Program-made: the position numbers and the translations under genes
From: Myxococcales bacterium
GTDB taxonomy: Bacteria; Myxococcota_A; UBA9160; UBA4427
Assembly (NCBI GenBank): GCA_012959865.1
Contig: DUCH01000132.1
Coordinates: 1 to 33,436 of the forward strand
Direction of reading: 5' to 3'
Length of the DNA: 33,436 nt
In this document: piece by piece, positions 1 through 33,436 of the stretch
Layout: each line of letters starts with the position of its first letter
Position numbering within the stretch: the first letter of the stretch is position 1
The notes under the pieces: generated by a model
Seen by the model: the letters and a program-made list of their open reading frames with translations, nothing else
What the model was told of the DNA's origin: nothing
Database searches by the model: none

Positions 1-1325
1 TCGGCGAGAGTGGGGTGAATTCCTATGGTCTCGTCGAATTGCGCTTTGCTGAGCCCGGCCCGCACCGCCACAGCGAAACCCTGAACGATCTCACCCGCCT
101 CGTGGCCCGCCATATGAAGCCCCACAACACGATCGCTAGCGCGATCCACCACAAGCTTCATCAAACAGCGCGTCGGCGACGATGTCAGGGTCTGTTTGAG
201 CGCTCGAAACGTCGAGCGATAGACATCAATTCTCCCATAGCGCGCCCGAGCCTCGCTCTCGGTGAGGCCAACCGTACCCAGAGGAGGTTGGCTGAAAACC
301 GCAGCGGGAACCGATTCGTGAACGGGCGTCATGGCACGGTCGTTGAAGAGAGTATTGACGAGGCAAATGGCTTCGTGGATGGCTACGGGGGTCAGGTTGA
401 TGCGGTCCGTCACGTCTCCGATGGCGTGGATGCTCGGCACCGAAGTCTTCGAATACTCGTCCACCATCACTGCGCCGCTGGGCGCGCGTTTCACACCGAC
501 CTCTTCGAGCCCGAGTCCCTCGGAGTTTGGATGCCGACCCGTGGCGCAGAGCACTTGGTTGGCCTCGATCTGCCCGCCGTCGTTGAGGGTGGTGCGGATA
601 CTGCCCGTCCCAAGCTCGATCTTGACGGGCACACTGTTGAAGCGAAGATCGATTCCACGACCTCGCATTTCACCCGCCAAATGCTCACGAAGATCGTCGT
701 CAAAGCCCCTCAGAAACATCGGCCCCCGATAGAGCTGGCAGACATCCGCCCCCATGCCGGCAAAGATCCCGGCAAACTCCACCGCGATGTAACCGCCCCC
801 CACGACAAGCACGCGTTCGGGCAGTGCCTCGAGATAAAAAGCCTCGTCCGACGTAATGGCGTGCTCGATCCCCTCGATTTCGGGTGGGCGAAAAGCCCGA
901 CTTCCGGTGGCCACCAGGATGTGGCGGGCACTGAGAGTGCGGCCCCCGACGGCCACGGTATGCGGACCCACCACGGTGGCGCGCCCCTCGATGGATTCCA
1001 CCCCCGCGCCGTCGAGAAGGCTTTGGTAGACACCATTCAGCCGGGCGATCTCGCGGTTTTTGTTCTCGATCAACCGAGACCAGTCAAAGCCAACCCCGTC
1101 CAGCGACCAACCGTATCCCTCCTCGGCCTCGGCCAGCTCATCGCGGAACGCGGAGGCATAGACGAGGAGTTTCTTGGGGATACAGCCGACGTTCACGCAG
1201 GTGCCGCCTAAAAAGCGCTCTTCGGCCACCGCCACCCGGGCCCCGAAGGACGCAGCCAGACGGCTGGCCCGAACGCCCCCCGAACCCGCTCCGATGACGA
1301 ATAGATCGTAGTCGTAGTTGGACAT
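1..1325 (-). CDS. gor: Glutathione reductase (NADPH), 3' end cut off by window edge
   Basis: FAD-dependent disulfide reductase that uses NADPH to reduce glutathione disulfide in the cytoplasm. The minus frame opens with an ATG at 1325 and stays open to base 1, giving about 441 residues of a usual 450 or so. An FAD-binding GAGSGG motif is near the N-terminus. The redox-active disulfide lies in GGTCVNVGCIPKK, the form seen in glutathione reductases. A second dinucleotide site VVGGGYIAVEFA follows, then the ATGRHPN motif of the FAD domain. The catalytic histidine motif GIHPT falls in the last visible codons, so only a short tail is missing. The gene is divergent from the CobW-type GTPase start 56 bp away. 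Trypanothione or mercuric reductase are less likely because the mercury-binding extensions are absent. The complementary strand carries a 398-codon open frame that is only its shadow. Confidence 0.9.
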   Translation of the reverse strand, partial: MSNYDYDLFVIGAGSGGVRASRLAASFGARVAVAEERFLGGTCVNVGCIPKKLLVYASAFRDELAEAEEGYGWSLDGVGFDWSRLIENKNREIARLNGVYQSLLDGAGVESIEGRATVVGPHTVAVGGRTLSARHILVATGSRAFRPPEIEGIEHAITSDEAFYLEALPERVLVVGGGYIAVEFAGIFAGMGADVCQLYRGPMFLRGFDDDLREHLAGEMRGRGIDLRFNSVPVKIELGTGSIRTTLNDGGQIEANQVLCATGRHPNSEGLGLEEVGVKRAPSGAVMVDEYSKTSVPSIHAIGDVTDRINLTPVAIHEAICLVNTLFNDRAMTPVHESVPAAVFSQPPLGTVGLTESEARARYGRIDVYRSTFRALKQTLTSSPTRCLMKLVVDRASDRVVGLHMAGHEAGEIVQGFAVAVRAGLSKAQFDETIGIHPTLA

Positions 1326-1380
1326 GCCCTCTCGCTCCTCGTATGACGCGGCGTCTCGAATGCTCTATTCGTTGCGCCCG

Positions 1381-2328
1381 ATGAGCGAGCGTACCGAAGA
1401 GCAGGCGAGTCGAAAGGTCCCCGCCCTGGTGGTGTCCGGATTTCTGGGCTCGGGCAAGACCACTTTGATTCGGCGTCTCCTCGACGAGGCCATCCGCACG
1501 GGCGTCAGGGTAGCCCTGGTGTCCAACGAACTCGGCGCGTTGGGGATCGACCGGACTCTGCTCGGCCAGGGGGGCGAGGCCTACGTGGAGATCGAGGGCG
1601 GGTGCGTGTGCTGCGAGCTCTCCGACGACCTACTCGTCACCCTGCAAGACCTTTGGGAGAAAGTCAGACCCGATCGCGTGGTGATCGAGACCTCCGGCGT
1701 GGCGCTGCCCTTCGATACCCAACTGAATTTCTGGCGCGAGCCCGTCTGCCAGTGGATCGGCGACGACATGGCGGTGGTGGTCGCCAACGCCGAACAACTC
1801 GCGGAGGGCCGCGATCTCGACGGTACATTTTCCGACCAAATCACCAGCGCCGACCTCATCGTCCTGAACAAGGTGGACCTCGTGACCCCCCAAACCCTGG
1901 AGCTTGCCGAGAGTCGACTGCGGGAGATCGAACCCGAGGCGCCGGTTGTCCGGGCCCACCACGGCGACATCTCGCCCGACCTGCTCTTCCCCCCCGAGGC
2001 GCTCGCTGCCGGAGCGGGCCCGGACCGCAGCGGGGTAGCTCCGAAGGCGCGACCTCATAGCCACGAGCAGTTCGAGACCGAAATTTGGCAAGTCCCGCCC
2101 GGGCTCAGCAATGCCGAACTCGAGGCGCGACTTCGCCAGCCCGATTTGCTCCGGGCCAAGGGCTTCGCCCAAACCGTCTCGGGAATCCAACTCGTCCAGG
2201 TAGTCGGCCGGCGAGTCGAACTGCGCGAGGCTGACGGGACCGTCGACCCCTCACTGCTCAATCGCCTCGTTCTCATCCGACGCACCCCGGAGGTTGAACA
2301 CAAGGGGGTTGACGACAAAGGGGGTTAA
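1381..2328 (+). CDS. CobW/G3E-family GTPase (COG0523), putative metal chaperone
   Basis: A 315-residue SIMIBI-class GTPase of the COG0523 group, which delivers metals (zinc, cobalt, others) to client proteins in the cytoplasm. Visible motifs are Walker A GFLGSGKTT at residues 20-28, the group-specific metal site GCVCC at 74-78, the ETSG switch region near 103, and the guanine-specificity motif NKVD at 163-166. A His-containing linker and a CobW C-terminal domain follow. I chose the ATG at 1381; the in-frame TTG at 1318 would overlap the divergent gor start. Nothing nearby (no cob genes, no visible Zur box) identifies the metal. The last residues (GVDDKGG) and the TAA stop are encoded inside a 15-16-bp tandem repeat array that continues past the gene. 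Confidence 0.88.
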   Translation: MSERTEEQASRKVPALVVSGFLGSGKTTLIRRLLDEAIRTGVRVALVSNELGALGIDRTLLGQGGEAYVEIEGGCVCCELSDDLLVTLQDLWEKVRPDRVVIETSGVALPFDTQLNFWREPVCQWIGDDMAVVVANAEQLAEGRDLDGTFSDQITSADLIVLNKVDLVTPQTLELAESRLREIEPEAPVVRAHHGDISPDLLFPPEALAAGAGPDRSGVAPKARPHSHEQFETEIWQVPPGLSNAELEARLRQPDLLRAKGFAQTVSGIQLVQVVGRRVELREADGTVDPSLLNRLVLIRRTPEVEHKGVDDKGG

Positions 2329-2420
2329 CGACAAGGGGGGTTAACGACAAGCGGGTTAACAACAAGGCGGTTAACGACAAGGCGGTTGAACAAGGGGGCT
2401 GAGCAAGGGGGCTGAGCAGG
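2291..2420 (+). repeat. Tandem array of 15-16-bp units spanning the cobW-type gene stop
   Basis: Imperfect tandem repeats with a core like TTAACGACAAGGCGG. Clear units run 2309-2324, 2325-2340, 2341-2355, 2356-2370 and 2371-2385, followed by degenerate shorter units (TTGAACAAGGGGGC, TGAGCAAGGGGGC) to about 2420. A half-matching unit at 2291-2308 lies within the GTPase coding sequence. Central units contain the palindrome GTTAAC and so a TAA in frame with the GTPase, which ends at the first of these. The array lies between two convergent genes (GTPase and nth). I see no known element; it looks like a minisatellite-type expansion. Confidence 0.8.
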
Positions 2421-2447
2421 CGCGATGCGTCCGGGGAGACCGGACCC

Positions 2448-3197
2448 TTAGCGGACCTTTCGCCGGGCCGTCTTCTTTCGGACTGCCTTCTTCCGAACTG
2501 CCGCCTTCTTCCGAGCCGCCGCCTTGCGGGAACCCGGGCCGCCGCCCCCCGCCCGGGCCTCCTCGGCGATCCGACGCGCCGTCGCCGCCCACGAGCAGAT
2601 CGGACACGTTGTCAGATCGTGCCCCCGGGCGGGACAATGCTCCCGGCCGAAATAGATGAGCGCCAAGTGGAGCCACGACCAACTCGACTCGGGGAAAAGC
2701 ACTTTCAGGTTCCCCTCGGTTTGCTCCACCGTGCGTGCTTGAGACAGTCCCCAGCGCCCCGCCAGACGGTGAATGTGGGTGTCCACGGGAAAAGCCGGGC
2801 GACCAAAGGCTTGGGCGACCACAACGCTCGCGGTCTTGTGCCCCACCCCCGGTAGAGCCTCGAGGCTGGCAAAATCCTCGGGCACACGCCCCCCGTGCTC
2901 GTCCAAAATTATTTTTGAGAGCGCCGAAATATTCCGGGCCTTGCCGGGCGCGAGGCCACAGGTGCGGATCAGTGATTGAATTTTCGCCGTCTCGACCTTG
3001 GCCATTCTGTCCGGGGTTGAAGCCACGGCGAAGAGCCCGGGGGTCACCCGGTTGACCCGCTCGTCAGTGCATTGGGCCGAAAGAAGGACCGCGATGAGGA
3101 GCGTAAAGGGATCCCGGTGCACCAGAGGAACCGGCGGGGCAGGATAGAGTCCCTCGAGAATCGCCTGAATTCGCTGCGCCTTTTCAGCCCGCTTCAT
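2448..3197 (-). CDS. nth: Endonuclease III (DNA glycosylase/AP lyase) with basic C-terminal tail
   Basis: Base-excision repair glycosylase that removes oxidised pyrimidines and cleaves AP sites. The protein has 249 residues. The helix-hairpin-helix LPGVGHKTA (115-123) carries the catalytic lysine K121, and VDTHIHR carries the catalytic aspartate D139. The region around 188-201 has three cysteines as C-x9-C-x2-C, not the usual C-x6-C-x2-C-x5-C iron-sulfur loop; no fourth cysteine follows. Residues 217-249 form a Gly then Lys/Arg/Ala-rich tail (for example RKKAAVRKKAVRKK), resembling histone-H1-like DNA-binding tails. I chose the ATG at 3197 because the family begins there; an open extension to 3422 lacks family similarity and overlaps a plus-strand small ORF. 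Confidence 0.9.
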   Translation of the reverse strand: MKRAEKAQRIQAILEGLYPAPPVPLVHRDPFTLLIAVLLSAQCTDERVNRVTPGLFAVASTPDRMAKVETAKIQSLIRTCGLAPGKARNISALSKIILDEHGGRVPEDFASLEALPGVGHKTASVVVAQAFGRPAFPVDTHIHRLAGRWGLSQARTVEQTEGNLKVLFPESSWSWLHLALIYFGREHCPARGHDLTTCPICSWAATARRIAEEARAGGGGPGSRKAAARKKAAVRKKAVRKKTARRKVR

Positions 3198-3371
3198 GAT
3201 CGGCCCAGCATACACCACGGGGTCTGGACCCCGATGTCGAATCCTTTGCGCGACCCGAGGAGAAGCGCGTAGAATCAGCGAATCGCTCGCGCAAGGGAAT
3301 ACGCGTGGGTACCCACAAACCAACCGGCCCCCGAGAACCCGCGGAGGAAACATCCGAGTGACGGTTCGCCA

Positions 3372-3581
3372 ATGACTAAAAAAATGACGAAGAAAAATCC
3401 GAGACCCGGGGAGCGGGGGCAAGACCCCGCCGATAGCGATTCGACCGACAGCTCGTCGCCAGAAAGGCGCGAAGAGATCGGCCGCGCCGCGGCCGGGAAC
3501 GGACTGCGCTGGGCGATTCTTCTCTTTCTGGCCGGTGGACTTCTCTTGTTGATTTTCGGCGGGCCCTCGCCCCCCATCTGA
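3372..3581 (+). CDS. Small putative membrane protein, unknown function
   Basis: A 69-residue open frame that I do not recognise. It begins with a lysine-rich stretch (MTKKMTKKNPRPG), continues with an acidic/serine-rich segment, and ends with one strong hydrophobic helix of about 20 residues (roughly 46-64), giving a tail-anchored or single-pass topology with the charged part probably cytoplasmic. It sits in a gap between nth (-) and the PEP mutase-like gene (-), so it is not an obvious shadow of either. No good Shine-Dalgarno lies at normal distance; a GGAGG lies about 27 bases upstream of the first ATG, and the fifth codon is also an ATG. Existence as a gene is uncertain. Confidence 0.4.
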   Translation: MTKKMTKKNPRPGERGQDPADSDSTDSSSPERREEIGRAAAGNGLRWAILLFLAGGLLLLIFGGPSPPI

Positions 3582-3641
3582 GCAGACCCCGATCCGGCCG
3601 GGTCACGAGCGTCCACCGATTTGCGGGGCCCCTCACCACGC

Positions 3642-4502
3642 TCACTCGAACCGGTAGCGCGCCTGCTCCCGGTCGTATTCGGGGAAACCCACGATCTCGC
3701 GGAGTTCGGAAAAATCGAGAACCTCAGCCGGAGCCCGCCCAGCGGCCAACTCCGCGAGGGCGTGGTTCATCGCGCGCACCGCAGAGGAAAGCAGGGTCAA
3801 CGGATAGGCGGCGATCGTGTAGCCGAGGGATTCCAGGCGGTCAGGCGCGAGCAACGGCGTGTCGCCTTGCTCCACCATATTCGCCATTTTCGGTCCGGGA
3901 ATCTCCCGGCAGAGTCGCTCCATCTCAGCCTCGGAGAGCGGCGCTTCGAAAAAAGTAATGTCGGCTCCAAGGTCCGCAAAGGCCTTGCAACGCGCAAGGG
4001 CCTCGTCGAAGCCGTGGTCGTGGCGCGCGTCGGTGCGCGCCATCACCAAAATATCCGCGCCCTCCTCCCGGGCATCCACCGCAGCGCGCACCCGGGCCAT
4101 CGCTTCTTCCCGGGAGACCACGGCCTTGCCCCGGGTGTGACCACATCGCTTGGGGGCGAGCTGATCCTCGATCATCGCGCAGGCGAATCCCGCAGCCGCA
4201 TAACCACGCACCGTACGCTTTGCGTTGAGAGCGTTTCCATACCCGGTATCGGCGTCTCCAATAACGGGAAGTGAAACGGCCTCGCAAATACTCCGTCCCT
4301 GGTCGACCATTTCGCCGTACGAAATCAGCCCGGTATCGGGGAGAGCGAGACGGGCAGCACTCACCGCGAAACCGCTCATGAAGGTCAGCTCAAAACCGGC
4401 ACGCTCGATGAGCCGGGCCGAGAGCGCATCGAAACAACACGGCATTGTGTAAAAACGGCCAGCGCCGAGCAATTCCCGAAGTCGCTCCGAAGGCGTCGGC
4501 AT
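3642..4502 (-). CDS. Isocitrate lyase/PEP mutase family enzyme (2-methylisocitrate lyase-like)
   Basis: A 286-residue (beta/alpha)8 enzyme that cleaves or forms C-C or P-C bonds of small 2-hydroxy or phosphono acids in a Mg-dependent way. DADTGYGN at 83-90 is the metal/substrate loop of the superfamily, and KRCGH (118-122) matches the isocitrate lyase signature, with a candidate catalytic cysteine C120. That favours a lyase (methylisocitrate, dimethylmalate or oxaloacetate type) over a PEP mutase. I chose the ATG at 4502; a GAGGAGAGG stretch lies about 13-15 bases upstream. The open frame continues to 5264 but that part is antisense to tesB. No prp or phosphonate genes are adjacent, so the substrate stays open. 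Confidence 0.82.
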   Translation of the reverse strand: MPTPSERLRELLGAGRFYTMPCCFDALSARLIERAGFELTFMSGFAVSAARLALPDTGLISYGEMVDQGRSICEAVSLPVIGDADTGYGNALNAKRTVRGYAAAGFACAMIEDQLAPKRCGHTRGKAVVSREEAMARVRAAVDAREEGADILVMARTDARHDHGFDEALARCKAFADLGADITFFEAPLSEAEMERLCREIPGPKMANMVEQGDTPLLAPDRLESLGYTIAAYPLTLLSSAVRAMNHALAELAAGRAPAEVLDFSELREIVGFPEYDREQARYRFE

Positions 4503-4685
4503 CGTGGTTACTGCGCTCCTCTCCTCGATTTCGTGGCAATTGCCAGGGAGCTTCGGGCCCTGGGAAACGCCGAAATTGTAGCGGGCTGCGCGGCTCCTGG
4601 GAGTGAGAGTCGCCGCGGCCAGCGAATCCTTTATCATGCCGCCCCGGCGAAAATCCAGCGTCCCCCGACTCACAGGTGAACCGCT

Positions 4686-5537
4686 ATGCAGAAATCCCTC
4701 GACGATCTCGTGGCCATCCTCGACCTCGAGGAATTGGAGCTCAATCTCTTCCGTGGGCGCAGCCCTAAAGAAGAGCAGCAGAGAGTATTCGGCGGCCAGG
4801 TCGCCGGCCAAGCGCTGATCGCCGCGGGCCGAACCGTGAAGGACCGGCAGATCCACTCGCTCCACTCGTATTTTTTGCGCCCCGGAGACCCAAGAGTCCC
4901 CATCATCTACCAGGTGGATCGATTGCGCGATGGCCGGAGCTTCACCACCCGCCGGGTTACAGGAATCCAACACGGCCAGGCGATCTTCGCCCTCGCCGCC
5001 TCTTTCCAGGTCGATGAAGGCGGCGTCGAACACCAGGCCGAAATGCCCGCAGCGCCGCCGCCCGAGAGCCTCCCCGACTGGGAGGAACGCGTGGCCGCGA
5101 TGAAAGCCCGAGGCGAAACCGTCGACGAGTGGATGCACTGGGGCCGGGCCCTGGACACCCGCTACGTCGATGAGATGGACTACTCGGGCGAAATCGAACA
5201 AGAGCCCTTTTGGAGAGTCTGGCTGCGGGCCAAGGGGCAGCTTCCCGATAACCCTTTGCTTCACCGATGCGTGGCCACCTACGCCTCGGATATGACCCTG
5301 CTCGACACGGCCCTACGCCCGCACTCCTTGGCGATGGACGAAAACATGCAAGTGGCCAGCCTTGATCACGCCATGTGGTTCCATCGGCCCTTCCGCGCCG
5401 ACGAGTGGCTGCTCTACGCCCACGAGAGCCCCTCCATGTCCAATTCGAGGGGGTTCACAACGGCCCGGTTCTTCACCCAAGATGGAAAACTTGCAATTTC
5501 CGTGGCCCAGGAAGGGCTGCTTCGCGACCGCAGGTAG
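4686..5537 (+). CDS. tesB: Acyl-CoA thioesterase II
   Basis: Hydrolyses acyl-CoA to free fatty acid and CoA. The 283-residue length is normal for TesB, a double hot-dog protein. The first hot-dog contains VFGGQVAGQAL and the LHSYFLRPGD element (about 59-68). The second contains the active-site segment SLDHAMWFHRPFRADEW, with the catalytic aspartate in SLDH, and near the end a conserved Gln in SVAQEGLLR. The gene is divergent from the isocitrate-lyase-like gene, with 183 bp between starts, and convergent with the luciferase-like gene. A short GC stem (CCGCGC TCAA GCGCGG, 5568-5583) spans the junction with that neighbour's stop codon. It fits with the other acyl-CoA genes in the window but is not linked to them as an operon. 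Confidence 0.93.
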   Translation: MQKSLDDLVAILDLEELELNLFRGRSPKEEQQRVFGGQVAGQALIAAGRTVKDRQIHSLHSYFLRPGDPRVPIIYQVDRLRDGRSFTTRRVTGIQHGQAIFALAASFQVDEGGVEHQAEMPAAPPPESLPDWEERVAAMKARGETVDEWMHWGRALDTRYVDEMDYSGEIEQEPFWRVWLRAKGQLPDNPLLHRCVATYASDMTLLDTALRPHSLAMDENMQVASLDHAMWFHRPFRADEWLLYAHESPSMSNSRGFTTARFFTQDGKLAISVAQEGLLRDRR

Positions 5538-5573
5538 CCGCAAGAATCCGCACCCGCCCGAGGACACCCGCGC

Positions 5574-6491
5574 TCAAGCGCGGTCGAAGATCTCAAAAAT
5601 TTCCTCAAACGCTTTCATCTGGTTGCCCTCGGCTGAGGAGGGCACCAGAATCGGCGTGCTCACCCCCGCGTCGTACCAGGCCGAGAGCCCTTCCAGGATC
5701 GAGTCCGCGGGTCCATACAGAGTGCAATCCGAAAGCCAGGCATCGCTCAGCAAAGCGGGAATCCGTTTGCGCTCCCCGGCCGCAACCGCCTTCTCGATGG
5801 CTTCCATCTCCTCCACATAACCCGCCTCTTTCCAATAGTTCCGGTAGTGGGGCAAGGTGACGTAGAAGCTCAGCGTTCGGCGGTTGACCGCGGCAGCAGC
5901 CGCCACGTCGTCGGAAATACAGGTAGGGATCATATTCCCGACAAAAAAATCTTCGCCTTGTCGCTGCTCGGGAGAAAGAACGCCGAGGGAGTCCTTCATA
6001 TGCGAGCGCGCCGCGTTGGCGAAGACCACGCCCTCGCCGAGGTGTCCCGCGAGGGCGACCATCTTTCGACGCAAGCCCGCAACAACCAAAGGCGGTTGCT
6101 CGCCGGTGCGAGGCGTCTCCCGCCATGCCTCCACGAAGCGCCTCATCTCGGACAGGGGCTTGCCGCCGGTCACCCCCAGTCGGTCGAGCAGTGGGGCATG
6201 GCTAACCCCGACCCCAAAGCGAAAGCGCCCGCCGGACAATTCGTGGATCAGGGCGGTTGTGGCCGCGTAATCCGGGGGCAGCCGGGTGTAGATATTCGCG
6301 ATGGCCGTCCCAAAAGGAATTCGCTCGGTGGCCTGCGCGAGGGCCAGACAGAGCCCGAGACCGTCCCCCACACTGGCGCAATAGATACCCGAGTACCCCC
6401 TTCGTTCGATCTCTCGGGCGAGGTCGAGGGTGGCTGAGCGGCGGCGGGGGACCGCGGCGACCGCCAGGGCCGGGAGGGGGAAGTCTGCCAT
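5574..6491 (-). CDS. Luciferase-like (LLM class) flavin-dependent oxidoreductase
   Basis: A 305-residue bacterial-luciferase-fold protein, probably an F420- or FMN-dependent oxidoreductase. Typical features are the N-terminal beta strand then helix AREIERRGYSGIYC, the PFGTAIANIYTR strand (residues about 59-70), the ELSGGRFRFGVGVSH segment (about 84-98) in which the GVGVSH loop binds cofactor in this family, and the C-terminal barrel-closing strand GVSTPILVP. The start at 6491 is well supported: TGAGGAGAATCG precedes the ATG with GAGGAG at 6-base spacing. It stands alone, convergent to tesB and divergent from the amt leader. The cofactor cannot be decided from this sequence, and no F420 biosynthesis gene is in view. 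Confidence 0.85.
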   Translation of the reverse strand: MADFPLPALAVAAVPRRRSATLDLAREIERRGYSGIYCASVGDGLGLCLALAQATERIPFGTAIANIYTRLPPDYAATTALIHELSGGRFRFGVGVSHAPLLDRLGVTGGKPLSEMRRFVEAWRETPRTGEQPPLVVAGLRRKMVALAGHLGEGVVFANAARSHMKDSLGVLSPEQRQGEDFFVGNMIPTCISDDVAAAAAVNRRTLSFYVTLPHYRNYWKEAGYVEEMEAIEKAVAAGERKRIPALLSDAWLSDCTLYGPADSILEGLSAWYDAGVSTPILVPSSAEGNQMKAFEEIFEIFDRA

Positions 6492-6695
6492 TCGATTCTC
6501 CTCAGAGTGGACCAGGGGCGCTCCAGCCTAGACGCTGAAGCCCCGGCTCGCCGCCCCGGCGGGCTGCCCGGGAAACGAGCAACCGTGCCTGTCTTGTGTG
6601 CATCGCCGGCGAGGGCAGAATGCCTATCCAGACTTCTCGTGCCGGTATTCCACTCCGAGCGGGAATCCAACGCCCCTCTTCGGCGACCTTCAGGG

Positions 6696-6713
6696 TTGGC
6701 ATATGCCTTGCTT
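6696..6713 (+). promoter_or_regulatory. Sigma-54 (-24/-12) promoter for amt-P-II
   Basis: TTGGCATATGCCTTGCTT matches the RpoN consensus TGGCACG-N4-TTGCT, with GG at 6698-6699 and GC at 6710-6711 separated by exactly 10 bases. Nitrogen-regulated amt-glnK operons are classically driven by RpoN and NtrC, so position and orientation fit. I did not find a clean NtrC dyad (TGCACY-N5-GGTGCA type) upstream. Confidence 0.75.
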
Positions 6714-6820
6714 AGTCGATGGAGCGAGGGGACGGTGCGCGTGGCGTAGAGCGTGGCGTAGAGCGCGGCGAAGACGTCGACAGTCGCCAGGCCAGCCCTC
6801 CGAACTCACCCTTCACCTCT

Positions 6821-6855
6821 CACCCAACACCCAACCCCAACCCCAACACCCAACC
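6821..6855 (-). repeat. CCCAA/CCCCAA tract; G-quadruplex motif on the minus strand
   Basis: Five C-tracts of three or four bases (6823-6825, 6830-6832, 6835-6838, 6841-6844, 6849-6851) are separated by 2-4 bases. The complementary strand therefore reads as GGG/GGGG tracts with TT or TGTT loops, satisfying the usual four-tract G-quadruplex rule. It lies within the predicted amt leader on the template strand. Confidence 0.7.
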
Positions 6856-6923
6856 AATATTCACCCAACCTATTTTTTCAACCCAAGCAACGCAAGACGG
6901 CTGAACGGCCACGGAGATCGAGC

Positions 6924-8295
6924 ATGCTCAAGAAATTTCTACTCGCAGTCAGCGCCGGAACCCTTGTTCTGCCGGGACTCGCCCTCGCCGATGATGGAGT
7001 CAGCGCCGGACTCTTCGCCGCCAACAATGTTTGGATGATGCTGGCGGCGGGACTCGTTTTTATTATGCATCTGGGTTTCGCCATGCTTGAAACTGGCATG
7101 ACCCGAGCCAAAAACACGGTCAATATCCTGTTCAAGAACACTTTCATCGTCTGCGCCGGGATTCTGACCTACTACATTTGCGGTTTCAACCTGATGTACC
7201 CCGGTGACTTCAATGGCTTCCTTGGGAGCCGGATTTGACGCGGCCGCCAACACCCCGGCCTATGCGGACGGCGGCTACACCTACTGGACCGACTTCCTCT
7301 TCCAGGCCATGTTCGCCGCAACGGCCGCCACCATCGTTTCCGGCGCCGTAGCCGAACGAATCAAGCTGAATTCCTTCATGGTCTTTGTCGTTTTCTTTGT
7401 GGGCCTGGTCTACACCGTGGCCGGTTCCTGGAAATGGGGCGGCGGGTGGCTCGACGGTCTCGGCTTCTACGATTTCGCCGGATCGACTCTCGTGCACTCC
7501 GTCGGCGGCTGGGCGGCCCTGATGGGAATACTTTTCCTCGGACCCCGCTTGGGAAAATACGCCAAGGATGGGCGCATGACGCCCATCCCCGGTAGCAGCA
7601 TGCCTTCGGCCACCATGGGAGTTTTCCTGCTCTGGCTGGGATGGTTCGGATTCAACGGCGGTTCGGTGCTATCCGCCGACCCCGCGCTGACCTCCTTCGT
7701 ACTGGTAACGACATGCTTGGCGGCCGCAGCCGGTGGCATGGGCGCCATGCTCGCCTATTCGTTTATTTCTTCGAAGCCCGATCTCTCCATGGCGTTGAAC
7801 GGCATTCTTGCGGGTCTGGTCGGGATCACTGCCGGGGCGGATGTCATCAACCCCTCCTTCGCGATTCTGGTGGGCGCCATCGCTGGGGCTCTCGTCGTTT
7901 TCTCGGTCATCGCCTTCGACCGCATCAAACTCGACGACCCGGTGGGAGCCTGCTCGGTCCACTTGACCTGCGGAATCTGGGGAACCCTGGCCGTAGGAAT
8001 TTTTTCCACCAATCCAGAGCATTCCTTTGTCACCCAGTTGGTGGGCGTGGGCGCCTATGGGCTCTTTACCGTCGTTTGCGCCGGTCTCCTCTTCGCCGTC
8101 ATCAGAGCAACCATGGGCCTCCGCGTCAGCGAAGAAGAAGAGCTTGAAGGCCTCGACCTCGGCGAGCATGGGATGCACGCCTACGATGTGGCTCCCAGTT
8201 CCGGTCCCTTCGAAAGCGCGCACCTCCGGAGCCCCGGCGCCGTGGCCGCGACTTCGGTGGCCACATCCATGATCGGTGAGGGCGGCGCATCGTGA
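6924..8295 (+). CDS. amt: Ammonium transporter, reading frame broken once near 7222
   Basis: Trimeric inner-membrane ammonium channel of the Amt/MEP/Rh family. The N-terminal part (6924-7238, 104 codons) has a signal-peptide-like start (MLKKFLLAVSAGTLVLPG...ALA) and TM1-2 with LGFAMLETGMTRAKN. The rest continues in the +1 frame (7204-8295) with FQAMFAATAATIVSGAVAE, the first pore histidine in STLVHSVGG, the GWFGFNGGS motif and the second pore histidine in VHLTCGIWGTL. Joining at CTTGGGAGCC (7219-7228) gives a seamless family match (GFLG then AGFD); one extra G in the GGG run explains the break. All conserved parts are otherwise intact, so this is a sequencing error, a recent mutation, or (less likely) recoding. 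Normal Amt length is recovered after correction. P-II follows on the same strand. Confidence 0.88.
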
Positions 8296-8778
<483 letters not shown>

Positions 8779-8780
8779 CC

Positions 8781-8827
8781 GGAAAAATTTCCCCGCAGCG
8801 GCCCCGAAGCGCGGGTCCGGTGCGGGG
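8781..8827 (-). terminator. Intrinsic terminator for the quinone oxidoreductase gene
   Basis: On the minus strand, 40 bases after the stop codon, CCCCGCA (8827-8821) can pair with TGCGGGG (8797-8791), with extra CCG/CGG and GGG/CCC pairing inside. It is followed by AAATTTTTCC (8790-8781), giving a U-run. The U-run side shows it serves the minus-strand gene. Confidence 0.55.
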
Positions 8828-8866
8828 ACAAGGTCGCTGGCGCTTGGGGGCCCGTGGAAGCGGGAG

Positions 8867-9841
8867 TCAGGGAATCAGCACCCGCTTGCCCACAGTTCCT
8901 CGCCGGGCCAGGGCCGCCAGGGCGATGCCCACTTCCTCAAGGGGATGAACGCTCTCGATCAGCGGCTCGATCTGACCCTCGGCATGAAGGTCCATCAGCG
9001 CACGCAAAATCGCATCGACTCTATCGGGCTCCTCTTCGCGATAGCGCGGCCAGTTCAAGCCTAGGACGGCGATGTTCTTCAGCATGATCCGATTGCCTCG
9101 AATCTCGGGAATCTGACCGCTCGCGAAACCCACAACCACGAGACGACCCTTCCACGCGATGCAACGGAGCGAGCGGTCCGTCGTCTCACCCCCGACCGGA
9201 TCGTAGATGACATCGGCGCCACGCCCGCCGGTCTCGGCAAGGACTCGCGGAGCAAAATCCACCTCCCGGTAGTCGATCAAGACCTCGGCCCCCGCGCGGC
9301 GAGCGACTTCGAGTTTTTCGGGGCCTCCAGCGGTGGCGACCACCCGGGCCCCCAGAGCGCGACCGATCTGGACTGCAGCCAGGCCCACCCCACCCGCTGC
9401 CGCGTGAACGAGAAGGGTCTCGCCGGGCCGGATCGCCGCGAGGTCGACGAGCGCCGCATAGGAGGTCGGATAAACGATGGGGAGCGCCGCTCCCACCTCG
9501 AAGCTCATTGAATCCGGGAGCCTAAAGACCTGGGCCTGATGAACGCAAACGCGCTCAGCGAAAGCTCCAAGATCCGTGTAGGCGAGCACTCGGTCGCCCG
9601 GCTTCACTCGATCGACACCCCCACCGACTTCGAGGACCCGGCCCGCCGCTTCGCGACCGGGGATAAAAGGCAGAGTAGGCTTTACCTGATATTCGCCTTT
9701 CAGCATCAATAGATCGGAAAAATTGCAGCCCGCTGCCCGCACGGCGATAACGACCTCGCCCTCCCCCGCCTGGCACTCGGCCGCCTCCGAGACCCGCAAA
9801 TCCCCGGTTTCCATCAACTCGTCGACGACGACTGCGCGCAC
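8867..9841 (-). CDS. NAD(P)H:quinone oxidoreductase, zinc-independent MDR family
   Basis: A 324-residue medium-chain dehydrogenase/reductase of the QOR type, which transfers electrons from NADPH to quinones or enones in the cytoplasm. The N-terminal GroES-like domain has AAGCNFSDLLMLKGEYQ and FIPGREAAGRV without the zinc-ligand cysteines of alcohol dehydrogenases. The Rossmann domain has HAAAGGVGLAAVQIG (about 146-160) and the YDPVGGE motif. I chose the GTG at 9841 because GGGAGG lies about 4-5 bases upstream on this strand and the encoded start (MRAVVVDEL) is typical; the upstream TTG at 9880 would overlap the divergent lipoprotein gene. A hairpin terminator follows the stop. Confidence 0.87.
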   Translation of the reverse strand: MRAVVVDELMETGDLRVSEAAECQAGEGEVVIAVRAAGCNFSDLLMLKGEYQVKPTLPFIPGREAAGRVLEVGGGVDRVKPGDRVLAYTDLGAFAERVCVHQAQVFRLPDSMSFEVGAALPIVYPTSYAALVDLAAIRPGETLLVHAAAGGVGLAAVQIGRALGARVVATAGGPEKLEVARRAGAEVLIDYREVDFAPRVLAETGGRGADVIYDPVGGETTDRSLRCIAWKGRLVVVGFASGQIPEIRGNRIMLKNIAVLGLNWPRYREEEPDRVDAILRALMDLHAEGQIEPLIESVHPLEEVGIALAALARRGTVGKRVLIP

Positions 9842-9866
9842 CGAACCTCCCGCTACATTCTCTCGG

Positions 9867-10931
9867 ATGACAAAGCCCACCCATCCTAGCGAGACGACCC
9901 TGCCGACGCGTCCGCAGAGAGGCCGAAGCGCAGCCCGGAGGACCGGATCGCTCTTGCGTGGGTTGGCGTTGATCGCCCTTCTTCTCTCCGCGCAGGGCTG
10001 TGCCTCCCTGGGCGATCCCCAGGCCGTACTCGACGAACTGGGCCCACGACAGACATTGCCCCTGGCTTGGCAGATTTCGGGCGGGACCGGCGCCAGCCTC
10101 TACATCCTGGGCTCGATTCACCTCGGGCCAGCGCGCGGCTGGGAGTATCCGCCTGGAATCATCGGCGCCCTGGAGGATTCGAATGCCCTCGTGGTCGAAG
10201 TCAATGTGAACGAGTTACCCAGTGAGACGATTCAGCAGTTGATCGGACACTACGGGCACTTGCCCCCTGGCCGAAGCCTGAAAAGAACCCTGTCTCCGGT
10301 TACTTGGGCGCTGATTGAAGAAAGCCTGGCCGAGTCGAGCATTCCCCTGAACGCCGCAAATCGCCTGCAGCCCTGGCTTCTCAGCAATCTGATCATCATG
10401 GAGGCCATCCGGCGCGAGAACTATTTCGCCGATCAGGGTACCGAGGATGAATTCATCCGCCGGGCAGGCGCCCGGAGCATCATTCCCCTGGAGAGTCCCG
10501 CCGAGCAAATCGCATTCCTGGGCACACTTCCACGAGCCACCCAGGAACTGTATCTCCTCGATACGCTGAACCACTACGGCGAGACCGGCCATTTCGTCAA
10601 TCTCTACGTCAACGCATGGCGATCTGGCGACGAACGAGAGTTGAAGAAGCTTATTTTCGATAGCTACGTCAAGGATCCTTCCTTCGAGCCGTTTTTCGAC
10701 TCGATCATATTCGATCGCAACGAACGAATGAGCAAACAATTGAAGGTTCTGCTCGACGCCGACCAACACGCGGGCGAGTCGGTATTCGTGATTCTTGGCG
10801 TCGCCCACATGATTGGCGAACGAAGCATACGCGAGACGCTTGCGGCTCAAGGCTACCGGATCCACAGAGTCACCCGCTCGGAACTGCGCAGGGTCTATAG
10901 AAACGGAGACGTCGTTGCCGACCATCCATGA
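9867..10931 (+). CDS. TraB/GumN family protein, predicted lipoprotein
   Basis: A 354-residue member of the TraB/GumN (COG3735) group, a family with a protease-like fold but no settled substrate. The basic N-terminus (RRTGSLLRG) leads into a hydrophobic segment ending ALLLSAQGC, a lipobox-like site that suggests lipid attachment and an envelope location. The two family motifs are visible: LYILGSIHLG near residue 85 and VFVILGVAHMIGE near the C-terminus, both with conserved Gly-x-x-His. I chose the ATG at 9867; frames upstream are antisense to the quinone oxidoreductase. The 3' end overlaps the next gene's probable TTG start by 17 bp, implying coupled translation. Confidence 0.8.
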   Translation: MTKPTHPSETTLPTRPQRGRSAARRTGSLLRGLALIALLLSAQGCASLGDPQAVLDELGPRQTLPLAWQISGGTGASLYILGSIHLGPARGWEYPPGIIGALEDSNALVVEVNVNELPSETIQQLIGHYGHLPPGRSLKRTLSPVTWALIEESLAESSIPLNAANRLQPWLLSNLIIMEAIRRENYFADQGTEDEFIRRAGARSIIPLESPAEQIAFLGTLPRATQELYLLDTLNHYGETGHFVNLYVNAWRSGDERELKKLIFDSYVKDPSFEPFFDSIIFDRNERMSKQLKVLLDADQHAGESVFVILGVAHMIGERSIRETLAAQGYRIHRVTRSELRRVYRNGDVVADHP

Positions 10932-11526
10932 ATCTGTTTTTGTAGCCCCACAGGTTCAACTCTACGGCGAAATCGCCGTCGGCCTCGGCTCGTCGATCTG
11001 GCCGAATGCCGTAATTCGGGCCGAAGCCCAGTGCGTTCAGATCGGCCGCTATACGAATATCCAGGATTTCGTCATGGTCCATGTCGGTTACGAGGATCCC
11101 TCCCAAATCGGGGACTTCTGCTCCATCGCCCACCATGCGACGGTTCACGGCTGCCGTATCGAAGATGATTGTCTGGTGGGGATCAACGCCGTGATCATGG
11201 ATGGCGCGGTCGTGGGCAAAGGTTCCGTCGTCGCCGGGGGGGCTGTGATAACCGAGGGCAGCATCTTTCCTCCTCAATCCATCATCGCGGGTCTGCCGGC
11301 AAAAAAAATTGGACAGCGCAACAGCCGGCGGGAAAACCGGCTCAATGCCTGGCGGTACCACCGCAACGCCCAGGCCTATAGGGTGGGCGAGCATCGGGGC
11401 TGGGATGGCCCCGAGTACCTGAGATGGCTCGCGGAGAAGAAGGCCGAGATCGAAAGCGACCGGGATCTCTTGCTCCTCGACAAGGACCGAGTCGAATCCG
11501 CCGAGGCGCCGGGAGTCGGGGTCTAG
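10915..11526 (+). CDS. Gamma-carbonic-anhydrase-like hexapeptide-repeat protein
   Basis: A 203-residue left-handed beta-helix protein of the gamma-CA/PaaY/CaiE/YrdA group. These are usually zinc-binding trimers; some are carbonic anhydrases, others are of unknown function. Hexapeptide repeats run from QVQLYGEIAVG to VVGKGSVVAGGAV. Metal-ligand histidines are in FVMVHVG and SIAHHATVHGC, at the spacing typical of the family. The C-terminal helix (GLPAKKIGQ onward) packs on the helix in relatives. The likely start is TTG at 10915: the encoded MPTIHESVFVAP is a normal family start, and CGGAGA lies a few bases upstream inside the lipoprotein gene. Operon with the TraB/GumN gene is very likely. Confidence 0.83.
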   Translation: MPTIHESVFVAPQVQLYGEIAVGLGSSIWPNAVIRAEAQCVQIGRYTNIQDFVMVHVGYEDPSQIGDFCSIAHHATVHGCRIEDDCLVGINAVIMDGAVVGKGSVVAGGAVITEGSIFPPQSIIAGLPAKKIGQRNSRRENRLNAWRYHRNAQAYRVGEHRGWDGPEYLRWLAEKKAEIESDRDLLLLDKDRVESAEAPGVGV

Positions 11527-12179
11527 GCCCCGCTCTCCAAGCCGCCGAAAAGAAGATCGACGCCGGTCTGAATCGCCCGACGGCAGGTCTCCGCGTCGGT
11601 CATCCCATTCGCCCAGGTAATTCTCGCACCCTGAGTAATGTTGAAGACGACCCGAGCGGCCTCGAGTACGTCGACGTTGCGCTTCAAGTTTGCCTGCATG
11701 CGCCCCATCTGCATGATTTCCATCAAGAGACCGATCGTCCGATCGTTCAACGCGAGCACCTGGCTCGCTACCCGCGCACCCGGGCGAGTCGTAGCCCGCA
11801 GGGCGATCAGCGTCAGGTCACTGTCCTCGGCGAGCAGCCCGTGCTGGCAATCGAGAAAGCGGCTGACCCGTGCTCGTGTGGGCGATTTGCGCTCGTCGCC
11901 TTCTCGAAAGCGCCGCCACGCCTCTTCCTGCAGATCGACCAATTCGGCAATCAGCAATTCTTCCTTGCTCTGGAAGTGCCGGTAAATGGAACTCGCCCCC
12001 ATCTCCGCGCGCTCGGCGATGGTCCGAAGCGTGGCTTTATCAAAGCCGCGCTCCTCAAAAAGTTCGCGCGCCGCCTGCAGAATTACCGCTCGGCTGCGCT
12101 GGCCGCGAAGCAGTCGCCCGTCGTCGGGTCTCAGGGCCGGCTTGTCCCGCGCCTGACCGCTATCGGATGAACTTGCCAT
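11523..12179 (-). CDS. TetR-family transcriptional regulator
   Basis: A repressor-type regulator of about 218 residues. The N-terminal helix-turn-helix is clear: ILQAARELFEERGFDKATLRTIAERAEMGASSIYRHF in broken form, with the recognition helix in MGASSIYRHF and the following KEELL. The C-terminal ligand-binding domain is not recognisable as a named subfamily. I chose the ATG at 12179; another in-frame ATG at 12191 and a longer frame to 12260 exist, and none has a good Shine-Dalgarno. Its 3' end overlaps that of the convergent gamma-CA-like gene by 4 bp (11523-11526). The target is unknown; the nearest same-strand gene is the E2-like acyltransferase upstream, from which a hairpin separates it. 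Confidence 0.85.
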   Translation of the reverse strand: MASSSDSGQARDKPALRPDDGRLLRGQRSRAVILQAARELFEERGFDKATLRTIAERAEMGASSIYRHFQSKEELLIAELVDLQEEAWRRFREGDERKSPTRARVSRFLDCQHGLLAEDSDLTLIALRATTRPGARVASQVLALNDRTIGLLMEIMQMGRMQANLKRNVDVLEAARVVFNITQGARITWANGMTDAETCRRAIQTGVDLLFGGLESGA

Positions 12180-12244
12180 TAACGCGAACATAATCGCATA
12201 GTCATTCGCCCCGCGCCAGTCCCGGCCGGTCTCAGCGGCGCCAG

Positions 12245-12285
12245 AAAAGCTGAAGCCCAAGCTCCCCTTCGGGAACTTGGGCTTC
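12245..12285 (-). terminator. Strong hairpin, probable terminator between the E2-like gene and tetR
   Basis: GAAGCCCAAG (12252-12261) pairs perfectly with CTTGGGCTTC (12276-12285), and TCCC/GGGA extends the stem around a CTTC loop. In minus orientation it is followed by AGCTTTTCTGG, a short U-run. It lies about 180 bases after the E2-like gene stop. The remaining stretch 12286-12466 is A+T-richer and probably carries the tetR promoter; I see no clear operator dyad. Confidence 0.45.
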
Positions 12286-12466
12286 CAACGCTCGACTCAC
12301 CCCTCCTCAGAAGCTCAGAGCGTCTTTCTGTGAGACTGCTCGCCCCACGGAACGAATTCCACTGTACACGGAATTTTTAAACCAATTTGAGTTGTTTTAA
12401 CTACATGGTGCTAATAGTAACGGAAGCTAGGGTTAAGCCCTATACGGATCGACGTGTTTCGCGCAT

Positions 12467-13273
12467 TCAACGCGTAGCCCGTGGATTTTCAAGTCTCTCT
12501 TTTACCCCGAGCAGTGTAATTGCCGCATAGAGGCCATCGGCAATCCGCTCGTCATAGCTGTACTTGACTTCGATCACCTTGATCCCGTCCGATCGGCAGT
12601 GCACTTGACCCACCACAGCAAAGATCGAGCATGTCCCGTACTCCCAAAGATGGTGATAACCGGCATCGAGTCCCACCGAACCAAGGTTCGCGACGAAGAC
12701 CGACGAGAACATCGGATCGTTATCGACGACCGATCGCGGCAAAAGCCCCATGTAGTCGGCCCCTCGAAGGGCCGCGAGCAGGGCTCGCAATAGAAATCCA
12801 GGCAGGCGGATTGCGAGGTTCACTTCTTTGTCGGCTCGGCTTTCGAGTCCGCGGCGGCGGGCGTGGAGTTCTTCGAGGAGACGATCCGCCATGGCGCCCA
12901 GGCCCTCTTCCGGGTCGAAGCGGTGTTTGAGCGTAATCACCGGCGAACCGTCGATGAGCGCCTGCTTCGCGCTATAGGTCATCCAGACCCCATAACGTTG
13001 CCAAAGCTTTCCCCCGGCCACAAAACGGTTCACAGCGTCGCGCTCGTTCAGCCCCTTTCCCAAGCTTTGCAGGAAAAGATGGAAGAGCGTGATTCGGTGC
13101 TCAGGGCTCCGGAGGCGGTTCAACTCTTCGAGAAATTCCAGCGCCGGTCCGACTTCAATCTCGGTCGTGTAGTAGACGAGGGAACTATTCCGCCTCGGCG
13201 ACAGGTAGGGCATAAAGCGCCGGGTAGTCGAAATATCCCGAACGCGTCGCCCATCGGCCCGTTTCCCAAACAT
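12467..13273 (-). CDS. 2-oxo acid dehydrogenase E2 catalytic-domain-like protein, His active site replaced
   Basis: A 268-residue protein with the chloramphenicol-acetyltransferase-like fold of dihydrolipoyl acyltransferases, but without lipoyl or E1/E3-binding domains. It begins GKRADGRRVRDIS and has the VFVANLGSVGLDAGYHHL segment of E2 cores. The canonical active site DHRxxDG appears as DERIADG (about 241-247), so the catalytic histidine is glutamate (E242) while the aspartate D246 is kept. A normal acyl transfer to CoA or lipoate is therefore doubtful. The ATG at 13273 has GGGAGG 6 bases upstream; the TTG one codon before is less likely. Standalone proteins like this occur in several environmental lineages (from family knowledge), with no established role. 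No E1 or E3 gene is nearby. Confidence 0.75.
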   Translation of the reverse strand: MFGKRADGRRVRDISTTRRFMPYLSPRRNSSLVYYTTEIEVGPALEFLEELNRLRSPEHRITLFHLFLQSLGKGLNERDAVNRFVAGGKLWQRYGVWMTYSAKQALIDGSPVITLKHRFDPEEGLGAMADRLLEELHARRRGLESRADKEVNLAIRLPGFLLRALLAALRGADYMGLLPRSVVDNDPMFSSVFVANLGSVGLDAGYHHLWEYGTCSIFAVVGQVHCRSDGIKVIEVKYSYDERIADGLYAAITLLGVKERLENPRATR

Positions 13274-13394
13274 CAATCCCCTCCCACTCTCTGTCGACTC
13301 CCAAGCGCAACCCCGGATTCAGCCGCGCAATGGTGGCGGTTCCAGGGGCCCCCGGGAAGGATGCCAGTTTCCAGGCCCAGCGAAAGCCAGGGAT

Positions 13395-14021
13395 TCAGAG
13401 ACCTCCCCCGTTGGCCGGGCGCCTCATGCGCCAGATTTCAACCCCCAAAATCTCATCGGTTCCCACCACATGAAATCCGCCCCGGCCGTAGAAGGAGAGA
13501 TTCTCCCGGCGATCCGTTTCAAGATACGCGGGCGCTTCTTCCCGGTCGACTTCTTTCAGCCAGGTCCCAAGCAACGCAGCGCCGACACCCTGACGCTGGG
13601 CGTCGACAGCGACCCCCAGCAGTTGAAGGTACCAATGGGGCTCCACCGGGTGAAGCGTCGCGAGTTCCCGATAGACCCTTCCCCAGCGGCGAACGGCGCC
13701 CACTCCCTGCCCCAGCCAGTACTCGACTTGGGCCAGCAAGGGCGGGGGGGGCAACGGCCAGCCGCCCGGCGGAAGCGCGATCAACCCGCCCAGTTTCGGG
13801 CTGCCGGGCACCAGAATTCTCGCGTGGCCCAGAGCAGCCGCCAGGGTCGCCCGCATACCGTGGCGGTTCGAGCGCAACCGCCTCACCGAGCCCGCGCGAA
13901 TGACCCCCCGGTTCAGCGGATTGTCCCTAAAGGCGAGCGCCAAGGTTTCCGCCAAAACCGGTGCCTCGTCGGCCGCTAGGGGACGAATGTCAGGGCGTTT
14001 GCCGGAGTCATAAATGGACAT
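13395..14021 (-). CDS. GNAT-family N-acetyltransferase
   Basis: A 208-residue acetyl-CoA-dependent transferase of unknown substrate. The acetyl-CoA-binding motif A is LLGVAVDAQRQGVGAALL, with the pyrophosphate loop Q-R-Q-G-V-G-A. The C-terminal part has ENLSFYGRGGFHVVG, the family's motif B. Proline-rich WPLPPPPLLAQ lies in the middle. The frame is open to a TTG at 14102 that overlaps the stop of the upstream DUF4336 gene; I prefer the ATG at 14021, encoding MSIYDSGKRPDIRPL, since the upstream codons look unlike the family. It is the likely second gene of a unit with DUF4336, followed by the E2-like gene after 121 bp. Confidence 0.8.
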   Translation of the reverse strand: MSIYDSGKRPDIRPLAADEAPVLAETLALAFRDNPLNRGVIRAGSVRRLRSNRHGMRATLAAALGHARILVPGSPKLGGLIALPPGGWPLPPPPLLAQVEYWLGQGVGAVRRWGRVYRELATLHPVEPHWYLQLLGVAVDAQRQGVGAALLGTWLKEVDREEAPAYLETDRRENLSFYGRGGFHVVGTDEILGVEIWRMRRPANGGGL

Positions 14022-14098
14022 CGCGACTTTGCCAACTCCATTTCCACCAAGCGACTTTCCTCCTGGCCGTCCCGGGTAAGCTTTTCCAGTCGGTTCGG

Positions 14099-14782
14099 TC
14101 AAGTGTCCAGCAGCCAGGCGAACTCAGCCTTCAGTTTGGCCTTGGCATCCGCCTCCACCGCATCACCGTGACAGAGGAGGATCCGATCGAAGTCCCAGTC
14201 AAAAATTTTTTCCGCGGAGACCCGCCCCAAAGCGCGATCGCGATACATGCTCTTCAAAAGCCGCGATGTGGCAAGCCGGCCAGAGGCTCCGTTGATGCGC
14301 ATAAAAACCCGGACCCGAAAAGAACTGGGATTTATGACGTTGAAAGCGAGGTCGGTCAGAACGAGAGTTCGAGAGAGCGGGTGGAAAAAAACAACTTCGT
14401 TGACTTTCGGTGCGCCGCGCATCCATACCTGTTCAATCTCGCCGTCCCAGAGATCTGGCGGCGTATCGCCCAGTACGCTGGCAGACGCCAGATCCGGACG
14501 CTTGGCGGGCAGACCGGCCGAAACGTGAACGCTCGCGTCGGGCCATGCCAGCCGGTTCTCCTGAACAAAGAGGTGATGAAAATCGTTGGGCGCCACGAGA
14601 CAGCGAACCGGTCCCAGGGCATTGATGGCCTCGATCAACTCAGGAGACAACGGGCCGGGAGCGTGGAGAAAGAGTCCGCCATCCCCGAGTCGAATGACGG
14701 TGGTCCGCGTTCCCAAGGCGATCCCCATCATCTTGAAGTCGTGATCTGCGACCCAGAGTTCTTCGCCGATTTTCTGGAGCAT
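14099..14782 (-). CDS. DUF4336 domain protein (metallo-beta-lactamase-like fold)
   Basis: A 227-residue protein of the DUF4336 family, related in fold to metallo-hydrolases but without a known reaction. Recognisable family segments are TTVIRLGDGGLFLHAPGPLSP (broken: TTVIRL then GGLFLHAPGPLSP), the APNDFHHLF histidine motif (about 64-72), and NEVVFFHPLSRTLVLTDL (about 127-144). The ATG at 14782 has GGGAGGG 5 bases upstream. It is divergent from argD (172 bp between starts) and heads a minus-strand unit with the GNAT gene. A cytoplasmic location is expected since there is no signal or membrane segment. Confidence 0.78.
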   Translation of the reverse strand: MLQKIGEELWVADHDFKMMGIALGTRTTVIRLGDGGLFLHAPGPLSPELIEAINALGPVRCLVAPNDFHHLFVQENRLAWPDASVHVSAGLPAKRPDLASASVLGDTPPDLWDGEIEQVWMRGAPKVNEVVFFHPLSRTLVLTDLAFNVINPSSFRVRVFMRINGASGRLATSRLLKSMYRDRALGRVSAEKIFDWDFDRILLCHGDAVEADAKAKLKAEFAWLLDT

Positions 14783-14954
14783 GCATTCCCTCCCGGGTTG
14801 CCTCGATGATCCGACCGCCGCGATTTGCTAACGCGGTGTTAGTGTAGTCCGGCAAGTCGGAAGCGAACAAGCGCAGTCGGCGGCGACCCCCTACTCTCTC
14901 GGCCTCGCTACACCCGAGGTCGAGTCCGAAGCACAGCGATTCCGGAGTTCGCCA

Positions 14955-16160
14955 ATGGATAAGAAAAACCGCGAAATGGCCCACCGAATGACTGCCGTGC
15001 TCACCCCCAACTACCTCCCCCAACCGGTTTCAATCGAACGCGGCGAAGGCTGCTACGTCTACGACGCCGATGGGCGACGCTACCTCGACCTGATGGGCGG
15101 CATCGCGACAGCGGTTCTGGGACATTGCCACCCCGCGGTTCAAGCCGCGCTGACCCACCAGGCGGGAAAAATCTGGCATATCTCGAACCTCTTCCTGAGT
15201 TCGCCCCAGATCGAACTGGCCGAACGCCTCACCACGCTCTGCTTCGCCGAGCAAGCCTTCTTCTGCAACTCGGGCGCCGAAGCCAACGAGGCCGCCCTTA
15301 AGCTTGCCCGGCGCTATGCACACGACCGGGAGGAGAAGCGCTTCGAAATTCTCGCCTTCGATGGCGCTTTCCACGGGCGCACCCTGTTCACGCTCAGCGC
15401 TACCGGTACCCCCGCCTACTGGGAGGGCTTCGGCCCCCTGGCCGAGGGCGTCTACCACGTGCCATTCGGCGACTTGGCTGCCGCTGGCCAGCGGCTCTCG
15501 GATCGAACCGCCGCGATCATCGTCGAGCCCGTGCAGGGCGAGAGCGGCGTGCACCCGGCTCCCCCGGGCTTCCTTCAGGGCCTGCGCGACCTCGCGGACA
15601 AAAACGGTTGTCTATTGATCTTTGACGAAGTGCAGACCGGGGTCGGACGCACCGGGCCCCTATTCGCGCACCAGACCAGCGGAGCCGAGCCCGACATCAT
15701 GACCCTGGCGAAGGCCCTGGGCAACGGCATCCCCATCGGCGCCATGTTGACCCGCGCCTCGGTCGGAAAATCCCTTGTGCCCGGGACTCACGCATCGACC
15801 TTCGGCGGCAATCCCCTGGCCGCCGCCTGCGCGTGCGCTGTTCTGGATACGTTGACTACCGGAGGCGTTCTCGAAACAGCGCGAAAGACGGCGGAGCATC
15901 TCGGACGAAGTCTCGAAGCCATGGCGCACCGCCTGGGCCCCGATCGCGTGGCGGACATCCGAGGTTCGGGACATCTGCGTGCAATCGAACTGACTCAACC
16001 GGCAACCAACGTGATTCATCGATGCCGAGAATCCGGAGTGTTGATTATTTCGGCCGGGGCGTCCAACGTCCGGCTGGCCCCTCCGCTCATCATCAGCAAC
16101 GAGCAGATCGATGAGGGCCTGGCCGTCCTTGAAGCCGCCATCGCGGCAGAAATCTCTTAG
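14955..16160 (+). CDS. argD: Acetylornithine/N-succinyldiaminopimelate aminotransferase
   Basis: PLP-dependent class III aminotransferase of arginine (and possibly lysine) synthesis, 401 residues as usual. Visible elements are the N-terminal DADGRRYLDLMGGIA, the phosphate-binding CNSGAEANEAALKLAR (about 104-119), the cofactor-ring stacking AFHGRT, the LIFDEVQTGVGRTG aspartate motif (221-234), and the PLP lysine K253 in TLAKALGNGIPIGA. CCGGAG lies 7 bases before the ATG. The gene stands alone; no other arg genes are in the window, so the pathway is probably dispersed. A related 4-aminobutyrate or ornithine aminotransferase is possible but the sequence is more ArgD-like. Confidence 0.9.
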   Translation: MDKKNREMAHRMTAVLTPNYLPQPVSIERGEGCYVYDADGRRYLDLMGGIATAVLGHCHPAVQAALTHQAGKIWHISNLFLSSPQIELAERLTTLCFAEQAFFCNSGAEANEAALKLARRYAHDREEKRFEILAFDGAFHGRTLFTLSATGTPAYWEGFGPLAEGVYHVPFGDLAAAGQRLSDRTAAIIVEPVQGESGVHPAPPGFLQGLRDLADKNGCLLIFDEVQTGVGRTGPLFAHQTSGAEPDIMTLAKALGNGIPIGAMLTRASVGKSLVPGTHASTFGGNPLAAACACAVLDTLTTGGVLETARKTAEHLGRSLEAMAHRLGPDRVADIRGSGHLRAIELTQPATNVIHRCRESGVLIISAGASNVRLAPPLIISNEQIDEGLAVLEAAIAAEIS

Positions 16161-16264
16161 CCGGTACCGGTTAGCAGCGATGTAAGAGCGACGCAGGGCT
16201 TCGCTGGGCCTTTGCGCGCGCGTTTCAGAAATTCATTGACGCGTTCCGAATTCTCGAAATTCGA

Positions 16265-17044
16265 TCAGCGCCCCTTCCAATCCGGCGTTCGCTTCTCCGC
16301 GAAGGCCCGGGGGCCCTCGATAAAATCCTCACTCCTGACCATTTCGCCCAGTAGGGGATAGTGCCCCGCCATCGCTTCTTCCAGACTTGCCTGGCCAAGG
16401 CCATCCATTGCGGCCTGTTTGCTGCCCCGAACCGAGAGCGGGGCACACTCAAGAATCTGGTCCGCCCATCGGCGCGCCGCGCTCAACGCTTCACCCTCCG
16501 GCACCACTTCGTTCACGAAGCCGAGTTCAAGCCCTTCGGCCGCGGACACCCGGCGCCCTGTGAGGAGCATCCCCATGGCGCGCTTGAGCCCAATCTGTCG
16601 GGGCAACCGGTGAACGCCACCGGCCAGGGCCGCCAGACCCACCCGGGGTTCGGGCAGGGCAAAAACAGCATTTTCTGAAGCAATGATCAGATCGCAGGCG
16701 AGAGCGATTTCAAAACCTCCCCCCATGGCAACCCCGTTAACCGCTGCAATCACCGGTTTGGCGTTGTCAAAGCGCCCGGTCAGTCCACCAAAACCGCTGG
16801 CTGGGGCCCTAACCGCAGCGCCTCCCTCGGAGGCCTGGAATTTCAAATCGTTTCCCGCGGAAAACGCTCGAGCGCCTGCGCCCGTAATGATGGCCACCCA
16901 AAGTTCGGGATCGGCGACAAAATCATCGAAGGCCTGTGCAAGTTCAATATTCGCCGGGGGATGCAGGGCGTTCATGACATCCGGGCGGTTGATGGTGACC
17001 GTTAGGATTCGACCCTCGCGATCGCTTTTGCAAAATTCGGGCAT
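16265..17044 (-). CDS. Enoyl-CoA hydratase/isomerase family protein
   Basis: A 259-residue crotonase-fold enzyme acting on acyl-CoA thioesters. The oxyanion-hole segments are ARAFSAGNDLK and VAMGGGFEIALACDL. Both hydratase glutamates appear conserved: the one in GGGFE and the one in ALPEPRVG, so true hydration of enoyl-CoA is plausible. The LPRQIGLKRAMGMLLTGR stretch resembles the carnitinyl-CoA dehydratase/crotonase branch. I chose the ATG at 17044 because GGGAAG lies about 9 bases upstream; a GTG at 17062 is the alternative. It follows the glutaredoxin gene on the same strand after 56 bp, suggesting one transcript, and is convergent with argD. Confidence 0.88.
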   Translation of the reverse strand: MPEFCKSDREGRILTVTINRPDVMNALHPPANIELAQAFDDFVADPELWVAIITGAGARAFSAGNDLKFQASEGGAAVRAPASGFGGLTGRFDNAKPVIAAVNGVAMGGGFEIALACDLIIASENAVFALPEPRVGLAALAGGVHRLPRQIGLKRAMGMLLTGRRVSAAEGLELGFVNEVVPEGEALSAARRWADQILECAPLSVRGSKQAAMDGLGQASLEEAMAGHYPLLGEMVRSEDFIEGPRAFAEKRTPDWKGR

Positions 17045-17100
17045 TTCCGCGCTTCCCTTCACTCTTCCGAGGTTCTGATTTCTACGTTCGAGTTCGCCGT

Positions 17101-17361
17101 TCAGACAGCTCGCTCCTCAAGACATTCGATAATTTCGACCGACTCGGCGAGCCAGCGAATTTCGCCGTTGCTTTCAGCGATCCGCAGAACCGGAACTGTC
17201 GTTTTTCCCATGACCTCCACCAACTCTGCGGCGTACTCGGGCGTCGCATGGATATCCCTGAGCTCAAGATCAAGCCCCAAGGCATCCGCGGCGGACCGAA
17301 CGCGCACGCAAAATGGGCAGGCCGGGAAGTAGTAGAGGGCTAAAACATCGGCCGCGACCAT
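17101..17361 (-). CDS. Glutaredoxin-like thiol-disulfide oxidoreductase
   Basis: An 86-residue single-domain glutaredoxin. The active-site CPFC is at residues 15-18, after the beta-strand LALYYFPA. The cis-proline loop KTTVPVLRI follows and then the C-terminal helix ESVEIIECLEERAV. Such proteins reduce disulfides or mixed glutathione disulfides in the cytoplasm with electrons from glutathione, consistent with a glutathione reductase elsewhere in the window. The ATG at 17361 has GAGGAG 11 bases upstream. Probably co-transcribed with the downstream enoyl-CoA hydratase gene; no functional reason for that pairing is obvious. Confidence 0.85.
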   Translation of the reverse strand: MVAADVLALYYFPACPFCVRVRSAADALGLDLELRDIHATPEYAAELVEVMGKTTVPVLRIAESNGEIRWLAESVEIIECLEERAV

Positions 17362-17657
17362 CTTTGCTTGATCTCCTCGTGTTGCTCGCCACGGCCCGGT
17401 CGAAGTAGGCGTGGGTCCCTCAGACTAGCAGCCGCAACCAGGGCCATCGAAGCCGTCGTTTTTCCGTCACTCGCGTTGGAATGCCGACGCTCTTGGGTCC
17501 GGAAGCCAATTCCGGATTCGGCCCTTCGCGATCCAACCCGAGCTAAGTGTCCAAATCGGCTCGATATTATTCGATCCCCAACCTTTCCCGGTAGGCCCTT
17601 CTCGCGATTTCAAGCAATGGCACGCGATCTGCAATGAAATTTCTGCGGGGGGCCAAA
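17362..17657. other. Intergenic stretch with nothing recognised
   Basis: About 300 bases between the glutaredoxin start (-) and the small plus-strand ORF. Short open frames on both strands lack recognisable similarity. The region presumably contains the glutaredoxin promoter. I see no repeat, hairpin with T-run, or RNA gene. Confidence 0.4.
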
Positions 17658-17963
17658 ATGCAGACAGCCAAAACCGAATATCACAAGGGCAACAAAAGCC
17701 TTGAAGCCCGCGAGAGCGATCTGGTAGAACTGATTCTCTTCGCCACCGAATGCACCGAGGATGAGTGGGAGGTGACCGATCTCGTGGAGGCATGGATGCT
17801 GGAAGGCGAGGGGTCCGAATGGCTCTGCCCACCCCCGCCGCGCTCAGCGCCTTCGCCGGATTCTGCACAGTCACTACCCGCAGTCTCACCACCCAGACAG
17901 TCACGGCCCGCACCGGCCCAGCGGCCGGAGCCCGCGATTCAACTTCAGACCGAAGCCGCCTGA
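17658..17963 (+). CDS. Small hypothetical protein, acidic with proline-rich tail
   Basis: About 101 residues, not recognised. The first half is acidic and helix-prone (ESDLVELILFATECTEDEWEV in part, then DLVEAWMLEGE) with one tryptophan-containing amphipathic segment. The second half is Pro/Ser/Gln-rich and probably disordered (PPPPRSAPSP and onward). I chose the second ATG, at 17658, because a GGGGGG run lies just upstream; the first ATG at 17634 has no ribosome site. The gene ends 12 bp before the end of the convergent acyl-CoA dehydrogenase gene. A competing minus-strand frame (17467-18120) is low-complexity Arg/Trp-rich and looks like a shadow. Gene status moderately uncertain. Confidence 0.45.
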   Translation: MQTAKTEYHKGNKSLEARESDLVELILFATECTEDEWEVTDLVEAWMLEGEGSEWLCPPPPRSAPSPDSAQSLPAVSPPRQSRPAPAQRPEPAIQLQTEAA

Positions 17964-17975
17964 TCGCTCGACAGC

Positions 17976-19124
17976 TCAGCCAAGACCCAGCTTGCGAGCG
18001 ATGATCACCTTCATGATTTCGTTCGTCCCGCCATAAATCGTCTGCACGGCAGCGTCGGCATAGTCCTGGGAAATCGGATACTCGTCCATAAAGCCATACC
18101 CGCCAAAAAGCTGAAGGCACTCGGCCGAAACGCGTCGCTGTAGGTCAGTCGTCCACCACTTGGCCATGCTTACCTCAGCGACTATCTCCTCACCCCGAAC
18201 ATGGGCGGCCAACAACTTATCTACAAAGGCCTGACCGATTTCGATCTGGGAAGCCAGCTCGGCGAGCTTGAACTGAGTGTTCTGAAACTGGCCAATGGGC
18301 TGACCAAAGGCCTTGCGTTCCTTAGCGTACGCGACAGTGTCGTCCAGAGATCGCCGACACGACGCCATCGAACCGACACCGATGCATAGTCTCTCCTGCT
18401 GCAATTTCTCCATCAGCATCTTGAAACCCTGCCCCTCCTGACCCAAGAGGTTGTTGGCGGGCACCCGGCAATCCTTGAAAAAGAGCTCGCTGGTGTCTTG
18501 ACCTTTCAGGCCGAGCTTCTTCAGATTTCGACCGCGCTCGAATCCCGGAGCATCGCCATCCACCATGATCAGGCTGATGCCACGATGAGGAGGAGAAGCC
18601 TCAGGGTCCGTCTTGGCCACGACGATGACCGCATCACAGCTCTGGCCGTTGGATATGAAAGTCTTCGATCCATTGACCACATACTCGTCGCCATCGCGAA
18701 TTGCCCGGGTCTGAACGTTGGCGAGGTCCGATCCGGTGCCGGGCTCGGTCATAGCAATAGCGAGGACGCACTCGCCGCTGATTGCGCGCGTAAGATATTT
18801 CTCTTTTTGGGCTTTCGAGCCAAAGCTCGTCAAGTAGGGCATGCATATATCCGTATGCACCGAGGCCTGCGGGGCGTGAGCCCGCGAATAAGCAAGCTCC
18901 TCCATGACGACAACGTCGAAGAGAAAGTCGGCCCCGGCCCCCCCGTACTCCTCCGGAGCATTGGCCCCCAAATACCCGCCCTTGCCCATTTTTCGCCACG
19001 CGGATCGATCGCAAATACCGTTTTCATTCCACTCGGCGACATGGGGCACGATTTCGGCATCGACAAAGCGCCGGAACTCGGCTCGGAAGTGCTCATGCTC
19101 ATCGCTGAAAATTTCCCGTCGCAT
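17976..19124 (-). CDS. Acyl-CoA dehydrogenase
   Basis: FAD flavoenzyme of 382 residues that oxidises acyl-CoA to enoyl-CoA and passes electrons to electron-transfer flavoprotein. The N-terminal helical domain is followed by the flavin signature LAIAMTEPGTGSDLA (about 121-135) and FISNGQSCD. The C-terminal domain has LQLFGGYGFMDEYP and YGGTNEIMK, where the glutamate is at the position of the catalytic base in short/medium-chain enzymes. It starts at an ATG at 19124, divergent from the SDR pair with about 200 bp between starts. Together with the enoyl-CoA hydratase and TesB it suggests fatty acid or other acyl-CoA catabolism; its chain-length preference cannot be read here. Confidence 0.92.
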   Translation of the reverse strand: MRREIFSDEHEHFRAEFRRFVDAEIVPHVAEWNENGICDRSAWRKMGKGGYLGANAPEEYGGAGADFLFDVVVMEELAYSRAHAPQASVHTDICMPYLTSFGSKAQKEKYLTRAISGECVLAIAMTEPGTGSDLANVQTRAIRDGDEYVVNGSKTFISNGQSCDAVIVVAKTDPEASPPHRGISLIMVDGDAPGFERGRNLKKLGLKGQDTSELFFKDCRVPANNLLGQEGQGFKMLMEKLQQERLCIGVGSMASCRRSLDDTVAYAKERKAFGQPIGQFQNTQFKLAELASQIEIGQAFVDKLLAAHVRGEEIVAEVSMAKWWTTDLQRRVSAECLQLFGGYGFMDEYPISQDYADAAVQTIYGGTNEIMKVIIARKLGLG

Positions 19125-19325
19125 AGGCTGGTCTCAATCTTTTTGGGGGTTCAAAGCACACGAACGTCAGGGAGATGAAGAACAAGAGCCGACTGAACTG
19201 ATCAGAGGGGTTGACCCGACTAAAATCGAGGGTAGCTGTTGCCCAGAGGCGGGTAAACTAGGTCGGTCGGGAGCATTCTAGCGCTCGGGGTGGCGCAGAG
19301 AAATTACCAGAAAGGAAGTGAGCGG

Positions 19326-20093
19326 ATGAATCTGAAAAACAAGGCCGCCATCGTGACTGGCGGAGGCACGGGAGTCGGAAGAGCCACGGTTCTCCGCCTC
19401 GCCCAAGCCGGCTGTGCCGTGCTGGTCAATTACAACCGATCACGCGACGCGGCCGAGGAAGTCGCTGGGCTTGCCGCCGCCAGCGGGGTGAAGGCCCAGG
19501 CCTTCAAGGCGGATGTGGCCGACGACCAGGCCTGCCGCACCATGATGGCCGAGGCCGAAAGTCTTTTCGGGCGCCTGGACCTTTTGGTTAACAATGCGGG
19601 CACCACGCGATTCATACCCCACGATGATCTTGATGCCGTAACCGAAGACGATTGGAACAACATTCTCGGCGTAAACTTGCGGGGAGCTTTCCAATGCACG
19701 CGAGCCGCCCGCGCCCTTCTCACTGCCGACGGGGGCGGCGAAGTCGTGATGACATCCAGTGTCGCTGGTCTCATTGGAACCGGGACGTCGATTCCGTACT
19801 GCGCATCCAAGGCGGGACTCAATAATCTGACCGTAACCCTTGCACGGGTGCTTGGTCCGGAAGTTCGGGTCAACGCCGTGGCTCCTGGATTTTTGGATGG
19901 CAGTTGGCTCCGAGATTCGCTCGGTGATCAATACGAGACAATCAAAGGCGTCGTGGCATCGCGATCGCCACTCGGCAGGGTCAGTTCACCCGACGATGTC
20001 GCCGAAGCAATCCTTTCGATCGTCGCGGGTTCAGACCTCATTACGGGCCACGTACTGCCCGTCGAGGCCGGCATTCTGATCGGCACACCCTGA
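19326..20093 (+). CDS. SDR-family oxidoreductase, FabG-like
   Basis: A 255-residue classical short-chain dehydrogenase/reductase. The cofactor motif TGGGTGVG is near residue 12, NNAG near 88, and the catalytic Ser-Tyr-Lys set is SSVAG then YCASK. The C-terminal GHVLPVEAG is typical of 3-oxoacyl reductases and related alcohol dehydrogenases. The ATG at 19326 has GGAAG 8 bases upstream; the frame extends to 19290 without family similarity. Its stop overlaps the start of the next SDR (TGATG), so the two are translationally coupled. The neighbouring divergent acyl-CoA dehydrogenase makes a fatty-acyl or hydroxyacyl substrate plausible. Confidence 0.88.
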   Translation: MNLKNKAAIVTGGGTGVGRATVLRLAQAGCAVLVNYNRSRDAAEEVAGLAAASGVKAQAFKADVADDQACRTMMAEAESLFGRLDLLVNNAGTTRFIPHDDLDAVTEDDWNNILGVNLRGAFQCTRAARALLTADGGGEVVMTSSVAGLIGTGTSIPYCASKAGLNNLTVTLARVLGPEVRVNAVAPGFLDGSWLRDSLGDQYETIKGVVASRSPLGRVSSPDDVAEAILSIVAGSDLITGHVLPVEAGILIGTP

Positions 20094-20893
20094 TGCCTTC
20101 GATACTCATTACTGGAGCGTCTTCGGGGATCGGAGAAATTACCGCCCGGCGTCTCGCCGGCCAGGGGTGGAGCGTATTCGGCACGAGTCGTCACCCACGC
20201 ACGGCCGAACATTCGGATGGAATTCGCTTCGTTGTGATGGACGTTCGAGACGAGGACTCGGTCCTGAGAGGAGTGCGCGAAGTTATTGAGTCAAGCGGTG
20301 GTCTTGACGCAGTCGTATGTAACGCCGGAATGGGGATCTATGGCGCGGTCGAGGACGTCACCATTGAGGCCGCGAAGTCCCAATTCGAAACCAATTTTTT
20401 TGGCGTCCTGCGCGTTCTCCGCGCCACGCTGCCGGGAATGCGCGAAAGGGGCAGCGGACGGATCATCTTGGTGGGATCCCTCGCCGGCCGGGCCCCAATC
20501 CCTTTTCAGGCCCACTACTCGGCGAGCAAGGCCGCTGTCGATGCCCTAAATGGAGCGCTTCGCAACGAACTCAAATCCTTTGGCATTCATGTTTCGCTCA
20601 TCGAGCCCGGCGACATCAACACGCCGTTCAACGACGCCATGGAGTGGACAACGTCAGCTCCGAGCTCAGCCTACCGCGACGAACTCACCCGGACCGAGAA
20701 CAAAATTCGGGAATCTCTCCCCAAGGCCCCTCCCGCCATCGATGTGGCCCGATGCGTAGAACGCGCCCTTGCCGCGCGCTCTCCCCGAGTTCGTTACACC
20801 GTCGGCGATAGTGCTTGGCTGGTTCCCTTCGCTCGCCGCTTTCTGCCCGAACGCATCAGCCTTGCGCTAATCCGTAAGCATTTCGGCCTCTGA
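20093..20893 (+). CDS. SDR-family oxidoreductase (second of coupled pair)
   Basis: A 266-residue short-chain dehydrogenase. TGASSGIG binds the cofactor at residues 7-14, CNAG follows near 80, and the catalytic site is GSLAG then YSASK. The segment SLIEPGDINTPF after the active site is characteristic of the SDR subgroup that includes retinol-dehydrogenase-like and YbbO-type enzymes. The C-terminus is hydrophobic and basic (WLVPFARRFLPERISLALI), which may associate with membranes. The ATG overlaps the stop of the upstream SDR by one base. Convergent with murQ; substrate unknown. Confidence 0.87.
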   Translation: MPSILITGASSGIGEITARRLAGQGWSVFGTSRHPRTAEHSDGIRFVVMDVRDEDSVLRGVREVIESSGGLDAVVCNAGMGIYGAVEDVTIEAAKSQFETNFFGVLRVLRATLPGMRERGSGRIILVGSLAGRAPIPFQAHYSASKAAVDALNGALRNELKSFGIHVSLIEPGDINTPFNDAMEWTTSAPSSAYRDELTRTENKIRESLPKAPPAIDVARCVERALAARSPRVRYTVGDSAWLVPFARRFLPERISLALIRKHFGL

Positions 20894-20947
20894 GGAAAGA
20901 GCCTTCTGCACCCGAATTCAGCCTCGAGCAGAAATGGCTTTCGCCGT

Positions 20948-21775
20948 CTAGCGGCTTGCCGACTTCAGCGCGCGCTCGACGCTACCGTCACTTTCACTCA
21001 GCAGGTCTCGAGCGCGGGCGCGGTCAACGCCGGTTATTTCCATTACGATCCTCTCCGCGCGGCCGCGAAGTTTGTTGGAAACCGGTGTGACGTGGGTCAT
21101 GAAATTTCCGCGAACCTTGCCAAGCTTGACCATTACCGCGGTAGAGAGAGCAGCAAGAACCATTTTCTGGGCCAGACCGCCCTTCATGCGCGTCGAGCCG
21201 GCCACAACCTCGGGCCCGACTTCAGGGACGATGGCGATCTCGCCATATTCGGCCAGCAGCGAGTTTTCGTCGCACGTAATAGCAATGCTGCGAGCCCCTG
21301 CGCTCCGAGCTGCCTCCATGGCCCCGATCACAAAGGGGGTTCGGCCGCTGGCTGAAATCCCGACCACCACATCCCCTGCAGCCAACCCTCTCGCGCCCAA
21401 TTCGGAAGCCGCGGCACGCGGGTCGTCCTCGGCCCCCTCCACCGGATGACGAAGTGCCCGATCGCCCCCGGCGATTACCGCCTGTACGATCTGCGGACTC
21501 ATCCCATAGGTGGGCGGAATCTCGGAAGCATCAAGAACTCCAAGGCGACCGCTAGTACCTGCGCCCACATTGAACCACCGCCCGCCACCGGAAATTGCCG
21601 TGGCGAGCAATTCCACCGCCTCTTCCATCTCGGGAAGGCAACGACCTACAGCAGCATGCGCGCAAGCATCCTGCTGATGGATCAAGGTCAAAACTTCGCT
21701 TGTCGTGCGCCGGTCGAGATTGCGTGCAACCTCAAGAATCGCTTCTGTGGGGAGTTTTTCCGGCTTTTCTGACAT
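20948..21775 (-). CDS. murQ: N-acetylmuramic acid 6-phosphate etherase
   Basis: SIS-domain lyase of 275 residues that converts N-acetylmuramic acid 6-phosphate to GlcNAc 6-phosphate and lactate, a step of cell-wall sugar recycling or scavenging. Visible motifs are VGAGTSGRLGVLDASEIPPTYG (here: GAGTSGRLG then DASEIPPTYG, containing the catalytic glutamate), VEGAEDD with the second acidic residue, GISASGRTPFV (phosphosugar binding), and GSTRMKGGLAQK. AGGAAG lies 4 bases before the ATG. Slightly shorter than the E. coli enzyme at the C-terminus. No murP, anmK or mur regulator is adjacent; the nearest sugar genes are the glycosidases 4-8 kb away. Confidence 0.93.
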   Translation of the reverse strand: MSEKPEKLPTEAILEVARNLDRRTTSEVLTLIHQQDACAHAAVGRCLPEMEEAVELLATAISGGGRWFNVGAGTSGRLGVLDASEIPPTYGMSPQIVQAVIAGGDRALRHPVEGAEDDPRAAASELGARGLAAGDVVVGISASGRTPFVIGAMEAARSAGARSIAITCDENSLLAEYGEIAIVPEVGPEVVAGSTRMKGGLAQKMVLAALSTAVMVKLGKVRGNFMTHVTPVSNKLRGRAERIVMEITGVDRARARDLLSESDGSVERALKSASR

Positions 21776-21848
21776 GAATCTTCCTTCGGCTTGCCGACGG
21801 AAAAATTTGAGGCCAACCGCAACGCCGATGCATCGCTACACTGCCAGT

Positions 21849-24338
21849 ATGCCGTTTCGGGTCAGCCAGGAGACGCTCGAGGCGCTTGAATGGCCCCAGG
21901 TGGTCGAGCGTCTACGCGAAGAGTGCCGCACCGCTCAGGGCCATAAGTGGCTCACGGAGGCGGAAAAGAACACGACAGCGGAAACTTCTGCTGCCATGGA
22001 AACTCCTTCGCCGACGACCGCCCGTCGGCCCCTCGGCTCGGCTTTCCTTTTTGAACCGACCCTCGAAGGACTCCGAGCAAAACTCCAGGAAACCGACGAG
22101 GCTCGCGCGCTACTCGATGCCGAGCAAGCGCCGCCCCTGGGCGCCACCGCCGACCTCGCCGCCGCCCTCTCGCAGGCCGAAAAGGGCGGCGTGCTCGAGA
22201 TTGGACAACTCCTAGAGGTCCGCTCGACCCTCGAGACCCTACGCCAGACCGCCCGCTTTCTCGGCCGAAACGCCGAACAGGCCCCCCGTCTCGCGGAAAC
22301 ATCGGAGGCGGTTCAAGAACACCCAGAACTCGAAAAACAAATCGAGCGATGCATCGACCCAGCGGGTGAGGTGCGCGATCAAGCCTCGCCAGAACTGGCC
22401 ACTGCCCGACGAGAAGTTGTTCAGCTTGCAAACGAACTCCAGCAACGGCTTGAGCGCTACGTTCGAAACCCCGATGTCAGCAGGCATCTTTCGGATACTT
22501 ACTACACGATCCGCAACGACCGTTACGTACTGCCCGTGAAGGCTGACTTTCGAGGCAGGGTCAAGGGCATCGTTCACGACGCCTCTCGCTCGGGAACAAC
22601 CATATTTGTCGAGCCCGAAGCCGTCGTCGAGGTCAACAATCGCCTCAAACAGGCCGAACTCGCGATCAGCCGGGAGATCCACCGGGTCTTGCGACAGTTG
22701 TCGGGCCGAGTTTCGGAATCGGCGAGAGCGATTCGGAGCGGGCTGGATGCTCTGGCGCGGTTGGATCTTGCTTTCGCGCGCGGCCGGCTTTCCCAAAAAA
22801 TGGATGCAACTTCGCCCCAGGTGGATGATGGAGCAGTTTTCGAACTACCGGGCCTTCGTCATCCGCTCATCAGCAGCGATGAATGCGTGGCCAACGATCT
22901 TCGCCTCGGCGACGATTTTTCGGTTCTCGTCCTCTCGGGACCCAACGCCGGCGGCAAGACTGTCTCGATGAAGGCCGTTGGCTTGGCGGCGCTCTTCGTC
23001 CGAGCCGGTCTCCACGTACCGTGTGAAGCCGGTGCGCACGTCGATGCCATCGAGCATCTGCTGGCGGATATCGGTGACCACCAGGATATTGGCGAAAGTC
23101 TTTCGACTTTTTCGGCCCACATGGCGAATCTCGCCCGCATCGTCGACCAAGCCGGACCGCGCTCGCTGGTGGTGTTGGACGAAATCGGCGTGGGCACCGA
23201 CCCCGGGGAAGGCGCCGCCCTGGCCCAATCAATCCTTGAAATTCTGGCCAACCGCGGCGCCCGAGTCATCACCACCACTCACTACAACCTCCTCAAGGAG
23301 ATGGCCGACGTCGATCCCCGATTTCAAAACGCCAGCGTCGAATTCGATCCCACCAGCCTCGCCCCCACCTACCGGATCCAACTCGGGGTTCCGGGCGTAT
23401 CCTCGGCCTCGGCGGTTGCAGCCCGCATGGGAATGCCGACTGAGGTGCTAGAGAGGGCCAACTCGTTGCTTGAACGCGACGATCGCAAGCTCGAAAAAAT
23501 GCTCAGCGAACTGGCCACAAGCCGGGCCGCCCTCGCGAGTGAAAAAGATCAAGCCGAACTGATTCGGGCCGAGAGCGAAACTGTGCGCGATGAGTACCGG
23601 GCCAAACTCGAACGCCTCCAGGAGCGTCGGGACGAACTTTTTCTCAATATGCGGACCGACCTCGATCTCGCGTTCAAGCAAGCCCACGCCGAAGTCGCTG
23701 GAGTTATTCGGGACCTCCAGCGAGGCCCTTCATCCCAGAGGGCCGCCGAGGCGCGGAACCAACTCCAGAGCCTCAAGGAAGAGACGCAGCGGTCTCAGGA
23801 CGAAAAAGGCATCACGGCGCCAACTCGGCCTAGGGGACTTCAACCAGTGGATTGGCAGCGGGCGCGAGCCGGGGACGCCATCCTGATCGCGCCACGAAAC
23901 ATCGGTACCCTCGAGAGCCTTCCCGACCGCAAGGGCCGAGTTGGCGTCCGCATCGGCGGGAAAAGACTGGTGGTCGCCGCAGAACTCGTGGGGAGCGTTG
24001 AACCCGAGGAAGCCCCCCCTTCTTCCCAGATCAATCCCGTTCGCGTGCGCATCGAGAGGGCCGAGCCCCAAAAAGATGACGAGGGTTTCGACGGTGGCAC
24101 CCTCACGTGCGACTTGCGGGGCGAGCGCGTCGAGCAGGCCCTCGATCTTCTCGCCGACGCCCTCGATCGAGCGGTGGTCGATGACTGCCTCGGCGTTCGA
24201 ATCATTCACGGCATCGGGACCGGGGCGCTGAGGAGCGCTGTGCGGGATTTTCTGAGGGACAGTCCCAACGTGGGTCGCTTTCGGCCAGCAGATCGAGACG
24301 CCGGCGGCGAAGGCGTCACGCTCGTCGAGTTTGCATAG
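21849..24338 (+). CDS. mutS2: Endonuclease MutS2
   Basis: MutS-family ATPase of 829 residues with C-terminal Smr nuclease domain; roles described for the family include suppression of recombination and ribosome-collision rescue. Walker A GPNAGGKT is at 364-371, STFSAHM near 419, Walker B VVLDEIGVGTDP at 441-452 and the THYN switch later. A coiled region with many Glu/Arg residues follows. The Smr domain at the end has TCDLRGERVEQAL and IIHGIGTGALR. Residues about 41-60 are an unusual Thr/Ala/Pro-rich insertion in the N-terminal domain. I chose the ATG at 21849; an ATG at 21828 and a frame to 21705 also exist. The stop TAG is the beginning of a 14-bp repeat array. Confidence 0.92.
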   Translation: MPFRVSQETLEALEWPQVVERLREECRTAQGHKWLTEAEKNTTAETSAAMETPSPTTARRPLGSAFLFEPTLEGLRAKLQETDEARALLDAEQAPPLGATADLAAALSQAEKGGVLEIGQLLEVRSTLETLRQTARFLGRNAEQAPRLAETSEAVQEHPELEKQIERCIDPAGEVRDQASPELATARREVVQLANELQQRLERYVRNPDVSRHLSDTYYTIRNDRYVLPVKADFRGRVKGIVHDASRSGTTIFVEPEAVVEVNNRLKQAELAISREIHRVLRQLSGRVSESARAIRSGLDALARLDLAFARGRLSQKMDATSPQVDDGAVFELPGLRHPLISSDECVANDLRLGDDFSVLVLSGPNAGGKTVSMKAVGLAALFVRAGLHVPCEAGAHVDAIEHLLADIGDHQDIGESLSTFSAHMANLARIVDQAGPRSLVVLDEIGVGTDPGEGAALAQSILEILANRGARVITTTHYNLLKEMADVDPRFQNASVEFDPTSLAPTYRIQLGVPGVSSASAVAARMGMPTEVLERANSLLERDDRKLEKMLSELATSRAALASEKDQAELIRAESETVRDEYRAKLERLQERRDELFLNMRTDLDLAFKQAHAEVAGVIRDLQRGPSSQRAAEARNQLQSLKEETQRSQDEKGITAPTRPRGLQPVDWQRARAGDAILIAPRNIGTLESLPDRKGRVGVRIGGKRLVVAAELVGSVEPEEAPPSSQINPVRVRIERAEPQKDDEGFDGGTLTCDLRGERVEQALDLLADALDRAVVDDCLGVRIIHGIGTGALRSAVRDFLRDSPNVGRFRPADRDAGGEGVTLVEFA

Positions 24339-24404
24339 TCACGTGAATATGGTCACGTGAATATAGTCACGTGAATCTAGTTACGTGAACCTAGTCACGT
24401 GAAC
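24335..24404. repeat. Five 14-bp tandem repeats, each with a CACGTG palindrome, joining two gene ends
   Basis: Units 24335-24348, 24349-24362, 24363-24376, 24377-24390 and 24391-24404 follow the consensus ATAGTCACGTGAAT. Units 1-3 and 5 contain the 8-bp palindrome TCACGTGA; unit 4 has TTACGTGA. The TAG of unit 1 is the mutS2 stop, and the CTA of unit 5 read on the other strand is the stop of the FAD oxidoreductase. All of the 52-bp intergenic spacer is made of repeat. Confidence 0.9.
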
Positions 24405-25740
24405 CGGGGTTCGCTCCGGAAACGTCGGCGATCAAGTCGGCCGCCGCCCTGAATCCCGAAACGACTCGGCCTTCGACGCTCGGTGAGATCAAATAGTCAC
24501 CGGCAAAATAGAGCCTTCGGCCCAGGGAACGCCGATCCTCTTGGACTCGACGAAAGCGCTCAAGGCCCCGGTATGCGCCCACTTCGAAGGCGGGGATACC
24601 GGCCTCGCTTCGATGAAGCTCAGCGCTCGCAACGCTGCCCACGAACGCGGGATAGAGAAGCTTAAGATCCGCGAGTAAGCTCTTGACCGCGACATCGTCG
24701 GACATCTGGGCAGCACTCCGGGAGAAATCTTCCCGGGCCCGAACTGTCGCGAGTCCAGCCCCTGAGGCCATCCGACTCCCGGATGAACCCGGTTCGAAAA
24801 CGATGCTCTGCGCCGCAAAGCCTTCACCGTGAGGAATACGCACGCGCTCGGGCATGCCGCTCGGTGCCCGATCCAATTCGACAGTTAGAGTCAGTGTCGG
24901 GCGCTCACGCGCACCGGTGAGAAAGTCGCGCTCAGCGGGTTCCAGCACCGATGCGCCCAGCCGGGCCGCTTCGCCGGGGGAAGTCGCCACCACCACCGCG
25001 TCGCCGTGGAGAACATCGTCCGAAACGGCCGAGCCCGCGCATGTGATTTCATAGCCCTCTTGTCCGCCGCCCCCGTCGAGTCTCAGCGCGACGCCGTGGT
25101 GCCGTGTTGAAATGGCCCGATTTGCCGCGCGAAAGAGCGGGGCGAGACCCAGGCGCGGCAACCCGGAATAAGCGATTTCCTGACGACCGGTCATCCGCGT
25201 CCGCCAAAGGAGCAGGGCCGTCACCCTGGACAGTTCCGCTGCGCGGCCGGAATAAAAATCCTCGACCTCCGGCGCCACCCACTGCTGGAGAACGCTCTCC
25301 CCAAAATACAATCCCGCAAAATCCGAAACACTGCGGTAGTCGAGAGCCGCGGCGCGCTCGGGCGCCGCGGGATCCAGCAGGGGTAAATAGCGTGCCATCA
25401 AGCGCGACCAGCGCAACAGCCGAGCCGCATGGAGTTTCCGAACACCGGGAATCGCCGAAATTCCGAGCAAATGTTGCGGATCGATGGCCGCCGTTTTCCC
25501 GTGCCTCACCTGGGCGATTTGAACCGGCCGAAGTGGCAAGAGACTTTCGGACAGACCCAGTTCGCGCATCCAGCCGATCACATGGTCGTCGCTTGAGTGA
25601 AGAGTCTCCACCGAACGAAAGGGAGCGTTGCCGTCGGCTTGGTCTTTCTGCTCGATGAGCGCCACACGGTGGCCAGCCTGGCGAAGGCGCCATGCAGCCG
25701 CCAGACCCGAAAGACCCGCTCCGATGACCAGAACATTCAT
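24391..25740 (-). CDS. FAD-dependent oxidoreductase, protoporphyrinogen-oxidase/amine-oxidase-like
   Basis: A 449-residue flavoprotein with the N-terminal dinucleotide motif VLVIGAGLSGLAAAWRL and a C-terminal FAD-binding segment RLYFAGDYLISPSVEGRVVSGFRAA, as in protoporphyrinogen oxidase, phytoene desaturase and amine oxidases. The usual Gly-Gly-Arg motif after the first beta-alpha-beta unit is absent (the sequence there is EQKDQADGNAPFRSVETLH), so substrate handling may differ from HemG/HemY. No hem genes are adjacent. It starts 90 bp downstream of the GH36-HAD gene on the same strand and may be co-transcribed; a weak stem (GCCCG/CGGGC, 25799-25815) lies between. Its final codons and stop come from the 14-bp repeat array. 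Confidence 0.75.
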   Translation of the reverse strand: MNVLVIGAGLSGLAAAWRLRQAGHRVALIEQKDQADGNAPFRSVETLHSSDDHVIGWMRELGLSESLLPLRPVQIAQVRHGKTAAIDPQHLLGISAIPGVRKLHAARLLRWSRLMARYLPLLDPAAPERAAALDYRSVSDFAGLYFGESVLQQWVAPEVEDFYSGRAAELSRVTALLLWRTRMTGRQEIAYSGLPRLGLAPLFRAANRAISTRHHGVALRLDGGGGQEGYEITCAGSAVSDDVLHGDAVVVATSPGEAARLGASVLEPAERDFLTGARERPTLTLTVELDRAPSGMPERVRIPHGEGFAAQSIVFEPGSSGSRMASGAGLATVRAREDFSRSAAQMSDDVAVKSLLADLKLLYPAFVGSVASAELHRSEAGIPAFEVGAYRGLERFRRVQEDRRSLGRRLYFAGDYLISPSVEGRVVSGFRAAADLIADVSGANPGSRD

Positions 25741-25830
25741 AAATGCGCTCGCGTGGATGAAATCAGGTCGGGCACACTAGCGCCGAACATCTATTTAAGC
25801 CCGTCGGCACCGGGCCTAACACCAGACGCT

Positions 25831-28449
25831 CTAAGCGAGGTGTTGCGCGAGGTATTTTCGGACTCGGTGGAGATCTTCAAAGGGCTGGTAGTGGACGCCT
25901 CTCGCACGAAGAGCCTCTCCGAGTGTTCCTTTCGCGAAAACCAGGTCAGCCGCCTCAGCACCGCAGAGATCAGAAACCCGACCGTCTCCTATATGAATAC
26001 AATAAGCCCCCGGATGGTCTCTGCGATAGGCCTCGATGATTGCTCGCTTACAGGTCCCAGTTTCGCATCCGCAGTCGGGGTTCGGACCTCCAGGCGTAAT
26101 TCGCCAGCGATCGTTTTCAAAGACCAGATGATTGGCCGAATAGGAAAAGGCAACACCGTGAATCGCCCGAAGCCGCTTCAAATTATAGTCGAAGCCATCC
26201 GAAAGAATTCGAAATGGGATGCCCTGACCTTCGCACCACGCCACGAGCGAGGACGCGCCCGGATCCAATTCGATACCCACTAGAAAGGCATCGAGCTTGC
26301 TGGAAGAAAAAGCGAACCCTTCGAAGAGCTCCAGCTGATAATCCCAGGCTCCTAGTTCTCCTCGTTCGTAGCGCCTTTGGAGTCCAGAGCGCAGTTCGGG
26401 CAGAAATTCCTGGGCTAGGGAAGCACCCACATCGCGTGTGGAGAACGTTCCGTCGAAGTCGCAGAAGACGGCGGGGTCACGAGACCCGGGCGCATGAACG
26501 ATCGCACTCCCATGCGCGTCCAGCTGGAAAGCGCGGGCTTCAGACTCGATTTGTTTTGAAGACGTTGCGGGGTCGAGCCCGTTCGACGAAGCGCCGGCCG
26601 AGTAAAAGAGCGAGTCCGCAGGGAAGGGCCGACGGGAAACCTCGTCAGCCAAGTTGACTGCTCCCAACCACATGTCCCTGCCCGCCCGGGATTCCACGAG
26701 GCAGGGTCCGTCCGCGTCCTGGGGCCAGGCAACCCGTGTGGTGCCACGGTCGCCGCCCGCATCGATCCGGGAAGCCAGCTTGACCACATCGGAAATGACT
26801 GCTCGCTCGTTCGACTTCAATAAGGGAACGTCATCTGAGAAAACGACCATTCCTCCAGAGAGCGCGACTCCCGAGGCGAGGCTCCCTGCTTCGGTTTGCG
26901 ACAGCGAAGTTTCTCGACTTCGGGCCATCAAACAATCGGGATCATTCAACCAGAGTCGGCGATGGAGAAACTGACGGGCAAAAGTGCTCCGCAATGCCGT
27001 GCGGGTTGAGGGCATCATTTCCTCGAGTCCCGGGATTACCACCGGTTGATTCACCGTCCAGGAGGGAGCCACATCGGGACCGATTCGCATTCCGTCTACA
27101 ACTCCCACCGCCGGACCTAACGGACAGCCACAACCGAGCAGGAACGCTTCCTCACCTGCGCCGCGACGAATCGCCTCGAGTCCGCTCCGCAGTCGCTCGG
27201 CTCGGGTCAGGGAGGCATCGGCAGCACGGCCCGACATAGCTGGCATGAAGAGGAAATCGAGCTTGAGGTAATCGAACCCCATGGCGACGAGCGCGGCGAA
27301 AGTTTCTTCCAGATGCTGCCGCACCTCTGCTTGGCTCGGGTCGAGGACATACACCCATCCATCTCGACTCCACGCTGGATTGTAGGTCCCGCGCAGCGCG
27401 GAGTCTCCATGCTGAAGAGTCCAATGGGGATGCAGGCTGAGAACTCGGCTCTCGGCTGAAGCCGCAAAGGGGGCGGTCCAGATCCCAGCGCGAAACCCCG
27501 CATCGCGAATCATCCCACCCAGCCTCGCCAAGCCTGTAGGAAATCGGGAACTCGGTTCGAGCCAGTCGCCCATAGCCGCCTGAAATCCATCGTCGAGTTG
27601 CACCACCTCCACGGGAATCCCGCTGGTATCCGCTGCCAATGCCTCGAGGTTGCGCACCAGATCCTGCTCGGAAACATCGTGGAAGAACTGATACCAACTG
27701 CACCAGCCCGCCTGAAAACGATTCTCTCGCCGCGCCCCGGCCACCGTTCCCCACAGTTCGGCGAAGCGTTCGAGCAGAGAATTTGCTTCTGATCCGAGAG
27801 CCACACGCACGCCCTCGAGTTCCCGGGTTTCACCCGGCTCAAGCATCACCTCGAGTCGAATCTCCAAATCGACAGCCACTGGGCGGCCCGCCGGGCTCCG
27901 CGCCCCGGGCCGCATCCTGACGACCCCGAAGGCCCGCCCAGTCTCCAAGACCCCGACAAGGCAGAAGGGACCCGCCACCATCCCGCCCACAAGGGTTAAA
28001 ATTTCAGACTCATGCCAACCCGGTCTCGACTCGGGCTGGCAGTGGTACATCCCCCGGAGCCAGGGGCCCGACGGAAAGTCCTTTTCCCCGTCGTTGCTCA
28101 AAGAGCGGACGCCTGTCGGCGACCAGGACTGCCAGCCATGGCGCAGGAAACGAAGATCTTGGTGGCCATGACCCTGGAATACCAGACCGAACTCGACGCT
28201 CTCCACATAAATCGGTCGGGCGCTTCGGTTCCGAAGAGTTCCGTACACCGTAGCGGCGGTTTTGTGATCTTCCCGGCGAATAGCGAGTTCGAGATCCCCG
28301 CCGGAAAACTTCCGTGTCCCGCTTCCGAAGTCGTCATCGCGTGAATCGGTCACGGTTTCGCCGCCGCGCAGGTAGCGAACGACTATCCGCACCGGATCAA
28401 TATTCGACCCGGTTTCTTCTTTCCGCAATTGAGCCAGGGGTTGTGCCAT
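25831..28449 (-). CDS. Fusion: GH36-type alpha-galactosidase domain plus MtnX-like HAD phosphatase
   Basis: An 872-residue two-part protein. Residues about 1-650 form a clan GH-D alpha-glycosidase: a beta-sandwich N-terminal domain, then a barrel with WCSWYQFF (249-256), VVQLDDGF, the nucleophile D398 in YLKLDFLF, and a probable acid/base D459 in MRIGPDVAPSW after GCGCPLGP. Residues about 655-872 form a HAD phosphatase closest to the MtnX/HAD-IB group: motif I CDFDGT (D664, D666), motif II ILSDGF, GCETGTCKR with the motif III lysine, and motif IV IGDGRVSD. All key residues of both domains look present. No signal peptide, so probably cytoplasmic. The ATG at 28449 has GGAG directly before it, unusually close; a TTG two codons earlier is possible. 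Divergent from the GH20 gene; FAD gene follows. Substrate unknown. Confidence 0.85.
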   Translation of the reverse strand: MAQPLAQLRKEETGSNIDPVRIVVRYLRGGETVTDSRDDDFGSGTRKFSGGDLELAIRREDHKTAATVYGTLRNRSARPIYVESVEFGLVFQGHGHQDLRFLRHGWQSWSPTGVRSLSNDGEKDFPSGPWLRGMYHCQPESRPGWHESEILTLVGGMVAGPFCLVGVLETGRAFGVVRMRPGARSPAGRPVAVDLEIRLEVMLEPGETRELEGVRVALGSEANSLLERFAELWGTVAGARRENRFQAGWCSWYQFFHDVSEQDLVRNLEALAADTSGIPVEVVQLDDGFQAAMGDWLEPSSRFPTGLARLGGMIRDAGFRAGIWTAPFAASAESRVLSLHPHWTLQHGDSALRGTYNPAWSRDGWVYVLDPSQAEVRQHLEETFAALVAMGFDYLKLDFLFMPAMSGRAADASLTRAERLRSGLEAIRRGAGEEAFLLGCGCPLGPAVGVVDGMRIGPDVAPSWTVNQPVVIPGLEEMMPSTRTALRSTFARQFLHRRLWLNDPDCLMARSRETSLSQTEAGSLASGVALSGGMVVFSDDVPLLKSNERAVISDVVKLASRIDAGGDRGTTRVAWPQDADGPCLVESRAGRDMWLGAVNLADEVSRRPFPADSLFYSAGASSNGLDPATSSKQIESEARAFQLDAHGSAIVHAPGSRDPAVFCDFDGTFSTRDVGASLAQEFLPELRSGLQRRYERGELGAWDYQLELFEGFAFSSSKLDAFLVGIELDPGASSLVAWCEGQGIPFRILSDGFDYNLKRLRAIHGVAFSYSANHLVFENDRWRITPGGPNPDCGCETGTCKRAIIEAYRRDHPGAYCIHIGDGRVSDLCGAEAADLVFAKGTLGEALRARGVHYQPFEDLHRVRKYLAQHLA

Positions 28450-28618
28450 CTCCAAAACCTATAGCGAGGCAGAGCGCAAGCCGCGCCGATGGCCGAAGGG
28501 ACCCGCGTGGCACGGCACGGCTTCGGCCGCGACCGCCGGGAAAACCGGCGGAGCGTATCCCCAGCAAGATCTCCACCAAGATCCCCACAAGAGCGCGTGT
28601 CCAAGAACGCCAAAGTCG

Positions 28619-28651
28619 GACAAATTGTGTCGCCTCCACGCAAATTGTGTC
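28619..28651 (+). promoter_or_regulatory. Paired upstream activator-like sites
   Basis: CAAATTGTGTC occurs at 28621-28631 and again at 28641-28651, exactly 20 bp apart (about two helical turns). The first copy sits in an imperfect dyad GACA-N5-TGTC (28619-28631). They lie about 120-150 bases upstream of the -24 element, the usual place for binding sites of a sigma-54 enhancer-binding protein. Confidence 0.55.
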
Positions 28652-28770
28652 ACTTCGGCAAGCGAAGCTGCCCGAGCGTTGCCCTCGGGCTGCACAGCCA
28701 TTCAGCAAGATTCTAAAAAAAACTCTTTAATTTCAAATCCTTACATACGTTCTCATTAATAGGGACAAGA

Positions 28771-28787
28771 GTGGCACGCCACTTGCT
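28771..28787 (+). promoter_or_regulatory. Consensus sigma-54 (-24/-12) promoter for the GH20 gene
   Basis: GTGGCACGCCACTTGCT matches TGGCACG-N4-TTGCT at every defined base; GG (28773-28774) and GC (28785-28786) are 10 bases apart. An A/T-rich tract lies just upstream, compatible with bending between activator and polymerase. Transcription should start near 28797, about 240 bases before the preferred GH20 start. Confidence 0.8.
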
Positions 28788-29040
28788 CTATGAGTCCTCT
28801 GTAAACGCGGGCCTCTTCGAGTGAAGCATCCCCCGGATATTGAAGGTCTGGCGCCCGAGCGGGCTACCCCTCCCTTCGCACTTTGTGCAAGGAGCTTGCT
28901 CGGGCGCTTATTCGCGTCCGCGGGTGGGCGCAGCCTGGCCCCGATCGTCGTCGGCCACCCTGGCTACCGGCCTCGCTGCTCCTCGCCCTCGCCGCCGCCA
29001 CAGCGGCAGCAGACGAGAGGGTCCGGGGTATAGTTCGACC

Positions 29041-31083
29041 ATGCAAGGTCCACCTGGCAAATCCGACCGTCGGTACTCCTTGCCCCCGATTCTCCCCGAG
29101 CCGCGTTGCAGCCGACGCGAGGCCGGCAGCTTCAAAATTACTCCCGGCGTTCGGCTCCAGCTCAGCCCCGAGGCCCACAAGTCGGAGCGCGCTACAGCAC
29201 GCCGCTTGCAAGCGGGTATCGAGGGCGTTATCCAAACCCGCCCCCGCGTCACAAGCACTCTCGTTCAGAATGACGAACTCCCTCAAATTCATCTGGCCAT
29301 CGAGGCGAGTCCTCCTCCCATGGACTCCAGCGACAAACCCCTCGCCCGCCGAGCACCGGGCCTAGAAAACACCCGCGGCATACAGCACGACGCCTATCGG
29401 CTGACGGTGACGCCCAAGCGGGTGGAAATTTTCGGGACCGGACCGGCGGCGCTTCGTTACGGAGTCGAAACGCTGCTCCAACTCATCGGCCCAGGCGGCC
29501 GAATTCCCTGTTGCTGGGTCGAAGACAGTGCAGACCTTCGGCTACGAGGTCTCATGCTCGACATTTCTCGGGGCAAGGTTCCCACTCGGCAGAGTCTCGA
29601 AGACCTGATCGACACCTGTGTTGCCCTCAAATTGAATGTCCTCATGCTGTATACCGAGCATACTTTCCGCTTCAAAAAACACCCGCGGATAGGCCAGCAA
29701 GATAGTCCCCTGACTGCCCGGACTCTTGCGGCCCTTGACGCCTATGCGGCCGAACGCTTTGTGGATTTGATTCCCTGTCTGCAATCCCTTGGTCACATGG
29801 AGCACATCCTGAAACTCCCGCTCTATAGCGACATGGCCGAAACCGAGAGCGCTTGGACAATCGCCCCCAATCACCCGCGATGCCTGCCCTTCCTCAAAGA
29901 TCTATACGACGAATACCTGCCCCTGTTTCGCTCGAGTTGGTTCAATGCGAATTGCGATGAGCCCTGGGATCTGGGTCGCGGCCTCTCGGCGAAGCGAAGC
30001 GAAGCCCTCGGCCCCGGTGGTCTCTATCTCGAACACGTCCATAACATCCAACGTTTGGCCGCCCGTCACGGGAAACGTATGATGATCTGGGGCGATGTCG
30101 TACACGCCCACCCGCATCGAATTCCCGAAATTGACCCAAATCTGGTCTTGCTCGATTGGTGGTACGAAGCAGATTTTGATTTCGATCGAGTCAAGGTGTT
30201 CGCGCAGAACCACATCGATTTTCTGGTCTGTGCAGGAACTTCCAGCTGGAACTCGCTCTTCCCAAGGGTCGCGAACAGCCTGGCGAACATCTCCGGCTGG
30301 GCAGACGCCGGGCGAAGGCACGGCGCGTTGGGCCTTCTGAATACCGATTGGGGCGATCACGGGCACTACAATCTCGAAGGAAATTCCCTCATGGCGTACG
30401 CCTGGGGGGCGCAAGAAGCTTGGTCGGGAGCCTCCAGGCCAAGCGACTTTGATCGCGGATTTTCACGACTCTTCTTCGACGACGCCAAGGGTGAGGCCGC
30501 ACGAATTTACCGAAGCCTTGGCGCGATTCACGACACGGGATTCAAGGCTTTCAACGGCTCGCCCCTCCAATACCTTTTCTTCGACAGCGTAGATAGCGCC
30601 TACTTCATCGGCGCCTGTCGACCTGCCCGCTTGATTTCCGTTCAGAAACGATTGGCACGCTTGAAGCCGCGAATAGAAGCGGCCCGCCTGAGCGCGACTT
30701 GCGGGCTTCAGCACCTCGATGAGATTCTATACGCCGCAGATGCATCGGCGTTTGCGGCCCGAAAGGCCGAGACCGGACTCGAATACCTCTCTTGGCGAAG
30801 GAAGCCCTCCAGCCTGAAAGCCTCCGGTCGCCGGAAACTGGCGAGGACCCTCGCGGCTCTCGCGACGGAACAGATCGCGCTTGGGCGCCGACTTCGAAAA
30901 CTCTGGCTCAAGCGCGCTCAGCCTTCCAATCTCGACCAAACCCTCAAGCGCCTTCGACGCTCCGCTCGACACCTGAGGGCCGCCGGGAAGCGACTGGAGA
31001 CCAATCGCCCGACGCCCGAACCCGAACGGAAGAAGATCTCCGTTCAAGGCGTTCTTCAGGCGGTTCGCGAGAGCCAGGGTTAG
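29041..31083 (+). CDS. Glycoside hydrolase family 20-type beta-N-acetylhexosaminidase
   Basis: A protein of 680 residues from the preferred ATG. An N-terminal zincin-like GH20b domain begins at YSLPPILPEPR and contains the RYGVETLLQLI motif (about 139-149). The barrel domain starts with LRGLMLDISRGKVP. The catalytic Asp-Glu pair is D306-E307 in NCDEPWDLG, replacing the more common GGDE form; MIWGDV, CAGTSSWNS and LLNTDWGDHGHYN are conserved blocks of this GH20 branch. The C-terminal 120 residues are Arg/Lys-rich and helical. The expected reaction is release of terminal N-acetylhexosamine. The frame extends to a TTG at 28840 with no family similarity. No signal peptide in this frame, though one-frame-off sequence upstream resembles one. 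Driven by the sigma-54 promoter upstream. Confidence 0.8.
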   Translation: MQGPPGKSDRRYSLPPILPEPRCSRREAGSFKITPGVRLQLSPEAHKSERATARRLQAGIEGVIQTRPRVTSTLVQNDELPQIHLAIEASPPPMDSSDKPLARRAPGLENTRGIQHDAYRLTVTPKRVEIFGTGPAALRYGVETLLQLIGPGGRIPCCWVEDSADLRLRGLMLDISRGKVPTRQSLEDLIDTCVALKLNVLMLYTEHTFRFKKHPRIGQQDSPLTARTLAALDAYAAERFVDLIPCLQSLGHMEHILKLPLYSDMAETESAWTIAPNHPRCLPFLKDLYDEYLPLFRSSWFNANCDEPWDLGRGLSAKRSEALGPGGLYLEHVHNIQRLAARHGKRMMIWGDVVHAHPHRIPEIDPNLVLLDWWYEADFDFDRVKVFAQNHIDFLVCAGTSSWNSLFPRVANSLANISGWADAGRRHGALGLLNTDWGDHGHYNLEGNSLMAYAWGAQEAWSGASRPSDFDRGFSRLFFDDAKGEAARIYRSLGAIHDTGFKAFNGSPLQYLFFDSVDSAYFIGACRPARLISVQKRLARLKPRIEAARLSATCGLQHLDEILYAADASAFAARKAETGLEYLSWRRKPSSLKASGRRKLARTLAALATEQIALGRRLRKLWLKRAQPSNLDQTLKRLRRSARHLRAAGKRLETNRPTPEPERKKISVQGVLQAVRESQG

Positions 31084-31126
31084 TCCGCCGACGCGCAGTG
31101 GTCACCGCGGCCACGAACGGCGCTTG

Positions 31127-32506
31127 TCAATCCGGGCTCGCCCCACTTTCCTTTCCTAAGACGCGACGGGCGATGCCAGCCAGATACACCGAGCCGGTAC
31201 AACAAAGCAGATCATCCTCGCCGAGCCCGGCGCGGGCGGCGAATACCGCTTCGCTGGGGTCGTCGAGCAGGTTGACCTCGCATTCTGGCGCGATTCGACT
31301 GGCCAGAGAAGCCAATGCAGCGGGCTCCATGGAACGCTTGGGGTCGGCACGGGTGACCCAGACTGCATCCACGCCCCGAAGCAATTCGGTGACAATCGCC
31401 TCCGAAGACTTGCTGCGCGAAATCGAGAGCGCGAGGTGACGACGTCTTGCCGGAATCGCATCCATGACCTCGCGAACGGACGCCGCAGACTTCGGAGTAT
31501 GCGCTGAATCCACCAGAATCCAGGGCTTTCGCGCGATCAATTCAAGCCGTCCGGGCAGCGAGGCCTGTACGAGGCCACGGCGCGCACCCTCGGCAAGTTT
31601 TGCGTCGCTCCAGCATCCCAATCGGCGCAGAGCCGCCACAGCGATCGATGCGTTGTCAATCTGGTGTCTTCCCCGAACGCCGAGGCCGGCAGCGACTTCG
31701 AAACCATCAGATTCCCGATACACAAAGGCCTGCACGGCATCGTCAGGGATCCCGTAGAGGCCCCATTCAGAAGGCTTCAACATCTCCGACTGTGCGTCCT
31801 CCCCAAGACGAAAGAGCGGAGCCCCCACCGCATTCGCTTGGCCGATTACTGCAGACCGAGCCTCTTCGGCGAGGGGACCCATAATGCAGGGTACGCCCGG
31901 CTTGATGATTCCGGCCTTTTCGCTTGCGACTTCGGCAAGGGTATTCCCAAGCTTTTCGGTGTGTTCAAGTTCAATCTGGGTGATACATGTCACCCGGGGT
32001 AGCACGGCGTTCGTAGAATCTAACCGCCCGCCGAGCCCAACCTCCAGAAGAACTCTGGACACCTGGGCTTGGGCAAAGAGGAGCAGCGCTGTGGCGGTAG
32101 TCGCGTCGAAAAAGGTGGGCGCATTTTTGGGGTCCTCATCTTTAAGCGCCTCTACATGTGGCCGTATGCGCTCCACCGCCTCGGCGAGGAGATCATCGTT
32201 GATCGCTAGGCCATCAATCCGGAAACGCTCGCTCCAGGTCTCGAGATGCGGCGAAGTAAAGGTCCCCACTCGCTCGCCCCCAGCGATCAGAATCGCTTCG
32301 GCGAGAAGACAAGTAGACCCTTTTCCCTTTGAGCCGGCGACATGAATTATCGAGAGGCTCGCTTCGGGATTCTCCAATCTTGCCAGCAGGCGACGAATCG
32401 GTCCCAGGTCCAACCGCGCATTCGCGTAACTCGAACCTCTCTCGAAGTTGATCAAATTCTCGAGCCATCGGCTTGCCTCGTGGACGTCGGAAATTTTCGC
32501 ACTCAA
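31127..32506 (-). CDS. folC: Bifunctional folylpolyglutamate synthase/dihydrofolate synthase
   Basis: Mur-ligase-family ATP-dependent enzyme that adds glutamate to dihydropteroate and folates. The P-loop is AGSKGKGST, followed by FTSPHLETWSERFRIDG with the flexible loop. Later motifs are FDATTATALLLFA, VGLGGRLDSTNA, LEHTEKLGNTLAEVASEKAGIIK (shown here in two known blocks, LEHTEKLG and SEKAGI) and the C-terminal domain's VDSAHTPKSA. The open frame reaches 32614, but that part runs into a hairpin at 32585-32608, so I prefer the TTG at 32506, with GGGGAA 9 bases upstream, giving 459 residues beginning MSAKISDVHEASRWLE. It is the last gene of a minus-strand cluster. Confidence 0.88.
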   Translation of the reverse strand: MSAKISDVHEASRWLENLINFERGSSYANARLDLGPIRRLLARLENPEASLSIIHVAGSKGKGSTCLLAEAILIAGGERVGTFTSPHLETWSERFRIDGLAINDDLLAEAVERIRPHVEALKDEDPKNAPTFFDATTATALLLFAQAQVSRVLLEVGLGGRLDSTNAVLPRVTCITQIELEHTEKLGNTLAEVASEKAGIIKPGVPCIMGPLAEEARSAVIGQANAVGAPLFRLGEDAQSEMLKPSEWGLYGIPDDAVQAFVYRESDGFEVAAGLGVRGRHQIDNASIAVAALRRLGCWSDAKLAEGARRGLVQASLPGRLELIARKPWILVDSAHTPKSAASVREVMDAIPARRRHLALSISRSKSSEAIVTELLRGVDAVWVTRADPKRSMEPAALASLASRIAPECEVNLLDDPSEAVFAARAGLGEDDLLCCTGSVYLAGIARRVLGKESGASPD

Positions 32507-32584
32507 TATCGCGAATTCCCCATTTGGCCCCTTGGGCGATCGACCGATCAATCGCGTAGTCGGGTAATTGCGTACAATCGAAAG

Positions 32585-32608
32585 AAGGCGGCCCAAGTGG
32601 GCCGCCTT
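32585..32608 (-). terminator. Perfect 10-bp stem hairpin between the zinc-ribbon gene and folC
   Basis: AAGGCGGCCC (32585-32594) pairs fully with GGGCCGCCTT (32599-32608) around a 4-base loop. It begins about 30 bases after the zinc-ribbon gene stop on the minus strand. The following bases (CTTTCGATTG) give only a weak U-run, so it may be a terminator, an attenuator or a 3'-end stabiliser. Confidence 0.5.
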
Positions 32609-32638
32609 CAGCAACAGTCGATCCTGCCCAGACTCTCG

Positions 32639-32965
32639 CTACTGGAGAAGATAGCGCTGGCTGTCTCGATATTTCTTCACGGCCTGGCTGGTTGTCTCGA
32701 CGGCCGGGAAAAAATATTTGACCGCGTGCCCACACTTCTTGCAAACTTTGTAACAGAATTTAAAACCCTCTACCTCGCGCACGCTGCCAACGCTGATTCG
32801 ATTCTCGTCGGTGCAACAGCGATCCGGACGCGGCGGAGACACTATTCGTCGAGGGTAGTCGTTCTTGGGCGGCTCATCGGTCGAGTACTCAATGATGTTC
32901 TGGGTGAGCCGATGGGACCGCTCTTCTGAATTCTTTTTTCTGATATTACTTCCGATTCGTCTCAA
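32639..32965 (-). CDS. Small putative zinc-ribbon protein, unknown function
   Basis: A 108-residue protein I cannot name. The N-terminal half is basic and polar (MRRIGSNIRKKNSEERSHR). The second half has a Cys pair in DRCCTDENR (about 49-50), and Cys residues in FKFCYKVCKKCGHAVKYF (about 71-78), a pattern that could bind one zinc ion. The only start is a TTG at 32965, well placed: GAGGG lies 7 bases upstream and overlaps the TGA of the preceding NRDE-family gene, implying translational coupling. A strong hairpin follows the gene. A role as a DNA-, RNA- or protein-binding ribbon is possible but not shown. Confidence 0.6.
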   Translation of the reverse strand: MRRIGSNIRKKNSEERSHRLTQNIIEYSTDEPPKNDYPRRIVSPPRPDRCCTDENRISVGSVREVEGFKFCYKVCKKCGHAVKYFFPAVETTSQAVKKYRDSQRYLLQ

Positions 32966-32975
32966 CTCTTATCCC

Positions 32976-33436
32976 TCACGCGTGTTCTGCTGATATGTAG
33001 TCGGGCGCCTGCCTCAACTCGTCCAGCAGAAAAGAAAAATCTTCAAAGGGCGCAGCACATGGCGGGCCAGCCGCATAGAGAAGCCGACCTCGCTCACTCT
33101 GCCCCACTTTGTTCGATGCGTAACTCACTCGGTTTTCCGACCCTCCTATCGGTTTTTTGTCCGTCGCACTTTTTGAAGCCAGCGGAAGCTCCGAAAGTTC
33201 AATCAGAATCGAACTCCGGGTCCCGTATGAATCCCCCAGATGGACACAAACGTCATCGAGGGGTGAATCGAGGGGTGAGTTGTCGGGGCTGTGAGCGCGA
33301 CACAGATCGGCAAGCGCGTCGAGCACTTCCGGGGCCCGAAGTTGGGCAACCCTCTGCGCCCGATCCCGCACTCGATCGACCTTGGATTGCGCCACCCCCC
33401 CCGCACCTTGCTCGCAGGGTTCACACGGTTCTAGGT
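32976..33436 (-). CDS. NRDE/TANGO2-family protein, C-terminal part (5' end beyond window)
   Basis: The minus frame is open from the window edge to the stop at 32976, about 152 codons. The segment DSYGTRSSILIEL is the hallmark C-terminal motif of NRDE (TANGO2) proteins, preceded by the usual helical SKVDRVRDRAQRVAQLRAPEVL (in part: SKVDRVRDRA then LDALADLC). NRDE proteins are Ntn-hydrolase-like with no settled bacterial function. The N-terminal NRDE motif would lie outside the window. A GTG at 33395 gives an apparent start but falls in mid-domain. After the motif the protein has an unusual Ser/Lys-rich stretch. A 12-bp tandem duplication (33255-33278) produces the repeat SPLDSPLD. The zinc-ribbon gene begins 10 bp downstream. 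Confidence 0.55.
   Translation of the reverse strand, partial: LEPCEPCEQGAGGVAQSKVDRVRDRAQRVAQLRAPEVLDALADLCRAHSPDNSPLDSPLDDVCVHLGDSYGTRSSILIELSELPLASKSATDKKPIGGSENRVSYASNKVGQSERGRLLYAAGPPCAAPFEDFSFLLDELRQAPDYISAEHA
33255..33278 (-). repeat. In-frame 12-bp tandem duplication in the NRDE-family gene
   Basis: ATCGAGGGGTGA occurs twice in direct tandem (33255-33266, 33267-33278). Being a multiple of three it inserts four residues (SPLD) without breaking the frame. Confidence 0.75.

Follow-up and report, generated by a model that had tools for sequence, protein, structure and literature searches.

The locus analysed here raises the question of what a single polypeptide may do with a glycosidase at one end and a phosphatase at the other. 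A sequence-only reading of the window, that is, of the whole stretch of 33,436 nucleotides from a Myxococcales bacterium, had described an apparently complete GH36-type alpha-glycosidase fused to a complete MtnX-like HAD phosphatase, and had suggested that both act on one substrate carrying an alpha-glycosidic bond as well as a phosphate. The data presented below confirm the fusion and support this interpretation only in part, leaving the shared substrate unsupported.

Architecture of the fusion protein

The reading frame is uninterrupted over 874 or 872 amino acids, depending on the start codon, with its stop at 25831; the ATG at 28449 is where the sequence-only reading had placed the end of the gene. 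The protein is divided as follows.

25831..28455, minus strand: GH36-HAD fusion ORF, 874 aa from the TTG at 28455, 872 aa from the ATG at 28449
27715..28434, minus strand: GH36 N-terminal beta-sandwich domain, approximately residues 8-247 (predicted secondary structure and Foldseek match to TmGalA, TMt 0.87)
26776..27714, minus strand: GH36 catalytic (beta/alpha)8 barrel, approximately residues 248-560 (PDB match, alignment of fusions, Foldseek), with D401 in the nucleophile-type and D462 in the acid/base-type position and D289/D290, W327, C443 and R458 in the sugar site
26575..26775, minus strand: GH36 C-terminal beta domain, approximately residues 561-627 (AlphaFold2 prediction)
26491..26574, minus strand: linker, residues 628-655, of which 628-635 are of low confidence and the remainder is ordered (AlphaFold2)
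25834..26490, minus strand: HAD-IB phosphatase domain, residues 656-874 (profile, PDB and structure matches), with D667/D669, S753, K804, D825/D830 and the cluster C796/C798/C803

The GH36 part scores 45.6 bits against the Pfam Melibiase profile PF02065 (cut-off 27), and its best PDB match is the alpha-galactosidase of Thermotoga maritima, 1zy9 (residues 224-560, E 1e-71), with whose catalytic and sugar-binding positions the KLDFLF (D401), RIGPD (D462) and DD (D289/D290) motifs are aligned. The HAD part scores 38.7 bits against PF12710 (cut-off 27), matches Bacillus subtilis MtnX (2fea) with an E-value of 2e-15 in the PDB sequence search and contains the HAD-IB signature residues: DFDGT (D667, D669) as the DxDGT of motif I, the Ser of motif II in SDG (S753), the Lys of motif III in CK (K804) and the acids of motif IV in GDGxxxD (D825, D830). 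Structure prediction returned the two anticipated folds. From an input alignment of 39 sequences AlphaFold2 gave a pLDDT of 91.3 and a pTM of 0.92 for the whole chain, pLDDT falling below 50 only at the first seven residues and at 628-635. The model has the three-part GH36 architecture of beta-sandwich, (beta/alpha)8 barrel and C-terminal beta domain, followed by a HAD-IB fold with a helical C1 cap, for which 2fea is the best Foldseek match and phosphoserine phosphatases come next. The profile and PDB matches together with this model bear out the claim that one polypeptide holds both enzymes complete with their catalytic residues. The high pTM further suggests that the domains are held in a defined, fixed mutual arrangement. 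No signal peptide is apparent at the N-terminus when the sequence is judged by eye.

The active sites are well preserved. Among the aligned fusions D401 is kept in 37 of 37, D462 in 36 and D289/D290 in 35, while D667, D669, S753, K804 and D830 of the HAD are invariant in all 69 sequences, fused and unfused. The first Asp of motif IV, D825 (approximately 25981-25983), is Asn in 64 of the 69 relatives irrespective of fusion. As far as these residues tell, both halves of the window protein look functional.

The closest known systems share parts of this design. The GalA enzymes of T. maritima and Thermus (1zy9, 5m0x, 6lcj) have the fold of the GH36 part (TMt 0.87, 29% identity) and the same catalytic and minus-one sugar residues; they are, however, free-standing, with measured alpha-galactosidase activity and no phosphatase, whereas the fusion carries the HAD. 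AgaSK of Ruminococcus gnavus (2yfn; PMC7688924) resembles the fusion in that a GH36 is followed by a phosphate-handling enzyme in the same chain, but its C-terminal domain is a sucrose kinase rather than a HAD phosphatase, which places the window protein outside the AgaSK type. The AgaSK GH36 is only distantly similar to ours (13% identity in the fold match), and AgaSK belongs to a raffinose locus of gut Firmicutes with known substrates. In the green algal HAD-glycerol-3-phosphate dehydrogenase (6iuy; PMC7468427) a HAD-IB phosphatase is likewise fused to another metabolic enzyme; there, in contrast, the partner is a dehydrogenase, the two steps are consecutive, and the similarity of the HAD to that of the window is only remote. 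A literature search, whose coverage did not extend to subscription papers, found no description of a GH36-HAD fusion; the sequence-only reading had likewise known of none.

Distribution and authenticity of the fusion

When 84,980 species genomes were scanned with patterns derived from close relatives, about 28 loci with both domains were detected, every one in a MAG labelled as Deltaproteobacteria, Myxococcota, Proteobacteria or an unclassified bacterium. Among the public relatives, the MAG UBA9160 (L006) has the fusion in a single ORF. The class of the window comprised 91 genomes, 80 of them belonging to its order, within which every detailed match was re-examined. Both domains lie in one ORF in 40 of these 80, the GH36 is cut by a contig end in two, the HAD occurs without the GH36 in 29, one case was undetermined and eight genomes have neither domain. 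The 40 one-ORF fusions are spread across most families of the order. Outside the order no fusion was present among the matches listed from 379 genomes of the phylum, matches that cover the GH36 part only. As far as searched, the fusion is limited to one order of mostly uncultured myxobacteria-like bacteria.

The source assembly is fragmented (553 contigs), and one might suspect that an artefact of assembly or annotation had merged two genes. The probability of this is practically nil. The same kind of single ORF recurs in 40 independent genomes from many projects, and this, with the purifying selection acting on both domains, refutes an assembly join. It also answers the reservation, raised with the original description, that homologues might always be split or that the join might be an in-frame artefact. 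Selection was estimated against G057, the nearest relative with the fusion, which is of the same genus; the pN/pS values were 0.29 for the GH36 N-domain, 0.17 for the barrel, 0.24 for the C-domain and 0.26 for the HAD, these being rough figures with dS near saturation. By these ratios both domains are under purifying selection in the genus of the window.

The locus and its neighbours

The genes surrounding the fusion in the window are the following.

20948..21775, minus strand: MurQ-like N-acetylmuramic acid 6-phosphate etherase, a syntenic marker
21705..24338, plus strand: MutS2, a syntenic marker beside fused and unfused genes
24391..25740, minus strand: FAD amine-oxidase family protein, directly downstream of the fusion with 90 bp between them; no other gene stays beside the HAD as constantly
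28840..31083, plus strand: GH20 hexosaminidase-family protein, a divergent neighbour
31127..32614, minus strand: FolC, a syntenic marker

Fused and unfused genes share a common order, namely FolC, in some cases an MFS gene, GH20 (reversed), homocysteine S-methyltransferase (reversed), the HAD with or without the GH36, FAD amine oxidase, MutS2 (reversed) and MurQ. In the 29 genomes of the order with an unfused HAD, the gene occupies the identical syntenic place and has the same invariant residues as in the fused form. The amine oxidase stands beside the HAD in 51 of the 53 loci with enough sequence; the common strand and the 90 bp gap make co-transcription of the fusion with the amine oxidase likely. 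Given that the HAD is kept alone at this place, it is the core gene; paired with the FAD amine oxidase it would form the ancient, conserved part of the locus, which belongs to the HAD rather than to the GH36. No transporter, synthase or glycan pathway specific to the fused members was found at the locus, nor is the GH20 gene specific to them (16/26 fused versus 10/25 unfused, p 0.16).

Within the order MurQ (20948-21775) and GH20 (28840-31083) are long-term neighbours of the locus, both with and without the fusion, and a link of these neighbours to cell-wall sugar recycling is conceivable. About 170 bp upstream of the fusion start, the minus strand carries the direct repeats GTGACACAATTTG and GCGACACAATTTG, 20 bp apart (28621-28653), which could be a regulator site. 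Elsewhere in the window (3642-5264) there is a 540 aa ORF of the PEP mutase/isocitrate lyase family, whose N-terminal approximately 260 residues have no Pfam match and whose true start may lie further in.

Identity of the phosphatase

The term "MtnX-like" used in the sequence-only reading holds at the level of fold and superfamily only. MtnX of B. subtilis (2fea) and the TIGR01489 group share with the window HAD the HAD-IB fold, motifs I-III and the C..CK element, but identity to MtnX is 26-28%, the score against the MtnX-like subfamily profile (TIGR01489) is 70.2 bits, below the cut-off of 81.55, and the two MtnX equivalog profiles gave 63.2 and 73.9 bits against cut-offs of 303.2 and 292, respectively. 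Where the window protein keeps the first Asp of motif IV, most members of this group carry Asn.

It could still be argued that we are dealing with a genuine MtnX acting in methionine salvage, since by both sequence and fold no solved structure comes closer to the HAD than MtnX, and since the homocysteine S-methyltransferase gene, in most relatives the divergent neighbour of the HAD, would belong to the same sulphur pathway. We regard this as very improbable. Besides the equivalog scores, which fall far short of cut-offs near 300, the partners of methionine salvage are missing: MtnW exceeds its cut-off in none of the 91 class genomes and MtnB in two, and neither does so in the genome of the window. 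The weak MtnB matches in the class are presumably class II aldolase relatives. The methyltransferase gene itself is absent from the window locus (28450-28840), its copy lying on contig C448 of the genome. Together the equivalog scores and the missing MtnW and MtnB rule MtnX out as a working assignment and leave it strongly disfavoured.

Two other candidate clues were considered and dropped. A role of the HAD as a stand-in for SerB was suggested by SerB exceeding its cut-off in only 10 of the 91 genomes, yet genomes lacking the HAD are without SerB too. HAD relatives with 30-34% identity were observed in two Zixiibacteriota MAGs (L057:4917-9185 and L058) near a myo-inositol-1-phosphate synthase gene; this synthase is present in 76 of the 91 class genomes and is uninformative as a clue. 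The same two loci also lie near an S41 peptidase and a nucleotidyltransferase-phosphomannomutase fusion.

One fusion and probable repeated loss

Set against eight other GH36 proteins, the GH36 domains of the fusions group together in a single clade (support 100), from which we conclude that there was one fusion event; the branching of the clade roughly tracks the taxonomic families. The HAD tree intermingles fused with unfused forms, with 13 changes, and in the tree of five concatenated genes (HAD, amine oxidase, MutS2, MurQ and FolC) the well-supported branches force ten gain or loss changes. The trees alone cannot orient these changes; most are taken as losses because the GH36 tree appears vertical. 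On this ground we infer that the GH36 half was lost repeatedly, with loss prevailing over gain as the main direction, while a few secondary gains of GH36 via recombination are possible. The deepest lineages, f3 and G086, are unfused and weakly placed, and the fusion possibly arose after their divergence. Within the genus of the window, three relatives (G058-G060) have the HAD alone.

The 29 stretches upstream of the unfused HADs contained one weak GH36 match, possibly a remnant (L139, E 0.008), and no GH36 in the others; nor did these 29 genomes have another match of the fused-type GH36, nearby or elsewhere. The reverse arrangement, a GH36 without the HAD, was never found within the fusion clade, save for genes cut by contig ends. 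Functional coupling would also predict such an asymmetry, which 5' truncation may explain. Outside the order, in the same class, a stand-alone GH36 relative with 40% identity adjoins a fused trehalose-phosphate synthase/phosphatase gene, the two lying at 1920-4118 and 4706-7081 of L159; the neighbours scanned for the other stand-alone GH36 genes (L158, L160 and L161) included no such gene.

Two fusions have an eroded GH36 beside an intact HAD: D289H/D290E in G043 (L121) and D289G/D290G/D462P in G032 (L126). Both have long GH36 branches beside ordinary HAD branches, the GH36 branch of G032 being 2.17 against a median of 0.32. They are apparent intermediates of GH36 domain loss. This erosion, and the dispensability of the GH36 in general, would also be expected if the GH36 served the phosphatase chiefly as a scaffold or regulatory appendage and were not an active enzyme. 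Such a role is, however, quite unlikely, with the catalytic and sugar-site residues kept in 35-37 of the 37 aligned members and the barrel being the most conserved part of the window protein in comparison with its nearest relative.

Proposed function

The reading that we prefer, and hold to be reasonably probable, is that of a bifunctional protein with two separate active sites, whose parts were fused once, catalyse separable reactions and were repeatedly parted by deletion of the GH36. The protein would probably be cytoplasmic. Its N-terminal approximately 630 residues would form a retaining alpha-galactosidase-type GH36 that hydrolyses a small alpha-galactoside by double displacement, with D401 as the nucleophile and D462 as the acid/base; conservation of the TmGalA minus-one site makes galactose the likeliest sugar. 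The C-terminal approximately 215 residues would act as a HAD-IB phosphatase removing the phosphate from a small metabolite via an aspartyl-phosphate on D667, with the participation of D669, S753, K804, D830 and Mg2+. The GH36 gene would have been joined in front of the HAD once, in or near the ancestor of the order, and deleted repeatedly thereafter.

As the HAD persists alone, the GH36 reaction cannot be the sole source of its substrate, and the many losses of the GH36 with the HAD being kept imply that the two halves probably do separable jobs. Most likely the fusion would serve to co-express two such reactions rather than to channel one substrate. In AgaSK, separating the GH36 from the kinase leaves the kinetics of both domains unchanged (PMC7688924); by this precedent a GH36 and a phosphate-handling domain may be fused and yet stay kinetically independent.

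The sequence-only reading had favoured sequential action of the two domains on a single phosphorylated alpha-galactoside, galactosyl-glycerol phosphate being one example. In favour of this are the fusion itself, the conserved sugar site of a galactosidase and the predicted rigidity of the arrangement, a possible sign of functional coupling, and galactokinase, a candidate partner of the GH36, is commoner in fused genomes (29/40 versus 12/28, Fisher p 0.023). The galactokinase link, however, comes down to three independent pairs and vanishes after tree correction, so that galactokinase was rejected as a partner; no synthase, transporter or glycan pathway accompanies the fusion; and the HAD stands alone in 29 genomes in the same neighbourhood and with the same invariant residues. 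A single doubly marked substrate is accordingly unlikely.

A two-step metabolism of one small molecule, in a joint pathway where the HAD acts first, is possible. The HAD could strip the phosphate from a phosphorylated glycosyl solute, for instance galactosyl-glycerol, and the GH36 could later degrade the solute thus freed, the unfused genomes making it without recycling. This would explain why the HAD survives without the GH36 and never the reverse, and another HAD-IB domain, fused to glycerol-3-phosphate dehydrogenase, makes glycerol in algae (6iuy; PMC7468427). The asymmetry is, however, equally explained by simple 5' truncation, no glycosyl-phosphate synthase was found at the locus, and the floridoside literature offered no link to the GH36-HAD locus. 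The solute-phosphate phosphatases known for such a role fall into other HAD subfamilies. We find this scheme rather unlikely. A slim but appreciable chance may be given to the broader idea of a dedicated two-step enzyme in an undescribed pathway of the order, in which a galactosyl metabolite, for instance a galactosyl-glycerol solute, would be released by the phosphatase and recycled by the galactosidase, or vice versa, the amine oxidase performing a further step.

Returning to the preferred reading of a bifunctional protein with separable reactions, the locus is a caution that a domain fusion is not proof of a shared pathway. Its natural history looks clear: one fusion and later repeated loss of one half, with half-decayed intermediates included. 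GH36-HAD joins two well-known enzyme folds in an undescribed combination that has been kept across a whole bacterial order, and the lineage-specific unit of phosphatase and amine oxidase is a target for expression and assay.
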